NCBI RefSeq assembly: GCF_005405385.1
Contig: NZ_BJDY01000002.1
Location: forward strand, 186,001 to 250,000
Origin: Lactiplantibacillus mudanjiangensis
Lineage (GTDB): Bacteria; Bacillota; Bacilli; Lactobacillales; Lactobacillaceae
DNA length: 64,000 nucleotides
Direction: 5' to 3'
The first letter of the stretch is position 1. Every line of letters begins with the position of its first letter. This document shows positions 1 to 64,000 of the stretch, piece by piece. The position numbers and the translations under genes were made by a program. The notes under the pieces were generated by a model. The model was not told the DNA's origin. It saw only the letters and a program-made list of their open reading frames with translations, and searched no databases.

Positions 1-1
1 G

Positions 2-250
2 GTGAACAGCATACTTATTATCGTGATGGTTGGGTTTTCGGCAGTAGCCAACTTGTTTAACTTTTCGGTAGCAAACTTGGCTTTAAATGTGTTGAATCCA
101 GTTTATCTCGTGTTAAATTGTTTCAACTTATTGATTAATGGCAACTGGGGTCACTTTTTGCCAGCATATCTGGCCGCGTTTATCGCTTTAGGCCTAGTCG
201 GCGTTATCAGTTACCGGCACTTGAAACTACTGCCAACGGAGGGTCTCTAA
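2..250 (+). CDS. ABC transporter membrane subunit, C-terminal part only
   Basis: The reading frame enters from the left edge, so only about the last 82 residues are seen; the GTG at base 2 is probably internal. A long hydrophobic stretch (about residues 3-45) and a second one (about 52-70), followed by a short charged tail, look like the end of an integral membrane permease. Its stop overlaps the ATG of the ATPase that follows (TAATG), so the two are probably translated together as one transporter. Substrate cannot be told from this piece. Confidence 0.6.
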   Translation: MNSILIIVMVGFSAVANLFNFSVANLALNVLNPVYLVLNCFNLLINGNWGHFLPAYLAAFIALGLVGVISYRHLKLLPTEGL

Positions 251-927
251 TGCAATTAAAATCAGTTAGTTACACCTTTCCAAGAGCAAAGACACCATTT
301 TTTGAGAATTTAAATTTGAATTTGCCTGAACACCAAGTGAACTTTTTAATCGGTCAAAATGGCGCCGGTAAAACGACGTTAGCCGATATTTTATTAGGGT
401 TGCGTCCGGTGACCGGGGAGCTGACACCCAAGCTATCAACACTGTATTTGAATCAAAAATTACCAATGTTACCAGCCATTCGAGTGTGTGATGTGGCGGC
501 GTTAGTTTTAGGCGTTGCGACAGGCCGCGTCAAATTAACGTTAAACGATTTGGAAGCATTAGTTGATACCCCAACATTGGCGTTTTTAACCCCCATTTGG
601 GAGAAGCACTACAGTGATTTATCTGGTGGTCAACAGAAACTAGTTCAATTGTTACTATTCTTACAAGTTGATCGTGATTTGGTCGTGTTAGATGAACCAA
701 CGGCATTTATTGATCGACAACACGTCGCGACTTTATTTAAAGTGATTAAAGCTCATCCACAACGGACTTACTTAATAATTACGCATGATGTGCGTGATAT
801 TGAAGCTTTTGACCAATATCGTGTCTTTTGGTTAGCGGATCGGCAGATTAAACAGGGTTGGGACCAGACAACCTTTGCTGATGCGGCCAATGAAGCTGAA
901 TTTTTACAAAATTTTCAAACCGTTTAA
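250..927 (+). CDS. ABC transporter ATP-binding protein
   Basis: A 225-residue nucleotide-binding subunit that would power the membrane partner encoded just upstream. Visible motifs are the Walker A loop GQNGAGKT (residues 35-42), the ABC signature LSGGQQ (124-129), Walker B LVVLDEP (144-150) and the switch histidine in ITHD (177-180). The protein is a single ATPase domain of normal length. Its start overlaps the preceding stop. A strong hairpin terminator follows 3 bases after the stop, so this is the last gene of the operon. The transported substrate is unknown; the missing upstream part would be needed to tell. Confidence 0.92.
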   Translation: MQLKSVSYTFPRAKTPFFENLNLNLPEHQVNFLIGQNGAGKTTLADILLGLRPVTGELTPKLSTLYLNQKLPMLPAIRVCDVAALVLGVATGRVKLTLNDLEALVDTPTLAFLTPIWEKHYSDLSGGQQKLVQLLLFLQVDRDLVVLDEPTAFIDRQHVATLFKVIKAHPQRTYLIITHDVRDIEAFDQYRVFWLADRQIKQGWDQTTFADAANEAEFLQNFQTV

Positions 928-930
928 CAT

Positions 931-972
931 AAAAGTCCCAGCTAACTTTTTAAGAAATTAGCTGGGACTTTT
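931..972 (+). terminator. Rho-independent terminator after the ABC ATPase
   Basis: Perfect 15-bp arms (AAAAGTCCCAGCTAA at 931-945 and its complement at 958-972) around a 12-base loop, with the T-run inside the right arm. It ends the ABC operon. Confidence 0.9.
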
Positions 973-1147
973 AGATTGAAAAGCACTTAGTGTTTGTGCG
1001 ATGTCTTATTGGGACGATAAACACAGAAAAGACTGTTGAATTTTGGACAATAATTACGTAACATTAATTACTGGACATAAGCAAAAACTAGCGAGTGTTG
1101 TTAGGTAATGAATCGCTATCAAATATAATGGTAGGAGAAAGTTTTAT

Positions 1148-1642
1148 ATGGAGATTTATGTTACTGAATCTGGGCGGCGTTATTTTCTTCGGCGCGTAAA
1201 GAATGATCAGGCAGCTTTTTTAGGGCTACACCAAGAAATGGGCTATAATGAGATAGCTGAGTATTTTTATGTTGCTTATGTTGAGGTCAATGAAAATATG
1301 CCAATGGACGTAGATGATGCATTTTATAAACAATTTAAAATACCAGGTGGGGCGACCGCCATGGTCTATGCATCACCTGATATTAGTACTGAAGATATAG
1401 ACGAAGATCTGGATATGAAGATAGAGGGACCAATGCTGATGTCTCTTTATCCAGACGAAAGGGAACAATTTATCATTGATCGAGATCACATGTTTAGATC
1501 TATTGGTTATGATGATGTCCATCAAAAAGGGTTGTGTGGTCTAGTAAGTAAGGATTCTGCTAAATTAATCGCTGAAAAGATGGATGCGTACACGTTGATA
1601 CACTTAAGTAAAACGCCGTATCGATTTGACAAAAGGGACTAA
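1148..1642 (+). CDS. hypothetical protein, 164 aa
   Basis: I do not recognise this family. The protein is soluble, acidic, rich in Asp, Glu, Tyr and Met, and has no signal peptide or membrane segment. The start is supported by an AGGAGA ribosome site about 8 bases upstream of the ATG. The DNA is more AT-rich than the flanking ABC and SDR genes, and the gene stands alone between two terminators, which suggests separate acquisition. A terminator follows the stop. No function is proposed. Confidence 0.7.
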   Translation: MEIYVTESGRRYFLRRVKNDQAAFLGLHQEMGYNEIAEYFYVAYVEVNENMPMDVDDAFYKQFKIPGGATAMVYASPDISTEDIDEDLDMKIEGPMLMSLYPDEREQFIIDRDHMFRSIGYDDVHQKGLCGLVSKDSAKLIAEKMDAYTLIHLSKTPYRFDKRD

Positions 1643-1702
1643 TAATAGAATCAGCTTTTGCGTCGAATTGGTCAATGTGGGAACGTATGAATTTATGTAA
1701 AG

Positions 1703-1738
1703 CTAAAAAAGTCGGTGTGTGAGCACCGGCTTTTTTAG
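1703..1738. terminator. Bidirectional terminator between convergent genes
   Basis: Arms CTAAAAAAGTCGGTG (1703-1717) and CACCGGCTTTTTTAG (1724-1738), with one G-T pair, carry A-runs and T-runs on both sides. It can serve the hypothetical gene on the left and the SDR gene on the right. Confidence 0.85.
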
Positions 1739-1757
1739 ATGGCGAATTAAGGTTTTA

Positions 1758-2483
1758 CTAGCTATCTTGGCGCGTCGCCGCAATGTCGACTTCGCGAATG
1801 TTAACTTCTTGTGGCATTTCGTACATGAATTTCACGGTTTCAGCAACGTGTTTTGGATCTAACGTGATGCCACCCATGGTTTCTTTCCAAGCTTCATATT
1901 CGGTTAAGGCATGGTCATCGGTGACATGAGTCAATAATTCAGTTTCAGCGGCACCTGGAGCAACTAACATCACCCGAACTTGCTTGTCAGCGACTTCTTG
2001 GCGCACGGTTTCACTTAACCCATGAACGCCAAATTTGCTGGCAACGTAAGCGGCATGGTTTTGGAATGCTTTGTATCCGGCGATGGATGAGATGTTAATG
2101 ATCGTGCCATGATGACGTTCAGTCATTTGTGGTAAGACCAATTGCATCCCATTTAGGACACCCATCACGTTAGTATCAAGCATCGTTTGCCATTCGGTTG
2201 GAGATTGTTGCCAAACGTTACCGAGTAACATCAAACCGGCATTGTTAATCAATAAGTCAGTTGGACCGTACTTGGCTTCAGCAGCCTTAATCGCACTTCC
2301 TAATTGTACTTGATCGGTAACATCGGCTTTTTTGATCATCACGTCACCTGTTAAATTGAGGGCTTCGATCTTTTCAACACGACGGCCTAATAACAACAAT
2401 GGGTAGTCGTTGGCGTTGAACAGTTTTGCCATGGCGGCCCCAAAACCAGAACTAGCACCGGTGATCACAATTAATGATTTCAT
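1758..2483 (-). CDS. SDR family NAD(P)-dependent oxidoreductase
   Basis: Classical short-chain dehydrogenase of 241 residues. The N-terminal TGASSGFG cofactor loop is at residues 8-15, NNAG at 80-83, the catalytic serine in ISS (131-133) and the YxxxK pair at Y146/K150. Family knowledge points to reversible reduction of carbonyls with NADPH or NADH in the cytosol; the substrate is not evident. The gene is divergent from an HxlR-type regulator with a 137-bp gap, a layout in which the regulator usually controls the enzyme gene. That link is inference. Confidence 0.92.
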   Translation of the reverse strand: MKSLIVITGASSGFGAAMAKLFNANDYPLLLLGRRVEKIEALNLTGDVMIKKADVTDQVQLGSAIKAAEAKYGPTDLLINNAGLMLLGNVWQQSPTEWQTMLDTNVMGVLNGMQLVLPQMTERHHGTIINISSIAGYKAFQNHAAYVASKFGVHGLSETVRQEVADKQVRVMLVAPGAAETELLTHVTDDHALTEYEAWKETMGGITLDPKHVAETVKFMYEMPQEVNIREVDIAATRQDS

Positions 2484-2620
2484 AAATGTAAAAACTCCTT
2501 TGATTATTAACTATTTAATTTCAAATCGATTGACGACTTCGTTTAACTATTATATGCTGTCAAAAGATTTTGCCTAGTACGCACTTTTGGGTGACTGGGT
2601 TTGAAAGGTGATGTCATGGC

Positions 2621-2959
2621 ATGTATGCCAATGAATTTGACGCAACGATGCAACTGATTCGGGGAAAATGGAAGATTCGGATTTTATACGAACTCGTTGA
2701 CGATCCGCATGCCCGGTTTAATGGGTTGCAGCGTAATTTGGCGATTACACATAAAATGTTAGCGGAACAACTACAGCAATTAGTGGCCGATGATTTGGTC
2801 GTTCGGCGAGATTTCCATGAACAACCTTTACACGTGGAATATCAGTTAACAGATCGTGGGCAAACGATGATTCCCGTGTTGGATACGATTTGTGATTGGG
2901 GACTCGCCCATGTTGATCGTAGTGAGATGGTGGAAACATTGTGTGATGAAACTGACTAA
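2621..2959 (+). CDS. HxlR family winged-helix regulator
   Basis: A 112-residue protein made almost entirely of one winged-helix domain with the HxlR pattern: GKWKIRILYEL near residues 15-25 and ITHKMLAEQLQQL for the recognition region. HxlR proteins bind DNA as dimers and many sense electrophiles or oxidants through an N-terminal cysteine. This one has no cysteine in the N-terminal region, only two near the C terminus, so it may use another signal. The chosen ATG lies about 8 bases after an AAGGTG ribosome site. It probably regulates the divergent SDR gene. Confidence 0.88.
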   Translation: MYANEFDATMQLIRGKWKIRILYELVDDPHARFNGLQRNLAITHKMLAEQLQQLVADDLVVRRDFHEQPLHVEYQLTDRGQTMIPVLDTICDWGLAHVDRSEMVETLCDETD

Positions 2960-3052
2960 TTAAAATTCGGCTTGCATAACTTTTGTTTAAAAGTATATTT
3001 AAATTAATGCTTTTGATTAAAAATGTAATAGTTAGTGTAGGTGGGGGAACTT

Positions 3053-3812
3053 ATGGGGAAGTTAGTTAGGTTACAACAGTCGACCATTGTCTTTTGGGCG
3101 AGTCTGTTGGTTTTTGATAATTTTGTAGCAAGTCCTTTGATTAGATAGTGTTAAGGCTGATTGGTTGTCGATTCTTTTATTTAAGGTGTTGGAATTAAGT
3201 TTTGGCATCATCATGAATGCGTTAATGTTAAAGCAACGGATATTTTTGACAACGAAATTAGGTAAGAATTCAATTGTTTTGTTAGTTGTAATGGCCGTCA
3301 TTTTGTTGTGTGCGACAGTTAATAGTCATGGCAGTTTGAGGGACAGTCTGGTTATTGGGAGTTGTGCGGCAATTTCGGAAGAGTATTGGTTTCGGGGTGT
3401 TATTTTTGGACATCTGCTTAGCCGGTTAAAACCGAACGAGCGGCGAGTTAGCGGCATTATCAAGTGTATGTTAATGACTAGTTTACTTTTTAGCCTGGTA
3501 CACCTAACTAATTTGGATTCTCAAAGCCTGCAACTGACCATTGTGCAGATGATCGAAGTTTTTGGGATGAGCTTTTTATTTTGTGCGGCATATGTACGTA
3601 CGGGAAATCTGCTGATACCGATTTGCTTGCACTTCTCTGTTGATTATTTGGGGACCATGACTCAAAACGTGAATTATCAACCGACGACATTTTTAACGTC
3701 AGCTCTTTCAGCGATACTATTTTTAGGCATTTATATTGGCTTGGGACTAGTTGTCCTCGAGGGTAAAGAACTGAAAAATTGGCGGTTAATGACGCATTTC
3801 GTTACTAACTAA
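3053..3812 (+). pseudogene. CPBP family intramembrane metalloprotease, frameshifted near the N terminus
   Basis: Members of this Abi/CPBP family are membrane proteases linked in lactobacilli to bacteriocin self-immunity. The long frame from about 3141 holds the family motifs: EEYWFRG (residues 72-78 counted from a TTG at 3165), FSLVH, and HFSVD near the end. That frame lacks a good start. A well-placed ATG at 3053 with GGTGGGGG upstream opens another frame that encodes a hydrophobic helix and runs into TAG at 3146-3148, exactly where the long frame becomes open. The simplest reading is one gene broken by a frameshift between about 3138 and 3148. If instead TTG 3165 is used, a shorter protein is made. 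Confidence 0.65.
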
Positions 3813-3819
3813 TTGGGAT

Positions 3820-3867
3820 AAAACAAAACTCCGAACACACTGGCATGGTGGTTCGGAGTTTTGTTTT
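3820..3867. terminator. Bidirectional terminator
   Basis: Arms AAAACAAAACTCCGAAC (3820-3836) and its complement (3851-3867) form a 17-bp stem with A and T runs, placed between the convergent CPBP gene and the secreted-protein operon. Its right arm touches the stop codon of the latter. Confidence 0.9.
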
Positions 3868-4369
3868 ATTTGCCAATGGCGTGCATGTAGTTTGTCCCAG
3901 TATATTGATAGTCACCACTATGGGTGAGCTTGTGTTTAGTATAAACGCTGAAAAAGGCACCATTCGTGTAATTTTTCAAAATACGATAGCGTTTGCCGTG
4001 AATCGTGCGATGACTGATCCACATTAGTGGGAGTTGCTGATAGCTTGCGGCACCTTTATTGAGTAGATAAACGGAACCACCGTAATCTTGGCGTAGTTTA
4101 GCAACACGTAATTTATAGCGACCACTGTTACCAGATGAATAAATTTGCTTGGCTGTGGTCTTTCCATTTGGTTTTAACTCGTATCGTGAAACAGTATGGG
4201 CGGTAATCTTGGTGACTGAATATCGATGGCTGCCTGTGTAATCGTACCAAGTGCCGCGTAAACTTTTGGGAGTAGTCGTGGAGCTGGCTTGAGCAGTTGT
4301 TACAAGGACTGCGCCCATCAAGTTACCGATAGCTAAGGTGGCGACAATCAATTTAAGTGATTTTTTCAT
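3866..4369 (-). CDS. secreted hypothetical protein with signal peptide
   Basis: A 167-residue protein with a clear Sec signal peptide: MKKSLK, a hydrophobic core, then AQASS as a likely cleavage site around residue 29. The mature part starts with TPKSLRGTWYDY and is basic, rich in Tyr, Ser, Thr and Lys. The upstream neighbour shares the same arrangement (signal peptide, then TPKAIRGDW), so the two look like paralogues in one operon, 15 bases apart. AAGGAG precedes the ATG. Function unknown; proteins of this kind are common in lactobacilli as small exported factors. Confidence 0.75.
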   Translation of the reverse strand: MKKSLKLIVATLAIGNLMGAVLVTTAQASSTTTPKSLRGTWYDYTGSHRYSVTKITAHTVSRYELKPNGKTTAKQIYSSGNSGRYKLRVAKLRQDYGGSVYLLNKGAASYQQLPLMWISHRTIHGKRYRILKNYTNGAFFSVYTKHKLTHSGDYQYTGTNYMHAIGK

Positions 4370-4384
4370 AATGAAGGCTCCTTT

Positions 4385-4780
4385 CTAATGTTGATACCAA
4401 CCAAGATACTGAAAACGACTGGCCCAACTATACTTGAATTTTAACTGTGAACCTTTTTTTACAAATTTCATGTGTTGGCTTTTAGTAGTCAAATTGCCAT
4501 TATGATAGGTTCCTTTGAGTTTATAGGTCGTCGCATTTACTTTTTGATAACGAATTTTAGTTAGCCTAGTCGTTGCCCAACCGAGACGATCTTGAGTAAA
4601 CGTCTTTGATGTGATCGTGAGTTTGCTGTCACCACGTTGCCAATCGCCGCGGATTGCTTTTGGTGTGCCGTGATGCCAAGTTGCGGCTTGCACCGGTTGT
4701 GTAGTAGTGGTGTTAGGCATCAGGAGTACCAATCCCGTTATGGCTGCCGTGCCTAAAATGAATCGATGTAATGAGTTCAT
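4385..4780 (-). CDS. secreted hypothetical protein, paralogue of its downstream neighbour
   Basis: About 131 residues with a signal peptide (MNSLHRF, hydrophobic core, VQAAT cleavage region) and a small basic mature domain beginning TPKAIRGDWQRG. The longer frame starts at a TTG inside the ribosome site, so I prefer the second of two adjacent ATG codons, 7 bases after GGAGGG. It is the first gene of a two-gene operon with the other secreted protein. The RGxW motif after the cleavage site is shared by both. No function is known to me. Confidence 0.72.
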   Translation of the reverse strand: MNSLHRFILGTAAITGLVLLMPNTTTTQPVQAATWHHGTPKAIRGDWQRGDSKLTITSKTFTQDRLGWATTRLTKIRYQKVNATTYKLKGTYHNGNLTTKSQHMKFVKKGSQLKFKYSWASRFQYLGWYQH

Positions 4781-4985
4781 CATGAATCCCTCCAAAGTTA
4801 GTCATAAGTTCATTATAAAAAAGTTGATGGCATAAGCAATGGCACTGTAGCCAGTCGTTTTCCTTATGAATGGTGAACTAATCAACCAGATAGTTGTTAA
4901 AACCGACCGTTTGTCCAAATGAGCTGGTGTTCCGTCAATAAAACGCGTATTTTTAACTTATCAAAAGGAAATGGGGGCTGGAACA

Positions 4986-5435
4986 ATGCGGATTGTGACT
5001 GAAATTATTGCCAAACTTGTTGAACCGTTGATAACGATTCAAGCGCCGCGCCAAGACGCACAACTAGAAGCGCTAACGACAACGGTAGCCCAAGCGACCG
5101 AAGCGGTAACATTAGTTGGTTATCGTCAGCAACGAGTTAAACGAATTCCCAGTTATTTAATCAAACGGTGTTATAGCGCGAATAAAAAGCTTTATTGTGA
5201 AGTAGTCGATGAGGATGAACCGTATGAACTCCATCAGCCGTTATATCAAGTTGTCCAACTATTGCCAGTAACTTTATTTTTACAAATTTCGCAGGCTGAA
5301 ATCGTTCGGATTGCCAGTATTAAAAATTTTAGTTTGACGAAGACGGGGACGTATCAAGTTAACTTGACCGATGGCACGACAACTTATGCATCGCGGCGAT
5401 ATACACAACGATTGCGAAAGGAGTTTTTAAAATGA
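4986..5435 (+). CDS. LytTR DNA-binding domain regulator
   Basis: About 149 residues. The C-terminal half (about 55-149) matches the LytTR fold: IPSYLIKRCYSANKKLYC, then PVTLFLQISQAEIVRIASIKNF and TTYASRRYTQRLRKEF, which is the beta-rich domain used by AgrA/AlgR-type regulators. There is no receiver domain. The start at 4986 is preferred because an earlier ATG at 4971 overlaps the purine-rich site. The stop overlaps the ATG of a DUF3021 membrane protein (ATGA). LytTR-DUF3021 pairs are known two-gene units in Firmicutes, in which the membrane protein probably restrains the regulator. A second pair is at 43025-43904. Confidence 0.85.
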   Translation: MRIVTEIIAKLVEPLITIQAPRQDAQLEALTTTVAQATEAVTLVGYRQQRVKRIPSYLIKRCYSANKKLYCEVVDEDEPYELHQPLYQVVQLLPVTLFLQISQAEIVRIASIKNFSLTKTGTYQVNLTDGTTTYASRRYTQRLRKEFLK

Positions 5436-5878
5436 AACGTTATTTAAAAATTGGCTTTAATGGTGCGGGGATTGGGATTGTTGTCGGTTATTTGATGGCA
5501 CTGATTTTTTCGTGGTTGTTTGGAAGCTCATCGTTTTATGCGTCACGGCCGGGGTTTGTTGACAGCTTCAATAATAGTTTAACCGCCGCTACGGTCTCAA
5601 CTGGCTTGTGGGCCCTGATTGGGCTAGTGTTTGGGTTTGGTGGATTAATTTTTGATCAGGAACAGTGGAGTATCACCAAACAAACAGTTATTCATTTGCT
5701 TGTGACCTATGTGACGTTTACACCACTAGCGATTCTTTGCGGCTGGTTCCCCTTGAATTTGGGGTGGATCGGAATATATACACTGATTTTTATTGCGGTT
5801 TACGTTGCGATTTGGAGTAGTGAGTTTCAAGCGACTAAACGTGAAATTCGGCGGTTGAATCGGTTATTGAAACACTAA
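5432..5878 (+). CDS. DUF3021 family membrane protein
   Basis: A 148-residue protein with four predicted membrane helices (about 7-30, 50-73, 86-105 and 110-130) and a charged cytosolic tail SEFQATKREIRRLNRLLKH. It matches the DUF3021 pattern, usually encoded right after a LytTR regulator as here (4-base overlap). Its likely role is as a membrane-bound partner or inhibitor of that regulator. Unusually, a second copy of its 3' end is found at 7932-8008, followed by the same downstream DNA. Confidence 0.82.
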   Translation: MKRYLKIGFNGAGIGIVVGYLMALIFSWLFGSSSFYASRPGFVDSFNNSLTAATVSTGLWALIGLVFGFGGLIFDQEQWSITKQTVIHLLVTYVTFTPLAILCGWFPLNLGWIGIYTLIFIAVYVAIWSSEFQATKREIRRLNRLLKH

Positions 5879-6029
5879 AGCAGAAATCGGCAGGGTGATT
5901 GCAACTAAGCATGGATAAAAGCGTATTGGTATTTTATACTAAGGACATCGGGACCAGTTGCTTAAGTGCAAAGTGATGTAAATTCGGGTTTTTGGAGAAA
6001 TGGAATGCCGGTATGGCAGCGTTTGCTTA
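5879..6029 (+). repeat. CRISPR leader copy 1
   Basis: About 150 bases of AT-rich DNA upstream of the first decayed repeats. It is nearly the same as 8009-8161 and shares its last 100 bases in part with 10622-10734. Conserved blocks include GCAAAGTGATGTAAATTCGG and the final CGTTTGCTTAG before the first repeat. Position, orientation and conservation fit a type I-E leader that holds the array promoter and the spacer-integration site. Confidence 0.72.
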
Positions 6030-6167
6030 GTATTCCCCACATGCGTAGGGATGATCCTTTCGGTAAAGATTTCAAGTTCAAAACGCAATTTAGTATTCCC
6101 CACGCACGTAGGGATAATGTTTGGATATTGCGGCATCAGGTATGTCCCGCATACGTAGAGGAGACTC
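6030..6167 (+). CRISPR. Decayed CRISPR array 1, three degenerate repeats
   Basis: Repeats at 6030-6057 (close to consensus), 6093-6120 (altered 3' end) and 6140-6167 (strongly degenerate). The gaps are 35 and 19 bases instead of the 33 seen in array 3. Repeat 1 begins GTATTCCCCAC and ends GGGATGATCC like the intact array. The increase of changes away from the leader and the irregular gaps show loss of function. No cas gene is nearby. Confidence 0.75.
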
Positions 6168-6293
6168 AACGCAAAATAATTTTTTGCGAAGGCTAAAAAG
6201 ACTGAAAAGAGCGAAACCAATAGCTAATGAGACATCTTCCAGTCCGTTGGCTGCTTATGTGATAATGAAATAAGAAAGAGATTATATTTTAAG

Positions 6294-6782
6294 ATGAAAG
6301 CTACCGTTGTTATAAAGGAAATGTGTGCTATAGTCAGATATGATAACCAAATCGTCTTGAAATTAAGCTTCAAAAATGAAACTATATTCATTTCTGATGT
6401 GTCTCCAAAAACATTCGAGAAAAAAGAGCAATTACTTTTATCTGCAATTGGAACCATATTTGATGATTGGTCACAAAATGAGGAAAAGATTCGTGGCTTT
6501 TTTAGTTTTGATTATAATGACATAAAGGATCATGATGCAACAATTGATACTTTTGAGCAGCACCCTCAAAGCAATCTTAAAATTGCTTATAATATTGTTG
6601 CTAACAAAAGCCATAATTCTGGCTACACGGAGAGCGAGTTTATAACTACTGATGTAACTTTTTCAAGTGGAACTGAAGCAGAAAGTTTTTTTGAAGAAAC
6701 AGTTCAATATGGAAAAATCAAATATGAATTTTTGGGTATTGATGGTGAGACGGCAAAACCGGATAATCGGCTGAAAGTTTAA
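6294..6782 (+). CDS. hypothetical protein, first of three tandem paralogues
   Basis: 162 residues, soluble, with many Lys, Glu, Asp and Phe. I do not recognise the family. It resembles its two downstream neighbours: an N-terminal strand pair (CAIVRYDNQIVLKLSFKN, near 11-28), a helix with IGTIFDDWSQN, and a C-terminal SEFITTDVTF block. The ribosome site is weak (AAGAAAGAG about 12 bases upstream). The DNA is visibly more AT-rich than neighbouring genes. It lies between two decayed CRISPR units that are copies of each other, so the triplet may have come in with that duplication. No function is proposed. Confidence 0.7.
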   Translation: MKATVVIKEMCAIVRYDNQIVLKLSFKNETIFISDVSPKTFEKKEQLLLSAIGTIFDDWSQNEEKIRGFFSFDYNDIKDHDATIDTFEQHPQSNLKIAYNIVANKSHNSGYTESEFITTDVTFSSGTEAESFFEETVQYGKIKYEFLGIDGETAKPDNRLKV

Positions 6783-6845
6783 AAACAATCGGTCGATTAC
6801 TTATATTTCAGCTATTTGTAAATAAGTGAAAGGAATGCGCTCTTG

Positions 6846-7367
6846 ATGACGAATATTACTTATGTGTTTGATTATTTATATGCCAAGGTTCGTTACTATA
6901 ATGAGTTAGCACTTGATCTTGAATTCAAACAAGTATTCTGTCAATATATGGCTGATGGCCCCATGAAGTCGGATCTTGAAGCAGAATCGCTTTGGGAAGC
7001 AGTTCGAACCGTTTATGATAATTGGGATGAAAGTTTAAATATAGAATTCGACGAGGATGACAATAATGAGGTCCCAGGGGTTTACTTTGGTTCCTCTTAT
7101 GAGGATGTTATTCAAGGAAAAGCTGAACTAGACAGTATTGTTGTAAGCGAGGATAATACTTTTATGGCGACTTTTAATATGATTAATCGAAAAAAATATA
7201 ATCTTGGCGAACTCGAAAGTGAATTCGTAACTATTAAGGGCCATGTTGTTTACGATGTTGATGAAGATAAACTTTTATCAAAGTATAAATTCATTAGACA
7301 CTATAAATTTTATAGTGTCCCAGATCGAAAGGTGTTTTACGATGGCGACAAAAAAATTCTATTTTGA
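6846..7367 (+). CDS. hypothetical protein, second of three tandem paralogues
   Basis: 173 residues, acidic, no signal peptide or membrane helix. Shared features with the neighbours are YLYAKVRYYNELALDLEFKQ near the start, AVRTVYDNWDES in the middle and ESEFVTIKGHVVY towards the end. The ATG at 6846 is about 9 bases after AAGGAA. Its last 26 bases overlap the start of the third paralogue, so the two are probably translationally coupled. AT-rich like the first. The family is unknown to me; the tandem divergence suggests diversifying selection or distinct partners. Confidence 0.7.
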   Translation: MTNITYVFDYLYAKVRYYNELALDLEFKQVFCQYMADGPMKSDLEAESLWEAVRTVYDNWDESLNIEFDEDDNNEVPGVYFGSSYEDVIQGKAELDSIVVSEDNTFMATFNMINRKKYNLGELESEFVTIKGHVVYDVDEDKLLSKYKFIRHYKFYSVPDRKVFYDGDKKILF

Positions 7368-7800
7368 TTATATCAAAGCAACGGTTCGATTAAATACGAT
7401 AAAAAAATTGAAGTTTGAAATGCAAGATATCCTTATTTCATTGGATGATGTTGACGAAAAATCGGACTTTGAGGATCAAATCTGGCTAGCGATATGTGTT
7501 ACTTATCAGGAATGGGTTACTGGCTTGTCAGCCGAGTTGCTGAAAGGCAATTCTTTCTTGACACAACTATTTCAAATGAATGATCGTACAAATTTGCCGG
7601 CTGATACTGTGATTGATGTTTTGCCTGGATTTGGTGAGTATCAAGAACGGTTGAAAGTCTTTAGCTTAATTACGGATTTAGGGTCACATGCCGAAACAAA
7701 CAGTTATTTTGTGAATGTGAGTGTACGTCACTTTAATGGTATGCCAACTGAATTGCAAAAGAAAGCTCATGCGACAGTTACTTACGAACTGAAGTTTTAG
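7342..7800 (+). CDS. hypothetical protein, third of three tandem paralogues
   Basis: 152 residues from the ATG at 7342, chosen because CGAAAGGTG precedes it and the paralogous alignment begins there; the frame is open further upstream but inside the second paralogue. It shares FDYIKATVRLNTIKKLKFEM, AICVTYQEW and NSYFVNVSVRHF with its neighbours. Soluble, no known catalytic motif. It is the last gene of the triplet and is followed by a hairpin terminator. Function unknown. Confidence 0.7.
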   Translation: MATKKFYFDYIKATVRLNTIKKLKFEMQDILISLDDVDEKSDFEDQIWLAICVTYQEWVTGLSAELLKGNSFLTQLFQMNDRTNLPADTVIDVLPGFGEYQERLKVFSLITDLGSHAETNSYFVNVSVRHFNGMPTELQKKAHATVTYELKF

Positions 7801-7822
7801 ATCAGTGTTATTAATTAAATGT

Positions 7823-7867
7823 AGAAGACTAAATGGTGATTCTTTTGACCGCTTAGTCTTCTTTTTT
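7823..7867 (+). terminator. Terminator after the paralogue triplet
   Basis: AGAAGACTAA (7823-7832) pairs with TTAGTCTTCT (7853-7862), and a T-run follows. It ends the three-gene unit. Confidence 0.8.
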
Positions 7868-7931
7868 GAAAAATGAATTAGCTGGGACTGCTTGAATATA
7901 ATTATCATTGATACAATCAATGATCACATGT

Positions 7932-8008
7932 CTTATTTATATCGTTGGCGGTTTTTATGTGGTAAGTTCCAAGCGATGAAGAGGGAACTTAGGTTACTAA
8001 AACATTAG
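7932..8008 (+). pseudogene. Remnant of a DUF3021 gene (last ~25 codons)
   Basis: Translation gives LIYIVGGFYVV and, after a one-base shift, FQAMKRELRLLKH followed by a stop. This matches the end of the intact DUF3021 protein (LIFIAVYVAIW, FQATKREIRRLNRLLKH). The following DNA is also the same as that after the intact gene, so the segment is a duplicated gene tail and not a chance match. No start or upstream part is present. Confidence 0.75.
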
Positions 8009-8161
8009 GTTAGAAATCAGTAAGGTGATTACAACTAAGCATGGATAAAAGTGTATTGGTATTTTATACTAAGTACATCAAGGCGGTTTGCTTGAGTGCA
8101 AAGTGATGTAAATTCGGGTTTTTGGAAAAATGGAATACCGGTATGGCGGCATTTGTTTAGT
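8009..8161 (+). repeat. CRISPR leader copy 2
   Basis: Aligns base by base with 5879-6029 with few differences, including the blocks GATAAAAGTGTATTGGTATT and GCAAAGTGATGTAAATTCGG. It is followed by degenerate type I-E-like repeats. Together with the DUF3021 remnant it defines the right-hand copy of a segmental duplication. Confidence 0.75.
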
Positions 8162-8311
8162 GTATTCCCACGCATGTAGGGATGAGACCATCGTAAAATT
8201 ACTGGTTAACTTTATTTAAGGCGTATTCCCCACGTACGTAGAGATGATCCTAAAAAAAGAGCCAGGTTTGTGTTCCTAGCTCAGTGTTCCCTATGAACGT
8301 AGGGACGATTA
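8162..8311 (+). CRISPR. Decayed CRISPR array 2, three repeats
   Basis: Repeats at 8162-8189 (one C lost, altered 3' end), 8223-8250 (two changes) and 8284-8311 (strongly degenerate). Both gaps are exactly 33 bases, so the original spacing is preserved although the repeats have decayed. The two spacers (8190-8222 and 8251-8283) differ from those in array 3. Confidence 0.8.
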
Positions 8312-8324
8312 TTAGTTTGTTTAA

Positions 8325-8372
8325 GCGAAAGGACACGGGTCATGAGATTGATCCGTGTTCTTTCGCCGTCTT
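8325..8372 (+). terminator. Hairpin at the end of CRISPR unit 2
   Basis: GCGAAAGGACACGG (8325-8338) pairs with CCGTGTTCTTTCGC (8353-8366) with one G-T pair, followed by a short T-run. It could end array transcripts or separate them from the convergent aldo/keto reductase gene. Confidence 0.65.
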
Positions 8373-8390
8373 TTAACTGATTAATTAAAA

Positions 8391-9254
8391 TTAGTCTTTT
8401 TTACCACTGTATACGGGGAATACACTATTCTTACCATAGTCATCCATTTTGATTGCTTTTAATATGGTCATATCAGCAGCACTAATATCAAAATCCATTT
8501 CTGTGTTATTCTTCATATGTGCAACACTGCTGGCTTTAGGGAGTGGAACCAAGTTTAATTGTAAACAATACTTGATTGCTAGCTGGGGTACGCTGACTCG
8601 ATATTTTTCAGCCATCGCAACAATTTCTTGTGAGTTCATCATGGCACCATGAGCAACGGGCGAATAAGCTTCGACCAAGATGTTCTTACTTTGCGCGTAC
8701 TCGATTAAGTCAAATGGTGTATTACCAATATGTGCCAATATCTGATTAACCATTGGCATCACTGTGGCATTTTCGATTAAGTTATCTAAGTCAACTTGTT
8801 CAAAGTTAGATACGCCAATCGCACGTAATTTACCAGCTTTGTAAGCTTCTTCCATGGCCCGCCAAGCTTCAAGATTACCTTCAAAATAGTGATTACCACT
8901 TCGAAAATCGTCCCATGGTTCAGGACTATGAATAAGCATCATGTCAAAATAATCTAGGCCAGACTTTTGCAAGGAGTCATCAATGGCAGCCTTGGCACCA
9001 TTATAGTCTTTAAAACGCGCATCTAATTTGGTAGTCACGAATAAGTTCTCACGGGCAATACGACTATTTCGAATTGCTTCACCAACACCGTGTTCATTAC
9101 CGTAGCCTTGGGCAGTATCAATATGGCGATAACCAATCTCAATCGCTGCTTGCACTTTGGCCGGCGCGTCTGCATCCTCAACCATCCAAGTCCCATAACC
9201 AAGTTTAGGCAGTTTAACTCCATTTGCTAACGTATAAGTTTCATTTAAAATCAT
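8391..9254 (-). CDS. aldo/keto reductase
   Basis: 287 residues, the usual length for AKR5-type reductases. The catalytic tetrad is visible: D46 and Y51 in HIDTAQGYGNE, K76 in TTKLDAR, and H109 in LIHS. It would reduce aldehydes or ketones with NADPH in the cytosol; the exact substrate is unknown. The ATG overlaps the stop of a short MerR-like gene (TAATG), so the two form an operon. A LysR gene is divergent from this operon. The pair lies between CRISPR units 2 and 3. Confidence 0.92.
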   Translation of the reverse strand: MILNETYTLANGVKLPKLGYGTWMVEDADAPAKVQAAIEIGYRHIDTAQGYGNEHGVGEAIRNSRIARENLFVTTKLDARFKDYNGAKAAIDDSLQKSGLDYFDMMLIHSPEPWDDFRSGNHYFEGNLEAWRAMEEAYKAGKLRAIGVSNFEQVDLDNLIENATVMPMVNQILAHIGNTPFDLIEYAQSKNILVEAYSPVAHGAMMNSQEIVAMAEKYRVSVPQLAIKYCLQLNLVPLPKASSVAHMKNNTEMDFDISAADMTILKAIKMDDYGKNSVFPVYSGKKD

Positions 9255-9454
9255 TAATCATCGTTCCTTTCTTGTAATTGTCGAATTAAAAAGTCCACGC
9301 AATAAAGTTGTTGCTGTGACTGATGGATGGTGCTCAGTAAATGTTTTCGATAGTCATTAAGTTGGATTTGCTGTTGTGGCTTTGATGATGCCATCAGCTT
9401 TTTGACCACTGCTAAAGACATACCGGTATCACTTAACGCTTGAACTGTAAGCAT
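9254..9454 (-). CDS. MerR family regulator fragment lacking the DNA-binding domain
   Basis: 66 residues that match only the dimerisation part of MerR-type regulators (SDTGMSLAVVKKLM, then a helix ending LIRQLQERNDD). The N-terminal winged helix that binds DNA is missing, and none is found upstream. Still, an ATG with GGAGGG six bases before it is in place, so a short protein could be made. It is either a remnant of a full regulator that once controlled the aldo/keto reductase or a dimerisation-only modulator. The first is more likely. Confidence 0.6.
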   Translation of the reverse strand: MLTVQALSDTGMSLAVVKKLMASSKPQQQIQLNDYRKHLLSTIHQSQQQLYCVDFLIRQLQERNDD

Positions 9455-9603
9455 CACTATCCCTCCATCGCATTTGATAAATCAATTATAAAATCGTTCT
9501 TGATTCATTACCAACACTTGTTTTTCATGGATTACCATGCTTTTTATTCATATTACAACGTGATAGACTAAACCTAAATAAGTTTGAAATGGGAGACACC
9601 TTT

Positions 9604-10485
9604 ATGGATGTACGCATATTGAAATACTTTCTAGCAGTTGCGCAAGAGCAAAATATTACGAGAGCGGCGGAGAGTTTACATACGTCGCAATCAAACTTGT
9701 CTCGTCAACTAGCCGCATTTGAGGATGATATTGGGAAACAGTTGATTAATCGTGGCAGTCGTAAGATAACCTTAACTGATGAAGGGATGTTTCTGCGTAA
9801 ACGGGCTCAAGAAATTGTTGACTTAGTTGATCGCACATCCAATGATTTGATTAATTTTGACAATGACGTCACCGGTGATGTCTATTTGGCGGCTGCGGAA
9901 ACACCAGCGATTCGCTTACTAGCGGACGTTATGGTTGACATACAAAAACAACATTCGCAAATCAAATTTCACATTTTTTCTGGTAGTACCATTGAGGTGG
10001 CCGAGCGCTTAGATACTGGGTTAGTTGATTTTGGGATTTTAGTTGAACCGGTTGACCTACAAAAATACGATTATTTACGGTTACCAGTGAAGGATACTTG
10101 GGGCGTTTTAATGCAACGTGATAGTCCTTTAGCACAAAAAAAGGTCGTTGAACCAGCGGATATGCGAGATAAGCCCATCTTGGGTTCACGACAAATGTTA
10201 GATGGCAACGTTTTATCAGGTTGGTTAGGGATCAACCCACATGAATTAAATATTGTGGCTACGTTTAACTTAATCAATAGTCCGGCTATGATGATTGAGC
10301 GTGGCATGGGCTATGCGTTTACATTCAGTCATTTAATTAATACGACCGGCAACCCTAATCTTTGTTTTCGACCATTGATGCCAAAGGTGGAAACCAGCCT
10401 TTATTTGGTATGGAAAAAGTATCAAGTTATGACACCGGCCAACAATCTTTTTTTGAAGCAATTACGTCATCAATTGACTTTCTAA
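9604..10485 (+). CDS. LysR family transcriptional regulator
   Basis: 293 residues, normal LysR length. The N-terminal helix-turn-helix (about 1-60) includes FLAVAQEQNITRAAESLHTS and QSNLSRQLAAFED; the rest is the substrate-binding domain. The ATG at 9604 is chosen because it begins the conserved MDVRILKYF and follows GGGAGA; an ATG 15 bases earlier lies before that site. It is divergent from the MerR-fragment/aldo-keto reductase operon, which it may regulate. Confidence 0.92.
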   Translation: MDVRILKYFLAVAQEQNITRAAESLHTSQSNLSRQLAAFEDDIGKQLINRGSRKITLTDEGMFLRKRAQEIVDLVDRTSNDLINFDNDVTGDVYLAAAETPAIRLLADVMVDIQKQHSQIKFHIFSGSTIEVAERLDTGLVDFGILVEPVDLQKYDYLRLPVKDTWGVLMQRDSPLAQKKVVEPADMRDKPILGSRQMLDGNVLSGWLGINPHELNIVATFNLINSPAMMIERGMGYAFTFSHLINTTGNPNLCFRPLMPKVETSLYLVWKKYQVMTPANNLFLKQLRHQLTF

Positions 10486-10621
10486 AATAATATAACAATC
10501 TTAATTGCTTATAGGTAGTAGAGGATAGGTACGGAAAAGTGGGGACTTGCAAAATGCGACCCACAGAATTGATAGTTGGACAACCGGTAAAAATTTATTT
10601 GACGGATCTAGGTAATAGATA

Positions 10622-10734
10622 AAGCTGCATAGGTATCTTATACTAGATACATTAGGACGATTGTTTGGATGCAAAGTGATGTAATTTCGACTTTTTTGAA
10701 AAATAGAATGCTGGTATAACGGCGTTTGTTTAGT
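10622..10734 (+). repeat. CRISPR leader copy 3
   Basis: Diverged but clear match to leaders 1 and 2: TATACTAGATACATTAGGACG, then GCAAAGTGATGTAATTTCG, then GGCGTTTGTTTAG directly before the first repeat. The 136 bases before it (10486-10621), after the LysR stop, show no gene. Confidence 0.75.
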
Positions 10735-11128
10735 GTATTCCCCACGCATGTAGGGATGATCCCGGCCGGCATGATTTTAACGGCAAACTGCCGCCGTATT
10801 CCCCACGCATGTAGGGATGATCCTACACGTACCGGGTTCACCGGTGTCCGTGCTTGGTATTCCCCACGCATGTAGGGATGATCCCTGGCACGGCCTAAGC
10901 GTTGATGGTAGCCACGAGTATTCCCCACGCATGTAGGGATGATCCCAGCAATTCCCATATCAGGATTACCATCAAAAAGTATTCCCCACGTATGTAGGGA
11001 TGATCCTTGGGCGATGCTTGATTGTGTTATTAAGCATGAGTATTCCCCACGTACGTAGGGATGATCCCGAACAGAAATTTTTGCCAATAGATTCACACTA
11101 ATATTCCTCACGCATGTAGGGATGATCC
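10735..11128 (+). CRISPR. Type I-E-like CRISPR array, 7 repeats and 6 spacers
   Basis: Repeats of 28 bases start at 10735, 10796, 10857, 10918, 10979, 11040 and 11101. All six spacers are 33 bases, typical of type I-E. Repeats 1-4 are identical (start GTATTCCCCACG, end GGGATGATCC). Repeat 5 has one change, repeat 6 two and repeat 7 two, so decay rises away from the leader, which sets the orientation as + strand. A possible further remnant lies near 11162. The repeat has the inner palindrome CCCCACGCATGTAGGG expected for Cas6e. No cas gene is in the window; targets of the spacers cannot be told here. Confidence 0.95.
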
Positions 11129-11267
11129 CATTTTAAGAAGCCCTAACTACTATGCTGCCACGCCACACACGTATGGGTTGAATTAAAGATAAAACAGCAT
11201 GTTTAAAATTAAGTCTTGAGGACTAAGAAATAAGCACAACAGTTCTGAAAACATCAATTATAAATTA

Positions 11268-11311
11268 AAAAATAGTGATTTCTTCATCAGTAAGAAGAAG
11301 TCACTATTTTT
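11268..11311. terminator. Terminator downstream of array 3
   Basis: 18-bp arms AAAAATAGTGATTTCTTC (11268-11285) and its near-complement (11294-11311, one G-T pair) with an 8-base loop and T-run on both strands. It can end array transcripts and the convergent TetR gene. Confidence 0.85.
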
Positions 11312-11343
11312 GCTGCCTAATTACAATTTAGCTAGTTTATATT

Positions 11344-11886
11344 TTATAATCCCGGTTCAATCAACTGCCAAGTTCGTTCAAATCGATCTTGATAATCATC
11401 ATCTAGCCAAGTTTCTTTAAATGTCGGTAACATAAAAATGGCAAATGCGGCGATAACGGCTTCGGCGCGTTCATAATGTGCGTCGTGATAAGCCAATAAA
11501 ATATCGACATTTTGATAGGCTGGTTGTAAAACCCGTCGCAAGGCAGCCGGATTATTATCGAGATACTGGGTATTGAGCGCAAACATTTGGGGATTATTTT
11601 GGTAAGTACGTTTTTTGGCATTTACTAACGCCCACAGCCAAGTATGTAGCTGTTCGTGAGTGCTTCCACTGGTATAGATCGGTAATGCATCTAAAATTTC
11701 ACGTTGAAACCAGCGTGTGGCAACGGCTTCCCATAGGGCCTGCTTATTGCGGAAATGCTTATAAAGCGCGGCGTGGGTCATGCCTAAAGCGGTGGCGATT
11801 TGTGATAAGGTAACATCGGCTTTGCCGGTTTGTTGAATTAAGCTTTCAGCGGTGGTAATAATTGCGCGGCGAGTCGTTGATGGCAT
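11344..11886 (-). CDS. TetR family transcriptional regulator
   Basis: 180 residues. The N-terminal helix-turn-helix reads VTLSQIATALGMTHAALYKHFRNKQALWEAV (written here across about residues 25-55 in two motif parts: ATALGMTHAALY and KHFRNK). The C-terminal helical domain is the ligand and dimer part. It is divergent from an alcohol dehydrogenase/quinone oxidoreductase gene and the gap contains an inverted repeat, so it probably represses that gene and itself. The inducer is unknown. Confidence 0.92.
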   Translation of the reverse strand: MPSTTRRAIITTAESLIQQTGKADVTLSQIATALGMTHAALYKHFRNKQALWEAVATRWFQREILDALPIYTSGSTHEQLHTWLWALVNAKKRTYQNNPQMFALNTQYLDNNPAALRRVLQPAYQNVDILLAYHDAHYERAEAVIAAFAIFMLPTFKETWLDDDYQDRFERTWQLIEPGL

Positions 11887-11963
11887 GTGTGTTCACTCCA
11901 GTTAAATTATTAATGAATACTAATAGTTTATCATATCTAATTTTACTAAGTGACATAATTTGA

Positions 11964-12005
11964 TTTTTGTAACATTATATTTTAAACTAGCAAAAGTTAC
12001 AAAAA
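11964..12005. promoter_or_regulatory. Inverted repeat in the TetR/ADH divergent promoter region
   Basis: TTTTTGTAAC (11964-11973) and GTTACAAAAA (11996-12005) are perfect complements 22 bases apart; a related half ATGTTACC follows at about 12013. The position between a TetR gene and its divergent neighbour makes it a candidate operator. Confidence 0.55.
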
Positions 12006-12046
12006 CAATAAAATGTTACCAAATGATTTTAGAGGAGTTATCGCCG

Positions 12047-13048
12047 ATGCAAGCAGCGCAATTATTAAAGTACGATCGTCAATTCAAATTAGTAGTCAAT
12101 GATATTCCGATGCCAGAACCACAGTGCCATGAAATTTTAGTTCAAGTTAAGGCAGCAGCCGTCAATCCGTTAGACCGTTTAATTGGGACGGGGAGTGTGC
12201 GCTTAATCCAAGATTACAAACGACCAGTTACGATGGGCAATGAATTGGCCGGTGTTGTGACCGCGGTTGGTTCAGCAGTCACCCAATTTCAAGCTGGTGA
12301 TCGCGTTTATACACGACTGCCCTTAACCAAGATTGGCGCTTTTGCGGAATACGTGACGATTGACCAAGCGGCGGTAGCGTTGATGCCAGCTCACTTAGAT
12401 TTTGCGCAAGCAGCGGCGGTGCCCTTGACTGGATTAACAGCCTATCAAGCGTTACATGAAGAACTCAAAGCTAAAGCAGGGGAATCGGTCCTTATTCCCG
12501 GCGGTTCGGGCTCATTTGGTCAATTGGCGATTCCGATAGCTAAGCAAATGGGATTAACTGTTTTGGTCAGTGGCAACGCCCGTGGCGAAGCCAACGCGAA
12601 AGCCTTAGGTGCTGATCAATATTTCGATTACCGCAAGACGAATTATTGGGAACAGGTGCAAGCTGTCGATAATGTGATCGATACGTTAGGCGCTGCTGAA
12701 CTGCCGCATGAATTGGCCACTTTGAAGGCTGGTGGTACGGTGCTATCACTTAAAGCGGGTCCTAATCGCCAGTTCGCTCAAGATCATCAATTTTCGGCTT
12801 GGAAAAGGGGATTATTTAGTCTGGTTGGTCGCAAACTTGATCGACAGGCGCAACAGCAGAATAAGCATTATCGGTTTATGTTTGTCCGTAGTGATGGCGA
12901 ACAATTACGGTCAGTAACGGATATTGTTACTGGCAAGCAATTAGTCCCAGCAATTGAGCCAACCGTCTTTAAACTTAAAGATATAAATGCAGCGTTAGAT
13001 TTAGTTGGGAGCGGTCATCCTAAAGGTAAAGTGATTATTCGTTTCTAA
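12047..13048 (+). CDS. NADP-dependent oxidoreductase, quinone oxidoreductase/zinc-free ADH type
   Basis: 333 residues from the ATG at 12047, which follows AGAGGAG; the longer frame upstream is not supported. MDR superfamily features: N-terminal GroES-like part with AAAVNPLDRLIGTG, MGNELAGVV, then the nucleotide-binding part with IPGGSGSFGQLAI near residues 150-165. The cysteine zinc ligands of classical ADHs are absent, fitting the quinone oxidoreductase branch. It would reduce quinones or enones with NADPH. It is divergent from a TetR regulator. A terminator follows. Confidence 0.9.
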   Translation: MQAAQLLKYDRQFKLVVNDIPMPEPQCHEILVQVKAAAVNPLDRLIGTGSVRLIQDYKRPVTMGNELAGVVTAVGSAVTQFQAGDRVYTRLPLTKIGAFAEYVTIDQAAVALMPAHLDFAQAAAVPLTGLTAYQALHEELKAKAGESVLIPGGSGSFGQLAIPIAKQMGLTVLVSGNARGEANAKALGADQYFDYRKTNYWEQVQAVDNVIDTLGAAELPHELATLKAGGTVLSLKAGPNRQFAQDHQFSAWKRGLFSLVGRKLDRQAQQQNKHYRFMFVRSDGEQLRSVTDIVTGKQLVPAIEPTVFKLKDINAALDLVGSGHPKGKVIIRF

Positions 13049-13078
13049 TTGATGACGAAAAAAGAATACAAGTATACA

Positions 13079-13115
13079 AAAAGCAGATGATTGCATTATA
13101 CAATCATCTGCTTTT
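13079..13115. terminator. Bidirectional terminator
   Basis: AAAAGCAGATGATTG (13079-13093) and its perfect complement (13101-13115) around a 7-base loop, with A and T runs. It serves both the oxidoreductase gene and the convergent RNase H gene. Confidence 0.92.
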
Positions 13116-13124
13116 GACGTGAAT

Positions 13125-14018
13125 TTAACGCTCGTTTTTCCAATCAGCTACAATGCTTTCCATGGCAGCGATTGATTGATCTTTTTGTCCTGGTTGCGAT
13201 AAATGTCCTTGTTCTGTGTGTTCAGAAGTTGGTTTTGATTCGGTTGGTGAGACTTTGGTGGTGGATACTGACTTAGTCGATTTAGCTACCGTTTTATGTT
13301 CGGCCACTGGTTGACCCGGTTTCATTGCATCCATCGTCTGGTTCAATAAATGGTCAACGAGGACGTTACCATCAGTATTAGCATGACCTTTGACCCATTG
13401 AAAATCTAAATGGCTAAAGTTTTTAAGTTGCTGATAAACGATTTTCCAAAGTTCAGCGTTCACTAATTCACCATTAGCTCGTCGCCAGCCACGTCGTTGC
13501 CAGCCGTTCAGCCAGTTTTGCTGAATCGGATTTAAAACGTATTTTGAATCGGTAATCACAACAATGTCAGCTTCGGTTTTATCCAAAAGGGTGAGGCGAT
13601 CCAACGCTTGAATTAATGCCATGACTTCCATGCGATTGTTAGTCGCGCCCCATTCACCACCCGTGTCGGTTAAGGTTTCATCAGGCAAGATAATCTGATA
13701 AGCCCAAGCGGACTTATCGGTTGGCTTGACTTGCCCACCTTGAACGTTACCAGTATTGCGGTTACCGCCATCGGTATAGACGGTAATATCAGCGTGACGT
13801 GCGGGGGCCGATTTTGTCGTGGCACCGGATTTTGAAGGGGTCTTACGGGCAGGTTTAGTCGTACTGCCTTGCATAAATGCTTCGGCTTCGGCCCGAGTTG
13901 GAAAACTCTTGAATTGGGCACCGCCATAACCACTCGTTTGTTTTTGACATTCTGCCCAGGTAGTATAAATGCCGGGATGATAGCCAGCACGAACGGCATA
14001 GAATTTTGTTTTAGGCAT
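13125..14018 (-). CDS. rnhA: ribonuclease HI with N-terminal viroplasmin-like domain
   Basis: 297 residues in three parts. Residues 1-50 (KFYAVRAGYHPGIYTTW, then GGAQFKSFPTRAEAEAFM) are the RNA/DNA hybrid-binding domain seen in eukaryotic-type RNase H1. A Ser/Thr/Lys-rich linker follows. Residues 77-228 are the catalytic domain with D83, E131, D157 and D222. It would remove RNA from RNA/DNA hybrids. Odd feature: a polar C-terminal tail of about 68 residues (from about 229), rich in Ser, Thr, Lys and Glu, not part of the usual enzyme. It is a single gene between terminator and TetR gene. Confidence 0.93.
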   Translation of the reverse strand: MPKTKFYAVRAGYHPGIYTTWAECQKQTSGYGGAQFKSFPTRAEAEAFMQGSTTKPARKTPSKSGATTKSAPARHADITVYTDGGNRNTGNVQGGQVKPTDKSAWAYQIILPDETLTDTGGEWGATNNRMEVMALIQALDRLTLLDKTEADIVVITDSKYVLNPIQQNWLNGWQRRGWRRANGELVNAELWKIVYQQLKNFSHLDFQWVKGHANTDGNVLVDHLLNQTMDAMKPGQPVAEHKTVAKSTKSVSTTKVSPTESKPTSEHTEQGHLSQPGQKDQSIAAMESIVADWKNER

Positions 14019-14064
14019 AATAAACTCACTTTCTCATCAAAATAATCTAGTATATTATACCGTA

Positions 14065-14628
14065 CTATTCGGGTGTGGGCATCATTGCGGGCTGCGTTTT
14101 AGATAATCGTTCAATCAGCTTACCAAGATACTGTGGCGATTCAATCATCCCTTTATTAAGCCAGGTAATCGCAACATTAACGACGGCGCCGGAAAGGTAT
14201 TCCACATAGTAAGGCTCATTGATAATGGTGTTACGAGCGGGATGACTAATACGATCATGTTGCATCAAAATTTGAAAGACTGATTGAAACGTTTGAAAGA
14301 CAATCATGACCTGCCCATTTTGAATGAGTAGGCGATTAGTATCAGCGTCATGCTTGATCACTTCAAAGTACCGTGTCATGAGATCTGCCATGTCACTTTT
14401 AGCCGTTAGTGGTAGTCGCCGCAAATATTTCAACATGAGTTGTTCTTGATACATCAGAATGATTTTTTCAAAATTTCCATAATTCCGATAGAAGTAGGTT
14501 CGTGACACGTCGGCTTGCTGACAAAGCTCAGTAATCCCAATGTCGGCCATCGGTTTTTGAGACATCAGTTGCAGCAAAACTTGATAGATGGCGACTAGCT
14601 TTTGCTGTTTGCGTTCTTGGGGACTCAT
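14065..14628 (-). CDS. TetR family transcriptional regulator
   Basis: About 187 residues. The helix-turn-helix is ITELCQQADVSRTYFYRNYGN, near residues 30-50, followed by a helical effector domain ending in a C-terminal region with TWLNKGM, which resembles TetR members with the dhaS-like C-terminal part. Start choice is uncertain: ATG codons lie in and 12 bases after the GAGGAG site; I use the later one. It is divergent from an MFS exporter gene, so it probably controls the efflux pump and the quinone reductase downstream. Confidence 0.88.
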   Translation of the reverse strand: MSPQERKQQKLVAIYQVLLQLMSQKPMADIGITELCQQADVSRTYFYRNYGNFEKIILMYQEQLMLKYLRRLPLTAKSDMADLMTRYFEVIKHDADTNRLLIQNGQVMIVFQTFQSVFQILMQHDRISHPARNTIINEPYYVEYLSGAVVNVAITWLNKGMIESPQYLGKLIERLSKTQPAMMPTPE

Positions 14629-14721
14629 GGTTAACAACATCTCCTCTTTTTGTAACCTAAACATTTATTTTGTTTTTGTCTACTCGTAAACTATGGTCAA
14701 CACTTAAGAGGGGGCAACAAT

Positions 14722-16416
14722 ATGAACCACTCAATGAGAATTGTCTTGACCATGGCGATTGGGATCTTCTTATGCTTATTAGATACGACCGTCATGAATA
14801 TCGCTTTACCCGTAATGCAAACCGGGCTATCAACTAGTTTAACGCAACTATCATGGGCATTAAATGTCTACACGATTTTATTTGCCAGTTTAACGATTCC
14901 ACTAGGCCGCTTGGCAGATATTTATGGTCGTAGCCGACTATACCTAGTCGGATTAAGCTTATTTTTAATTGGATCACTCAGTTCTGGTTTGGCCGCTAAT
15001 GTCGGCTGGTTGATTGCTGGTCGTGGCCTACAAAGCTTAGGCGCGGCGATCGTCTTTCCAGCCAGTATGACGATTGGCATTCAAAGTGTGGCACCGGAAA
15101 AACGAACGAGTGCAATCGCTATTTTAGGTGCCACGCAAGGGTTAGCTGCTGCGCTCGGACCGACAATCGGTGGTGCGGTGACACAGTTCTTCGGTTGGCG
15201 CGGGATTTTCTTAATCAATGTACCATTTGTCATTTTAGCGTTTATCTTATGCTTACGGTTATTGAGTTGGCAACATCAGCGACCAGTTGGTGAACGATTG
15301 GATCTTTGGGGCAGTCTATTATCGATGACAATGCTCTTTAGCTTAACCTTAGCATTGGTTAAAGGCGATGATTGGGGCTGGACTAGTGGCGCAATTATCG
15401 GTTTGGCAGTGACCAGTATCGTGGCCTTAGACGCCTTTCTATTTGCCGAAGCGCATGTTGATCAACCAATGGTACCACTAGCTTTGTTTAAGGACCGTCA
15501 ATTTACTGGTTCCGCGATTGTGACCGTGATTGCGGGGGTTTTCATGGTGGCGATCATGGTCCTCATGCCGAGTTATTTTACCCGGGTCATGGGTAAAAGT
15601 GAGCTGATGGCAGCGCTAATGATTACGCCAACGTCCTTGATGATCTTTATTTTTTCACCGCTTAGTGGGTTTCTACTAGCCAAATTAGGACCGCGATTAG
15701 TAATTTTTAGTGGCTCGTTAGCGATTGCGTGTGGTTATGGTTGGTTGAGCATTTTGAATCCACGAGCGTATTGGCAATTGGTCATTGTTTTTGTCCTAGT
15801 TGGAATGGGCTATGGCATTGTGATTGGTCCAATTACCGTGTTAGCAGCCGGCAAATTAACTGGCAAGCTATTAACCGCCTCACAAAGTGTGATTGGGGTC
15901 TTTCGTCAAATTGGGACGTCACTAGCGGTGGCGATCTTCGTTTCAGCGTTGTCAACGAACTTAGTGACAGCTAAACAACATATTTGGCAGTCGACCCAGG
16001 ACCAAGTCGCAAGCTTGAGCATGTCCGCTCAGGCTAAAACCGATACACTAGCGACCGTTAAAACTCGATTGAAGCAGGCGGAGCCATCGACGACCGCTTC
16101 AACACAAGGTATTAGTGCGGCCAAGACCAAACGTTTGGTTAAAACAAACTATCAAGCAGTGGTCAAAAAGCAACAGTTACAGCACGCACCGGTAGCGGTC
16201 CAACATCAGGTTTATCAGCAGGTTCAACAAAAAGTGACCCAAACGGTTGCACACGATAATCGCCAAATTAAAAAGGTGGTGCATCATGTTAAAGTCAAAA
16301 CGCGTTCAGAGCTAGATTGGGCGTTTATGTGGCCGTATCGGTTGGCAATGCCACTGGCTTGGTTGATGCTAGGTTGTACGCTATATTTTGAACGTCGATC
16401 AGATTATTTAGCGTAA
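14722..16416 (+). CDS. MFS drug exporter, DHA2 family, with long polar insert near the C terminus
   Basis: 564 residues with 14 predicted membrane helices. The DHA2 hallmark LDTTVMNIALP is in helix 1 (about 20-30), and the GRLADIYGRSR loop between helices 2 and 3 is the usual MFS signature. These are proton-driven multidrug exporters. Odd feature: about 110 polar residues (roughly 423-535), rich in Gln, Lys, Thr and Val, sit before the last helix, probably an extracytoplasmic coiled domain. The gene is divergent from TetR and followed by a flavodoxin-fold reductase 34 bases later, probably one operon. Confidence 0.9.
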   Translation: MNHSMRIVLTMAIGIFLCLLDTTVMNIALPVMQTGLSTSLTQLSWALNVYTILFASLTIPLGRLADIYGRSRLYLVGLSLFLIGSLSSGLAANVGWLIAGRGLQSLGAAIVFPASMTIGIQSVAPEKRTSAIAILGATQGLAAALGPTIGGAVTQFFGWRGIFLINVPFVILAFILCLRLLSWQHQRPVGERLDLWGSLLSMTMLFSLTLALVKGDDWGWTSGAIIGLAVTSIVALDAFLFAEAHVDQPMVPLALFKDRQFTGSAIVTVIAGVFMVAIMVLMPSYFTRVMGKSELMAALMITPTSLMIFIFSPLSGFLLAKLGPRLVIFSGSLAIACGYGWLSILNPRAYWQLVIVFVLVGMGYGIVIGPITVLAAGKLTGKLLTASQSVIGVFRQIGTSLAVAIFVSALSTNLVTAKQHIWQSTQDQVASLSMSAQAKTDTLATVKTRLKQAEPSTTASTQGISAAKTKRLVKTNYQAVVKKQQLQHAPVAVQHQVYQQVQQKVTQTVAHDNRQIKKVVHHVKVKTRSELDWAFMWPYRLAMPLAWLMLGCTLYFERRSDYLA

Positions 16417-16449
16417 CAATTAGGGGATTAAAGAAGTGGGGGCTTCGCT

Positions 16450-17010
16450 ATGAAAACTGTGATTATTTATGCGCATCCGTATGAAAAGAGTTTCAATCAC
16501 GCAATTTTACAACGTGAGTTGACGCGTTTAAATGAAACTGGCAGGCCATATCAAGTTTTAGATTTATACGCTGATCAGTTTGATGCCACATTTTCGGCAA
16601 CTGGATTGAAGCTATTTAGTCAGGGCAAAGCCGATGATCCGCAAGTGAAAATTTATCAGCAGGCGATTAAAAGTGCCGATACCTTGGAATTTATCTTTCC
16701 AATCTGGTGGAATGATGTTCCGGGGATCATTAAAGGATTCATGGACAAGGTAATGACCGTTAATTTTGCGTATGTCGATGCTAAACATGGGGTTCAAGGG
16801 TTATTGACGAATATCCAGTCAGTACGGATTCTCACCACCTCGAAGTCACCAACTTGGTATTTAAAATGGGTTACGGGCAATGCCATTCAAAAAGTTTTTA
16901 TCAAGTCGACATTAAAACAAGTTGGTATCAAGACTGTTAGCTGGCACAATTTTGGCAATATTAAGCATCAATCTAAAGCTAAACGAACACGATTTTTAGG
17001 AAATCTATAG
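16450..17010 (+). CDS. NAD(P)H-dependent quinone reductase, flavodoxin-like fold
   Basis: 186 residues. The start MKTVIIYAHPYEKSFNHAI is the phosphate-binding loop of the NQO1/KefF/YwrO type, and FIFPIWWNDVPGIIKGFMDK (about 79-98) is the conserved FMN/quinone region. It would transfer two electrons from NAD(P)H to quinones in the cytosol. It follows an MFS exporter within the TetR-controlled unit, so quinone-like compounds may be the common substrate (inference). A terminator follows at once. Confidence 0.9.
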   Translation: MKTVIIYAHPYEKSFNHAILQRELTRLNETGRPYQVLDLYADQFDATFSATGLKLFSQGKADDPQVKIYQQAIKSADTLEFIFPIWWNDVPGIIKGFMDKVMTVNFAYVDAKHGVQGLLTNIQSVRILTTSKSPTWYLKWVTGNAIQKVFIKSTLKQVGIKTVSWHNFGNIKHQSKAKRTRFLGNL

Positions 17011-17018
17011 GTGTCAAT

Positions 17019-17050
17019 AAAAGTTTGGGATCACAGTCCCAAACTTTTTT
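17019..17050. terminator. Bidirectional terminator
   Basis: AAAAGTTTGGGA (17019-17030) and TCCCAAACTTTT (17037-17048) around a 6-base loop, then T-run. It separates the quinone reductase from the convergent TMEM175 gene. Confidence 0.92.
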
Positions 17051-17633
17051 AGTGGGCTTTAACTAAGTCACGAATCAGTGGGCTTAGCGCCAAAATAAGT
17101 GGCGTTAGTGGTGCCCAAATCAAGGCACTAAAACAAGCAATGACCCCAACGATGACGGTGTTACGAACAACTTTGATTTGGCGATTGGTTTCGGTAAGCG
17201 CCGCATCCGACCAAGTTTGTGTTTGACGAAGCATTCGATCAACGACTTGAAATAACCACCAAAGATAAATATTAAAGATGAAGTAAACTAATCCATAAAT
17301 GAAACTGCGAAACTTAGATAGCGGGTCCATCGCAATGAGTTGTGTGAGGACTGGCATTAGTGAAATGAAGAAAAGAAAGTAGAAATTTAAGACAATCAAT
17401 TTGCCATTAATGTGTTGCACATGACTGAACAACTTTTGATGAAAAAACCAATATGTCGAAACCAGTGAAAATCCCGCAATGTAAATCAAAATGGCATAAG
17501 CAAAGGTCAGCCAACTTGTCGATAATAATTGATCGCCTTTAGGCAGGCGAATTTCTAAAACTAAAACGGTCAGAATTACCGCAAAGACCCCATCGCTAAA
17601 GGCCATAAACCGCTCTCGAGAGTTTTTGAACAT
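17049..17633 (-). CDS. TMEM175 family potassium channel
   Basis: 194 residues with six predicted membrane helices. The signature in helix 1, RFMAFSDGVFAVILTVLVLE (about 8-27), is the FSDG motif that lines the pore in bacterial TMEM175 channels (former DUF1211). Members are tetrameric K+ leak channels of the cytoplasmic membrane. No regulator is next to it; it stands alone, with its promoter in the 158-bp gap to the divergent acetyltransferase gene. Confidence 0.9.
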   Translation of the reverse strand: MFKNSRERFMAFSDGVFAVILTVLVLEIRLPKGDQLLSTSWLTFAYAILIYIAGFSLVSTYWFFHQKLFSHVQHINGKLIVLNFYFLFFISLMPVLTQLIAMDPLSKFRSFIYGLVYFIFNIYLWWLFQVVDRMLRQTQTWSDAALTETNRQIKVVRNTVIVGVIACFSALIWAPLTPLILALSPLIRDLVKAH

Positions 17634-17791
17634 GTCATCACCACCTAACCAGTTATTATCCTAGCATGAGGATCAGGCAGATGAACGATTACAACGCTTT
17701 TATGACAACGTTTAGTTAGTGACCTTTCAATTAAGTTTCATTAATTGTGACTGACAACAAGCGGGTATAATTAAATATGAGGTGATAGCAA

Positions 17792-18205
17792 ATGACCATA
17801 TCGTTGCAAAAGTATACAGGAGCCAGTCAGCAACAACAGCTGCTTGGCGATTATCATTTGGCGGATTTGACTTATACCGGTAGTCCGCAGAAGGTTGTCG
17901 CTAAGTTGGCCCATGATCATGATCGAGACCTAATCTTGATTTTTCAAGCAGATCAGTTAGTCGGTGCTTTTTGTTTACATCAACATGCCGGACCAGTTCG
18001 CGGGCATGGTTATGCGTTGATGGCGATGCAACAATTACCGGCTTACGTTCGGCAACAGTATCCGCAGATTAAGCGATTAATTTTAGCCGTGAATCATGCT
18101 AATCTACCAGCACAACATCTATATCAACGCGCGGGGTTTCAGGATACGAGGTGGCGACCGGTGGGACCATTGGGGGTTCAGTGGGTGTTGATAAAGGTAC
18201 TTTAG
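17792..18205 (+). CDS. GNAT family acetyltransferase
   Basis: 137 residues with a GNAT fold: the central strand LILIFQADQLVGAFCLHQH, then QIKRLILAVNHANLPAQHLYQRAGFQDT (two parts: LAVNHANLPA and HLYQRAGF), the typical acetyl-CoA region with Asn and C-terminal aromatic. Acceptor substrate unknown. AGGTGATAGC precedes the ATG. A GC-rich hairpin (about 18213-18240, GGCCCGAGAC against GTCCCGAGCC with mismatches) follows and may be its terminator. Confidence 0.82.
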   Translation: MTISLQKYTGASQQQQLLGDYHLADLTYTGSPQKVVAKLAHDHDRDLILIFQADQLVGAFCLHQHAGPVRGHGYALMAMQQLPAYVRQQYPQIKRLILAVNHANLPAQHLYQRAGFQDTRWRPVGPLGVQWVLIKVL

Positions 18206-18281
18206 AACTCAAAAAAGGCCCGAGACTTTTGTCCCGAGCCTCTTTGCGTTCTAAAGTGCTGGTATCGATAGGGGATGTTGT

Positions 18282-18360
18282 TTAGTACATTTTTTTGAGT
18301 TCTGCGACAATTTGTGGATGCTTGTTATCAAGATCATAAAAGGCAAGTAAAATGATCATG
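18282..18360 (-). pseudogene. 3' remnant of a GPH-family sugar symporter gene
   Basis: On the minus strand the frame ending at 18282 reads VVMIILLAFYDLDNKHPQI, then VAELKKMY and a stop. The pattern of a last membrane helix followed by FYxLD and IVAEL is the C terminus of GPH (melibiose/xyloside-type) sugar:cation symporters. Nothing of the remaining 400 or more codons is present; at about 18355 the DNA turns into an EamA gene fragment on the other strand. So this is a deletion or insertion junction. The match rests on a short piece. Confidence 0.5.
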
Positions 18361-18904
18361 ACGACGGCTGCAATGATCGTTGCCGCGATTGGCGTGTTTA
18401 TGGTCGTGACTAAGGGTAATGTTGGTCGGTTGTTTGCGGGAAATCAAGTGCTATTCGCGACCGTACTAATTTTATTAGGTGCGTTATGTTGGGTAATCTA
18501 TACAACTGGTGGCGCAGACTTTGCTGATTGGTCGATCTTACGTTATTCGACGTTGACCACGATTTATGGTGTTGGTTCGGTGATCGTGATTCTAGCAATT
18601 GCCACTAGTTTGGGTTATTTATCAGTGCCGAGTTGGTCACAAATTAGTGGCGTTAGGTTATATGATTACCTTAGCCGGTGTCGTGGCAGTGTTTGCTTGG
18701 AATCTGGGCAACCGTTTGGTAACCCCAACTAATGGGATTCTGTTCATGAACTTAGTACCAATTACGTCATTTGTGATTACGATTTTAGGTGGTTATCACG
18801 TGTCATGGTTTGAAATTAGTGGGTGCGTGCTGACGATTGTAGCCTTAGTGGGAAATAATGTGGCTAATCGGCGAGTGGCTAAGGCGTTGTCGGTGGATGA
18901 TTGA
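18355..18904 (+). pseudogene. EamA/DMT transporter, truncated and frameshifted
   Basis: The first frame begins inside the protein (MIVAAIGVFMVVTKG) and goes on to GYLSVPSWSQI; from about 18645 the match continues one frame over as VALGYMITLAGVVAVFAW to RRVAKAL and a stop at 18904. Together they give the second half (about five helices) of a ten-helix drug/metabolite transporter. The first half is missing, replaced by the GPH remnant. Two lesions, truncation and frameshift, make function very unlikely. Confidence 0.75.
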
Positions 18905-18960
18905 ATAACAGTTTTGTTTCTATAAATATGTTAATATGTACACACTTAGGAGGCCTTTTC

Positions 18961-19128
18961 ATGGATCATTTAAAAAATACTGATACTAAATTTGAAAAAA
19001 CGATCTCTCAAGATAGTGAAACTGTTCGGTTTCGGGAAATATCAACGGTTCGTCCTAATATTTTAGAAGCAGCTAATCATATTTTCGATGAACATAAAGG
19101 TTTGATGAATCGACTCGAAAAATTATAA
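18961..19128 (+). CDS. small hypothetical protein, 55 aa
   Basis: Start at 18961, five to six bases after TAGGAGG, although the frame is open further upstream. The protein is soluble and charged (MDHLKNTDTKFEKTI at the start, VRFREISTVRPNILEAANH near the middle). I do not recognise the family. It lies between a broken transporter gene and a strong terminator, so it forms its own short transcript or the end of the old transporter operon. Confidence 0.6.
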   Translation: MDHLKNTDTKFEKTISQDSETVRFREISTVRPNILEAANHIFDEHKGLMNRLEKL

Positions 19129-19140
19129 ATACTGATGACT

Positions 19141-19187
19141 AAAATAGACTCAATTAGACTAATCATCTAGTTGAGTCTATTTTTTTT
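19141..19187. terminator. Bidirectional terminator
   Basis: AAAATAGACTCAA (19141-19153) pairs with TTGAGTCTATTTT (19171-19183), and T-run follows. Shared by the small gene and the convergent Rgg gene. Confidence 0.9.
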
Positions 19188-20055
19188 AAGCAATTGATGG
19201 TTGAATACCGGCAGTTAACCGTCGTTGTAATTGCCTTAACATGTTAGCGTGATCATCAAATCCTAACGCTTGAAACTGTTGAATAATTTGATCGACTTGA
19301 GCGGATTGTTGCGTTAGTTGTTTGATTAACTCGAGATAATATTGGCACATCAACCGATCGTAAGCCTTGCGGGGTGTTTTACCGGCAATTTCGTTTAGTT
19401 CATGAATATAGAAACGTGCATTTTGATAATGATGGCGTTCTAGGGCTAAAACGATGCAATTATTGAGAAAAATCGACAGATCATTTTGATACGTATCGAT
19501 TTTACTCAAGATTTTAGTACGTTTTAAGAGAATGGTGAAGGTGGCCCGAATGTAGTCACTACTAAAAATATAGAGACAGTTGGCAAAAATTGACATCTCA
19601 AAGTGGCCCCATTGCGTCACGCGCTCCAAATAATGTTTGATGATGCCAGTGTCTTCGGCAACATCAAAGAGCTGGCGGTCATGCTTTTTGTTGAGAAAGA
19701 GCTTTAACTCAATTGATAAGCAGCAGTAGTAAAAGTCTTTGGAATCTTTATACTTGGCTTGGTAATCGAGAATGCGTTCTTTAATGGCCAAGTCGCGTTG
19801 CTTGACAACATTGTCATAAAAATATTGCGTGGCGAGTTCCTTTTCAGTGGTGGTACTGTCATTGAAATAAAATAAGTATTCTTGAATGGACACGTTCAGT
19901 CGTTCTAAGTAAGCGAACAAGATACTGGTCGTAATGTCAGTACGATTATTTTCTAGTGACGATAAGGTGGTACGGCTAGAGATCCCGGCAACAAGTTGTT
20001 GCTGAGTAAGACCGCGTTCCTTGCGCAATTTGCGAATGAGTTCTCCATGAGTCAA
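19186..20055 (-). CDS. Rgg/GadR/MutR family transcriptional regulator
   Basis: 289 residues. N-terminal XRE helix-turn-helix (about 6-60: IRKLRKERGLTQQQLVAGIS, then TTLSSLENNR) and an all-helical C-terminal repeat domain as in Rgg proteins, which can bind short peptides. Start is TTG at 20055, eight bases after AGGAGG. It is divergent from an MFS transporter with a 114-bp gap containing a 12-bp inverted repeat. I found no small peptide gene beside it, so peptide control is not supported here. It probably activates the transporter. Confidence 0.88.
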   Translation of the reverse strand: MTHGELIRKLRKERGLTQQQLVAGISSRTTLSSLENNRTDITTSILFAYLERLNVSIQEYLFYFNDSTTTEKELATQYFYDNVVKQRDLAIKERILDYQAKYKDSKDFYYCCLSIELKLFLNKKHDRQLFDVAEDTGIIKHYLERVTQWGHFEMSIFANCLYIFSSDYIRATFTILLKRTKILSKIDTYQNDLSIFLNNCIVLALERHHYQNARFYIHELNEIAGKTPRKAYDRLMCQYYLELIKQLTQQSAQVDQIIQQFQALGFDDHANMLRQLQRRLTAGIQPSIA

Positions 20056-20103
20056 AGCGCTAGCCTCCTAAATGACGATTTGCTTGACATTATCGTACAG
20101 CAT

Positions 20104-20149
20104 TAAATTTTGATTGTAAAATTCAATTTATTGAGATAATCAAAATTTA
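20104..20149. promoter_or_regulatory. Inverted repeat between Rgg and MFS genes
   Basis: TAAATTTTGATT (20104-20115) and AATCAAAATTTA (20138-20149) are perfect complements 22 bases apart, two helical turns. A TTGACA box is at 20084-20089. It is a good candidate for the Rgg binding site. Confidence 0.55.
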
Positions 20150-20169
20150 GTCGTGAGGTTGGGATAGCA

Positions 20170-21375
20170 ATGAATGGATTGAAATTGTGGCGACAGACGG
20201 GCTTTCGAAATTTTTTAGTGGCGGATATGATTGGTGGTTTCGGCGTTGGGTTAACCACGGTGGGGGCAAATTGGTACGTGTTGCAGATGACACATTCAAA
20301 TCAGATGGTTGGGCAATATTTGACGATTAATGTGTTAGCCGGTTTTTTCATGGCACCATTGGCTGGAATTTTGACAGATCGGTTCGCGCGCCAAAGTGTG
20401 ATTTTGTGGACGTTTCTAGGGCGAGCTTTACCGATGGTTGTGATTGCTGGCTTAATCGCTACGACCGGGTTTAATTTTGGGACGATGGTCGTGTTGGCAA
20501 TCATCACTGGTGCTGGCTGGATCACGTATATGGCAGCATCTCGAAGTTATATTCAAGCGATTTTGCCGGATGAGCTATTAGGTGCGGCCAATTCATTTGT
20601 CGAAGTCTCGTTACAAGTTGGGATGTTTGCGGCGGGAGCGGTAGCTGGGCTTATTTTAAATGTTACCGGTTTTGCAGTGATTTTGGGATTGAATGTGGCG
20701 CTGTTCATCGTCGCTGCTGGTTTGATCAAAGCTATTCCAAAGTCATCGCACCAATCAGTTAGTACAACGACAGCTACGGATTCGCTAAGTTTCATGGCTG
20801 GGCTACGCTATTTAGTGGTGCGACCGGTGGTTTTGAGTTTGGGATTAATTTCAATCTTACCGTTAATCGTGACGCAGTTATTTAACGTTTCCGCGCCAGA
20901 CTATGTGGCAACCATCTTAAAAGCAAATAGTGTCATTTATGGGTTAGTTGATATGGGATATGGCTTAGGTGGTTTAGCAGCCGGGCTAATGACTGGATGG
21001 TTGTTAGCACGTCGTCATGAAAAGACACTAATGATGGGGTTCTTTGGTCTAGCAACACTGGGGTTATTCACTTTAGTCGGCATGCGATTAGTGCCCTTAA
21101 CAATCGGTTGTACGTTTTTACTGGGTCTGAGTAATTCGGCGTTGCGAGTCATTATTAATACGGTTTTAATGACACAAGTCGACCCCCAATACATGGGGCG
21201 CGCGACATCGATTTGGAATGGCCTATCGCAACTGGTTGCAGGTGGTGCGGCAACGTTGATGGGGATCGCTAATGACGCGTGGGGGGCTAATTTCGGGTTC
21301 TTATGGATGGCGGTTATCATGGTGATCGGCCTCATTTGGAGTGGGTGGTTACCACGATTCGAGTCTAATGATTAA
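20170..21375 (+). CDS. MFS transporter, macrolide-efflux/EntS-like
   Basis: 401 residues, 12 predicted membrane helices. The N terminus LKLWRQTGFRNFLVADMIGG and the loop LAGILTDRFARQSVI are typical of the MFS_3 branch, which exports macrolides, siderophores or other compounds. Substrate unknown. The gene is divergent from an Rgg regulator and stands alone in its direction before the nucleotidyltransferase gene (87-bp gap). Confidence 0.88.
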   Translation: MNGLKLWRQTGFRNFLVADMIGGFGVGLTTVGANWYVLQMTHSNQMVGQYLTINVLAGFFMAPLAGILTDRFARQSVILWTFLGRALPMVVIAGLIATTGFNFGTMVVLAIITGAGWITYMAASRSYIQAILPDELLGAANSFVEVSLQVGMFAAGAVAGLILNVTGFAVILGLNVALFIVAAGLIKAIPKSSHQSVSTTTATDSLSFMAGLRYLVVRPVVLSLGLISILPLIVTQLFNVSAPDYVATILKANSVIYGLVDMGYGLGGLAAGLMTGWLLARRHEKTLMMGFFGLATLGLFTLVGMRLVPLTIGCTFLLGLSNSALRVIINTVLMTQVDPQYMGRATSIWNGLSQLVAGGAATLMGIANDAWGANFGFLWMAVIMVIGLIWSGWLPRFESND

Positions 21376-21462
21376 ATTAAACTGTTAGACTAGTAAGAAA
21401 ATGATTAGTGAGTTAAGCTATTGATAGGAGTTATGGAGATGGCTGACTAAAACTAGATTGGG

Positions 21463-22236
21463 ATGATGGGCATGACCGCACGGACGAAAAAATTGCTGCA
21501 ACGACTCGTACAAACTTACACTGAAATCTTAACGGATAATTTAGTGGGAATATACTTGCATGGGTCTTATGTGTTGGGATCTTATAACGAACGCGTTAGT
21601 GATTTGGATTATATCGTGGTTGTGCGGCGGCCATTGGATTTACCGACCAAGCAAGCGTTAATGACGGTGACCATGAATGACTTATGGCCAGTGGCACCGG
21701 CTAAAGGATTGGAATGGCATGTCTTATTGTTAGCTGACACGCAACATTTCCATCACCCATGTCCATTTGATTTTCACTTTTCTAAAATGCATCTTGATCG
21801 CTATAAGGCCGATCCAGCGGCCTATGTACAAACGATGCATGGGACTGATCCAGATTTAGCTACGCATCTCACGATTATGCATGCATCCGGGCAGGTTTTG
21901 TGCGGGCCGGCCATTAACGACGTTTTTGCGCCGGTACCCGCGGCCATTTATTGGCAAGGCTTATTATTTGATGTGGTGGATGCGCCTACGATGATGTGCA
22001 CGCAACCGATGTATACGACGCTGAATCTGTGTCGGGTGTTGGCCTACCAACAGGAGCACTTGATTTTATCTAAGGCGGATGGTGGTATTTGGGGACTAGC
22101 TCATGTCCCACAGCAGTATCGACCATTGGTTAAGCAAGCCTTAGACGATTATCAAGATCAACCAGGTAGTCGATATCTGATGACACAAACGCAACCATTT
22201 GCGCAGTGGGCATTGGCACAACTCAACGTGGGTTAA
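21463..22236 (+). CDS. aminoglycoside nucleotidyltransferase homologue (ANT(3'')/ANT(9)-like)
   Basis: 257 residues. The polymerase-beta type site is clear: GSYVLGSYNERVSDLDYIVV (about 37-56) with GSY and the two metal-binding aspartates in SDLDY. The C-terminal part has TLNLCRVLAY, the counterpart of the TLCR motif of AadA-type enzymes. Those adenylylate spectinomycin or streptomycin; chromosomal relatives often give no resistance. A tiny 5-codon frame (ATG 21433 to TAA 21450) with AGGAG lies just upstream; its role is unclear. Start is one of the ATGs at 21463, 21466 or 21472. Confidence 0.82.
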   Translation: MMGMTARTKKLLQRLVQTYTEILTDNLVGIYLHGSYVLGSYNERVSDLDYIVVVRRPLDLPTKQALMTVTMNDLWPVAPAKGLEWHVLLLADTQHFHHPCPFDFHFSKMHLDRYKADPAAYVQTMHGTDPDLATHLTIMHASGQVLCGPAINDVFAPVPAAIYWQGLLFDVVDAPTMMCTQPMYTTLNLCRVLAYQQEHLILSKADGGIWGLAHVPQQYRPLVKQALDDYQDQPGSRYLMTQTQPFAQWALAQLNVG

Positions 22237-22267
22237 CCGCTAGTGTCATTGTGAAAGGATTTTTGAA

Positions 22268-22732
22268 ATGACAACCTTAACGTTAAGGCGTGATCAAACG
22301 ACTGATCGACGCGACTTATTAGATTTATTTTTAATTGGTGATGATGATGAACAAAAAGTACAAGCTTATTTACAGACTGGGGAACTCTATGTCGCGAAAG
22401 ACGACCAAAAAATCGTGGGCTTGGCATTGGTGATTCCGGGTGAGACAATCACCTCGGGGGAACTAAAAAATATTGCGGTCTTACCAGCTTATCAAGGTCA
22501 GGGGATTGGTAGTCAGTTGCTGGATTGCGTTGTTGAACAATTAGCGGCCAAGTACCAAACGCTATTAGTTGGCACGGGTGATGCGGACCTAGCCAATATT
22601 CGATTTTATTTAAAAAATGGCTTCCGTTTTGTGGGCGTCCGCAAACATTTCTTTGATAGCTATGCCAAGCCAATTGTGGTGAATGGCATTCAGTTACAAG
22701 ACATGGTGTTATTGCAACGCCCCTTGCCCTAA
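22268..22732 (+). CDS. GNAT family acetyltransferase
   Basis: 154 residues. The acetyl-CoA pyrophosphate loop is VLPAYQGQGIGSQLL (about 76-90), the usual QxxGxG/A motif; IRFYLKNGFRFVGVRKHFF is the C-terminal strand-helix region. ATG follows GAAAGGAT. It acetylates an unknown amine. It lies 31 bases after the nucleotidyltransferase gene and 69 bases before another GNAT gene, perhaps one transcript. Confidence 0.9.
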   Translation: MTTLTLRRDQTTDRRDLLDLFLIGDDDEQKVQAYLQTGELYVAKDDQKIVGLALVIPGETITSGELKNIAVLPAYQGQGIGSQLLDCVVEQLAAKYQTLLVGTGDADLANIRFYLKNGFRFVGVRKHFFDSYAKPIVVNGIQLQDMVLLQRPLP

Positions 22733-22801
22733 ACAAATGGCATGTAACCGTTTTATCAAGTATAATGACGGTGACAACTTGATATTATGGGAGGAACGCA
22801 G

Positions 22802-23227
22802 ATGACAAAATTAGCACAGCTCGACCCAACTGAATTGGATGACTACTTATCAACGTTATTCACTCAGCAATTACGTGAAAATGCGATTGATTATCCACAT
22901 GAAATCGCTGAAACGGTAGCAATTGGTGCTTACGATCAAGATCAATTGGTTGGTGGTCTGTTGATGAATCGGCGATATGACCATTTGTATATTTCGCGCT
23001 TAGCCGTTGATCCAGCTTATCGTGGTCATCGGTTAGGGACGCAGTTGATCGAAGCAGCTGAACAATGGGCGCGACAGCATCATGTACTGAACATCACCTT
23101 ATCCACGCGTGATTATCAGGCGGTTGGCTTTTATCAAAAAGCTGGCTTTGAGATTTATGGTAAGGTCACTGATTTACCATTTCGTGGGGTCACCACTGTG
23201 TATTTTGTGAAACGCTTAATTGCCTAA
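22802..23227 (+). CDS. GNAT family acetyltransferase
   Basis: 141 residues from the ATG at 22802, six to seven bases after GGGAGGA. Motifs: YISRLAVDPAYRGHRLGTQL (about 62-81) with the RGHRLG acetyl-CoA loop, and FYQKAGFEIYG near the end. Similar in order to ElaA/YjcF-type enzymes. Substrate unknown. It may be the last gene of a three-gene run; a hairpin follows the stop. Confidence 0.88.
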   Translation: MTKLAQLDPTELDDYLSTLFTQQLRENAIDYPHEIAETVAIGAYDQDQLVGGLLMNRRYDHLYISRLAVDPAYRGHRLGTQLIEAAEQWARQHHVLNITLSTRDYQAVGFYQKAGFEIYGKVTDLPFRGVTTVYFVKRLIA

Positions 23228-23238
23228 TTAACATAGCG

Positions 23239-23281
23239 CCCGGCATTAAAAACGTGAGTTTAAGTCGTTTTTAGTGCCGGG
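23239..23281 (+). terminator. Hairpin after the second GNAT gene
   Basis: CCCGGCATTAAAAACG (23239-23254) pairs with CGTTTTTAGTGCCGGG (23266-23281) with one G-T pair. There is no T-run directly after it, so termination is likely but less certain. Confidence 0.65.
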
Positions 23282-23335
23282 TTGTTCTATACTATAACTT
23301 ATTGTTTAATTTCAAAGCGAAAGTAGAGTTAATTA

Positions 23336-23869
23336 ATGACAGTTTTAGCTATTTTATTTTTAGTCGTGATTTATGAATTGGTGATTGTCCAGCGCCTGCG
23401 TGGCATGGCTCAAGCGGGTGAAACGTATTATTTAGGGTTATTCGTCAAAAAACAAGCCACGCGCAAAGCGAGACGCCAAGTGCGACAGCAGATTTTAAAG
23501 CCGTACAGTCAAAGTAGTCGTCGACATCAAATTTTACTAATTAGTGAGCGTCTTGCGGCAATTTTAGGTGTGGCGATCGTTTTTTATGTTATTTTTAGTG
23601 CATTGTTAGGGCAAGCGATTGGGTCGAACGGGATGTTACGCGCGTTGGGTGTGGCAGTGTTATTGATCATACCAGGTATCGCTTTTTTACCACGGCAACT
23701 GATTGAATTCTGGGCCACACAACCAATCTGGAAAACGAGACCTTTATCTGAACAGCCATTTCTATTGCCAAATAAGGCTGATTACGAAACATTAAAGGGC
23801 TATTATCGGATGTTAACGTTGATTTTTGGCGTGCTGGGGTGCTTGGTTATTGGGTTATCATTCTGGTGA
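23336..23869 (+). CDS. hypothetical membrane protein, 177 aa
   Basis: Four predicted helices: about 2-18, 74-94, 101-120 and 155-175. Between helices 1 and 2 is a very basic cytosolic segment (KKQATRKARRQVRQQ). I do not recognise the family. It has no good ribosome site close to the ATG (AAAGTAGAG about 13 bases upstream), so a later start is possible. It stands alone between two hairpins. Confidence 0.65.
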   Translation: MTVLAILFLVVIYELVIVQRLRGMAQAGETYYLGLFVKKQATRKARRQVRQQILKPYSQSSRRHQILLISERLAAILGVAIVFYVIFSALLGQAIGSNGMLRALGVAVLLIIPGIAFLPRQLIEFWATQPIWKTRPLSEQPFLLPNKADYETLKGYYRMLTLIFGVLGCLVIGLSFW

Positions 23870-23878
23870 TATGTATCA

Positions 23879-23922
23879 AAATAAGGGCCTCATTGCTGAA
23901 ACTAGCGCTGAAGCCCTTATTT
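23879..23922. terminator. Hairpin between convergent genes
   Basis: AAATAAGGGC (23879-23888) pairs with GCCCTTATTT (23913-23922); T/A-rich ends on both sides suit termination of the membrane protein gene and of the convergent TetR gene. Confidence 0.7.
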
Positions 23923-23936
23923 GGCACATTGAATTT

Positions 23937-24494
23937 TTATTCCGGTAATTCTGCTAATAGTAAATTTAGGCCAAATTTGAAACTGGCATCCATACTTTCG
24001 TCTAGCTGAAAGCCGTTTTGACGTTCTAGTGTTGAAAATCCGTATAAAAAACTGCGCAAGGCTCGAACGTAATTAATATCGTTAGGTACTGCTAAGCCGG
24101 CCTGTTGAACGATGGTTGTGAGTAGGCCAACGATTTGATCGGAAGTGGCTATGGCGACCGGCGCATTGGCCCAACTGGTCACTTGTTGTGTCAGTTCGGC
24201 TTGACCGGGATGTCGTTGGAAAAAATCTCGATAGGCCATCGCAGCCGCTTGAATAGCTGAGCGACCACTTAAGCCAATTACCGCTTGTGTCAGTTGTGTG
24301 TTGAGATTGGTCAAGGCAACTTGTGCCATTAATGCTCGTAACTCGGTCAAATTTTTGATGTGGGTATACAGCGAGGGCGGCTTAATATTTAGTTGGGCAG
24401 CGACCTGTTTGAGTGTAACGTTGGTTAGGCCGTTTTGATCTAACAGGGTTAGGGCGGTCTCAACGACTTGATCTTGAGTCACCTTATTGGTCAT
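23937..24494 (-). CDS. TetR family transcriptional regulator
   Basis: 185 residues. Helix-turn-helix near 24-46 (VTLKQVAAQLNIKPPSLYTH), then a helical effector domain ending in a WHG-like region (LRSFLYGFSTLERQNGF). Its ATG lies inside the last codons of the preceding metallo-hydrolase gene (11-base overlap), so both belong to one operon that the regulator probably controls. The hydrolase is broken by a stop codon, so the regulator may now have no working enzyme partner in the operon. Confidence 0.9.
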   Translation of the reverse strand: MTNKVTQDQVVETALTLLDQNGLTNVTLKQVAAQLNIKPPSLYTHIKNLTELRALMAQVALTNLNTQLTQAVIGLSGRSAIQAAAMAYRDFFQRHPGQAELTQQVTSWANAPVAIATSDQIVGLLTTIVQQAGLAVPNDINYVRALRSFLYGFSTLERQNGFQLDESMDASFKFGLNLLLAELPE

Positions 24495-25200
24495 TTAAAT
24501 GGGCCTCCATTCGTTGAAGTGTTTGCTGCATCGCCATCGTTGGCGTGGTCATCATTGATCCATGCCCGACTGCGAGTAGTTGTGGATGTAAGTCAATAAG
24601 TTGATGGGCGCTTTGAACGGCGGTGGCAGGTGACCAAGTCGCTTTTCCTGGAAATGGAAACCGCCAACGAACATCGCCAGCAACCGCTAAACCACCTTTG
24701 ATTTGCCAAGCGTCACCAACGATCACGATTCGTTGATCAGGTTGGAAAAAGCTTAGTGATCCCGGCGTGTGACCGGGTGTATTAAGTAATTGCCAGTCAT
24801 CAATTCTATCGCCACCAGTAAAGGTGAAGTCGGTTTTGATGGTTACTTTAGCAAAGCCACCTTGAATGGCCTGCGGATCTTCATTCGGCTGTAACGTGAA
24901 ATTTCCAGCTAGCAGAGCAGCATCTCGTTCTGAAATGCCAACCTGAGCATGTGGAAATGCCCGCCGAAAAGCTGGAACACCGTTAACGTGGTCAGCATGT
25001 GCATGTGTCAGTAAGAGTTGTTTAATCGGTTTGCCGGTCTGGTCAACGAGTCATTTTAATGCTGGGACAAATTGGGGTGTCCCCATATCGATAATGGTCA
25101 AGGCTGTGGAACCTTCCCAAACGTAGCAGTTTACTGGGAATAAATGTGGTAAGACGGTCAGTTGAATTAATTGGTGGTTTTGTTTTTGATAGACGTGCAT
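24484..25200 (-). pseudogene. MBL-fold metallo-hydrolase with premature stop
   Basis: The frame from the ATG at 25200 encodes MHVYQKQNHQLIQLTVLPH and continues to 24484 (239 codons), interrupted only by TGA at 25053-25051 (codon 50). Right after it the zinc motif THAHADHVNG (HxHxDH at codons 66-71) is intact, as is NTPGHTPGS later. The family sequence normally has Leu-Lys-Trp-type residues here, so TGG to TGA is the simple explanation. Such enzymes hydrolyse thioesters or similar bonds. Unless the stop is read through or is a sequencing error, the product is a 49-residue fragment. Confidence 0.85.
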
Positions 25201-25353
25201 AAAATCATCCCCCTAAGTTGACTAGCATTATACCTAATCTGATTAGGAAAAGAGAAATTAATGTGCTTATTCATTTGTTGAACGAACACTAGCCATGAGG
25301 TTAGGGCACAATCATTAGTGCGATTTCGGTTAAAAAACAGTATGATAAGACTA

Positions 25354-25458
25354 ACGAAATTAAAAACACGGTCTGGTTGGTAGTCCAGACGCGGCATTTG
25401 CCGAGAGTATCCTGCCTCCTTGGTTGTCCAAATTTCGTCATTTATTTTCTTAAGGAGG
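25354..25458 (+). promoter_or_regulatory. yjdF-type riboswitch controlling yjdF translation
   Basis: Upstream of yjdF is a structured leader. P1 pairs ACGAAATT (25354-25361) with AATTTCGT (25431-25438). Inside are hairpins GTCTGG/CCAGAC (25371-25376, 25385-25390) and CGGC/GCCG (25392-25395, 25400-25403). CCTCCTT at 25415-25421 is a perfect complement of the ribosome site AAGGAGG at 25452-25458. Known yjdF RNAs bind azaaromatic compounds and regulate translation. Gene identity and structure together support this call; ligand binding is inferred from the family. Confidence 0.82.
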
Positions 25459-25465
25459 GGTTAGC

Positions 25466-25870
25466 ATGACGATTCATTGTCAACTAACTGTATTTTTTGA
25501 TCAAGGGTTTTACCGTGGCCTATTTGAACGGCGAACATCAGCTGGCTATCAAGTCGCACGGGTGACGTTAGGCACGCAACCGCCAACGATGCCGCAAATT
25601 TGGTGGTTGATTAATCAGCGTTGGACCATTTTACACTGGTCGGCTTTAATGCCGGAAACACAACCATCGCCAGTGAACCAGCGACAACGGCAAGCTCGTC
25701 GCAGCACTAAACAAGGTGGTCGGCAGTCCGCCACCAAGTTGCTTAAATTACAGCATCAACAAAACTTGGTGTTGAAGAAGCAACGGCGGCGTCAAAGTCG
25801 ATTGCAACATGCGGCTGAGGTTCGGCAGAAAAAACAAGCCAAACGATTAGCAAAGCATCGTGGTCATTGA
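25466..25870 (+). CDS. yjdF: YjdF family protein (DUF2992)
   Basis: 134 residues. The N-terminal half (FFDQGFYRGLFERR, GYQVARVTLG, MPQIWWLIN) matches the YjdF family. The C-terminal half is extremely basic, with runs of Arg, Lys and Gln (KKQRRRQSRLQHAAEVRQKK), which suggests nucleic-acid contact. The biochemical role is unknown; the family is linked to a riboswitch that senses azaaromatic, often toxic or fluorescent, compounds, so a detoxification role is inferred. AAGGAGGGG precedes the ATG and is complementary to the riboswitch. A hairpin follows the gene. Confidence 0.9.
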   Translation: MTIHCQLTVFFDQGFYRGLFERRTSAGYQVARVTLGTQPPTMPQIWWLINQRWTILHWSALMPETQPSPVNQRQRQARRSTKQGGRQSATKLLKLQHQQNLVLKKQRRRQSRLQHAAEVRQKKQAKRLAKHRGH

Positions 25871-25884
25871 TTGAAAAGTACCAG

Positions 25885-25930
25885 CCAAATGGCGTTTGAT
25901 TGGAATTAATTCCCGTTGAACGCCATTTGG
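25885..25930 (+). terminator. Hairpin after yjdF
   Basis: CCAAATGGCGTT (25885-25896) pairs perfectly with AACGCCATTTGG (25919-25930). There is no T-run after it, so it could be a weak terminator or an RNA-stabilising hairpin. Confidence 0.55.
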
Positions 25931-25982
25931 TGTCTCAGGCTGGTGACTTGAAAATCACCTTAAAACTAGTAAAATAAAAGTC

Positions 25983-26276
25983 ATGAAAACTGAAATAAAT
26001 CTTGGGCAAGATGCTCAACAAATCCAAATTTTTAAAGCACTGGCCGATCCGATTCGGCTACAAATTTTACAATATATCAAACAGACTGATCATCCAGTTG
26101 CTTGTGGTGAAGTCGGGCGGGCAGTAAATATCAGTAAGACGTCCGGCTCTTATCATTTCAAACTCCTCGAAGCAGCCGGTTTAATTACCGCTGAAAAGAT
26201 TGCCCGAGAGAAATATGTCACGATTAATTGGTCGACGTTTGAAACGTATGTGACGAATTTTACCCAGCGATTATAG
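25983..26276 (+). CDS. ArsR family winged-helix regulator
   Basis: 97 residues. Core pattern KALADPIRLQILQYI (about 20-34), the recognition helix in ISKTSGSYHFKLLEAAGLI (about 56-74), then a wing. There is no metal-binding cysteine pair on the usual helix; one Cys is in VACGEVG. The closely similar protein at 37898-38188 (SCGEIGDQL, NKSTASYHFKTLREAGL) is also next to an MFS gene, and both promoters have ATAGTT/AACTAT palindromes. Its own repressor role on the downstream MFS gene is inferred. Confidence 0.9.
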   Translation: MKTEINLGQDAQQIQIFKALADPIRLQILQYIKQTDHPVACGEVGRAVNISKTSGSYHFKLLEAAGLITAEKIAREKYVTINWSTFETYVTNFTQRL

Positions 26277-26284
26277 CGCTAGTG

Positions 26285-26317
26285 AAAAAGCATTGGCAAT
26301 GGCCGATGCTTTTTTTT
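26285..26317 (+). terminator. Terminator after ArsR gene
   Basis: AAAAAGCATTGGC (26285-26297) and GCCGATGCTTTTT (26302-26314) with one G-T pair and a T-run. It separates the regulator from the MFS gene, which therefore has its own promoter. Confidence 0.85.
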
Positions 26318-26351
26318 GCTTGTTAAATAAAATTAAAGATGATATGGTTAA

Positions 26352-26375
26352 ATAGTTCAAAAGGTTTTGAACTAT
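26352..26375. promoter_or_regulatory. ArsR-type operator before the MFS gene
   Basis: Perfect 11-bp arms ATAGTTCAAAA and TTTTGAACTAT separated by GG. The same ATAGTT/AACTAT ends occur in the 16-bp palindrome at 37851-37866 before the other ArsR-linked MFS gene. Confidence 0.75.
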
Positions 26376-26452
26376 CTTTCCGGAAAAGATAACTTAACAT
26401 CAAGCTTGGTGATTTTTATTAACAAGGACATAAATAGTGAGGGGCCAAACTG

Positions 26453-27817
26453 ATGGCAAAACAACGCTGGGTACTGGGATTAACGGCTTTAGGTTTTTTT
26501 ATGGCAATGATGGATTCGATGATCGTGACGACCGCTTCAACCGCGATTCGAACCGATTTTAAGATTTCTGTTAGTAGTTTACAGTGGGCATTAAACGCCT
26601 ATAATATCGCGATTGCGGCCGTGTTATTAGTTGGTGTCGCGCTAGGTGAACGTTTTGGTCGTCGGCGAGTCTATGAATTAGGTATTCTGATTTTTTGTTT
26701 AGGGTCAATTGGTTGTGCGTTATCACCTAACATTGCGATTTTGATTGGCGCTCGCGTGGTGGCAGGGATTGGTGCTTCGGTGATGACACCGATGTCAATG
26801 GCAATTTTAACGCAAGCTTTACCAGCAAATCGGCGTGGGCAGGCGTTAGGCATTTGGAGTGGTATCGGTGGCTTAGCTTTGATTATTGGCCCCTCTTTAG
26901 GCGGCTGGATTGTGACACAATTGACGTGGCAATGGATTTTCTGGATTAACTTACCCATTGGATTGGCGGTAGTTGGTTTATCGCAGCGCCATTTGCCAGA
27001 AAGTTGTGGTCAAGCTGAACCGATTAACTGGTTAGATGCATGGCTCTTAATTTTCGTGTCAACCGGGTTAATCTGGGCCTTATCCGCCACGACCATGACG
27101 GCCATTAGTCAGCCACTTTTTCTCGGGCTAGTCGTGGTCATCGGTGGATTAAGTTTAGTTGGCGGGGGCTGGTTTATTCACCGTCAAAATCAAACTAATA
27201 CGCCGTTATTGCCGATGCAATTATTTAAAACAGTCGCGTTTATCCATGGTAATGTAGCGACATTTTTACTATATGCTGCGATGTATGGCATTGTTTTCTT
27301 TCTACCTCAATATTTACAAGTTAGTCGACATGCCACAGCGTTAACCGCTGGCTTAGAATTATTACCTTGGACGGGGACCTTAGTGTTAGTAGCGCCGTTT
27401 GCCGGTCAGGCTGTTGATCGTTGGGGGACACGGATTGTTGCCTTATGGGGATTGTTGTTACAAGGCATTGGTTATTTATTGCTGGTTGGTTTGCTAGTGG
27501 TTCAGACAACTTATGTTTGGTTGATCTTTCCACTAGCCTTGGCAGGTGTTGGCTTGTCGATGGGAGGACCAGCTTTACAAAAAGCAGTTCTCGGTGCGGC
27601 CACGCCTACATTGTTAGGTAAAGCAGCTGGTGTTTATAATGTTTTTCGTCTTTTTGGTGGCGCGGTTGGGACAACATTAGCAGTTATCGGTTTCAGTTCG
27701 GTGGGAAGCTATCAGACCGCTAATCGCTTTACAGCCGGTGTTTTGGTGGCTTTTCTCGGCGCAGCAATCCTATCATTACTAGGTTGTTGGTCGGCTTGGC
27801 AACTTAAGCGTGTATAA
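26453..27817 (+). CDS. MFS transporter, DHA2/EmrB-QacA type
   Basis: 454 residues, about 14 predicted helices. The DHA2 motif MMDSMIVTTASTAI (about 19-32) is in helix 1, and GERFGRRRVYELG (about 64-76) is the MFS loop. Expected role: proton-driven export of lipophilic toxic compounds across the membrane. A terminator separates it from the ArsR gene and a perfect palindrome lies 78 bases before the ATG, so ArsR repression at its own promoter is likely. Confidence 0.9.
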   Translation: MAKQRWVLGLTALGFFMAMMDSMIVTTASTAIRTDFKISVSSLQWALNAYNIAIAAVLLVGVALGERFGRRRVYELGILIFCLGSIGCALSPNIAILIGARVVAGIGASVMTPMSMAILTQALPANRRGQALGIWSGIGGLALIIGPSLGGWIVTQLTWQWIFWINLPIGLAVVGLSQRHLPESCGQAEPINWLDAWLLIFVSTGLIWALSATTMTAISQPLFLGLVVVIGGLSLVGGGWFIHRQNQTNTPLLPMQLFKTVAFIHGNVATFLLYAAMYGIVFFLPQYLQVSRHATALTAGLELLPWTGTLVLVAPFAGQAVDRWGTRIVALWGLLLQGIGYLLLVGLLVVQTTYVWLIFPLALAGVGLSMGGPALQKAVLGAATPTLLGKAAGVYNVFRLFGGAVGTTLAVIGFSSVGSYQTANRFTAGVLVAFLGAAILSLLGCWSAWQLKRV

Positions 27818-27942
27818 TCCAGTAAAAAAATAGGCATTGACAGACTTAGCCTGAACTCGTACGCTTATAAATGTTGGTTTAACAACACTTTGGGGAAATA
27901 TGGTGTGGTTGAATTAAATTTGTGTGCAATGGGGGATTTTAA

Positions 27943-28326
27943 GTGTCAAAAACAGTGTCAAAGCCAACTGATCGTTGGATCGGTGGCGTTTTAGTTGGGT
28001 TATTGGTCTTAGTGTTAGCGTTAAATGCTGGCTGGGAAGTTTATCGGTATGGTGGTCAAACCTATTATATGCGTGTCCATCAAAGTAGTGGGACTTTTCC
28101 GATTACGGTACCAGTAAGCTTAACCGTTAATGGTTATCGTTATCGTGGTCGTGCGGTGAATGCACAAGGCCAAACAAAAAAGGTTCAATTTAAAACAAAC
28201 GTTGATCGGCCATGGTCATTACGCTATGGTCAAATAGTTAAATTAACGGTTAATCGGCATTACGGTGTAACGAATTTTAAACCGATTAAAGCACAACAGG
28301 TGCCAAAAAATGTGCAATTACCATAG
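27943..28326 (+). CDS. YxeA family protein (DUF1093)
   Basis: 127 residues with one N-terminal membrane helix (about 13-30; signal-anchor) and an extracytoplasmic small domain: YGGQTYYMRVHQ, then GYRYRGRAVNAQGQTKKVQF, as in YxeA proteins of Firmicutes. GTG start with GGGGGA 7 bases before. Function unknown; B. subtilis yxeA is near bacitracin-stress genes, but no such genes are next to this one. A terminator follows. Confidence 0.8.
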   Translation: MSKTVSKPTDRWIGGVLVGLLVLVLALNAGWEVYRYGGQTYYMRVHQSSGTFPITVPVSLTVNGYRYRGRAVNAQGQTKKVQFKTNVDRPWSLRYGQIVKLTVNRHYGVTNFKPIKAQQVPKNVQLP

Positions 28327-28335
28327 AAATTAAAT

Positions 28336-28378
28336 GCCATTTTATAAAGACTAATTGTCTTTGTAAAGTGGCTTTTTT
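28336..28378 (+). terminator. Terminator after the YxeA-like gene
   Basis: GCCATTTTATAAAGAC (28336-28351) pairs with GTCTTTGTAAAGTGGC (28357-28372) with G-T pairs, and six T follow. Confidence 0.88.
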
Positions 28379-28492
28379 GATGCGATTATTTTGAGCATAT
28401 TAATTGGATCGTTGGTAAATAATCGGTAAGCTAATCTTAGGCAAATGTGACTAGTTCGAGTTAAACAACGGCCGTCAAAGGAGGTCAAAAGT

Positions 28493-28612
28493 ATGAGTAA
28501 AAAAAGTGGTTTTGGTTTGTGGGGGAAGTTGTCGTTGTTAGTAACCGTTGGACAATTAAGTTTAATGATCTACCGTGAGATTAAAGAGTATCGGCACGCG
28601 CGGCAGTCATGA
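28493..28612 (+). CDS. small membrane protein, 39 aa
   Basis: A short gene found by its perfect ribosome site AAAGGAGG, seven bases before an ATG. The product starts MSKKSGFGLWGKLSLLVTVG, has one hydrophobic stretch (about 14-26) and a basic, charged end (EIKEYRHARQS). It resembles many unassigned single-helix peptides of lactobacilli. Function unknown. No partner gene is close: it lies between the YxeA-like gene and galE. Confidence 0.6.
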   Translation: MSKKSGFGLWGKLSLLVTVGQLSLMIYREIKEYRHARQS

Positions 28613-29006
28613 TTAGTTTTTGAATAGCAATTAGTTTTGTAAAGGTATGATATAGGAAATCTATGTCGTATCTTTATTTTTTGTTTAGACATCAACTAAT
28701 TGACATATGTTTTATATTATGATGAATAATATTATTTTCAAATATTCCCTTGATAGACAAATTTTGCAATGGTACCATTCATGCATGAAATCCAGTTATA
28801 TAAGTATTTATCATTTGTTATACGGTTGATAATTTGCATGATAAGGTCGTCCTTGACGCAGGATACCTTTTGAAAAAGGGTCATTATGTATAATCCTCAT
28901 AAAAACTAGGTTAACTTATAAACCAAGCGAAAATGACGTTTTTATTATTAGGATTATGTTGTTAAATGAACATCGCATTTAAAATCAGACAATTGGGGGA
29001 TTTAAG
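28613..29006. other. 394-bp AT-rich intergenic region before galE
   Basis: No convincing gene. A weak hairpin GATATAG/CTATGTC with T-rich end (about 28652-28682) may terminate the small gene. The frame around 28848-28900 (VVLDAGYLLKKGHYV) is short, lacks a start and was not called. The galE promoter is probably in the last 150 bases; GGGGGA precedes its ATG. Confidence 0.5.
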
Positions 29007-29996
29007 ATGTCTATTCTTGTTTTGGGTGGCGCAGGTTACATTGGATCGCATACGGTTGATCGATTGGTTGAAAATGGGGCGGATGTCGTGGTCGTTGATA
29101 ATTTATCAACTGGTCACGAGGCCGCAATTAGTTTAAAGGCTGCTTTCTATCAAGGCGACGTACGTGATAAAGCCTTTATGAATCGTGTGTTTGAAAAAGA
29201 ACAGATTACGGGTGTGATTCACTTCGCTGCTTTTTCGGTCGTGCCAGAGTCAATGACGAAACCACTAAAATATTTTAATAACAATACGGTTGGCATGATT
29301 ACGCTACTTGAGGTGATGCAGGCCCATGATGTGAAGCAAATTGTCTTTTCTTCAACGGCATCGACATATGGTACGCCAAAGAAGATTCCAGTTGCTGAAA
29401 CGGATTTACAAAAGCCGATTAATCCTTACGGTGCCAGTAAGTTGATGATGGAAGAAATTATGCATTGGGCCGATGTTGCCTATGGTATTAAGTTTATTGC
29501 GTTGCGTTATTTCAACGTAGCTGGCGCTAAACTTGATGGCAGTATTGGGGAAGATCATGGCCCAGAAACGCATTTAATTCCCATCATCATGCAAGTTGCA
29601 CAAGGTAAACGTGCCAAACTTCAAATATTTGGTGATGATTATCAAACACCGGATGGCACCAACGTCCGCGACTATGTGCATGTTGTTGATTTGGCTGATG
29701 CACATATTAAAGCCGTGCAATATTTAGCCGATGGCAACCAAAGTGATGCTTTTAACTTAGGCTCTTCAACTGGGTTTTCAAACCAAGAGATATTGACGGC
29801 TGCGCGTGAAGTCACTGGTCAACCGATCAAGGCGGTCATTGGGCCACGACGTCCGGGTGATCCTGATACATTGGTTGCATCCAGCAATAAGGCCCGCCAA
29901 GTATTGGGTTGGTTACCGAATTATGATGATGTCCATGAAATTATTCAATCTGCTTGGAATTGGACGCAGAAGCACCCCGATGGTTTTGAAGCTTAG
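29007..29996 (+). CDS. galE: UDP-glucose 4-epimerase
   Basis: 329 residues, standard length. NAD-binding loop GGAGYIGSH (residues 7-15), active-site serine/threonine region FSSTAST (114-120) and the YxxxK pair Y141/K145. The later motif [15 protein letters not shown] is typical of GalE. It interconverts UDP-glucose and UDP-galactose in the Leloir pathway and for surface polysaccharides. No galK or galT is adjacent, so it may be a second copy used for exopolysaccharide precursors. An MFS-type gene starts 11 bases after its stop. Confidence 0.95.
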
Positions 29997-30006
29997 AATA
30001 AGGCAG

Positions 30007-31196
30007 TTGACTAAACAAAATTCAAGCACATCACGCCGTTTCAATAATCAGATGCCGTATATCGCTAGCATGACCATCACGTTCTTTGGCTTTTATGGTT
30101 TTTCGTACTTGGTCTCCTGGATTATGATTAAAGAAACCGGCTCACCGGAGTTACTCAGTCAAGTTTTGACGATCACGATGTTGCCTGCTATTGCGTTAAA
30201 TCTGATTGCAGGCAAAGTTGTTGGTGTTTGGCGTGCCAAAGTAGTGATGATCGTGACGGATCTTTTGACCGGATTGCTATTCATTGGCACTTATTTATTA
30301 ATGTCAGTATCGGTGAACGTGGTCATTCTATTGATTGTTGTTTCCGTGCTTAATAAATCAATTGGTGTTTTTTATAAACTCAGTAATAAAACGATTATTC
30401 CAGAACTATTTGTCGGCAGTGAGATTAAGCGGGTTAATAGTCTTCAAACGCAGGTGCGACAACTATCAATTATGATATCATCAATTTTGGTAATGAGTCT
30501 GTTACTAGTCATCAACCCTAAAATGATCATCTCTATTATTGGTATCTTATTTCTTTTATCAGTGATCTTTGATTTACAGTTGCATGGTCAAAGATCAGGT
30601 AATAGTAAGGCCAGTACCTCCAGGAATCGTTTTAAAAACCGGTTTAAAAGTAGCGTCAAGTTTGACTTGTTATTAGCAGCTATTGGATATTTGGTTGATG
30701 CGCTAGTTATAGTACTTGTACCATGGTTGGCGTTGGTTGTCCTAAAAAGTAATTGGCTTTTGAGCCTGTTCCTCGGTTGTGAAGCGGTTGGTATTTTATT
30801 AGCACCAAGTGGATTAAAATTCTGGCCTCAAGTTAGACTGAGCACGTTGAGTTGTTGGTTACCGGTTTGCTTAGTGTTACTCTATCCAATTGTGCCCACA
30901 ATGATGATTGGTATGTTTGGGTTAGGATTCGTTAGAGGCCTATTTAATGTACATTTTTTTCAAGAATTCAACAAACCGTCGAGGCTAATCAGATGAGCCA
31001 AACAATGGGCAAGACCTTAGCCGTGACGGATGCCAGTACTGTTGCTGGTACGTTTGGCGCTGCCTGGTTAGCGAATGTATTTGGCCAGGGGGTATTGGCA
31101 TTGGCAATCGTTGGTGTTTTTATTGGGGGATTAATGGTAAGTCTATGGGTGATTAGCTGGGGAAGGCAGGCAAGTAATGCTGAAGATGAATTGTAG
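30007..31196 (+). pseudogene. MFS transporter, frameshifted at a T7 tract
   Basis: Likely start is TTG at 30007 after AAGG, giving TKQNSSTSRRFNNQMPYIAS and about ten membrane helices. The frame matches to FNVHFF at 30954-30960, a run of seven T, then reads into a TGA. In the next frame the protein continues as SRIQQTVEANQMSQTMGKTL through two more helices to a stop at 31196. One T more or less in the run would restore a protein of about 396 residues. The cause may be mutation, slippage-based switching or sequence error. It directly follows galE. Substrate unknown. Confidence 0.78.
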
Positions 31197-31237
31197 TTAG
31201 AAAAATAATATATGTACAATGATATGAAAACAAAGTT

Positions 31238-31276
31238 ACGGCCCTGATAGCAATTATTAATTACTATGGGGCCGTA
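31238..31276. terminator. Hairpin between convergent genes
   Basis: TACGGCCC (31238-31245 region) pairs with GGGCCGTA (about 31268-31276), with additional pairing ATAG/CTAT inside. Probable bidirectional terminator. Confidence 0.6.
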
Positions 31277-31296
31277 TTATTGATATGATTCAGTTT

Positions 31297-32646
31297 TTAG
31301 TCATGTGGTAACAATTTCCAAGCTGCTGATTCGTCAGTTGGAAAAATCGGAATGATCCGGTTAACTTCGTGCGCAGTTAGTTTCAAGGTTATCGCTGGCA
31401 GTAACGTGTTAATGCTAGCGGTCGCGCGATCACTGAGTTCAGTGGCGCCGACTAAGCGATCAGCTTGATCAAAGACTAAGATGGTGGTACCAATTTTACT
31501 TTGACTAACTTGGTGATACCAATTATCGGCTAAATGTTGTTCGACAATCCGATACTCCGCTGGATGAGCTTGCGCCGTAGTGACACTCACGCCGACTTGT
31601 GCCAAGCGTGGTGAACTAAAGACAGCGGTTGGAATTGGTGGGTAATCAATCGGATCGGTTGTATGTTCACCTAGTAATTGTGCCAAATAGCGGGCTTCAA
31701 AAGTAGCCGTTGGGGTTAACTTGGGTTGTGGCTTGTCGATGACATCGCCAACTGCATAAATATTAGGAATATTGGTCTGTAAGTGATCATTCACCAAGAT
31801 ACCGTTAGCGGTTGAATCGAGGCCAATCGCGTCTAACGCTAATAAGTCGATGTTAGGTTCACGGCCAGTCGCGTTTAAGACCCCATTAGTTACCAAGGTA
31901 TCGTCTTCAGTTAATACTTCATATCGTTGTGTCGCCGTTTTCTTAATGGCTTGAACGGTTGTCTGTCGTAAGAAAGTGACGCCTTGATCCGTCAAATGCA
32001 GCATTAATTGATTGACCAATGGTTGGTGGAATTGGCGTAAGGCGTGATCACCTCGTAAAATAACGGTCACTTGACTACCGGACGCGATCGCCATAGTGGC
32101 AAATTCCATGGCAATGTAGCCACCGCCAATAATGACCAAGTTAGCGGGCAAATTATCAAGCGCCATAAAGGCCGTGCTATCCATCGCCCATTCGTTGCCG
32201 GGAATTGTGAGTGGACGGGGCTTCAAACCGGTCGCAATCACGATTTTATCAGCGGTATATTGTGTTTCATTAACCGCAATCGTATGGGCATCCACAAAAT
32301 GACCAAAGCCTTTGATTAACGTCATCCCTGAATCAGTCATGCGATGGGTAAGCATGTCAGGTAGCGGTTCGATGATTTTTTGTTTATGACGTAAATTGGC
32401 ATTCCAATCCAGTGTTAACGCGCCTCGTAAGACGGGGTTGAGTTCATGAACTTGATGTTGAAGATGGACAGGGAAATCTAAGGTGATTTTTGCGTTACAT
32501 CCATAATTAGGACAGGTACCACCAACCAGTCCGGCCTCAATAACCCCGACTTTTAAACCTTGTTTTGCGAGGGCTGGGGCCCCGTCAAATGTGCCATGCC
32601 CACTACCTAAATACAAGATATCAAAATCATAATTGGTTGTTGCCAT
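31297..32646 (-). CDS. FAD-dependent pyridine nucleotide-disulfide oxidoreductase
   Basis: 449 residues from the ATG at 32646, nine bases after GAAGGGA. N-terminal FAD loop (LYLGSGHGTFDGAPAL), redox-active disulfide GGTCPNYGCNAK with C45 and C50, NAD loop IIGGGYIAMEFA, and C-terminal dimerisation domain with TAHEVNRIIPIFPTDESAA. In glutathione reductases and lipoamide dehydrogenases the C-terminal partner is a His-x6-Glu pair; here the end lacks the clear HPT motif (it has IFPTDES), so the substrate is not a standard disulfide. Upstream lies an HxlR regulator in the same direction. Confidence 0.88.
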   Translation of the reverse strand: MATTNYDFDILYLGSGHGTFDGAPALAKQGLKVGVIEAGLVGGTCPNYGCNAKITLDFPVHLQHQVHELNPVLRGALTLDWNANLRHKQKIIEPLPDMLTHRMTDSGMTLIKGFGHFVDAHTIAVNETQYTADKIVIATGLKPRPLTIPGNEWAMDSTAFMALDNLPANLVIIGGGYIAMEFATMAIASGSQVTVILRGDHALRQFHQPLVNQLMLHLTDQGVTFLRQTTVQAIKKTATQRYEVLTEDDTLVTNGVLNATGREPNIDLLALDAIGLDSTANGILVNDHLQTNIPNIYAVGDVIDKPQPKLTPTATFEARYLAQLLGEHTTDPIDYPPIPTAVFSSPRLAQVGVSVTTAQAHPAEYRIVEQHLADNWYHQVSQSKIGTTILVFDQADRLVGATELSDRATASINTLLPAITLKLTAHEVNRIIPIFPTDESAAWKLLPHD

Positions 32647-32753
32647 ACTGAGCACTCCCTTCAAACTAATGGTTACTTAATTAGTCTGAATTTTACGAGA
32701 GTTGTTAAGCGGTTGCAACTGATATGCAATTGACGACATTGAGTTAGGCGGTA

Positions 32754-33113
32754 CTAATCGGTAGTCGTTTCCAATGTCTTAATATACTGTGCACCCCATT
32801 GGTCCATTGCTTGAATGATGGGCACTAAACTTTGGCCGAGTTCAGTCAAATGATAACTTGTTTTAATGGGGGTGTAAGTTGGGTCAACTTCCTTTTGGAT
32901 GATATGGTCAGCTTCCAATTGGCTGAGTTGCAAGGACAACATTCGCCGCGTACAACCTGGTAAAGTGCGTAACAGTTCACTGTAGCGAAGTTCCTGTTTC
33001 ATTAAACGACATAAAATAATCGATTTCCATTTACCAGTAATCACTTTTAAGGTGGTGTCTAACGGACAAACTTCACCGTGTCGAGTTTGAGTATTGAGGG
33101 CAGTTAACATCAT
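32754..33113 (-). CDS. HxlR family regulator with N-terminal cysteine
   Basis: 119 residues. Pattern CPLDTTLKVITGKWKSIIL (about 17-35) has the conserved cysteine just before the GKWK helix; in YodB-type regulators this Cys reacts with quinones or disulfide stress. The winged helix ends by about residue 105. ATG at 33113 is five bases after GGAGG. It lies upstream of the FAD oxidoreductase and divergent from an MFS exporter, so it may control one or both in response to thiol stress (inference). Confidence 0.9.
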   Translation of the reverse strand: MMLTALNTQTRHGEVCPLDTTLKVITGKWKSIILCRLMKQELRYSELLRTLPGCTRRMLSLQLSQLEADHIIQKEVDPTYTPIKTSYHLTELGQSLVPIIQAMDQWGAQYIKTLETTTD

Positions 33114-33277
33114 ACGTTCCTCCAAGTTTTTTATTCACTATAACACGGCTTCATAATTTAAGGAAAATTCGGACTTGCCAGGATATCAACTGAGTCTAGG
33201 TTACATTAAATTCCCGTATTGTGTTTTAACTGAAATTTCGTGACAATAAGGCTCATGTAGAGAAGGAGTGTTGCGAA

Positions 33278-34450
33278 ATGGAACGAGAAACCAAGATTAC
33301 CGCCAAAAATTGGTTGTTAGTCACGGGGTTATTTTTGATTGTCTTTATTGTTGGCGCGGATTCATTTATTATTGCGCCATTATTACCGGCAATTGAACAG
33401 AGTTTTCAAATTCCGATCAATCAGGCCGCATTAACCGTGTCCGTTTATGCGGTTTGTTATGCTGTTGGGGCACCGATTTTAGGGCCGCTGGGTGATCGGT
33501 ATCCACGTCAACGGTTATTGTTATTAGGCGTTGGCCTATTTTTAATTGGCAGTGTGTTGTGTGCCGTTGCACCAACGATTATCTTATTCGATAGTTGTCG
33601 GGCAATTGCTGGGATTGGCGCCGCGTTAACCTTGCCTAATATTTGGGCATTGATTGGTCAAACGTTTAAAGGTCAGCAGTTAAATCTCGTGATGGGCATT
33701 ACGATGTCTGCCTTATCGTTGTCGATTGCGATTGGGGTACCGTTGGGAACAGGACTTGCACAATTAGCGGATTGGCACTGGGCTTTTTGGGGTTCTGCGA
33801 TTGTGACCATGTTAGCTTTAGGTGTTTTGTGGGCGGTGTTGCCACCAGTAACACCGATGAAATCGGTCACGACATCGTATTTAAGCGGGTATCGAACCTT
33901 ACTTAAAACGCCGTCAGCGTGGTTAACCTTATTGATCACACTTGTTTGGATGTTAGGCTTTTACACCGTTTATACGTTTTTGGGCACTTATGTGACAGCC
34001 GCATTTCACTTAAACACGGGTCAGTCTGGAATTTTATTTAGTTTGTATGGCTTAAGTAACTTTGTGGCTAGCTTCTTTAGTGGGAAATTGGTGACGCGAA
34101 TTGGTCTGTTACGATCTGTTCAATTAAATGGATTGTTGTCCGTGGTGTTGATCCTGGGAATGATCGGTGGTGCCAACAATTTAGTTATCATTGCGGGGTG
34201 TTTAATTGGATTAGCGTTAGTTCAAGGTTTCGGTGTCACGGCACTTAACGCATATGTCGTTAATCGTTTGCCTGAACAACGTTCGACGATGACAGCATTC
34301 AACAGTGCTTGCCTGTACTTTGGACTAACCTTTAGTTCGATGTTTGGCGGCGCGCTATACTTACAAATTGGGTTTCAAGGATTATGCGGTATCGCTTGTG
34401 CGGCGCTGTTAATAGCAGTCGGATTGGCACGCTATGTAGCTAAAAAATAA
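33278..34450 (+). CDS. MFS transporter, DHA1 family
   Basis: 390 residues, 12 predicted helices. Helix 1 has FIVGADSFIIAPLLPAIEQ, and the loop GPLGDRYPRQRLLLLG (about 72-87) is the MFS motif A. Related to AraJ/YdhP-type exporters of sugars or drugs. AAGGAG precedes the ATG by seven bases. It is divergent from an HxlR regulator. A long terminator follows. Confidence 0.9.
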   Translation: MERETKITAKNWLLVTGLFLIVFIVGADSFIIAPLLPAIEQSFQIPINQAALTVSVYAVCYAVGAPILGPLGDRYPRQRLLLLGVGLFLIGSVLCAVAPTIILFDSCRAIAGIGAALTLPNIWALIGQTFKGQQLNLVMGITMSALSLSIAIGVPLGTGLAQLADWHWAFWGSAIVTMLALGVLWAVLPPVTPMKSVTTSYLSGYRTLLKTPSAWLTLLITLVWMLGFYTVYTFLGTYVTAAFHLNTGQSGILFSLYGLSNFVASFFSGKLVTRIGLLRSVQLNGLLSVVLILGMIGGANNLVIIAGCLIGLALVQGFGVTALNAYVVNRLPEQRSTMTAFNSACLYFGLTFSSMFGGALYLQIGFQGLCGIACAALLIAVGLARYVAKK

Positions 34451-34452
34451 GT

Positions 34453-34504
34453 AAAACCACGTGTTTAAGACTGGAACAAATCCAGTTCTAAACACGTGGT
34501 TTTT
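34453..34504. terminator. Strong bidirectional terminator
   Basis: AAAACCACGTGTTTA and complement form the outer stem, GACTGGA/TCCAGTT the inner one, with T-run. It separates the MFS gene from the convergent DUF1129 gene. Confidence 0.93.
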
Positions 34505-34509
34505 GGCGG

Positions 34510-35178
34510 TTACTTTTGACGCAAACTATACAATTGATATCCAAAATAACTAACCGCAATCACTGCTAATAACCCTAAGATCAATAAATTCCACGGTTGT
34601 CCAATGACGACTTGATAGGTAGTTGGTACAAAGAAAATCAAGAGAACCATGATGCCGACACAAACAATCCAGAACAGTCCATTGACGAACCATGTGATCC
34701 AATTGGTCAGACGATTGGTTCGTTGCCAATATGTGGTCATGTGAAACCATTTAAAAATAAGTTGGGTCATGATGATTTCAACGATCGGAACGATGATGAA
34801 CATTAGTAAGTTGAGTTGTAAACCGGTTGCAATATTCGGACTACTAATAATCAAAAAACACCAGCTAATTCCAATTAAAACGGCCAAAAATGGCAGATGT
34901 TCCCGCAATTTGGCTGGCGGTAATTGAGCTAGTAACGCATCACCCATAGCCTGTGGGGCATTACCAAAATATTGTTCGGCGTCTAGACCATCGTGTTCGG
35001 CATCGGCTAAGTCTTGTGCCATTGCGAGTAATTGTCGGTTGAGGGCGGTTTCATTGGTAAATAGACTATTGGTCATGAGATACGTGGTCAATTGGTGAAA
35101 ATACGTTTGATTAGTTGGGTTAAGTTGGTCAACAATTTGGTTCATGCGGTTACGGGTTTGATCAGCTTGGGTCATCAT
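34510..35178 (-). CDS. DUF1129/HAAS-type membrane protein
   Basis: 222 residues: a cytosolic N-terminal helical part (about 1-90, NQIVDQLNPTNQTYFHQLTT), then four membrane helices (about 94-112, 122-142, 162-185 and 195-212). The order fits DUF1129 proteins of lactobacilli, usually paired with PadR regulators, as here. Its first codons overlap the end of the PadR gene by 17 bases, so translation is coupled. Such pairs often respond to cell-envelope stress; the direct function is unknown. Confidence 0.85.
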   Translation of the reverse strand: MMTQADQTRNRMNQIVDQLNPTNQTYFHQLTTYLMTNSLFTNETALNRQLLAMAQDLADAEHDGLDAEQYFGNAPQAMGDALLAQLPPAKLREHLPFLAVLIGISWCFLIISSPNIATGLQLNLLMFIIVPIVEIIMTQLIFKWFHMTTYWQRTNRLTNWITWFVNGLFWIVCVGIMVLLIFFVPTTYQVVIGQPWNLLILGLLAVIAVSYFGYQLYSLRQK

Positions 35179-35500
35179 TGGTCACCTGCCTTAAGATTTT
35201 GGCCACATTGACTTGTAATTGTTGCCAATTGGTTGCGAACGTGGCTAGTGTTTGTTGGCCTTGAGCCGTTAGTTGGTAGTATTTACGATTGGGACCATCG
35301 GCAGACGGCTTGAGGGTGCTAGTTAAGTCACCATTTTTTTCGAGCTTCAATAATAAAGGGTAAACGGTTCCACCAACGAGATTAGTGAAGCCATGCTGCC
35401 GTAAAGCTTGAATGAGTTCATAGCCGTAAACTTCGTGTTCGGCGATCGTGGCTAACACACAGCCTTCTAAGACGCCTTTGATTAATTGTGTTTGGGCCAT
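35162..35500 (-). CDS. PadR family transcriptional regulator
   Basis: 112 residues from ATG 35500, after AAAGGTGG; an upstream extension of the frame is not needed. Small PadR type: VYGYELIQALRQHGF, GTVYPLLLKLEKNGDL and GPNRKYYQLTAQGQQ (about 72-86) are the three standard motifs. It binds DNA as a dimer and is expected to repress this operon. An inverted repeat AGTAGTA/TACTACT lies 36 bases upstream of the ATG. Confidence 0.93.
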   Translation of the reverse strand: MAQTQLIKGVLEGCVLATIAEHEVYGYELIQALRQHGFTNLVGGTVYPLLLKLEKNGDLTSTLKPSADGPNRKYYQLTAQGQQTLATFATNWQQLQVNVAKILRQVTNDDPS

Positions 35501-35535
35501 GCGCGACCACCTTTCTGAAATCGATTTCTTCACTA

Positions 35536-35557
35536 AGTAGTATAACAAGTTACTACT
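35536..35557. promoter_or_regulatory. Candidate PadR operator
   Basis: AGTAGTA (35536-35542) and TACTACT (35551-35557) are an inverted repeat with 8-base gap, and ACTAAGT occurs twice around it. PadR operators commonly have an 8-base gap. Confidence 0.6.
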
Positions 35558-35600
35558 AAGTTGTAAACCAACATAGTCAATCAAATATCATTTTTTTATA

Positions 35601-35642
35601 ATACAAAGGCGTTTGGAATCAGAGCTCCAAACGCCTTTGTAT
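35601..35642. terminator. Hairpin between PadR promoter and TspO gene end
   Basis: ATACAAAGGCGTTTGGA (35601-35617) pairs perfectly with its complement (35626-35642). It touches the TspO stop codon and is probably the terminator of the operon from the right. Confidence 0.8.
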
Positions 35643-36127
35643 TAGTTCAGTAATGCCACGCCGACAGTTAAATAAGTGGCGAATAGAATCCAGATCAGAT
35701 AAGGCATTAACAAGTAAGCGGCCCACCGTGCTGGCTGATATAGCCGAGCGATTAAACAGGCAACAAACAAGTCCAATAGCAGAATAATCGCCAAGCCTAA
35801 CCATTTTTCATTTTGACCAAAGAAGACGATGCTCCAACAAAAGTTTAAAAAGAGTTGAAAACTGAATAGTAAGTAATCGAGTCGTTTCTTGGCTGACGTT
35901 CTTGGTTGGTGTGCAATTAATGCCCCAGCAATCGCCATTAAAGCGTATAATACCGGCCAAACCAGGCCAAATAAATAATCGGGTGGCGCTAGTGGTGGTA
36001 ACTGAAAGCCGTTATAAATGGCGCGTAGATCACCGGCCAGTAGGCTTGATAAGCGGCCGATGATGGCCACGCCGATGAGCCACAGCACGATTTCCCACCA
36101 GTGGACACGTAAATAGGTTTTATCCAT
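35642..36127 (-). CDS. TspO/MBR family protein
   Basis: 161 residues, five membrane helices. Signature LPPLAPPDYLFGLVWPVLYA (about 43-62) and FQLFLNFCWSIVFF (about 89-102) are the tryptophan-rich porphyrin/sterol-binding elements of TspO. Bacterial TspO proteins bind or degrade tetrapyrroles and take part in stress responses. The gene is last in a run of MFS, universal stress protein and TspO, 18 bases after the latter. Confidence 0.93.
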   Translation of the reverse strand: MDKTYLRVHWWEIVLWLIGVAIIGRLSSLLAGDLRAIYNGFQLPPLAPPDYLFGLVWPVLYALMAIAGALIAHQPRTSAKKRLDYLLFSFQLFLNFCWSIVFFGQNEKWLGLAIILLLDLFVACLIARLYQPARWAAYLLMPYLIWILFATYLTVGVALLN

Positions 36128-36145
36128 TAGCGGTACCTCCTAAAA

Positions 36146-36601
36146 CTAGCTGTCAACGGGCATATTAATGACCATGACATTGGCAGTGGCTTTGCGGACA
36201 ACATAAGCAGTCGTTGAGCCTAAGAAGAGTCTTGAAATCGCGTTGGTCCCAGATTTACCAATAACAATTAAATCGATGTCATATTTGTCAGGAATTTCGG
36301 TGGCAATACTAGTTTTAGGGATGCTGTTGATTTGAATGGGTAACGTTTCAACGTTGGCTGATTCGGCTTTAAATTTAGCACGATCAAGAATTTTGGTACG
36401 GTTTTCTTTAGTGATCGTGAGTAAATCGGTGTAGAGTGCACCACCATAGGCTGAAGGACTGTAGACGTTTAAACGGGTGATATCAATGACACTGAGTAAG
36501 AATAACTTTGCGTCAAAGGTCCGTGCTAACTTAATGGCATGATCTAGGGCTAAATAAGCGTTGTCGGAACCGTCAAGGGGCACTAAAATTCGTTTATACA
36601 T
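36146..36601 (-). CDS. universal stress protein, UspA family
   Basis: 151 residues from ATG 36601, six bases after GGAGG; the longer frame enters the MFS gene and is not used. Start MYKRILVPLDGSDNAYLA is the typical first strand with the Asp. The ATP-binding motif G-x2-G-x9-GS is complete near the end: GKSG, nine residues, GS. So it is of the ATP-binding type. It acts in general stress survival. It lies between an MFS gene and TspO on the same strand. Confidence 0.93.
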   Translation of the reverse strand: MYKRILVPLDGSDNAYLALDHAIKLARTFDAKLFLLSVIDITRLNVYSPSAYGGALYTDLLTITKENRTKILDRAKFKAESANVETLPIQINSIPKTSIATEIPDKYDIDLIVIGKSGTNAISRLFLGSTTAYVVRKATANVMVINMPVDS

Positions 36602-36680
36602 AAGAAGACCTCCAATTGATTTTATATTATTTGTTATGGAAATGATAATATAAAAATAATAAAGAAGTCTATCAATATGC

Positions 36681-37835
36681 TTAATGCTGTTTTGTGCGGA
36701 ATAAGCCAGCTCGTGCATATAGGCTAAGGGCGATAGCAATCATGAGGGCCGCAAACCAAGCGATGCCGAGATAATTAGGCGTCGTTTTAAATAGCCAGCC
36801 ACCGATAATTCCTGCGAGCGTTTCACCAAAATACATCGCTGCATTGGATAATGATGAAATCGTGCTCCGGGCTTGTGTGGCGGTTGACTGTAACGTGGTC
36901 ATAAAGATTGGAAATAGGCAGCCATTGAGAACAAAACTCAAGGTTAGGAAACATTCGGCTAGCCAGAATTGATGGACCATTGGCAAAATAATATAAATGG
37001 CGATCAAGACGATTAATTCGATGAGAAACGCTTTTGTTAAGCCAATTGCGGTGACCAAACGATTACCGAATAACGCGCCAATCAAGTTACCGGCACCAAT
37101 AGCAATCATCGCGGTCCCAACACCGGTGAGTGTTAAGCCAAAACTGTGTGTGAACCACGTGGCAATAAATGTTATCACGGTAAATGAACCGGTTTGAAAG
37201 ATAAAATAGGCCGCTAAGTAAGGCCAAGTGTTGGATTGATGACCGATCGATGCGTAGGTCGCCCAGAAGCCGGTCTTAGTTTCTGTACTGAACGTGAGGG
37301 TTGGCAGATAACGGTAAAGTAAGACTAGTAAAATAATTGCCGCGGCGGCGATTACCCAAAAAGGCGTGTGCCAAGAAAAGGCCGCTAGATAACTTCCAAT
37401 CGGAATGCCAACCAGTTGTGAAACCGATAAGCCAGCAGTGGCATATCCCATGACTTTAACGATCTGTCCTTTGTCAACAATGACGGGAATAGAAGCCCAA
37501 ACTTGCGGGGTAATAAAGGCTGCACTCACACCGGCTAAGAAACGACCCGCCAGCATGAGTTGAAAATTTGGCGCAAACCCACAGCCTAAAGTGGCAAGCG
37601 CAAAAGCACAAAGCCCCCAGAGCATCACTTTTTTACGGTCAAAGTGATCAGCGATGGGGCCGGAAATTAGTGCGAAACCGGCATAGCCAATGGCGTAAGC
37701 ACTAACTAACCATCCAGAAGCAGCGGTCGAAACGTGGTAAAGTTGAGCCAAGGTTGGCAGTAATGGTGAAACCAGAAAAGTATCGGTACCGATTAAAAAC
37801 ATGGTTAGGAAAAATAATAATGAATAACGTCGCAT
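36681..37835 (-). CDS. MFS transporter, DHA1 family
   Basis: 384 residues, 12 predicted helices. Helix 1 FLIGTDTFLVSPLLPTLAQLY and the loop GPIADHFDRKKVMLWG (about 57-72) are MFS DHA1 features. Likely a drug or metabolite exporter. RBS AGAGGGA five bases before the ATG. A perfect 16-bp palindrome 15 bases upstream of the start (37851-37866) should be the binding site for the ArsR regulator encoded upstream. It may be cotranscribed with the universal stress protein and TspO genes. Confidence 0.9.
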   Translation of the reverse strand: MRRYSLLFFLTMFLIGTDTFLVSPLLPTLAQLYHVSTAASGWLVSAYAIGYAGFALISGPIADHFDRKKVMLWGLCAFALATLGCGFAPNFQLMLAGRFLAGVSAAFITPQVWASIPVIVDKGQIVKVMGYATAGLSVSQLVGIPIGSYLAAFSWHTPFWVIAAAAIILLVLLYRYLPTLTFSTETKTGFWATYASIGHQSNTWPYLAAYFIFQTGSFTVITFIATWFTHSFGLTLTGVGTAMIAIGAGNLIGALFGNRLVTAIGLTKAFLIELIVLIAIYIILPMVHQFWLAECFLTLSFVLNGCLFPIFMTTLQSTATQARSTISSLSNAAMYFGETLAGIIGGWLFKTTPNYLGIAWFAALMIAIALSLYARAGLFRTKQH

Positions 37836-37850
37836 CTTAATCCCTCTTTA

Positions 37851-37866
37851 ATAGTTTTAAAACTAT
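37851..37866. promoter_or_regulatory. ArsR-type operator (perfect 16-bp palindrome)
   Basis: ATAGTTTTAAAACTAT lies between the ArsR terminator and the MFS start. Same ends as the operator at 26352-26375; the half GAAACTAT also occurs at 38189-38196, right at the start of the ArsR gene, fitting autoregulation. Confidence 0.75.
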
Positions 37867-37883
37867 CGAACAACAAAACCTAA

Positions 37884-37910
37884 AAAAAGATACCTCATTA
37901 CAAGGTATCT
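37884..37910 (-). terminator. Terminator overlapping the end of the ArsR gene
   Basis: On the minus strand AGATACC and GGTATCT pair around a 8-base loop and seven T follow. The 5' arm lies inside the last codons of ArsR. It isolates ArsR from the MFS operon. Confidence 0.8.
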
Positions 37911-38188
37911 AAGAAACCAGGGAGCACCGTGTTAAAAACATCAAGATTTAAAGAAACAAATTTATTTTGCCCAACTTTTCGAGTGGTCGTTAATCCGGCC
38001 TCGCGCAAAGTCTTAAAATGGTAGGACGCTGTTGACTTATTGATATCTAGTTGATCTCCTATCTCGCCGCAACTCATTTCTTGTTGATGTTGATACAAGG
38101 TACTGATGATATTGAGCCGCGCCTCATCAGATAAAGCTTTAAAGATGATTGCGCGAACTTCATTAGGTGTTTGTTGTTTGATAATCAT
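37898..38188 (-). CDS. ArsR family winged-helix regulator
   Basis: 96 residues from ATG 38188; an in-frame TTG at 38203 is possible. FKALSDEARLNIISTLYQHQ and NKSTASYHFKTLREAGLTT are the core motifs; like its homologue at 25983-26276 it has one Cys in SCGEIGDQL and no typical metal site. A weak ribosome site suggests low expression. Predicted to repress the MFS gene downstream through the palindrome at 37851. Confidence 0.9.
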   Translation of the reverse strand: MIIKQQTPNEVRAIIFKALSDEARLNIISTLYQHQQEMSCGEIGDQLDINKSTASYHFKTLREAGLTTTRKVGQNKFVSLNLDVFNTVLPGFLDTL

Positions 38189-38278
38189 GAAACTATCATA
38201 CAATGTGAGATTGATGGCGTCAATATTAATTAATGTCGGATCAAGAATATAAGCCGATAAACTTGCTTATTTATTTTG

Positions 38279-38320
38279 TCCGTGTATATTTAATATCCAT
38301 AGATATTAAATATACACGGA
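38279..38320. promoter_or_regulatory. 42-bp palindrome before the NAD-binding protein/Rrf2 operon
   Basis: Arms TCCGTGTATATTTAATAT (38279-38296) and its perfect complement (38303-38320) around CCATAG. It ends 13 bases before the ATG, so it includes the promoter/leader region. It is probably the operator for the Rrf2 regulator encoded in the same operon. As RNA it would be a strong stem without T-run, so DNA binding is the better explanation. Confidence 0.75.
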
Positions 38321-38333
38321 ATGGAGCGAAATC

Positions 38334-38918
38334 ATGACAACACAAATTGTAATTTTAGGTGGTAACGGTTATTTGGGACGCGAATTAACTAAATTGTGGC
38401 TTCAAAAAGATGCATTGGCCGATTTTTGGATCTTATCGCGCTCAGGTAAGAATCAGTTAGTTGATCCACGGATTCACAATCGGGCCGTTGACCTTACGGA
38501 TTTTGAGGCGGTTAAACAGGTTTTGCCAGCTGAATTTGATTATATCGTTGATTTAATTGGCCGGCCTGAAAAGTCACCAGCATTATCAACGCAAGTCAAT
38601 GACCAACCTGCGCAGTTAATGCGAAAATTGGCCGAAACCGCTCATTGTCAGGCGATGGGGTTCGTGGGTGGTCAATTGGGACCAAAGGCATTCTTAAAAA
38701 CAAAGGCCGATTTAATTCAATACTTGCAACAAAGTGACGTCCCATTAGCTTATGTAGAACCAACACTCGTTTATGGAGCCGGACGCCAAGATACCATGAT
38801 GAAGATGGTGCCCTTGTTAACGTTTTTGGGTCGATTTTCTGCTAAACTAAAACCAGTGGCTGTTGAAGTTGTGGTTAATCAGCTATACACACAGTTGATG
38901 CAATTGGGTCATGACTAA
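38334..38918 (+). CDS. NAD(P)-binding protein, atypical SDR/NmrA-like
   Basis: 194 residues. N-terminal loop ILGGNGYLGREL (about 7-18) is a Rossmann GxxGxxG motif of epimerase/NmrA type. It lacks the YxxxK catalytic pair (LKTKADLIQYL is the nearest region) and is shorter than epimerases, so it may bind NAD(P) for redox sensing or act in respiratory assembly, as for mitochondrial NDUFA9-like proteins. First gene of a two-gene operon with an Rrf2 regulator 21 bases downstream. Confidence 0.8.
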   Translation: MTTQIVILGGNGYLGRELTKLWLQKDALADFWILSRSGKNQLVDPRIHNRAVDLTDFEAVKQVLPAEFDYIVDLIGRPEKSPALSTQVNDQPAQLMRKLAETAHCQAMGFVGGQLGPKAFLKTKADLIQYLQQSDVPLAYVEPTLVYGAGRQDTMMKMVPLLTFLGRFSAKLKPVAVEVVVNQLYTQLMQLGHD

Positions 38919-38939
38919 GTTTTGAGATGAGATGAAACT

Positions 38940-39407
38940 ATGAAAATTAACAAAAGCACGCAACAAGGTATTTATGTGCTCTTAATGCTTGCCCTGCAGC
39001 AGGGACATACCCCTCTGAAGAGTCAATTGATTAGCCAACGGTTAGCCGTTTCTGATTCTTATTTAAAGAAAATTCTGCGCAAGTTGGTATTAGCTGGATT
39101 GGTTGATTCTAGTGCTAGTAAAGATGGTGGCTTTAGCTTGAAGCAGCCGATCACTGGGATTTCCTTGTTTGATGTGAGTGATGCCGTGGAACAGGTTGGT
39201 ACATTGCAGATGCCACCAATGGACTTGGCCCAACGGCTATTTCCGGGCGATGATGAGCATATTCGTCAAAGCGAGCAAGTGGCTTTGCAAGCGTTTGAAC
39301 GGGCAAATATGGCCTTTAATGAAAAATTAAAACGGGTCACCTTAGATCAGTTACTAGAAGCTGATAGTTTCCAAACGGGTGTGGTTGACTGGCAAAGTAT
39401 GTCGTAA
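38940..39407 (+). CDS. Rrf2 family transcriptional regulator without cysteines
   Basis: 155 residues. Rrf2 winged-helix: IYVLLMLALQQGHTPLKSQL, SDSYLKKILRKLVLAGLVDS and KDGGFSLKQP. Rrf2 proteins such as IscR and NsrR hold an Fe-S cluster by three cysteines; this protein has none, so it should sense something else, perhaps NAD(P) state through its operon partner (inference) as in the Rex/RsrR-like idea. It probably binds the 42-bp palindrome upstream of the operon. Confidence 0.9.
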   Translation: MKINKSTQQGIYVLLMLALQQGHTPLKSQLISQRLAVSDSYLKKILRKLVLAGLVDSSASKDGGFSLKQPITGISLFDVSDAVEQVGTLQMPPMDLAQRLFPGDDEHIRQSEQVALQAFERANMAFNEKLKRVTLDQLLEADSFQTGVVDWQSMS

Positions 39408-39421
39408 GGTAGTTATTAAAT

Positions 39422-39457
39422 AAGGATCGCAAAATCAAAATTGATTTTGCGATCCTT
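39422..39457. terminator. Bidirectional terminator
   Basis: AAGGATCGCAAAATCA and its complement (39422-39457) form a 16-bp stem with a tiny loop; it lies between the Rrf2 gene and the convergent TetR gene. Confidence 0.85.
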
Positions 39458-39469
39458 ATTTGTTTAAGC

Positions 39470-40087
39470 CTATTCAGGCAACGACTGTAGCCAGTCGCGA
39501 TAGACCGTTGGTTGCAGAATCGCACCCATGATCATGGCGGTGAGATCGGCTAAAGCCGCGGGCGTGTCAGGGTACAAGTTGGCACGGACACCCTCAGCAT
39601 AGTGAAAGACAGGGCGAGAGAGAAAGTAACGCAAAAAATTTAAATCGGTTGGCCGTAAAATACCTTGATTGACACCAGTTTTAATGAGTCGTTGGATTTG
39701 TTGATTGGCTTGGTCGTCGGCCTTAACGTGTAGCAATGATTTTAGCTGGCTGTCGCTTAATAAAACCTGTAAAGCCGCAACGCTGGCGGGCTCGGCTAAG
39801 GCAAATCGGTAGAGTCGCTCAATGCTCATAGGTAACTGTTGGGTTAAGGGCGCCTGTTCGTCTAAACCGTGCACGACTGCAACACTTTGGCGATGAACGG
39901 TATCTTGAAAGACGGCTTCAAGTAGGGCCTGTTTATTTTTAAAGTAAATATAGACATTGGATTGGGGAATCCCGGCACGTTGCGCAACTTTTGTTGTTGA
40001 AAAGCCGGTTAACCCCGCGATGGCCAACAATTCGATGGCGGATTGGATCAAGCGATCATGTTTTTGTTCATCTTTTAGTTTTACCAA
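39470..40087 (-). CDS. TetR family transcriptional regulator
   Basis: 205 residues. Helix-turn-helix near 25-48: STTKVAQRAGIPQSNVYIYF, then KNKQALLEAVF. C-terminal helical ligand domain. Divergent from an NmrA-like SDR gene; the gap carries a perfect 20-bp inverted repeat covering the -35/-10 region of that gene. So it should be a repressor of the SDR gene and probably of itself. Confidence 0.93.
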   Translation of the reverse strand: MVKLKDEQKHDRLIQSAIELLAIAGLTGFSTTKVAQRAGIPQSNVYIYFKNKQALLEAVFQDTVHRQSVAVVHGLDEQAPLTQQLPMSIERLYRFALAEPASVAALQVLLSDSQLKSLLHVKADDQANQQIQRLIKTGVNQGILRPTDLNFLRYFLSRPVFHYAEGVRANLYPDTPAALADLTAMIMGAILQPTVYRDWLQSLPE

Positions 40088-40121
40088 GATTTCGTACTCC
40101 TTTTTTTATTAAGTTTATCAG

Positions 40122-40183
40122 TTGACAAAATATAAGTCTATCTTTTATAATAACAACACGCTAAAAAGATAGACTTATATTTT
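40122..40183 (+). promoter_or_regulatory. Promoter of the SDR gene with embedded TetR operator
   Basis: TTGACA at 40122-40127 and TATAAT at 40146-40151 form a near-consensus promoter (18-base spacer). Arms AAAATATAAGTCTATCTTTT (40127-40146) and its perfect complement (40164-40183) are 17 bases apart; the left arm fills the promoter spacer. Repressor binding would block RNA polymerase. Confidence 0.85.
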
Positions 40184-40202
40184 ATGAAAGAAGATTAAAC
40201 TA

Positions 40203-41093
40203 ATGAAAATTATCTTAACAGGTTCCTTGGGCCATATCAGTCGACCATTAACACAACAATTACTTAAAGCAGGGCACGAGGTAACGGTGATTAGCCATAA
40301 TTCCGATCGCGCCCCTGAAATTACGGCTTTAGGAGCAACGCCAGCTATTGGGAGTATCGCTGATGAAGCCTTTTTAACGCAGACTTTTGCCGGTGCCGAT
40401 GCGGTTTACTTGATGATTACGGCGGCCGCAAGTGGGATGGATATTTTTGCAGCTGGCAAACAACAGGCGCAGACTTATGTTAATGCGGTTAAGGCTAACA
40501 AAGTTAAGCAAGTGGTCAATTTGAGTAGTATTGGTGCAGAAGGCGGTCCAGAAGTGGGGGCATTACACATCTATAATATTATTGAAGGCGTACTAACTGC
40601 CGGTCTGCCAGGTGTTAATTTAACCTTCGTACGGCCGACTGGCATGTATTACAATCTATTCAGCCATTTGACGACGATCAAACAAAGCCAAACGATTTAT
40701 ACAAATGCAGCGATTGATAAACCACAATCATGGGTTGCGCCAGCTGATATTGTGCCAGTTGTGTTCAAGGCATTGACAGCACCAGAAGCCGGCGTTACCA
40801 GCCAATATGTCGCTAGTGATGAGTTGAGTTATCAGCAAGTGGCGATAATTTTGGGCAACGCATTGGGACTTGAAGTGAAAGTCGTTCAAATCGATGATGA
40901 CACGGCACTTAAAGGTATGTTGGCTGCTGGTGCACCGGCTAGCTTTGCGACCGAATATATTAAGATGGTTGCCTTTGAGCGCGATCATGATTTTTATGCC
41001 GATTATCGGCAACATCAGCCGGTATTAGGGCCAACTAAACTGACTGATTTTGCGGCCAATGAGTTGGTACCGGCTTACCAGAAACTAAGCTAA
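40203..41093 (+). CDS. NmrA-like/SDR-a5 NAD(P)H-binding oxidoreductase
   Basis: 296 residues. The N-terminal loop LTGSLGHISRPLTQQL is a variant of GxxGxxG (here GSLGHIS), followed by NSDRAPEITALGATPAIG, typical of NmrA/QOR2-type proteins. C-terminal part IDKPQSWVAPADIVPVVF is characteristic of the YtfG/AzoB-like group. It may reduce quinones or azo compounds. Strong promoter under TetR control. Terminator follows. Confidence 0.87.
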   Translation: MKIILTGSLGHISRPLTQQLLKAGHEVTVISHNSDRAPEITALGATPAIGSIADEAFLTQTFAGADAVYLMITAAASGMDIFAAGKQQAQTYVNAVKANKVKQVVNLSSIGAEGGPEVGALHIYNIIEGVLTAGLPGVNLTFVRPTGMYYNLFSHLTTIKQSQTIYTNAAIDKPQSWVAPADIVPVVFKALTAPEAGVTSQYVASDELSYQQVAIILGNALGLEVKVVQIDDDTALKGMLAAGAPASFATEYIKMVAFERDHDFYADYRQHQPVLGPTKLTDFAANELVPAYQKLS

Positions 41094-41109
41094 AGTGTTT
41101 GTAGCTAGT

Positions 41110-41151
41110 AACGATTACCAAGCGAGATATTGCTTGATAATCGTTTTTTTT
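41110..41151 (+). terminator. Terminator after the SDR gene
   Basis: AACGATTACCAAGC (41110-41123) pairs with GCTTGATAATCGTT with one mismatch, then a run of T. Confidence 0.88.
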
Positions 41152-41263
41152 GCATTTTAAAATCAGTTGTTAACCACTTAGCACCTAATTTCAACCGCTT
41201 AGCTGAATAAGCGTTACAGCAGGCCCATAATCCAGTAATCTATGGGTCAAGGAGATGAGGGAC

Positions 41264-42124
41264 ATGATTTTAACGACTGAACATTTAACGAAAAGGTTTG
41301 ACAAGAAAATTGCCGTGAATGAGTTGAATTTAAATATTGAACAAGGAAGCTTTACGGCGTTACTTGGACCCAATGGTGCCGGTAAGTCAACGACGATGCA
41401 ACTTTTGTTAGGCCTAACCACGCCTACGACTGGCAAAATCACGTATGCTGATCAGGTCAAAATTGGCGTTGTCTTTCAAGCGAGCGTTTTAGACACCGAA
41501 TTAACAGTTAAAGAAAATTTGCAATTGCGGGCACGACAATATCGACAGGTCGATTTACAAAAAGTGACGGAGGTTAGTCAACAATTAGGCTTAACCACGT
41601 TTATGAATCAACGCTATGGTACTTTATCTGGTGGTCAACGGCGACGAGTAGATATTGCCCGGGCTTTATTAAATGATCCTGATATTTTGTTTTTGGACGA
41701 GCCGACAACAGCCCTTGATATTCAAACGCGAACCGCAATCTGGGACTTACTACGACAATTACAACGTGAACAAGGGCTAACCATTGTGTTGACAACCCAC
41801 TATTTGAGTGAAGCCGATGCAGCTGATAATGTTTATGTCATTGATCATGGTCATGTGATCGCCCAAGGTACCGCGACAGCCATTAAGGCACAACATGCCG
41901 CAAGTGTGCTCCAAATTACGACGTCAAATGTTGCCGAATTATGCCGACAAGTGACCATGGAACCGGTGAACATCACCGATGATCAGGTTACTTTTCATGT
42001 TCCAACGTCGCAAGCGGCGTTAACAATTTTGACAGCCGTCAAAGCGTTGATGACGAGTTTTGAATTTCGACCAGGCACGATGGATGATGCGTTTTTGGCT
42101 TTAACTGGAAGGGAGCTCCGTTAA
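41264..42124 (+). CDS. ABC transporter ATP-binding protein
   Basis: 286 residues from ATG 41264 (nine bases after the first ATG, which lies too close to AAGGAG). Walker A LLGPNGAGKST (about 31-41), signature LSGGQRRRVDIARAL, Walker B ILFLDEPTTALD and switch histidine TTHYLSEAD. Of the DrrA/CcmA-like export family with a C-terminal extension. It precedes its permease by one base, followed by a LytTR-DUF3021 pair: one five-element operon probably under autoregulation. Confidence 0.93.
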   Translation: MILTTEHLTKRFDKKIAVNELNLNIEQGSFTALLGPNGAGKSTTMQLLLGLTTPTTGKITYADQVKIGVVFQASVLDTELTVKENLQLRARQYRQVDLQKVTEVSQQLGLTTFMNQRYGTLSGGQRRRVDIARALLNDPDILFLDEPTTALDIQTRTAIWDLLRQLQREQGLTIVLTTHYLSEADAADNVYVIDHGHVIAQGTATAIKAQHAASVLQITTSNVAELCRQVTMEPVNITDDQVTFHVPTSQAALTILTAVKALMTSFEFRPGTMDDAFLALTGRELR

Positions 42125-42125
42125 A

Positions 42126-42998
42126 ATGAATGCAATGATTGAACGAAACTTAAAGTTATATTTCCGTAATCGCAGTGGGGTTGTCTTTTCACTGTTAGGT
42201 GCGATGATCTCGTTTGTGCTATATCTGGTCTTTTTGAAACAAAATATGCAAACAAGTTGGCAAGCCGTGCCACATGCGAAAACCTTATTAGACTTGTGGT
42301 TAATTGGTGGGACGCTGGCAATCACTGGGATGACCACCACCTTGAGTAGTTTGGCACAACAAGTCGTTGATCGTGAACGACAAACATCGCTAGATTTACA
42401 ATTGACTGATGCGGGACCACTGAAACTACAAGTGAGTTACCTATTAAGTGCCACCTTGATTGGGTCGCTAATGCAACTAATCATGTTAGTCGTGATGTTA
42501 GCGTATTTTCATTGGACGGATCAACTGGCTTTAACACATTTGCCGATTATTGAACTGGGCGTTCTCATGATCGGTAGTGCGCTAGTTGCCACCTTAGTTA
42601 ATGCGATTTTATTACAGTTAGTCCGATCACTAAGTAATTTGAGTAAGCTAGAAAGTATTGTTGGGACGGCTTCTGGATTCTTAGTGGGGACTTACTTACC
42701 AATTGGCAGCTTGCCAACTGCGGCACAGCAATTAGTTAAATTGACGCCGGGGAGTTACGTAGCTGCGCGCTTTCGGCAATTATTGATGTCATCGACTTTA
42801 AAGACGGCATTTCCAGTTGAGCAGACGCGACTTCATTTTGAACGTTTGATGGGCATCCGACTAAAGTGGTCGACATTATTGACACCGGCTGCGACGACTC
42901 ACATAATAAGTATGATCTTGATTGGGGCGTTGTTGATTGTGATGGTTCCGCAATTAGTAACCTTGTGGCACACACGTCAGTTACGTGCTAGTCGTTAA
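42126..42998 (+). CDS. ABC-2 type permease
   Basis: 290 residues, six predicted helices (about 15-34, 58-80, 100-125, 135-160, 170-190 and 262-280). N terminus MNAMIERNLKLYFRNRSGV is typical of ABC-2 export permeases. Together with the ATPase it would export a drug, peptide or lipid. The start follows the ATPase stop directly. The LytTR regulator gene follows after 26 bases. Confidence 0.88.
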   Translation: MNAMIERNLKLYFRNRSGVVFSLLGAMISFVLYLVFLKQNMQTSWQAVPHAKTLLDLWLIGGTLAITGMTTTLSSLAQQVVDRERQTSLDLQLTDAGPLKLQVSYLLSATLIGSLMQLIMLVVMLAYFHWTDQLALTHLPIIELGVLMIGSALVATLVNAILLQLVRSLSNLSKLESIVGTASGFLVGTYLPIGSLPTAAQQLVKLTPGSYVAARFRQLLMSSTLKTAFPVEQTRLHFERLMGIRLKWSTLLTPAATTHIISMILIGALLIVMVPQLVTLWHTRQLRASR

Positions 42999-43024
42999 TT
43001 CGTATTGAAATGGAGGCGGTTTTG

Positions 43025-43480
43025 GTGCGCCAACAATTTGAAGAGCACCCTGAAATCGACCCTGATGATCCACTGATTGTCATTCAGGCGGCCGCAGAAA
43101 CCGGGCAAGTGCCGGATTTAGAAACGTATTTAGCACAATTTCAGGCATCACCAACTGGTATTATTCCAATCAAAACGCCGGACCGATTAGTGATGATTAA
43201 AGTTCAAACCATTGTATCGGTCGAAATTCAAGCTAATTTATTGTGTCTATACACCACTGGTGAGACCGTTCAAACTCGGGACACGTTACGGCATTTTATG
43301 CAGCGCTTGCCAGGGACAACGTTTGTTCAAGTATCCAAACATGGCCTGTTAAATTTAGATCATTTACGCTCGTTAGAGGACAGCTTTTCCGGTAATATGA
43401 CTGCAATTTTAGCCAATCAAGTTAAAGCAGATGTCAGTCGAAAATATGTTAAAAATTTGATGCAGCGACTAGGCATTTAA
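43025..43480 (+). CDS. LytTR DNA-binding domain regulator
   Basis: About 151 residues, starting at GTG 43025, eight bases after GGAGG; the ATG at 43010 is part of that ribosome site. LytTR domain at about 45-150: IIPIKTPDRLVMIKVQTIVSVE, ETVQTRDTLRHFMQRLPGTTFVQVSKHGLLNLDHL (in parts), NQVKADVSRKYVKNLMQRLG. It is nearer to the standard LytTR than the copy at 4986. Followed by DUF3021 after 13 bases and preceded by an ABC exporter, which it probably controls. Confidence 0.9.
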   Translation: MRQQFEEHPEIDPDDPLIVIQAAAETGQVPDLETYLAQFQASPTGIIPIKTPDRLVMIKVQTIVSVEIQANLLCLYTTGETVQTRDTLRHFMQRLPGTTFVQVSKHGLLNLDHLRSLEDSFSGNMTAILANQVKADVSRKYVKNLMQRLGI

Positions 43481-43493
43481 AGGAGGCAAAAAC

Positions 43494-43904
43494 GTGAATA
43501 AGGTTTTACGCTATGCGATGCAGGGAGCGGGATATGGGAGCGTTGCCTACTTATTGTTGCTGGCGAGTCATTTAGAAAATTGGCCGCATAGTTCTGGTCG
43601 CATTGTGAGTGTCTTGTTGATGAGCGCGGCGATCGGGATTTTAACGTTGGTATTTGATAGTGATCGCTTGAGTTTCTTAGCGGCGCTTGGCATTCATTTT
43701 GTGGGCACCTTTGTGCTCGTAATTGGCATGCTAAGTTATCAAGGCGTGCCTACTAATTGGCCGGCAGCGGGTGCGATTTGGTCGTTTGGTTGGTCGTATA
43801 TTGTGATTTATGTGGGCATTTATGCAGTTGTCCGATTCAATCAGCATTTGCGGGTGACTAAGATTAATCAAGCCTTGTTGAAACGGAATCAGTCGCAGAA
43901 GTAA
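43494..43904 (+). CDS. DUF3021 family membrane protein
   Basis: 136 residues, four predicted helices (about 14-27, 40-55, 62-85 and 95-118), GTG start after AAGGAGG. The same position and topology as the DUF3021 gene at 5432 but low sequence similarity. Probable membrane partner of LytTR. It is last in the ABC-LytTR-DUF3021 operon and its stop touches a long terminator. Confidence 0.85.
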   Translation: MNKVLRYAMQGAGYGSVAYLLLLASHLENWPHSSGRIVSVLLMSAAIGILTLVFDSDRLSFLAALGIHFVGTFVLVIGMLSYQGVPTNWPAAGAIWSFGWSYIVIYVGIYAVVRFNQHLRVTKINQALLKRNQSQK

Positions 43905-43981
43905 GCATGGATGATTAATTATTGGTTTGTTTGACTTAGATCGGTCAATTAAACGGATAATTATCATCCATGCTTTTTTTG
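43903..43981 (+). terminator. Long hairpin terminator
   Basis: AAGCATGGATGATTAATTAT (43903-43922) pairs with 43957-43975 with one bulged base, followed by T-run. A smaller stem TTGAC/GTCAA is inside. Confidence 0.88.
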
Positions 43982-44095
43982 CACTATTTACTAAAAAATT
44001 ACATTAATTTGATTTTATTAGTTTTTCGGGATTGCTAAAATTAACTCATTTAGGAGAATGGTTACAAAAAACTGTAGATGGGAGACAGTGGATTA

Positions 44096-44635
44096 ATGAC
44101 GTTTTATCCAAGTGAGTTACTGCCACATTTGTTGACTAACGGGATTTATAATCAATTAGTGACGGCATATGCCTTGCTCATCATTTATTGGTTAGTTCGG
44201 TTAACACTTCGAAAACAGTTCAATCAGCAACTTGATCAATTTGTCTCAATGGGACTTCTTAAGAAAATTAATTATATGGATTTAGATCCGTTACTAAAAA
44301 AATTGAAACAACTTATTCGTTTGACCCAAATTACGGCCATTATCATGATTATTCTGACCTTAGTCACACAATTTGAGCTAGTTGCCAGAATTACACAACT
44401 AGCGTTTGGATTTTTAGTGCTGATCGTCTTTATTTTTCAGGCCAGAGTAGTGAGCCATTGGCAGCAGCAAAAAACAATGATCAAACTAAATTTTAAGGTA
44501 GTCACCGATCAAAGCGTTGCCTATAATCAGTTATACCGAACCTATCTCATATATGTGATTGTGTCAGATGTTTTTTGGCTACCAGTCTGTCTGTTGGTGA
44601 TGGATTTGATTAATATAGCGGTTTATTTATTTTAA
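44096..44635 (+). CDS. hypothetical membrane protein, about 179 aa
   Basis: Four predicted helices: about 20-37, 80-98, 103-120 and 155-175; between 1 and 2 is a cytosolic linker with LLKKLKQLIR. No known family recognised. Start choice: ATG 44096 ten bases after GGGAGA, or 44078 with AGGAG further upstream. It follows the LytTR operon terminator and precedes a broken SMI1/KNR4 gene. Confidence 0.7.
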   Translation: MTFYPSELLPHLLTNGIYNQLVTAYALLIIYWLVRLTLRKQFNQQLDQFVSMGLLKKINYMDLDPLLKKLKQLIRLTQITAIIMIILTLVTQFELVARITQLAFGFLVLIVFIFQARVVSHWQQQKTMIKLNFKVVTDQSVAYNQLYRTYLIYVIVSDVFWLPVCLLVMDLINIAVYLF

Positions 44636-44754
44636 GAATCAAATTGAGTAGTAGCAATAAAGTAACCAAACTTAAATAGTTCAAATTTGGGCACAACAAA
44701 TAATGACATACGAATCTAAAATAAAGCATCGTGACAAAGTAGGGAGTTTTAATA

Positions 44755-45295
44755 ATGAATGAGCGAATGTTGGTAGCAATCAATGGGTTGAAAACGCTGA
44801 CGAATAATGGTCAAAAATCGTTTCAAATTGTCAATATTGGTGGGGTATTTGAAGAAAAAATGAGTTTTAATACACCAATTAGCGTGGAAGACCTTCAATT
44901 AATGAAGCAATTGGCGTTACCGAGCGATTATTATGACTTGTTGCAACTCTCAAATGGCTTATCACTATTTCAAGACAGCTTTCAAGGGATGGCTTTAGGT
45001 GGGGCAGTTTGTGAGATATATGATGCCGAAACGGTGTGCCAGAAAATGGTTTCGTCAACTGCCGACCGACTTAGTTTCCATTCTTTGGCTACGTGATTTA
45101 GGTGAAATGTGCATTAGCCAGCAACATTATTTAAGTCAGCAAACTTATTTGACCAATCCTGGCATTACGAATGACTCATTTTTAAATTATGATTTTGCGG
45201 ACTGGTTGGTTTATTTCATTTTACTTGCTATCAAGCGTTTACAGAGGCAAAGTAAACTTAAACGGCTTTTCAGTAGAAAGCAGGGATCAGAATGA
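44755..45295 (+). pseudogene. SMI1/KNR4 domain protein, frameshifted
   Basis: First frame from ATG 44755 has the SMI1/KNR4 core (LALPSDYYDLLQLSNGLSLF at about residues 52-71), then leaves the family pattern after CQKMV and stops at 45096. The next frame gives the continuation QLPTDLVSILWLRDLGEMCI to 45295. A frameshift near 45050 is the simple explanation. Members act as immunity proteins against polymorphic toxins in bacteria or bind other proteins; here no toxin gene is next to it. The end overlaps fetA by four bases. Confidence 0.75.
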
Positions 45296-45939
45296 ACGTT
45301 TTTGAGCTTGAACAAGTCAGTTATGTACCGAATGATCATCATGTGTTAGACGAGATTATCATGACGGTTCCGGCCGGTGACTATCTGACGATTACTGGGC
45401 CATCTGGTTCAGGAAAGAGTACATTATTACGCCTGCTAGCCAGTTTATTAACGCCAACGAGTGGCCAGCTGAACTTTATGGGGCAACCGCAGTCTAGCTA
45501 TGATAAACCGACTTATCGTAAACGGGTTTCTTATTGCTTCCAGCAACCGACATTGTTCGGTGAAACGGTCCAAGATAATTTGGCCTTCCCGTTTACCATT
45601 CGAGGGTTGCCATTTGATCAATTGGCGGCATCAGCAGCACTAGATAAAGTGGATCTCACTGATCGAACATTGACACAACCGATCGTGGAATTATCTGGTG
45701 GTGAAAAGCAACGTGTGGCTTTGATTCGCAATTTGATGTTCCCACCAGAAGTGTTGCTGCTAGATGAAGTGACCGCGGGACTGGATAAGGAAACTAAAAC
45801 GATTGTTCATCGACTTATTGACGATTATCATCGGCAACAACTCACGATTTTATCTGTGACGCATGATGACAGTGAATTGGCCAGTGCGACGAACATGATT
45901 GAGATTCGTGATGGCAGATTGGAGGGACAACATGACTAA
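45292..45939 (+). CDS. fetA: FetA-like ABC ATP-binding protein (iron export)
   Basis: 215 residues. Walker A GPSGSGKST (about 38-46), signature LSGGEKQRVALIRN, Walker B LLLDEVTAGLD, switch HDDS. The order YCFQQPTLFGETVQDNLAFPF is typical of the YbbL/FetA group. In E. coli FetAB exports iron and protects against H2O2. The gene overlaps the next one (fetB) by eight bases. Confidence 0.88.
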   Translation: MNVFELEQVSYVPNDHHVLDEIIMTVPAGDYLTITGPSGSGKSTLLRLLASLLTPTSGQLNFMGQPQSSYDKPTYRKRVSYCFQQPTLFGETVQDNLAFPFTIRGLPFDQLAASAALDKVDLTDRTLTQPIVELSGGEKQRVALIRNLMFPPEVLLLDEVTAGLDKETKTIVHRLIDDYHRQQLTILSVTHDDSELASATNMIEIRDGRLEGQHD

Positions 45940-46699
45940 TTTAATTGTCAGCCCACTAGCGTTAAGTTTTGCGGTAACCCTAGTGGTCATTGCGCTAATT
46001 ATCAATTGGCACGAACGTATCGGTCTTGAAAAAGATATTATTGTCGGGGTTATACGTGCAGTGATTCAATTAACGGTCGTGGGTTATGTGTTAACTTATG
46101 TGATCAAGCTCGACCGTGGGTGGTTAACCGGTGGTATGGTGGCGATTATCTTATTGAATGCCGCGTATAATGCGGGTAAACGAGCCAACAAAATGCCACA
46201 TGCGTTTATCATTAGTGGTTTGGCCTTACTAGTAGCGACTGGATTAACCTTGTGTTTGTTGTTAGTCGTTGGGACGATTAAATTTACGCCGAGCCAAGTG
46301 GTGCCAATCACTGGGATGATTGCCAGTAATGCCATGATCGCAATCGGGTTAGCCTATCGGAGTTTAGCCGCTAGCTTTCACGATCAGCGCCAAGCAATTT
46401 TAGAACGACTCGCGTTAGGTGCGACGATGAAACAAGCCGCGTCAAAACTCGTGCGTCAAGCGATTCGGATGGGCATGGCACCAACGATTGACTCCGCTAA
46501 AACGGTGGGACTAGTTAGTTTACCGGGAATGATGTCCGGGTTGATCTTTGCTGGAATTAATCCAACGAAAGCCATTATGTATCAGATTATGGTCACGTTC
46601 ATGCTGTTAGCAGCGACTAGCATTGGCAGTGTTATTGCCTGTTACTTGATGTATCCGCAATATTTCAATCAGGATTTGCAACTAAATCATGAGTTTTAG
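45932..46699 (+). CDS. fetB: FetB-like ABC permease (UPF0014)
   Basis: 255 residues from ATG 45932, six bases after GGAGGG. Seven predicted helices. UPF0014 signature: VGVIRAVIQLTVVGYVL near 40-56 and LALGATMKQAASKLVRQAIR, then PTIDSAKTVGLVSLPGMMSG. Membrane part of the FetAB metal exporter. Overlaps fetA. A short GC hairpin with T-run (about 46703-46734) may end the operon. Confidence 0.92.
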   Translation: MTNLIVSPLALSFAVTLVVIALIINWHERIGLEKDIIVGVIRAVIQLTVVGYVLTYVIKLDRGWLTGGMVAIILLNAAYNAGKRANKMPHAFIISGLALLVATGLTLCLLLVVGTIKFTPSQVVPITGMIASNAMIAIGLAYRSLAASFHDQRQAILERLALGATMKQAASKLVRQAIRMGMAPTIDSAKTVGLVSLPGMMSGLIFAGINPTKAIMYQIMVTFMLLAATSIGSVIACYLMYPQYFNQDLQLNHEF

Positions 46700-46812
46700 C
46701 GAGCCGGGTTAACCACTTGGCCCGTTTTTTTAACCGGTTAGCTCAGAAGAACATGACAATTAAGTGATTGGCAGTATACTAAGAACATTAAAAATTTTGG
46801 AGGACTAACAAT

Positions 46813-47343
46813 ATGCAAACTTTAAGTCTAACTAATCTTGTTTTAGGGGCCTGGCTACTCATTGTCATTATTCGTCGTCAATTGGCGGCTAAAGTTATTC
46901 GGTTTAAAGCTATGTTTTTCGGGTTAGTGATTTTATTTGGATTAACCTCACTTTACGATGCCTTTTCACAACAACATCTGACGATCACTTGGTCACAAGC
47001 ATTGCTCTTTGGCGGTCTTAGTGGGGTCAGTGCCATTGGCTTTGGCTTGTTACGGGCGCTAACGTATCACTTATGGGTCAACGATGACGGCTTGGTGATG
47101 CGACAAGGTAATTGGCTCACTTTAGTCTTATGGGTGATCAGTATTGGTGGTCATTTGGCGATCGATCAATTGTGGACTGGTAGTTCAACGACTTTAATCC
47201 TATATATTGGCGTGACCCTGTTGGTGCAACGTGGTGGTGTTTGGTGGCGCGCGCAAGCAGCTTTTCCAACGGAGATGCAAGCTAATGCGCACTTACAAGC
47301 GCAGCATCACGAGCGTCGGCAACGTCAGCGAGAACGCGACTAG
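46813..47343 (+). CDS. hypothetical membrane protein, CcdC-like/DUF1453 pattern
   Basis: 176 residues, four to five predicted helices and a charged C-terminal tail rich in Gln, His and Arg (about 155-176). N-terminal IIRRQLAAKVIRFKAMFF and GFGLLRALTYHLWVNDDG fit the DUF1453/CcdC-like group, but the match is weak. AGGAC ribosome site. Function unknown; it is a single gene between fetB and an oxidoreductase. Confidence 0.65.
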   Translation: MQTLSLTNLVLGAWLLIVIIRRQLAAKVIRFKAMFFGLVILFGLTSLYDAFSQQHLTITWSQALLFGGLSGVSAIGFGLLRALTYHLWVNDDGLVMRQGNWLTLVLWVISIGGHLAIDQLWTGSSTTLILYIGVTLLVQRGGVWWRAQAAFPTEMQANAHLQAQHHERRQRQRERD

Positions 47344-47409
47344 CGTGAAAAGTTGCGTTTTAAGTGGTAACGTTAGGCTAAGTCAAAGTTGATGAAGGGT
47401 GATTTTTGA

Positions 47410-48360
47410 ATGAAAGCACTAACGTTTACCGAGTTTGGTGCAGCGTCAGTTTTACAGTATATAACCGTTGCTGACCCAATTGTGACTGCTGAAACCGTCT
47501 TGGTTAAAACCACTTATATTGGGTTGAATTATGCTGATATTTATCGCCGTCAGGGCACGTATCATTTAGCGGACCATACACCTTATATTGATGGTTATGA
47601 AGGTATTGGTGTGATTGTCGAAGTGGGGTCAGCAGTAACCGACTATGCTATTGGTGATCGGGTCATGTTTGTCGATGTGCCACTGGCTAATGCGGAACTG
47701 GTTGCGGTGCCAGTCGCTAATGTTATTCGAGTACCAGATTTACTATCAGATCAGTTTGCAGCTAGTATTGGGCTGCAAGGGTTAACTGCGGATTTCTTAG
47801 CACATGATTTAGCTCAAAATCAACCCGGCGATCGGGTGCTGATTCATGGCATTAGCGGTGGTGTGGGTCAAATATTGTCACAGATGTTAACGGCAGATGG
47901 CTGTCAGGTTTATGGTGTGGCCTCAACGCCAGCTAAGCAACGGTTGGCCTTAGATGCCGGTGCCGAAAAAGTCTTCTTGCGCCATGACGATTGGGCGAAA
48001 GATTATCATGACTACTTTGCGACTGTTTTTGATGGTGTGGGTAAAACGGTGCCATTAAGCCTGCAGTTAACGGCGACGCGTGGCCGTATTGTCTTTTATG
48101 GTATGGCTGGTGGCAATCCGCCTAAAGTTGATCCGTTAGCGCTGATGCAAGGGTCAAAGAGCTTGATGACTGGTGATTTGTGGGACTTCTTGATTGATGC
48201 GCCGTCGCGACAAAAGCGAGCAGCTCGTTTATTCGGTTATGTTCAACGTCAGCAAATCACGTTGAACGTACCAACGATTTTTCCGTTAGCTGAAGGGGCT
48301 CAAGCACATGAGGCCTTGGAGCAAGGTAAAGTCGCGGGTAAGATTTTGTTGCAACCATAG
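47410..48360 (+). CDS. quinone oxidoreductase, MDR superfamily
   Basis: 316 residues. Typical QOR features: NYADIYRRQGTYHL near 39-52, DGYEGIGVIVEVG, HGISGGVGQILSQM (about 142-155) as nucleotide-binding loop, and HEALEQGKVAGKILL at the end. No zinc ligands. It reduces quinones with NADPH. It stands alone, 187 bases before a TetR gene with its own operators. Confidence 0.92.
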   Translation: MKALTFTEFGAASVLQYITVADPIVTAETVLVKTTYIGLNYADIYRRQGTYHLADHTPYIDGYEGIGVIVEVGSAVTDYAIGDRVMFVDVPLANAELVAVPVANVIRVPDLLSDQFAASIGLQGLTADFLAHDLAQNQPGDRVLIHGISGGVGQILSQMLTADGCQVYGVASTPAKQRLALDAGAEKVFLRHDDWAKDYHDYFATVFDGVGKTVPLSLQLTATRGRIVFYGMAGGNPPKVDPLALMQGSKSLMTGDLWDFLIDAPSRQKRAARLFGYVQRQQITLNVPTIFPLAEGAQAHEALEQGKVAGKILLQP

Positions 48361-48453
48361 CCTTGATTAATGATCTAAGTTATCGTGGATAACTTGGATC
48401 ATTTTTTTGAAGGTATTGACAAAGTGGTCGTTGGCTGTTAAATTAATCATCAT

Positions 48454-48528
48454 TGACCGATAGTCAGTTTTGAAATGAAGACTAATATTGATCAAGTTTT
48501 TTTTAAAATCAAAAATGACCAATAGTCA
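48454..48528. promoter_or_regulatory. Two TetR-type operators upstream of the TetR-LepA operon
   Basis: TGACCGATAGTCA (48454-48466) and TGACCAATAGTCA (48516-48528) differ by one base. Each has the ends TGAC and GTCA, an inverted repeat with 5-base centre. The second ends five bases before the GGAGG of the TetR gene. Likely autoregulation. Confidence 0.8.
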
Positions 48529-48546
48529 AAAATGGAGGTCTTAACG

Positions 48547-49200
48547 ATGAATAGCTTAACCACCGGCCAAAAAGCCGAAAAAGCGCGGGCGATTGCGACT
48601 GCCGCACAACAACAATTTGAACAAAAGTCGTTCAGTCAAATTACAATGGCTGCGATTGCAAAACAGGCCGGTTGTTCAAAAGGTACGTTATTTAATTACT
48701 ATGAAAGTAAAGAAAGTTTGTTCATGACGCTACTACTTGATGGCTACTGTGATTATTTTGAAGGTATCATCAAACAAGTCGACGGACAAACTTTAGATCT
48801 CACGCAGTTTGCAGCACTCTTACTGACTGAAACAGCCAACTTAATCGATCACCATGCAACCTTATTACGGTTGAATGCATTACGTGGTCCGATCTTAGAA
48901 CAAGGCGCGAATTTAGCACAAACAATCGCTCATCGTCAGGCTTTGTACGATGTAAATGAACGGTTAGCACAAGCCATCTGTACGCAAATTCCGACCTTGA
49001 CGGTGGCTGAAGTCAGTCAATTATACTTAGTTCAAAGTGCTATTATTAGCGGTTTAATGAACTTAGCGGCGTTAGATGAGTTTCAGCAACGCCCATTAAT
49101 TGAACAGAACTTTGAACACTTTAAAATTAATATCAAAACTGATGCGGTGACAAGCTTTAAGTATTATTTGCTGGGCCGCTATCCAACATTGACCTTATAA
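48547..49200 (+). CDS. TetR family transcriptional regulator
   Basis: 217 residues from ATG 48547, seven bases after GGAGG. Helix-turn-helix ITMAAIAKQAGCSKGTLFNY (about 32-51), then YESKESLF. C-terminal helical domain of unknown ligand. It is the first gene of an operon with the LepA-like GTPase, 17 bases apart, and has two likely operators in front. So the GTPase is probably induced by a small molecule. Confidence 0.93.
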   Translation: MNSLTTGQKAEKARAIATAAQQQFEQKSFSQITMAAIAKQAGCSKGTLFNYYESKESLFMTLLLDGYCDYFEGIIKQVDGQTLDLTQFAALLLTETANLIDHHATLLRLNALRGPILEQGANLAQTIAHRQALYDVNERLAQAICTQIPTLTVAEVSQLYLVQSAIISGLMNLAALDEFQQRPLIEQNFEHFKINIKTDAVTSFKYYLLGRYPTLTL

Positions 49201-49217
49201 GGGAGACTAGAAAGATT

Positions 49218-51011
49218 ATGGAAACAAGTCACATCCGCAACTTTGCGATTATTGCACATATTGATCATGGCAAATCAACGTTAGCGGATCGGATTATGGA
49301 ACAAACCGCAACGGTTAGTCAGCGGGAAAGTAAAGCCCAATTGTTAGATGATTTGGCAGTGGAACAAGCTCACGGGGTGACGGTTAAGTCGCGTACCGTG
49401 CGTAATTTTTATACGGCGGCTGATGGTCAAGAATATGAATATAACTTGATCGACACACCAGGGCACGTCGATTTTTCATATGAAGTGTCTAAAAGTTTGG
49501 CCGCCAGTGATGGTGCCATCTTATTAGTTGATGCCACTCAGGGCGTTCAAGCCCAAACGGTGGCCAATTTACGTTTGGCTTTAAAAAACGGTCTCAAGGT
49601 TTTACCGGTTATTAACAAGATCGATAGTGCGATGGCCGAAGTTGAACGGACTGAACAACAGATTAAACAATTGGCTGTTCAGTTTTTGGATAGTCCGATT
49701 TTAAAGATTTCAGCGAAAACCGGACTAGGTGTAGATGCGGTCTTAGAAGCGATCAAAGACTATTTTCCAGCACCAGCGGGTCAGACTAAAGCACCATTGA
49801 AAGCCTTAGTCTTTGACTCGGTTTATGATCCGTTCAAAGGGATCATTGCCTATGTTCGTATTGTCGATGGTCAGCTCACTGCAAAGACACCCGTTTTGTT
49901 AATGGCGCATGATCAAAAATTACCGAACAAGGAAATTGGGAGCTTTATGCCTCAACTCACAGCATTGGACAGTCTTAATGTTGGAGAAGTCGGCTATTTG
50001 GTAACTGGATTAAAAGATCCACAAGCATTGCGGGTTGGTGATACGATTACCAGTCAAACGACACCAACAGCTCAAGCATTACCAGGATATGAACCGGCTA
50101 AATCAATGGTATTTGCAGGCTTTTATCCCAAAGACGATCATTATCATGATTTACAATTAGCCATTGAAAAGTTAGCTTTAAATGATTCATCGTTTCACTA
50201 CGCCGCCGAAGTTTCTGATGCCTTGGGGCCTGGGTTTCGATGTGGCTTTTTGGGGATTTTTCACTTACAAATTATTCGCGAACGCTTGCATGATGAATAT
50301 CAGCTAGATGTTTTGACAACTGCGCCCAACGTAACGTATCGGGTGCATTTGAAAACTGATGACACGTTAATGGTCAATAATCCGATTAAGTTTCCTTATT
50401 TTGCCGATATCGACTACGTTGAAGAACCGTTTTCAAACGCGACAATCACAACCGGAAACGATGTTCTAGGTGACGTGATGCAACTGGCTGATAGTCACAA
50501 GGGCCAATTGGTTGATATGGCTAATCAGGGCGACCTGATTGAACTGCATTATCGGTTACCCATTTCAGAAATTGCTTATGACTTTTTCAATGCGCTAAAG
50601 TCGATTTCACACGGTTATGCCACCTTAGAAACCACGTTTGCGGACTATGATATCGCGGATGTCGTCAAGGTAGAAGTCAACGTGAATTATGCCAAGGTCG
50701 ATGCCTTATCGTTTATTGTTCACCGCGAAGATGCGCCGGCAATGACGCAAAAACTCGTTGAAAAACTGAAACATACGATTCCACGTAAACTTTACCCGAT
50801 GCCTGCGCAAGCGATTGTTGAAGGTAAGTCGGTCGCACGCGTAGATGTGCCACCGTTGCGTAAGAATGCAGCGGTTAATGGTGAAAAGCGCAGTACATCT
50901 AAGAAGCAAGCATTGCTACGACGGCAAAGTGTTAATAAACGGCAAGCCGCGCAGAGTGATGTTACCTTGTCGCAGGATGTGTTCAATGCGGTGTTAGAAC
51001 TCTCGCTTTAA
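49218..51011 (+). CDS. LepA/EF4-like translational GTPase, divergent paralogue
   Basis: 597 residues, full EF4 length. G1 AHIDHGKST (13-21), G3 DTPGHVDF (79-86), G4 NKID, all present. But the G2 switch, RGITI in LepA, is HGVTV here, and the C-terminal LepA motif YGGDxxRKRKLL is replaced by NGEKRSTSKKQALLRR (about 555-570). EF4 lets ribosomes back-translocate and helps under ionic or cold stress. This copy is in a TetR-controlled operon, unlike housekeeping lepA, so it may be a specialised, inducible ribosome factor. A second lepA-like gene is known to me from L. plantarum annotations (lepA2). Ribosome protection against a drug is possible but not shown. Confidence 0.85.
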   Translation: METSHIRNFAIIAHIDHGKSTLADRIMEQTATVSQRESKAQLLDDLAVEQAHGVTVKSRTVRNFYTAADGQEYEYNLIDTPGHVDFSYEVSKSLAASDGAILLVDATQGVQAQTVANLRLALKNGLKVLPVINKIDSAMAEVERTEQQIKQLAVQFLDSPILKISAKTGLGVDAVLEAIKDYFPAPAGQTKAPLKALVFDSVYDPFKGIIAYVRIVDGQLTAKTPVLLMAHDQKLPNKEIGSFMPQLTALDSLNVGEVGYLVTGLKDPQALRVGDTITSQTTPTAQALPGYEPAKSMVFAGFYPKDDHYHDLQLAIEKLALNDSSFHYAAEVSDALGPGFRCGFLGIFHLQIIRERLHDEYQLDVLTTAPNVTYRVHLKTDDTLMVNNPIKFPYFADIDYVEEPFSNATITTGNDVLGDVMQLADSHKGQLVDMANQGDLIELHYRLPISEIAYDFFNALKSISHGYATLETTFADYDIADVVKVEVNVNYAKVDALSFIVHREDAPAMTQKLVEKLKHTIPRKLYPMPAQAIVEGKSVARVDVPPLRKNAAVNGEKRSTSKKQALLRRQSVNKRQAAQSDVTLSQDVFNAVLELSL

Positions 51012-51151
51012 TTGAACGTTTTGTTCAGTGTTGTCGAAACGCAATGGTTAATTTTGAAAACGAAGTCCAAAATCAGCGTTAAACCTGATCTGTATGAATG
51101 AACCAGGTATACTAAAAGCACTGATCAAGTTGAACGAAAGGACTGATAACG

Positions 51152-52129
51152 ATGCATTTAGGAATTTTAGGTTCTGGTAAAATTGTGCAAGATTTTTTAA
51201 CGATGGTGGGAGATATTCCATCAATTGAACTAACCGCAATCTTGGGTACGGCCCACAGTCACGACAAAATTGAACGGTTGCAAACAACTTATGGCATCAA
51301 ACGCGCATATACTGATTATGCGGAATTATTAGCCAATCCCACGATTGATACCGTCTATGTGGCGCTACCTAATCATTTACATTACGCCTTTACGAAACAA
51401 GCGTTACAACAAGGAAAAAATGTTATTTGTGAAAAGCCGTTTACGTTAGTGGCATCGCAATTAACGGAATTATCTGAACTGGCTTTAAGCCAAGATTTAG
51501 TGTTAATTGAAGCAATTACCAATCAGTATTTACCAAATTATCAAGCCATTAAACAAGCATTGCCGCAATTAGGCGCGTTAAAGATTGTGAGTTGCAATTA
51601 CTCACAATACTCTTCACGTTATGACGCCTTTAAGGCCGGCGATGTGTTACCCGCCTTTGATCCTCGTAAAGGCGGTGGTGCTTTGATGGATTTGAACATT
51701 TACAATATTCATTTTGTCGTTGGCTTATTAGGCGCCCCAACCGGCGTTCACTATTTACCAAACATTGAACGGCAGATTGATACGTCCGGTGTCTTAATCT
51801 TAGATTATCCAGACACTAAGGTGGTTTGCATTGGGGCCAAAGACAGCACCGCGCCAATTCAATCGACATTGGAGGGGACTGCAGGTTCAATCGTGGTTCA
51901 AGGACCAACCAATGAAGTGCCTAGTTTTGACCAACAAGTGCGACCTGAACCAGCGCAGTCGATAGATGTTAATACGCATCCCCACCGGATGTATGCAGAA
52001 TTTGTTAAATTCGACCAAGTTATTGCCGATCACGACATGGTATTCGTTCGGCAGCAGCTCGACCATTCCCAACAGGTGATGGCGGTTGTCGATCAGGCCT
52101 TGGCCGATGCACAATTAAAATTAGGATAA
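51152..52129 (+). CDS. Gfo/Idh/MocA family oxidoreductase
   Basis: 325 residues. N-terminal Rossmann motif LGILGSGKIVQDFL (about 3-16), then the conserved EKPF (about 94-97, CEKPFTL) and the C-terminal beta-sheet domain with KGGGALMDLNIYNIHFV. Family enzymes use NAD(P) on sugars, inositols or dihydrodiols. The substrate is unknown. AAAGGACTG precedes the ATG. Single gene with a strong terminator. Confidence 0.92.
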   Translation: MHLGILGSGKIVQDFLTMVGDIPSIELTAILGTAHSHDKIERLQTTYGIKRAYTDYAELLANPTIDTVYVALPNHLHYAFTKQALQQGKNVICEKPFTLVASQLTELSELALSQDLVLIEAITNQYLPNYQAIKQALPQLGALKIVSCNYSQYSSRYDAFKAGDVLPAFDPRKGGGALMDLNIYNIHFVVGLLGAPTGVHYLPNIERQIDTSGVLILDYPDTKVVCIGAKDSTAPIQSTLEGTAGSIVVQGPTNEVPSFDQQVRPEPAQSIDVNTHPHRMYAEFVKFDQVIADHDMVFVRQQLDHSQQVMAVVDQALADAQLKLG

Positions 52130-52132
52130 AAG

Positions 52133-52180
52133 ATAACCACGAACTAAACGTCAAATGACGCTCGGTTCGTGGTTATTTTT
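52133..52180 (+). terminator. Terminator after the Gfo/Idh/MocA gene
   Basis: ATAACCACGAAC (52133-52144) pairs with GTTCGTGGTTAT (52165-52176), T-run follows; an inner stem CGTCA/TGACG adds stability. Confidence 0.93.
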
Positions 52181-52375
52181 GTGGGGCTATTTAATTGATT
52201 TTAAGCTAATAGACTCTCAATGCCGACCGGCAAAGATTAGTGAAATCATCCGACTGGCTAATCTTTACTGTAGTATAATCACTTTGGTAGATAGGACCTA
52301 ACATTGAAAACTGATTAGTTATATTAACAAATGGAGAGTTATTAAAACGATAAGATAATAATAAGAGGTGGGTAG

Positions 52376-53170
52376 ATGGCATTAAACACAACAGTTATTG
52401 GGACCGGGTATCCGGTCGTTTTTCTACATGGTTTGGCATTAGATATGACATCGATGCAAGCCTGGTATGAGCCACTACTGAGCAATCAACCAGTGCAACG
52501 TATTTACATTGACTTACCAGGAATGGGGGGGAGCCCGGCGTTGCCACTAGCACAGGCTAATAGCGATGATATTTTAAGATTAGTTCAACGAACGATTCAT
52601 GAATTAATCGGTCATCGTGAATATGCGGTGGTCGGGCACTCATACGGCGGCTACTTGACGCTAGCATTAGCTTATCAAGATGTCGCGGTTCAACAGATAT
52701 TTACAACGTGCCCGGCATTTACGGCGATAGGTGATCAACGCATCTTGGTCTCAAGACCGGCACTGGTAGCAGCACCAGTTGATTATCGTGAGCATCCCAA
52801 ACAGGCCAAAGCCTATCAAAAAATGAGTGCGGTGATTAGTCCTACGACTTGGCAAGCATATCAGGCTCAAATTTTGCCGGGAATTAGACGTTGCGACAAA
52901 TCGTTCATTCACACCTTGCAACGTGAGCAGTCTAAATATTATCGATTATCATTTGAAACGGCCTTACAAGCGGCAAGCTTGTCACAATCGCAAACGATGT
53001 TATTGGGGCGGTCTGATAATCAAGTTGGTTTTGAAGAACAGTTGGCCTTCATGCAGCGACAACCGCATGGGACGGTTGGGTTGTTTGATCGGGCGGGACA
53101 TAACTTACCCTTGGAACAGCCAGCATTATTGGCTGCTTACTTTCGTGAATTTTTAAGGTCATTTGGTTAG
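52376..53170 (+). CDS. alpha/beta hydrolase
   Basis: 264 residues. Oxyanion region VFLHGLALD (about 15-23), nucleophile S89 in GHSYGG, the acid in LLGRSDNQVG and His in RAGHNLPLEQ, so the triad is complete. Related to prolyl aminopeptidase/ester hydrolase-like members; substrate unknown. AGAGGTGGGT precedes the ATG. The 195 bases before it (52181-52375) show no gene. Confidence 0.92.
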   Translation: MALNTTVIGTGYPVVFLHGLALDMTSMQAWYEPLLSNQPVQRIYIDLPGMGGSPALPLAQANSDDILRLVQRTIHELIGHREYAVVGHSYGGYLTLALAYQDVAVQQIFTTCPAFTAIGDQRILVSRPALVAAPVDYREHPKQAKAYQKMSAVISPTTWQAYQAQILPGIRRCDKSFIHTLQREQSKYYRLSFETALQAASLSQSQTMLLGRSDNQVGFEEQLAFMQRQPHGTVGLFDRAGHNLPLEQPALLAAYFREFLRSFG

Positions 53171-53255
53171 TTTGTAGGTCTACCACCGCAACTGGGGGCC
53201 TTTTTTCGACAGGTTGGCTATCGTTCGTTACGCTAAAATGAAACGGCGGACTGAA

Positions 53256-53302
53256 CAAAAAACAAAGCGTCCGCTGGTTTTCAGCGTGGCGCTTTGTTTT
53301 TT
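53256..53302. terminator. Terminator between hydrolase and convergent YhgE gene
   Basis: AAAAAACAAAGCG (53258-53270) pairs with CGCTTTGTTTTTT (53290-53302), inner CGCTG/CAGCG pairing; T-run on both strands. Confidence 0.88.
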
Positions 53303-53313
53303 GGGGAGATCTA

Positions 53314-54588
53314 TTACTTTTCAGTTGCTGGTTGGCGACCTTTGATCAAGGTTGAGCTGTACATCAAGACGATGGCACTTAAACCAATGATCATCATAAC
53401 CGTTAAAGCGGCGCCAGTTATTGGGGCGTTTTGTAGATACAGTTGATTGTTGATAAGTTCGTAGGCAAAGTGAATCGGGGTGACATTGTAAACAAATTGC
53501 CGATAAAAATTGCTGAGCATTTGTGGGACAAATGTGATGACCCCCATGGACCCAATCCAGATGACGAGTAGTAGTGGCCAACCTTTTAGTCCGGCTAAGT
53601 CTAAGACGGCGGTTTGAATCAAGTAGAACACGAAACTAATGCCGCCGGTTAACCAGATGAACTGTGTTGAATCTTGGATTGGCATGCCATAAATGAGTTT
53701 AACGAAGCTGTAAATAGCTAACGCGGTTCCACCAGCAATCAGTAAGCCGGTAATGAGTTGACTAGTGACACTGGTCATTGAAAGCCGACCATCGGTACGA
53801 CGAGATTCATGACTAATGTGGTCACGCCAATTGATTAGACTAGAGACGAGGCAACCGATCCAGCAAAGAATCGTGATAATAAATGGCGCCATGCCACTTA
53901 ATTGTTTTTCAGAGACCGGATTGCGTTTAACTAGGTTTGATTTAATGGGCGTTTGTAATTGTGACCAGTTCGCGGCGGTTAGGGTTAAGTTCGCTTTGTT
54001 GGCGACTTGTTGATACTTGCCGGTTAAGGTCTGATTTAGATGGGTAACGAGTTGGGGCAAGGCTGTTGTGAGCAGATTGGCAACGGTGATGTTGTTACCT
54101 TGGCTAACGTATAAGGTGACATTGGCGGCTTGTGGGGTTTGAGCGGTTAAGGCTTTGGCAAGTTGTTTTTGTTGCTGGAATGGGGCGGTCATTGCGACCG
54201 CTGGTTGTTTAGTAGCCATTGCGGTTAATTTTTGGGTGATTAATTGGCCCTTCAAGTAGTTGGCCTAGCGTTGTAAGTCAGCGCTAAAGCCGTTGTGAAT
54301 AACCAAGGCACCATAGTAGCGGCTATTGGCAAAGCCATCGGTCAAGTCGGCAGTTTTCTTGACCGTGATCCATTTGATTTTAGCGTCAGATTCAGAGTTG
54401 GTACGCCGAAGTTGATGGGCGACCTTTTTGGCTTGAGTACCATGATCGGCGACAACTAATGCCACGGGTAAATGGCGAATTTTAACAGATGAGCGGGCAC
54501 CCACTTGGGCGAAAGCGAACAATCCAATGAGAATCGTCCCGACGAGGATGGCCAGCCAGATGCTTTTACGCTTGAATACAGTTAACAT
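53314..54588 (-). pseudogene. YhgE/Pip family membrane protein with premature stop
   Basis: From the ATG at 54588 (GGGGGA before it) the frame has an N-terminal helix, then LPVALVVADHGTQAKKVAHQL as in YhgE/Pip proteins, and stops at TAG 54267-54265 (codon 108). The same frame continues without further stop (ANYLKGQLITQKLTAMATKQ) to 53314 with five C-terminal helices and EKQLSGMAPFI. A single C to T change (CAG to TAG) explains it. Intact members are large ABC-2-like membrane proteins tied to phage infection and envelope stress. A TetR gene is divergent. The second part has only a TTG/GTG-like start, so function is doubtful. Confidence 0.83.
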
Positions 54589-54746
54589 AATGATTCCCCC
54601 TTTTTGATGATGGGGTCATTGTAGGCCGAATGAGGTTGGCCCACCATGGTCAAAATAACATTAACTGGGGACCTAACGGGACAATGTTAATCAAAGTGTT
54701 ACTTAGCGGTACAAAAATCAAGGAATTGATGGTGGGGGGATTTAAC

Positions 54747-55313
54747 ATGGATTTGCGGGTTAAAAAAACGGAGAAAATCATTATGACTGCTTTCTTAGAA
54801 TTGGTGATGACAGAGGGGTTTGAACGGGTAACGGTTAAGGCAATTTCAGAACGCGCGATGATTAATCGCAAAACGTTTTATCAGCATTTTACGGATAAAT
54901 ATGCGGTGACGGAAAAATTAACACAAGATCTTTTAGATTGGTTGCAGCGTGCTTTACAAAAACGCGGTGAATTGGTGGCACAAGGCAAAAGTTTTCAACA
55001 AGCGTTTACTGCTTTAGCCCCCGAGTTAACCGAATTTATGACGGCTTGGCGCGAACCTTTACAGGCAATGATTTTAATTCCAACTGTTCGAGCCGAGTTG
55101 TTACAGGCCTTGCAAACCACGATGCGCCAACAATTAGAAACCACGTTGCAACGGTCAGTTGCGCCGTTAGAAGTGAACGTGGTGGGGGGTGTCACGCTAG
55201 GATTGTTAATGAGTTATTTACAAAATAACCAGTTGCCAAGCAATGACGATTGGCGTCAATTAGCGGACAGTTTGGGTCAAGTTTTAGGACCAATCTTAGC
55301 AGCCATTGATTGA
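54747..55313 (+). CDS. TetR family transcriptional regulator
   Basis: 188 residues from ATG 54747, six bases after GGGGGA; the frame is open upstream but lacks support. Helix-turn-helix VTVKAISERAMINRKTFYQHF near 28-48 with the TFYxHF end typical of the DhaS/AcrR group. It is divergent from the YhgE-type gene and probably represses it. TAACATT (54656-54662) and AATGTTA (54683-54689) in the gap are a possible operator. Confidence 0.9.
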   Translation: MDLRVKKTEKIIMTAFLELVMTEGFERVTVKAISERAMINRKTFYQHFTDKYAVTEKLTQDLLDWLQRALQKRGELVAQGKSFQQAFTALAPELTEFMTAWREPLQAMILIPTVRAELLQALQTTMRQQLETTLQRSVAPLEVNVVGGVTLGLLMSYLQNNQLPSNDDWRQLADSLGQVLGPILAAID

Positions 55314-55401
55314 TGAAACTAGGTAGTAAAGTTTTACCAACAAGTTAAGCTGCAAGCGGTATCATAAGGAGGCATACTAATTGAAAAAAGGTGGGATTTA
55401 A

Positions 55402-56418
55402 ATGTATCAAGCAGCGGCAGATCGTTATCAAACCATGCAATACAATCGAGTGGGTGACAGTGGCCTTAAATTATCCGCAATTGGGCTAGGACTCTGGAAT
55501 AATTTTGGGAGTGTTGACCCGTTAGCGAATCAAAAGGCGATTATTCATCAGGCGTTTGATCTAGGGATTACATACTTTGACTTAGCTAATAATTATGGTC
55601 CAGAACCCGGTAGTGCCGAGACTAATTTTGGCCAAATTATGGCGCATGACATGAAGCCATATCGTGATGAAATGGTGATTGCCAGTAAAGCGGGTTATGT
55701 GATGTGGCCGGGACCTTATGGCAATTGGGGATCACGCAAGAGTATTATTGCCAGTGCGGATCAAAGTTTACAACGTACTGGATTGGATTACTTTGATATC
55801 TTTTATAGTCATCGGCCTGATCCGGAAACGCCAAGTGAAGAAACGGCCTTGGCATTGGATCAGCTAGTGCGTTCAGGTAAAGCGTTGTATATTGGTTTGT
55901 CGAACTACAGCGGTGTTCAAGTTAAAAAAATGGCCGCGATTTTTAAAGAAATGAAGACGCCATTCATTATCGATCAGCCACGTTACAACATGTTCAATCG
56001 CCAAATTGAAACGGATTTATTACCAGAATTAGCTGCTGAACACAAAGGGGCCGTTGGGTTTAGTTCATTATGCCAAGGCTTACTAACTAATAAATATCTA
56101 AACGGTGTGCCGGAAAATTCACGGGCGAATAAGTCAACGATTCCCTTCTTACATCCCGCGCAAGTCGAGCAAACCTTGGCTACCGTACGGGCTTTGAACG
56201 AGTTGGCACAAACGCGATCACAAAGTTTAGCCCAAATGGCCTTGGCTTGGAATTTACGGCAACCAACGATGGCGAGTGTCTTGATTGGCGCTAGTCGGCC
56301 CGCACAAGTCGTTAATAACGTGCAAGCACTCGATCATTTGGACTTTACCGATGATGAATTAGCAAAAATCGAAACGATCTTGGCTGCTCAAACACCGATT
56401 GATTGGCAAGCAAAATAA
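55402..56418 (+). CDS. aldo/keto reductase, YghZ/KCNAB type
   Basis: 338 residues. Features: IGLGLWNNFGSVDPL, FDLANNYGPEPGSAE (D and Y of the tetrad, about 60-74), the Lys in IASKAGYVMWPGPYG, and YSHRPDPETP (His). The long WPGPYGNWGSRKSI insert is typical of L-glyceraldehyde-3-phosphate reductase (YghZ). It detoxifies aldehydes such as methylglyoxal with NADPH. Alone after a TetR gene; 89-base gap, so own promoter possible. Confidence 0.93.
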   Translation: MYQAAADRYQTMQYNRVGDSGLKLSAIGLGLWNNFGSVDPLANQKAIIHQAFDLGITYFDLANNYGPEPGSAETNFGQIMAHDMKPYRDEMVIASKAGYVMWPGPYGNWGSRKSIIASADQSLQRTGLDYFDIFYSHRPDPETPSEETALALDQLVRSGKALYIGLSNYSGVQVKKMAAIFKEMKTPFIIDQPRYNMFNRQIETDLLPELAAEHKGAVGFSSLCQGLLTNKYLNGVPENSRANKSTIPFLHPAQVEQTLATVRALNELAQTRSQSLAQMALAWNLRQPTMASVLIGASRPAQVVNNVQALDHLDFTDDELAKIETILAAQTPIDWQAK

Positions 56419-56481
56419 ACTTGGCAAAAAAGCACTTGTTTGGTAAATTAGAAATAGATTAAAGAAAAATGGGGAAATGAA

Positions 56482-56937
56482 ATGAATCCAGCAGTCTATT
56501 TTGAGCAAGCCAAGCAAGTGCTAAACTTACCAGCGGATGCTAAGCTAACGTCAGCGTACAAGTTTGGTGATCAGGCGGAGCAAACCAATCAGCTAGGTGC
56601 ATTAGTTGTTGCCGGCACCAAAACGGCAACGGCCAGTGCCGCAGATTTATACGAAGCCGATGAGCCGTTGCCACAAGTGGGTGAATATGATGTGGTATTG
56701 GATGCCAATGATGAGCCGCTGTGTGTGACGAAAACCGATAGTGTCACGATTAAGCCATTTTCAGAAGTCGATGCAACCCATGCTTATCGTGAGGGCGAGG
56801 GTGATCGCAGCTTGGCTTATTGGCGGCAAGTTCATCAGAATTTTTTTGAAGCTGAATATCTGGAGACGGGACGCAAGTTTGATCTAGAGCAGGCACCGAT
56901 TGTGTTAGAGCAGTTTCATGTGATTTATCCAATATAG
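56482..56937 (+). CDS. ASCH domain protein
   Basis: 151 residues. Pattern YKFGDQAEQTNQLGALVVAG, TKTATASAADLYEADEPLPQ (about 46-65) and WRQVHQNFFEAEYLETGRKF is the YqfB-like ASCH fold, close to the group of N4-acetylcytidine amidohydrolases or RNA-binding proteins. Cytosolic. ATG after GGGGAAATG. It follows the aldo/keto reductase by 63 bases. Exact role unknown. Confidence 0.9.
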   Translation: MNPAVYFEQAKQVLNLPADAKLTSAYKFGDQAEQTNQLGALVVAGTKTATASAADLYEADEPLPQVGEYDVVLDANDEPLCVTKTDSVTIKPFSEVDATHAYREGEGDRSLAYWRQVHQNFFEAEYLETGRKFDLEQAPIVLEQFHVIYPI

Positions 56938-56950
56938 TAATTTAATGATG

Positions 56951-56986
56951 AACCGATGGCTAGATGTTAAGCTATCGGTTTTTTAT
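56951..56986 (+). terminator. Terminator after the ASCH gene
   Basis: AACCGATGGCT (56951-56961) pairs with AGCTATCGGTT (56970-56980) with one G-T pair; T-run follows. Confidence 0.88.
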
Positions 56987-57092
56987 ATGTGGTGACCGTG
57001 AAACTTAACCTAGTTGTGATTTTAACAAGTAAATGTAACGTGTATAATAATTATAAAATGATTACGACAGGCTATAGAGAGAAGTTGGTAAA

Positions 57093-57584
57093 GTGTGGAT
57101 CATTTTTTTGATGAGCATGGGCCTAATGCTTGTTAGCATGATTTATCTGATCTGGTTTAATCGGGCCATAACCAAGGATCGGTTGGACTTAGGTGTTCCA
57201 ATGGCGGACTATCATCAAGCAATCGCTGAAATAAAACAACGGCCGACATTTAAACAACTTCAACGGCAATATCGGCTGGTTTCACGCTGGTTGATGACGA
57301 TTTGGTTATTATTAGTGGTGACATTGTTGATTATGGGTGACCAAGTTAGTCCTTGGCAATCTGGCCTTAGTTGGGTTGCTGTAATCGACGCTGTATTACT
57401 TTGGGGCTTCATGATGTGGACTATGTGGCAACAGTATGTTTTATCGCGAGCTCACACCATTAAAGTCCGGCGCTTGCGTGGTTTAATTGTTTTGTCTCGT
57501 GCAGCGAGTATTGGCATATTATTGGGATTTTTGCCAATGACGGTGACACTTGTTTGGTTGATTCCAGACATGAGTTGGTGGTAA
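57093..57584 (+). CDS. hypothetical membrane protein, 163 aa
   Basis: GTG start; four predicted helices (about 2-20, 66-85, 93-112 and 135-158) and a cytosolic loop between 1 and 2 with DYHQAIAEIKQRPTFKQLQ. Family not recognised. GAGAGAAG lies about 16 bases before the start, so an internal ATG start (57111 or 57117) may be used instead. Single gene ending in a strong terminator. Confidence 0.65.
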   Translation: MWIIFLMSMGLMLVSMIYLIWFNRAITKDRLDLGVPMADYHQAIAEIKQRPTFKQLQRQYRLVSRWLMTIWLLLVVTLLIMGDQVSPWQSGLSWVAVIDAVLLWGFMMWTMWQQYVLSRAHTIKVRRLRGLIVLSRAASIGILLGFLPMTVTLVWLIPDMSWW

Positions 57585-57593
57585 CTAAGACAC

Positions 57594-57639
57594 AAAATAG
57601 ATGTTAGAACTCCTATTGTGGTGTTCTAACGTCTATTTT
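57594..57639. terminator. Bidirectional terminator
   Basis: AAAATAGATGTTAGAAC (57594-57610) pairs with GTTCTAACGTCTATTTT (57623-57639), one G-T pair; A/T runs on both sides. Shared with the convergent broken aldo/keto reductase gene. Confidence 0.9.
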
Positions 57640-57665
57640 AAGGTTATGAGTTTAGGTTTATCTTT

Positions 57666-58627
57666 TTACCACAAATAGTCGACAGGGTTCTTAATATATT
57701 GATCATAAACGGATTGAACAATGGCCATTTGTTCGGTGGTGAAAGGCGCTAATTCAGCGGCAGCGGTGTTACGTTCAATTTGGGTCGGGTTGCTGGCACC
57801 GGGAATGACCGCGGAAACCGCGTCATACATCAAAATGTACCGTAATGCCATCGCTGCGAGTTGATCGGTCCCTAGCCGTTGTTTCAGTTTGTCAGCGGCC
57901 TTAACTCCAGTCAAGTAGTCGACACCTGAGAAGGTTTCACCTTTGTCAAAGTGTTCACCGTGACGGTTATTGCTCCGATGATCAGCTGGGGCAAACTTGG
58001 TATCGGCAGTGTATTTACCGCTAAGTAAACCACTGGCTAGCGGTACCCGTGCTAGAATTCCGACATCGTGCTTTTGGGCCAAGTCAAAGAACAACTTAGC
58101 TGGCCGTAACCGGAACATATTGAAGATAATCTCAATGCCGGCAACATTGTAGTCTAAGGCTTTAATGCCTTCTTCAACCTTTTCAACGCTGACGCCATAA
58201 TGACGAATCTTACCAAGTTTTTGTAGTCGATCGAGTTCAAAGAATGTTTCTGGTTGATACATCACACTTGTTGGGGGACAGTGTAATAACACCATATCGA
58301 GTGCGTCAATGTCCATATTTTTCAAAGAGTTATCGACATAACGATCAATATTTTTGGGACTAAAATGTTCAGCCGTCAGTGGCTCTTCTTTCCGGCCGAC
58401 TTTTGTGATTGCGTTTTGATGAATTGCCCAACGGCGCGTTCGCTGGCGCCATCTTGGTAACCGTCAGCGGTATCAAAAAAGTTTACGCCACGATCGTAAG
58501 CTTCCGCCAACGTCGCTTGGGCATCTTGTTCATCAAACGGGGTGCCCCATTTACCACCTAATTGCCAGGTACCCAATGATACTTCACTGATATTAAACCC
58601 AGTTTTGCCAAATTTACGATAGTTCAT
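57666..58627 (-). pseudogene. aldo/keto reductase with internal deletion and frameshift
   Basis: ATG 58627 opens the N-terminal part (MNYRKFGKTGFNISEVSLGT, NFFDTADGYQDGASERAVGQFI) which ends at a TGA at 58376. In another frame AITKVGRKEEPLTAEHFS to the C-terminal end at 57666 is complete. The joint near 58400-58415 drops a few residues normally found between GQFI and the AITK strand, so a small deletion with frameshift is the cause. The intact gene would give about 320 residues of the AKR11/YajO-like group. Catalytic D, Y, K and H residues are all still encoded but in two frames. Confidence 0.85.
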
Positions 58628-58716
58628 TATTTTAGTGCTCCTTTTATGATTAATAGTTATAGTATGGCACTTACAGTTGACGCTAAGTCAAGTATAGTCG
58701 AAAAAGGGGATTGCGC

Positions 58717-58758
58717 AAAAAAAGCCACACCAACATGCTAAAACTAATGGTGTGACTT
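58717..58758 (-). terminator. Terminator after the isochorismatase-like gene
   Basis: On the minus strand AAGTCACACCA and TGGTGTGGCTT pair with one mismatch (G-T), followed by seven T. Confidence 0.85.
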
Positions 58759-58767
58759 GATGGTTTA

Positions 58768-59268
58768 TTAAACTAGCGGTGTTGCCGGAGTGACAAATTC
58801 CGCAAAACGATGTTCCCAAATATGAGCGTGATGGGCTTTGATTTGCGTAGCAGTTAGAAGCTCGCTGTCAAGGGTGCTAATACCATCGATTAGAAGATCG
58901 ACCTTAAAACCTAAATGGTAAGCTACTCGCGTCGTGGTATCGACACAAAATTCAACCTGAGCGCCACAGATTTCAATGTTTTCAAGTTTATTCATCTTAA
59001 GAAAAGCTTCCAACCCAGTTTGGTAGAATGCATCTGGTCGGGTTTTAAGGTAGTAAGTATCAGAACTTAGCGCATGTAGATCCTCGAAGAGTTGCCAAGC
59101 CTGACTGCCGATTTCCATTCCTGGTTCAGTATGTTGAATAAAAATGATCGGTCGGTTAGCCGCGCGATATTGATCGATTCGTTGATTAACGGTTGCGACG
59201 ACTTGATCACGTTGATCAAGATCGTGTAAGGCCTGTTGCAGATCAATGACGATAAGTGCTTGTGCCAT
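58768..59268 (-). CDS. isochorismatase family cysteine hydrolase
   Basis: 166 residues. Triad D9 (VIDLQQ), K75 (YLKTRPDAF) and C108 (VEFCVDTT), typical of nicotinamidase-like/YcaC-type hydrolases. Motif ICGAQVEFCVDTTTRVAYHLGF is the conserved core, seen across about residues 100-121. Substrate is probably a small amide; unknown. GGAGGA precedes the ATG. Alone between terminator and broken XRE gene. Confidence 0.92.
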   Translation of the reverse strand: MAQALIVIDLQQALHDLDQRDQVVATVNQRIDQYRAANRPIIFIQHTEPGMEIGSQAWQLFEDLHALSSDTYYLKTRPDAFYQTGLEAFLKMNKLENIEICGAQVEFCVDTTTRVAYHLGFKVDLLIDGISTLDSELLTATQIKAHHAHIWEHRFAEFVTPATPLV

Positions 59269-59433
59269 GAGAGTTCCTCCAAATAAACAATAATAAGTTA
59301 AGTGTAGTGCTGAGACTAATCAAAAACAACTTTGAGGATTCAGTACCAGCATTAAGTTTAATGATAACGAGGAATCGGTTCATTGGCTAATCACAATTTG
59401 GCAATAATCGTCATAACTAAATGTGATATCTTG

Positions 59434-60009
59434 TTAAAATGACCAATGTAAAATAGCCGTGGCAATCCACCAAGTTAGTCCGCCACCAATTAAGATACCA
59501 ATTATGGCACCCAATAACCAACCTAACCATTGATGTTTTTGTTGCTGGTTTGGGACGGGTTGATGACGTAAGTAAGCTTTAATTTGTCGAAACGTTTTTA
59601 AGTGTAACTGATTACTCAGGTGAATGAAATAACCAGTTAGTATGAGCCCAATGGTTGTCACAGCGGCAATTGCCATGACTGTTGGAATCATCGGTAACCA
59701 GCGAAGACTGATAAACAGGGCATAAATTAGGATGAGCGTGATTAGTATACCGGTAATCAATAATTTAAGATGATGCTTTTCTGTTTGTGTTTGCATGATG
59801 ATTAAATCGGCTTTGACGAGATCGTTCACTGTGACGTGATAGAGACTAGCTAATAGAATGAGACTTTGAATATCAGGGTAAGTCCGGCCGTTCTCCCAAT
59901 TGGAAATGTTTTGCCGGGAAATGAATAACTTATCAGCAACCTCTGTTTATGTGAGGTGCTGCTGTTTACGATAGGCGACTAGCGTAGTTTGTAATTTAAG
60001 TGGGGTCAT
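59434..60009 (-). pseudogene. XRE family regulator with C-terminal membrane domain, premature stop
   Basis: ATG 60009 (AAGGAGG before it) opens MTPLKLQTTLVAYRKQQHLT, then TAA at 59949-59947 (codon 21), then TEVADKLFISRQNISNWENG, YPDIQSLILLASLYHVTVND and a C-terminal part with four helices ending at 59434. The stop replaces the Gln of the helix-turn-helix (LTQTEVA), so CAA to TAA. Normal length would be 191 residues. Without read-through only a 20-residue peptide is made; internal starts would lack DNA binding. Confidence 0.87.
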
Positions 60010-60357
60010 CAGATTGTCCTCCTTTCTGGTACTTAGCATGGCATAAAGGCACACAACTGTCTGTCAAATGTCTTGGTCAAAACGTGATCGTCAAGGAAAA
60101 AGTTAGCTTTGATATAGTCATTGTATAATACAAGTCACTGTCAGAATAGGTCAACCTTGTTTGGCAAATTTGTTAGCTGGCTATTTAGTCCAAAAGTTAA
60201 GATTTTGCATATAGCAAGTTGACATTAAGTGTCTTTTCCCGTAGTCTATGATTTACAGAAATGAGGTGACACGATGAATTACAAACAAATTCTAGTGTGT
60301 GTCGCAGTAGATGGAAAAGGACGTTTTTCCGCAAATTAAATTTTTAGGAGAATTTAA
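60010..60357. other. Intergenic region with a 21-codon UspA-like frame
   Basis: Between the XRE gene and the Bcr/CflA gene. ATG 60274 with GAGGTG before it opens MNYKQILVCVAVDGKGRFSA, stop at 60339. The first nine residues resemble the start of universal stress proteins. It may be a UspA remnant or a leader peptide in front of the exporter (its stop is 18 bases before the exporter ATG). Nothing else in the region looks like a gene. Confidence 0.4.
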
Positions 60358-61536
60358 ATGAAAAACGTCCAAAAACAAGTTCCATCATTACTATTAATTA
60401 TCACTTTAGTGGGATTCCCACAAATTAGTGAATCAATCTTTACACCAGTTTTGCCGGCATTAAGCCGTGCTTTACAAGTCAGTGCCAGTCAGATTCAATT
60501 GACGATGAGCAGTTACTTCGTGGCTTTTGCCATCGGGGTACTTGTCTGGGGTCAGTTGGCCGATTATTGGGGGCGCCGTCCAGCCTTATTAGCCGGAATT
60601 AGCATCTACTTAATTGGTAATATCGGGCTATTTGCTAGTACCAATTTCTTGTGGTTAATCAGTTTTCGTCTTGTCCAAGCTTTTGGGGCGAGTGCTGGTT
60701 CAGTGGTGACGCAAACGATCATGCGCGAAAGCTTTAGTGGCGTTACTGGCGCTAAAATTTTTGCCAAGACCAGTGCGGCTATGGCGTTATCGCCAGCACT
60801 TGGACCGTTGATCGGTGGTCTGGTGCAATCTTGGCTAGGTTATCGCCACGTCTTTAGCACGTTAATTGGTTTGGCAGTCGTGGTGTTGATGTATTGTGGG
60901 TGGCGATTACCGGAAACCCTTGAGTTGACGGTACTAACGTCGCGTCCACGACAAAGCGCTGTCTTGCGTCGTCTAGGACACGATCCGATTGTCTGGGTCT
61001 ATGGTGGCTTGATTGGTGGTATTAATGGGATTTTGTTTAGTTATTATGCTGAAGCGCCGTTTATTTTTGAAACGCACTTTGGTTTTACCGCCTGGCAATA
61101 TGGGTTGCTAGGTTTAGTTTTAGCTGCGGCGAGTTTGCTAGGGGCATTGATGGTGACGCAACTGTTGAATCACTATCGGCCGGAACAACTGGTGTTGGCA
61201 GGTTTAGGACTGAGCGTACTTGCAAGTGTTGGCTTAATCGTGGTGGCCGGTTTGAATCAAGCCGGTTGGATGCTTGTCTTCATTTTTTTGGCATTTCTAG
61301 GGCTAAATATAACGTTACCAAATGCGCTGAATCGGGCGCTAGTTGGTTATGAAGCGATTATGGGTAGTGCAAGTGGTTGGTTTAGTCTAGCGTATTACTT
61401 GTTGGTCAGTGTGTTGACCTACTTAATGAGTTGGTTGCACCACGGATCGATTGTGACGCTACCAAGTTATCTATTGGCTATTAGCTTAGCCATGCTAGGT
61501 GCATATTATTGGTTAATGAAAGTTAAACTTAATTAA
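60358..61536 (+). CDS. Bcr/CflA family multidrug exporter (MFS)
   Basis: 392 residues, 12 predicted helices. QISESIFTPVLPALSRAL in helix 1, GQLADYWGRRPALLAG (about 65-80) as motif A, and RLVQAFGASAGSVVTQTIMRE are typical of Bcr/CflA exporters (bicyclomycin, chloramphenicol, sulphonamide). AGGAG eight bases before the ATG. Terminator follows. Confidence 0.93.
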   Translation: MKNVQKQVPSLLLIITLVGFPQISESIFTPVLPALSRALQVSASQIQLTMSSYFVAFAIGVLVWGQLADYWGRRPALLAGISIYLIGNIGLFASTNFLWLISFRLVQAFGASAGSVVTQTIMRESFSGVTGAKIFAKTSAAMALSPALGPLIGGLVQSWLGYRHVFSTLIGLAVVVLMYCGWRLPETLELTVLTSRPRQSAVLRRLGHDPIVWVYGGLIGGINGILFSYYAEAPFIFETHFGFTAWQYGLLGLVLAAASLLGALMVTQLLNHYRPEQLVLAGLGLSVLASVGLIVVAGLNQAGWMLVFIFLAFLGLNITLPNALNRALVGYEAIMGSASGWFSLAYYLLVSVLTYLMSWLHHGSIVTLPSYLLAISLAMLGAYYWLMKVKLN

Positions 61537-61542
61537 CAGCAT

Positions 61543-61574
61543 AAAAGGCGATGACTTTTTGGTCATCGCCTTTT
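61543..61574. terminator. Bidirectional terminator
   Basis: AAAAGGCGATGAC (61543-61555) and GTCATCGCCTTTT (61562-61574), perfect 13-bp stem with 6-base loop; the right arm touches the stop of the CDF gene. Confidence 0.92.
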
Positions 61575-62553
61575 AACTATTCTCAGAAATTGGCTTTAAT
61601 CCAGCAGGGACAATCATGACATCGGTTTCCATGACGCTAAATTTTGCCCACATCAACGTGTTGATCCGTTGGGTTAATTGATAGATTTGGTTGGCCGTCA
61701 TATTGCCGTCAACGGCAATAATGACGCTTAACATGATTAAGCTACCATCATAATGCGCTTTCAGGAAAGTGACTTGAACGACTGGTGGAAGCGTCTCAAT
61801 TTTTTCTTGATATTGGGCTTCCAAGTAAGGATCAAAATAGTCAACCAGGTTTAAACTACTGGTGCTAAAAATACCGATACCAGAATGAAGAATATAGATC
61901 CCTAAAGCAATACTTGTCAGGCTATCTAACCAGGTCACTTTTAGTAACGTGGTGCCTAAGACCGTTAATACGGTGACCAGACTCGTTAAGGCATCGCTAA
62001 ATGTATCACGGCTAGCTGCAATCAACGCGGCATTGTTTAGTTTGCGACTCCAGTAGTGATTAAACCCCCATAAAATAAAGAGCACCATCCCAGAAATGCC
62101 GGCACCGATACCGGCAATCGGCAACGTTGTCTTGATAGTTGTGGGATTGAGTAGCGTGAGTAGACCGCTACCGATAATTTCGATTGCGATCGCAATCATG
62201 ACCACACCAGCGATCAAGGTATAAACCGTTTCAAAGCGAAAACGTGACTGTTGAATTCGTGGTCCTAATGAGGCCTGTTCGGCTGGCGAAATTGGGGCAC
62301 CCATGAGGTCATCGTCGTGAGTTTTAGTGGCGATAAATAAGCCGGTTAGTAAGAGCCCGGTGCTAATAATACCGGATAAATTGTTGAACGCATCGGCACG
62401 CAATGTTTGTGAGTGACCGATGTTTGCGTAGAGATATTCAACTAAGAATAATCCTAGATAAACGATGACATTGCCCCATAAATGATGGCGCGCCGCCCGT
62501 AAGTTTTTAATGACTTGTTGCTGTACTGTGTGCCAATCGTGTGTTGGTGGCAT
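61573..62553 (-). CDS. cation diffusion facilitator (CDF) family metal exporter
   Basis: About 326 residues from ATG 62553, eight bases after GGGAAG; upstream ATG codons are less well placed. Six helices. Metal sites: LRADAFNNLSG in helix 2 (the usual HxxxD is here D-A-F-N-N) and RDTFSDALTS in helix 5 (DxxxD). C-terminal cytosolic domain from about 245. Exports Zn, Mn or Fe by proton exchange. The changed site in helix 2 may shift specificity, for example to Mn or Fe. Confidence 0.87.
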   Translation of the reverse strand: MPPTHDWHTVQQQVIKNLRAARHHLWGNVIVYLGLFLVEYLYANIGHSQTLRADAFNNLSGIISTGLLLTGLFIATKTHDDDLMGAPISPAEQASLGPRIQQSRFRFETVYTLIAGVVMIAIAIEIIGSGLLTLLNPTTIKTTLPIAGIGAGISGMVLFILWGFNHYWSRKLNNAALIAASRDTFSDALTSLVTVLTVLGTTLLKVTWLDSLTSIALGIYILHSGIGIFSTSSLNLVDYFDPYLEAQYQEKIETLPPVVQVTFLKAHYDGSLIMLSVIIAVDGNMTANQIYQLTQRINTLMWAKFSVMETDVMIVPAGLKPISENS

Positions 62554-62675
62554 GGTCATCACTTCCCAAAGTAAGCATAGGAGATTCAAAGTTAGATGCC
62601 TACTGATGATACTCATTGAGACGTCAAAATTCTTGAATTTTACAATTAAGTAGCTTCGATCACTTTACAAAACTA

Positions 62676-62727
62676 AAACGTCGATCAATAGTCGTTGCCA
62701 AATGGCAAACACGATTGATCGACGTTT
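62676..62727. terminator. Hairpin between CDF promoter and ADH gene end
   Basis: AAACGTCGATCAAT (62676-62689) pairs with ATTGATCGACGTTT (62714-62727), inner TTGCCA/TGGCAA. It is likely to be the ADH terminator. Confidence 0.82.
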
Positions 62728-62742
62728 GTTAGGTCATTATTA

Positions 62743-63780
62743 TTAAATTAACACCAGTGACTTAATCGCGTCACGATTCGTCATCGCTTGATAAGCGGCA
62801 TTGATTTCTGATAACTGGAATTGTTTCGTGAATACTTTACCGGGATGAATATCACCATCTAAAACGGCTTTTAGTAGAAGTTGTTTGTCATAGGTAGTCA
62901 CTGAAGCGGGACCACCAGCAATGATGATGTTGTTATAAAATGAAGCGGTCATGTCCATTTTTGGTTCATGTGGCAAGCCCACGCGGCCGACAATGGCACC
63001 GGGACGAGCAACGTTCATGGCCGTTTCGTTTGATAATTCGGTCCCAACACATTCAAGAACGGCATCAGCACCTGCGCCATTCGTTAAGTCTTGGACCCGT
63101 TTAACGGCTTCGTCGCCACGTTCAGCGACAATATCTGTCGCGCCAAATTCAAGCGCTAATTGTTGCCGATCTTCATGGCGACTCATGGCAATAATGCGTT
63201 TGGCACCGCGCATTTTAGCTGCAATCACACCGCAAAGACCGACGGCACCGTCACCAACCACGACAACCGTATCGCCGGTTTTAACGTTAGCTACGCGTGC
63301 AGCATGATAACCGGTTGCCATGACATCGGCTAAGCTTAATAACGAGTTAAGCATGGCATCGCTGTAATCACTTGGTTGACCAGGAACTTTAATCAGCGCC
63401 CATTCGCCATGTTGGAACCGGACATATTCAGCTTGAACCCCGTTGCTAAAGTTGTCTTGATGATTTTGACAGTCGCCATCAAAACCGGCGAGACAAGCTG
63501 GACAGTGACCGCAACCATGGGTGAAAGGCGCAATAACGAAATCACCGGGAACCACAGTAGTAATTGCTGAACCAACTGAGTCAACGATCCCGATTGCTTC
63601 ATGCCCCGCATTTTCTGAATGTGGGGCTTTTTCTTCTAGACCACGATATGACCAGAGATCAGACCCACAAACACAAGTTCTGACGACATGAATAATGACA
63701 TCGTCATCGGCTTGAATTGTTGGTTTGTCGATATCTTCTAGAGCCACTTGACCAGGTTTTACAAATACCGTACTTTTCAT
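62743..63780 (-). CDS. zinc-dependent alcohol dehydrogenase (threonine dehydrogenase-like)
   Basis: 345 residues. Catalytic zinc ligands C38 (CVCGSD) and H60/E61 (NAGHEAIG); structural zinc cysteines C90, C93, C96 and C104 (HGCGHCPAC, DGDCQ); nucleotide-binding loop VVVGDGAVGLCG. Full-length MDR zinc enzyme. It oxidises secondary alcohols or polyols with NAD(P); substrate unknown. AAGGAG precedes the ATG. Confidence 0.94.
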   Translation of the reverse strand: MKSTVFVKPGQVALEDIDKPTIQADDDVIIHVVRTCVCGSDLWSYRGLEEKAPHSENAGHEAIGIVDSVGSAITTVVPGDFVIAPFTHGCGHCPACLAGFDGDCQNHQDNFSNGVQAEYVRFQHGEWALIKVPGQPSDYSDAMLNSLLSLADVMATGYHAARVANVKTGDTVVVVGDGAVGLCGVIAAKMRGAKRIIAMSRHEDRQQLALEFGATDIVAERGDEAVKRVQDLTNGAGADAVLECVGTELSNETAMNVARPGAIVGRVGLPHEPKMDMTASFYNNIIIAGGPASVTTYDKQLLLKAVLDGDIHPGKVFTKQFQLSEINAAYQAMTNRDAIKSLVLI

Positions 63781-64000
63781 AATTAATGTCTCCTTTTAGG
63801 CTAATCGGTTTAGAAATAGTTGTCACTAAATTTAAGTATAAATAAAACTCGATTTAATTACTAATACCTATTATGAATGGGCTGATATAGGTAGATGACA
63901 TATCAATTCTATGCTTTTTGACTATATAAGAGCATTTACTATAAGCATTTTACATTGATTGTTAGTGATCTTAAACTAGCTTCATGCTATTAAGCCAGTC
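63781..64000. other. Right-edge intergenic region
   Basis: 220 AT-rich bases upstream of the ADH gene. It should hold the ADH promoter on the minus strand. No gene, repeat or hairpin was recognised. Confidence 0.5.

Follow-up and report, generated by a model that had tools for sequence, protein, structure and literature searches.

Three leader-bearing type I-E CRISPR mini-arrays, split by small blocks of genes, lie within a few kilobases in the window (the whole 64,000-nucleotide stretch of the Lactiplantibacillus mudanjiangensis genome analyzed here). We put at about one in two the probability that the second array is a derived copy made by recombination, with a triplet of small genes caught between the copies. 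This reading starts from a duplication supported at the level of sequence similarity, in which the tail of a DUF3021 gene, the leader, and the start of the array form one segment present twice. The relevant features are as follows.

4971..5435, + strand: DNA-binding LytTR protein, partner of the DUF3021 gene on its upstream side (Pfam PF04397, E=4.6e-13)
5432..5878, + strand: intact DUF3021 gene (Pfam PF11457, E=5.2e-37)
about 5822-5878, + strand: source of the duplicated tail, the last ~18 DUF3021 codons (tail match)
5879..6029, + strand: stretch from gene stop to leader, plus leader 1 (from 5911); 85% over 170 nt against copy 2, and a leader profile match that holds by construction, the profile being built from leader 1 and six other copies
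6030..6167, + strand: array 1, with repeats at 6030-6057 and 6093-6120 and a degenerate third at about 6140-6167
6294..6782, + strand: triplet gene 1, 162 aa (open frame)
6846..7367, + strand: triplet gene 2, 173 aa (open frame)
7342..7800, + strand: triplet gene 3, 152 aa, related to gene 2 (open frame)
7964..8008, + strand: remnant of the DUF3021 3' end (peptide match)
8009..8161, + strand: stretch from remnant stop to leader, plus leader 2 (from 8041; alignment with copy 1)
8161..8311, + strand: array 2, three repeats at 8161, 8223, and 8284, of which the first (with indels) and third are degenerate
8391..10485: block of genes separating array 2 from array 3 (open frames, named by reading)
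8391-9254, − strand: aldo-keto reductase-like gene (open frame, named by reading)
9254-9457, − strand: small open frame
9589-10485, + strand: LysR-like gene (open frame, named by reading)
10615..10734, + strand: leader 3 (72-74% when locally aligned to units 1 and 2)
10735..11128, + strand: array 3, seven repeats with a 61-nt period, the best preserved of the three

Two copies of a gene tail, leader, and array start

A sequence-only reading of the window had claimed this duplication and named identity below 70%, or a lack of collinearity, as what would refute it. The claim holds: positions 5862-6118 and 7992-8248 align collinearly, with 211 of 264 columns identical (80%) and a score of 256, whereas 200 shuffles give 37 at most. 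Such collinear similarity, well above chance, is what defines a segmental duplication. The ungapped core spans 170 nt at 85% identity. Agreement is 60/65 in the leader core, 23/26 in the first repeat, 45/54 in the outer leader, and 25/32 between stop and leader; the gene tail is the weakest segment, with 35 of 43 aligned bases identical plus 16 gap columns. On DNA alone, the score of this tail is reached by 23 of 5000 random windows under strict scoring and by 2 of 5000 under soft scoring. As a peptide (EFQATKREIRRLNRLLKH against KFQAMKREL----RLLKH), the match spans approximately the last 18 DUF3021 codons and is reached by none of 2954 random windows, which bears out the earlier description of the second tail as a remnant. 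Upstream of these codons, there is no convincing further similarity between the copies. Because the copies differ by 15-20%, the duplication is old and its traces blurred.

The same reading described the leader as present in two copies. Both are real, but a third leader at 10615-10734 had been missed, together with the seven repeats that follow it (seven matches with 0-2 mismatches, where chance would give none). No gene tail was found upstream of this third leader (score 12 vs 24). Similarly, the two-copy event stands as a duplication but not as the whole story, as it belongs to a set of seven leader-bearing mini-arrays in the genome.

The triplet and its bracketing

As had been stated, the triplet is AT-rich, at 33.9% GC compared with 42.4% for the window. 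Its description as a set of paralogues survives in part: gene 2 resembles gene 3 over 68 aa (E=1e-5), but gene 1 shows no such match to gene 3 (E=4.7), and genes 1 and 2 were compared within a three-way alignment only. Gene 1 has no above-chance match in Pfam, PADLOC, or PHROGs. For gene 2, there is a weak PADLOC match that we distrust (PDC-M16A, E=0.01, 12 bits), and none in viral contigs. Searched by protein, gene 3 occurs in 1 of 301 family genomes, the source genome itself, with no plasmid match; by DNA, the triplet likewise finds no match in plasmids. These searches thus turned up no relatives of the triplet. The marks of a transposon or IS insertion were sought at the borders and in the frames, and neither an inverted pair (among the 8 inverted pairs listed) nor a transposase family (by Pfam) was found there. 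The triplet was also considered as a giant spacer, that is, foreign DNA bounded by repeats with a leader-side motif; this was rejected because its right border is the gene tail and leader, with no repeat there.

How, then, might the triplet have come to be bracketed? The earlier reading named two routes, a tandem duplication with a later insertion or capture of the unit together with the triplet, and either may be right. We propose that the 3' end of the DUF3021 gene, the leader, and the first repeats were copied about 2.1 kb downstream by recombination. DNA carrying the same gene tail and leader would have recombined with array 1 and so produced the bracketing; a single crossover with a circular molecule would yield exactly this arrangement, an intact gene and array, then the cargo, then a gene tail and array. 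Neither a circular donor nor an empty site was found. The arrays would still be readable and usable by Cascade, with growth no longer possible.

In a rival account, a LytTR-DUF3021-leader-array unit was simply duplicated in tandem, the second gene pair was then lost, and an unrelated triplet arrived later. In copy 2, gene tail, leader, and array do follow one another in this order, and close-set repeat/leader units occur in relatives (L128, L129). We nevertheless consider this account unlikely, as the stretch between 6168 and 7963 holds no trace of a second LytTR gene or of the rest of DUF3021, and several other sites also carry genes between repeats.

Relatives of the DUF3021 protein (42-52% identity, E<=1e-20) occur in 4 of 20 other genus genomes; these four loci show no array in the frames seen and no leader match, and DUF3021 gave no match in the named genomes searched. 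Downstream, the AKR-LysR block finds a match as a whole in a single other genus genome (G001, at 70%). With DUF3021, triplet gene 3, the AKR-LysR block, and the leader as probes, no relative carrying the window locus was found.

Mini-arrays and cas genes of the genome

A search with the leader profile, which was built from these same units, gives seven leader-bearing type I-E mini-arrays in the source genome, compared with about 1-4 full leader units among the matches listed for other genus genomes. Six of the seven have genes before the next same-strand repeat, the genes so placed being the triplet, the block at 8391-10485, and those at loci L015, L016, L017, and L078. At the site collinear with L078, two relatives carry regular arrays. 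An early view that the genome had no I-E cas genes was dropped, as Cas6e is present, and so was the idea that L015 is a relic of the plantarum-group cas site, as the arrays point opposite ways.

The Cas3-Cascade operon includes cas3, cse2, cas7, cas5, and cas6e, all above their NCBIfam cut-offs, and a cse1 that falls below its own (61.8 vs 70.05 bits). By contrast, a Cas1 model that matches in 14 of 21 genus genomes has no match in this one. The set thus has the effector genes of type I-E (cse1 being sub-threshold) and a conserved leader before the first repeat, and lacks a detectable Cas1 adaptation gene; the 28-nt repeat and ~33-nt spacers are seen in array 3, arrays 1 and 2 being degenerate. 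Because no Cas1 is detectable beside the Cas3-Cascade operon, the arrays look frozen and unable to grow. The youngest copy cannot be told from leader similarity alone, since the leaders of array 3 and L016 are closer to each other (90% alike) than leaders 1 and 2 are (86%). Targets for the array 3 spacers were sought in the phages collection, and none were found.

Cascade retained with Cas1 undetected, and genes adjoined by degenerate repeats, would also fit control of the kind seen in CreTA toxin-antitoxin modules. Here, mini-array spacers would direct Cascade to the promoters of bracketed genes, which would keep arrays and genes together. We compared 21 spacer-like stretches with nearby DNA, 15 of them also with 20 shuffle sets. 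One array 3 spacer (10946-10978) matches 9341-9373 at 20 of 33 positions with AA upstream, which none of the 20 shuffle sets reaches (maximum 19); this slight excess falls inside the coding frame 9254-9457 and not at a triplet promoter. The best AA-flanked match in the triplet (18/34, at 7224-7257) is equaled in 7 of 20 shuffle sets. In the local DNA searched, no spacer matches the promoter of a guarded gene, and this very improbable form of control was dropped.

Gene-size inserts in the arrays of relatives

In several Lactobacillaceae I-E arrays, stretches as long as genes separate two repeats, most of them close to the trailer end. The survey drew on 73 Cas6e genomes (two outside the genus, G290 and G371, left out), and genus repeat/spacer matches shorter than 24 nt or below 75% identity were dropped. 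Eight inserts, in arrays that range from 17 to 104 repeats, have just 1-3 repeats beyond them, a placement reached in 0 of 1,000,000 uniform draws; this count leaves out the IS insert of L249, the 200-300 nt gaps of L259, L291, and L308, the several units of L128 and L129, the short arrays of the source genome, and the later-read L309 and L310, and takes L314 once despite its division by a degenerate repeat into two parts.

In two other species, inserts of about 1.2 kb each (L127 and L278) have a traced phage source, and the exact phage borders rest on these two. For L127, homology to all 25 viral loci stops at the right repeat; on the left, its start coincides with the repeat for 16 of the 25 loci and lies 45 nt into the insert for the other 9, and the AA motif is in register in 10 of the 12 loci listed. 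Although viral contigs match L127, no DNA match was found in the phages collection. For L278, a single phage contig spans the insert border to border, again with AA in register. In both, the motif sits at the leader side, as in normal spacers. As repeat-bounded foreign DNA with a leader-side motif (for L278, on the strength of one phage contig), these two inserts look like giant spacers. Sources were also sought, and none found, for L126, L078, L128, L287, L307, L314, and L254; L015 has no plasmid match and, among viral contigs, a single distant match by protein.

These inserts bear on the possibility that the bracketing has no special cause, defunct old arrays having simply gathered random insertions. 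The arrays of the source genome are indeed short and diverged, and the insert in L249 is an ordinary insertion sequence, judged by a transposase-like frame and inverted ends. However, gene-size inserts also lie within long regular arrays (L126, L127, L278, L307), the two traced inserts have phage borders that fall on the repeats, and the eight inserts are trailer-placed, all of which makes decay alone quite improbable.

We tentatively suggest that Lactobacillaceae I-E arrays may take up gene-size phage DNA (0.3-2.5 kb) as giant spacers with AA at the leader side, that these persist toward the trailer end, at times as adjacent pairs, with some keeping whole genes, and that arrays could be a route for phage genes into chromosomes. 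Among such genes, small phage-type DNA-binding proteins of one family stand out, present in the arrays of three species or beside them. A rival possibility is that the phage DNA in L127 and L278 recombined with two spacers rather than being taken up whole. In that case, the AA motif of the right-end spacer would fall at 34 nt for L278 and at 35 nt for L127; regular spacers of 34 nt make up 4 of 35 in the L278 array, and those of 35 nt 1 of 501 in the genus.

The spacer length of ~33 nt is attributed to measuring by the Cas1-Cas2 complex. Kilobase phage segments between repeats with the right motif would imply either a way around this ruler or recombination between arrays and phage DNA; arrays would also serve as a store of phage genes. 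Such inserts would tend to escape programs that find arrays under a limit on spacer length.

These loci resemble usual type I-E arrays with a leader common to several loci in the 28-nt repeat, 33-nt spacers, conserved leader end, and AA motif, and other genus genomes also carry arrays both beside and away from cas genes. They differ in that the seven units here are short, with no Cas1 detected, and mostly have genes ahead of the next repeat, and in that the arrays of relatives hold gene-size inserts. In integrons, small genes are each followed by a recurring short sequence. The arrays resemble such cassettes in this, sometimes with two in succession (L314, L278), but here the repeats are CRISPR repeats with normal spacers alongside.

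CreTA modules (PMC9458426) share degenerate repeats outside normal arrays beside small genes, with Cascade present; in contrast to them, no promoter-directed spacer was found here in local DNA, and, unlike their two-repeat RNA module, the inserts here are protein genes or phage pieces, several kilobases apart. Spacer turnover through recombination between repeats, with a stable trailer end, is described in the accessible part of PMC8047081, where neither "long spacer" nor "insertion" occurs; such recombination and stability could explain the survival of long inserts at that end.

Leader duplication and the triplet

The sequence-only reading held that the leader had been duplicated together with the tail of its neighbour gene, and alignment bears this out: the two segments are collinear, with 80% identity over 257 bases each and 170 ungapped bases at 85%. 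Copy 2 starts within a remnant of the DUF3021 gene's last ~18 codons; taken alone, this tail matches weakly as DNA, and as peptide its match exceeds all 2954 random windows. A third leader (10615-10734) precedes the region's best array, with seven repeats and 61 nt spacing. The repeat, GTATTCCCCACGCATGTAGGGATGATCC, together with effector genes on another contig, assigns the arrays to type I-E.

CRISPR arrays and intervening genes in the window
~6030-6167: array 1, leader in front
6294-7800: triplet (genes 1, 2 and 3)
8161-8311: array 2, leader in front
10735-11128: array 3, leader in front

The triplet comprises open frames of 162, 173, and 152 aa (GC 33.9%), none with a trusted match in Pfam, PADLOC, or PHROGs. 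Within the triplet, gene 2 resembles gene 3 (E=1e-5), and gene 1 gave no match to gene 3. Gene 3 is absent from all other genomes among 301 family genomes and has no match in the plasmid collection. That the frames are intact hints that they are in use.

Elsewhere in the window, a second LytTR-like and DUF3021-like gene pair (by reading) lies at 43010-43904 without an array. One array 3 spacer (10946-10978) agrees with a stretch inside the neighbouring small gene (match at 9341-9373) at 20/33 positions, with AA upstream, slightly above 20 shuffle sets.

Genes behind other leaders of the genome

The unit sought was the leader end together with the first repeat; a profile of it, built from the genome's seven copies, by construction recovers those seven. 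All seven full units lie on contig C2, accompanied by partial ones; three are in the window and four elsewhere. In six of the seven, arrays 1 and 2 included, genes come before the next same-strand repeat; for array 3, no such genes precede a further same-strand repeat within the window. The profile matches 15/21 genus genomes, with at least about 1-4 full-length units per other genome among the matches listed.

Units outside the window
L015: small gene of HTH type flanked by repeats, the first behind a leader; the locus has rplT on one side and a HAD-like gene on the other
L016: three repeats, then 4 kb carrying three genes, then a single degenerate repeat
L017: three repeats, GrpB gene (Pfam 4.4e-48), leader fragment, repeat
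L078: leader and repeat followed by a spacer, a truncated repeat, a pair of small frames, and a terminal repeat

The same rplT/HAD-like gap is 358 bp and repeat-free in L. daowaiensis, and in the four of 14 genus loci with rplT within reach there is no repeat-like match. At the L078 site, two relatives have collinear arrays of regular build (6 and 38 repeats).

If array 1 had undergone a single crossover with a circular molecule bearing the triplet, gene tail, leader, and array, the result would be intact gene, array, triplet, gene tail, and array, which is the order in the window. Tandem duplication followed by replacement would give this order too, but a second gene pair has left no trace here, and the bracketing of genes recurs at other sites. 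For these two reasons we prefer capture of the triplet, by a small margin.

The genome's I-E operon, on contig C3, has cas3, cse2, cas7, cas5, and cas6e above NCBIfam cut-offs; cse1 is recognised with a score below its cut-off. The Cas1 model has no match in this genome and matches 14/21 genus genomes, and the 0.9 kb after cas6e holds no frame of at least 90 aa. As Cas1 is unmatched here, the arrays of the window are probably no longer able to grow; we infer that they are still read. A related genome, G003, looks similar, with repeats and other genes after cas6e and its single Cas1 match on another contig.

Three side observations concern these loci. The type I-E effector operons of this genome and G003 (L077:6013-13574, L079:7718-15310) have no adjoining Cas1 gene. 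The three L016 genes (9364-12298, minus strand, no family assigned) have an array on one side and a single repeat on the other, and one appears secreted, by reading. The tRNA beside the shared L078 array site (L078:5668-5751, L081:6060-6143) is seemingly inverted, relative to its collinear flanks, when two species are compared.

Gene-sized inserts in relatives

Inserts between repeats in related genomes
L126 (G018): relic
L127 (G019): phage minor-capsid piece
L128 (G012): NUDIX gene
L309 (G018): 129-aa frame
L314 (G008): two successive small gene blocks, separated by a degenerate repeat
L254 (outside genus): integrase and metalloprotease
L278 (outside genus): tape-measure piece, then HTH gene
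L287, L307 (outside genus): remaining two non-IS gaps of at least 300 nt

Cas6e is present in 73/397 family genomes. Outside the genus, 60 cas6e windows were taken, a survey of cas-adjacent arrays with an I-E seed; 45 held such an array, and five of these had a gap of at least 300 nt; L249 is an insertion sequence, and the other four are listed above. Further gaps of 230-259 nt, for which no explanation was found, occur in L259, L291, and L308. Shuffled repeats gave zero hits in 3.65 Mb. The L254 insert (8209-10480) lies towards the end of an array of 48 repeats and contains an integrase and a metalloprotease, both of phage type, along with a lipoprotein-like frame.

The L127 and L278 inserts look like giant spacers. 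At the right border of L127, homology of 25/25 viral loci stops at the repeat; at the left it begins at the repeat in 16/25 and 45 nt inside in 9/25. An inner stretch of ~600 nt is unmatched by these phages. AA then T stands in register at the left edge in 10/12 viral loci shown, two rows being out of register. One of 28 viral loci (L316) spans the whole L278 insert at 73% (1206 columns), starting with the first bases behind the left repeat, where AA is in register, and ending one base short of the right repeat; the others cover parts. Lactobacilli I-E systems use an AA motif. Of 14 genus spacers with a phage match, 12 have AA immediately before the best match (one by a tie), and the first base is C or T in 490/501 spacers. 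The motif at both inserts is thus that of normal spacers.

In principle, a spacer could have been joined during assembly to phage DNA from the same sample. Two points speak against this: the L127 insert is decayed and its right repeat has diverged, and assemblies with 1-4 contigs (G113, G012, G018, G019) hold inserts too. L278, from a draft assembly, could be such an artefact.

Each of eight inserts, in arrays with 17-104 repeats, is followed by just 1-3 repeats, a position equalled by 0/1,000,000 uniform draws. This test (n=8) left out the IS insert L249, the 200-300 nt gaps (L259, L291, L308), L128 and L129 (several units), the short arrays of the window's genome, L309, and L310. The trailer end may be where long inserts survive or where they harm least; alternatively, a mechanism specific to that end may place them there. 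Trailer-end spacers are seldom deleted, and terminal-repeat changes may protect them, according to a review (PMC8047081).

Among the full-text matches listed, a coverage with subscription journals mostly outside it, we found no account of spacers formed by kilobase inserts, nor a description in the available parts of PMC9458426, PMC6070500, PMC8616872, and PMC8047081; such absence is weak evidence of novelty. A common tendency to recombine at leaders and repeats may lie behind both the triplet and the giant spacers.

A recurrent HTH passenger

The L015 HTH protein has relatives in 26/301 family genomes, its own counted. An I-E repeat (at most 6 mismatches) lies within 1.5 kb in 3/25 loci fetched, L015 itself being one. 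The relative in G008 (52% identity over 50 aa) is inside an array, and that in G019 adjoins a degenerate repeat immediately upstream of cas3. All three repeat-associated proteins match PHROG 1529, a small HTH family thus seen within or next to CRISPR arrays in three species (L310:10511-10708, L314:11198-11425, L015:5311-5529).
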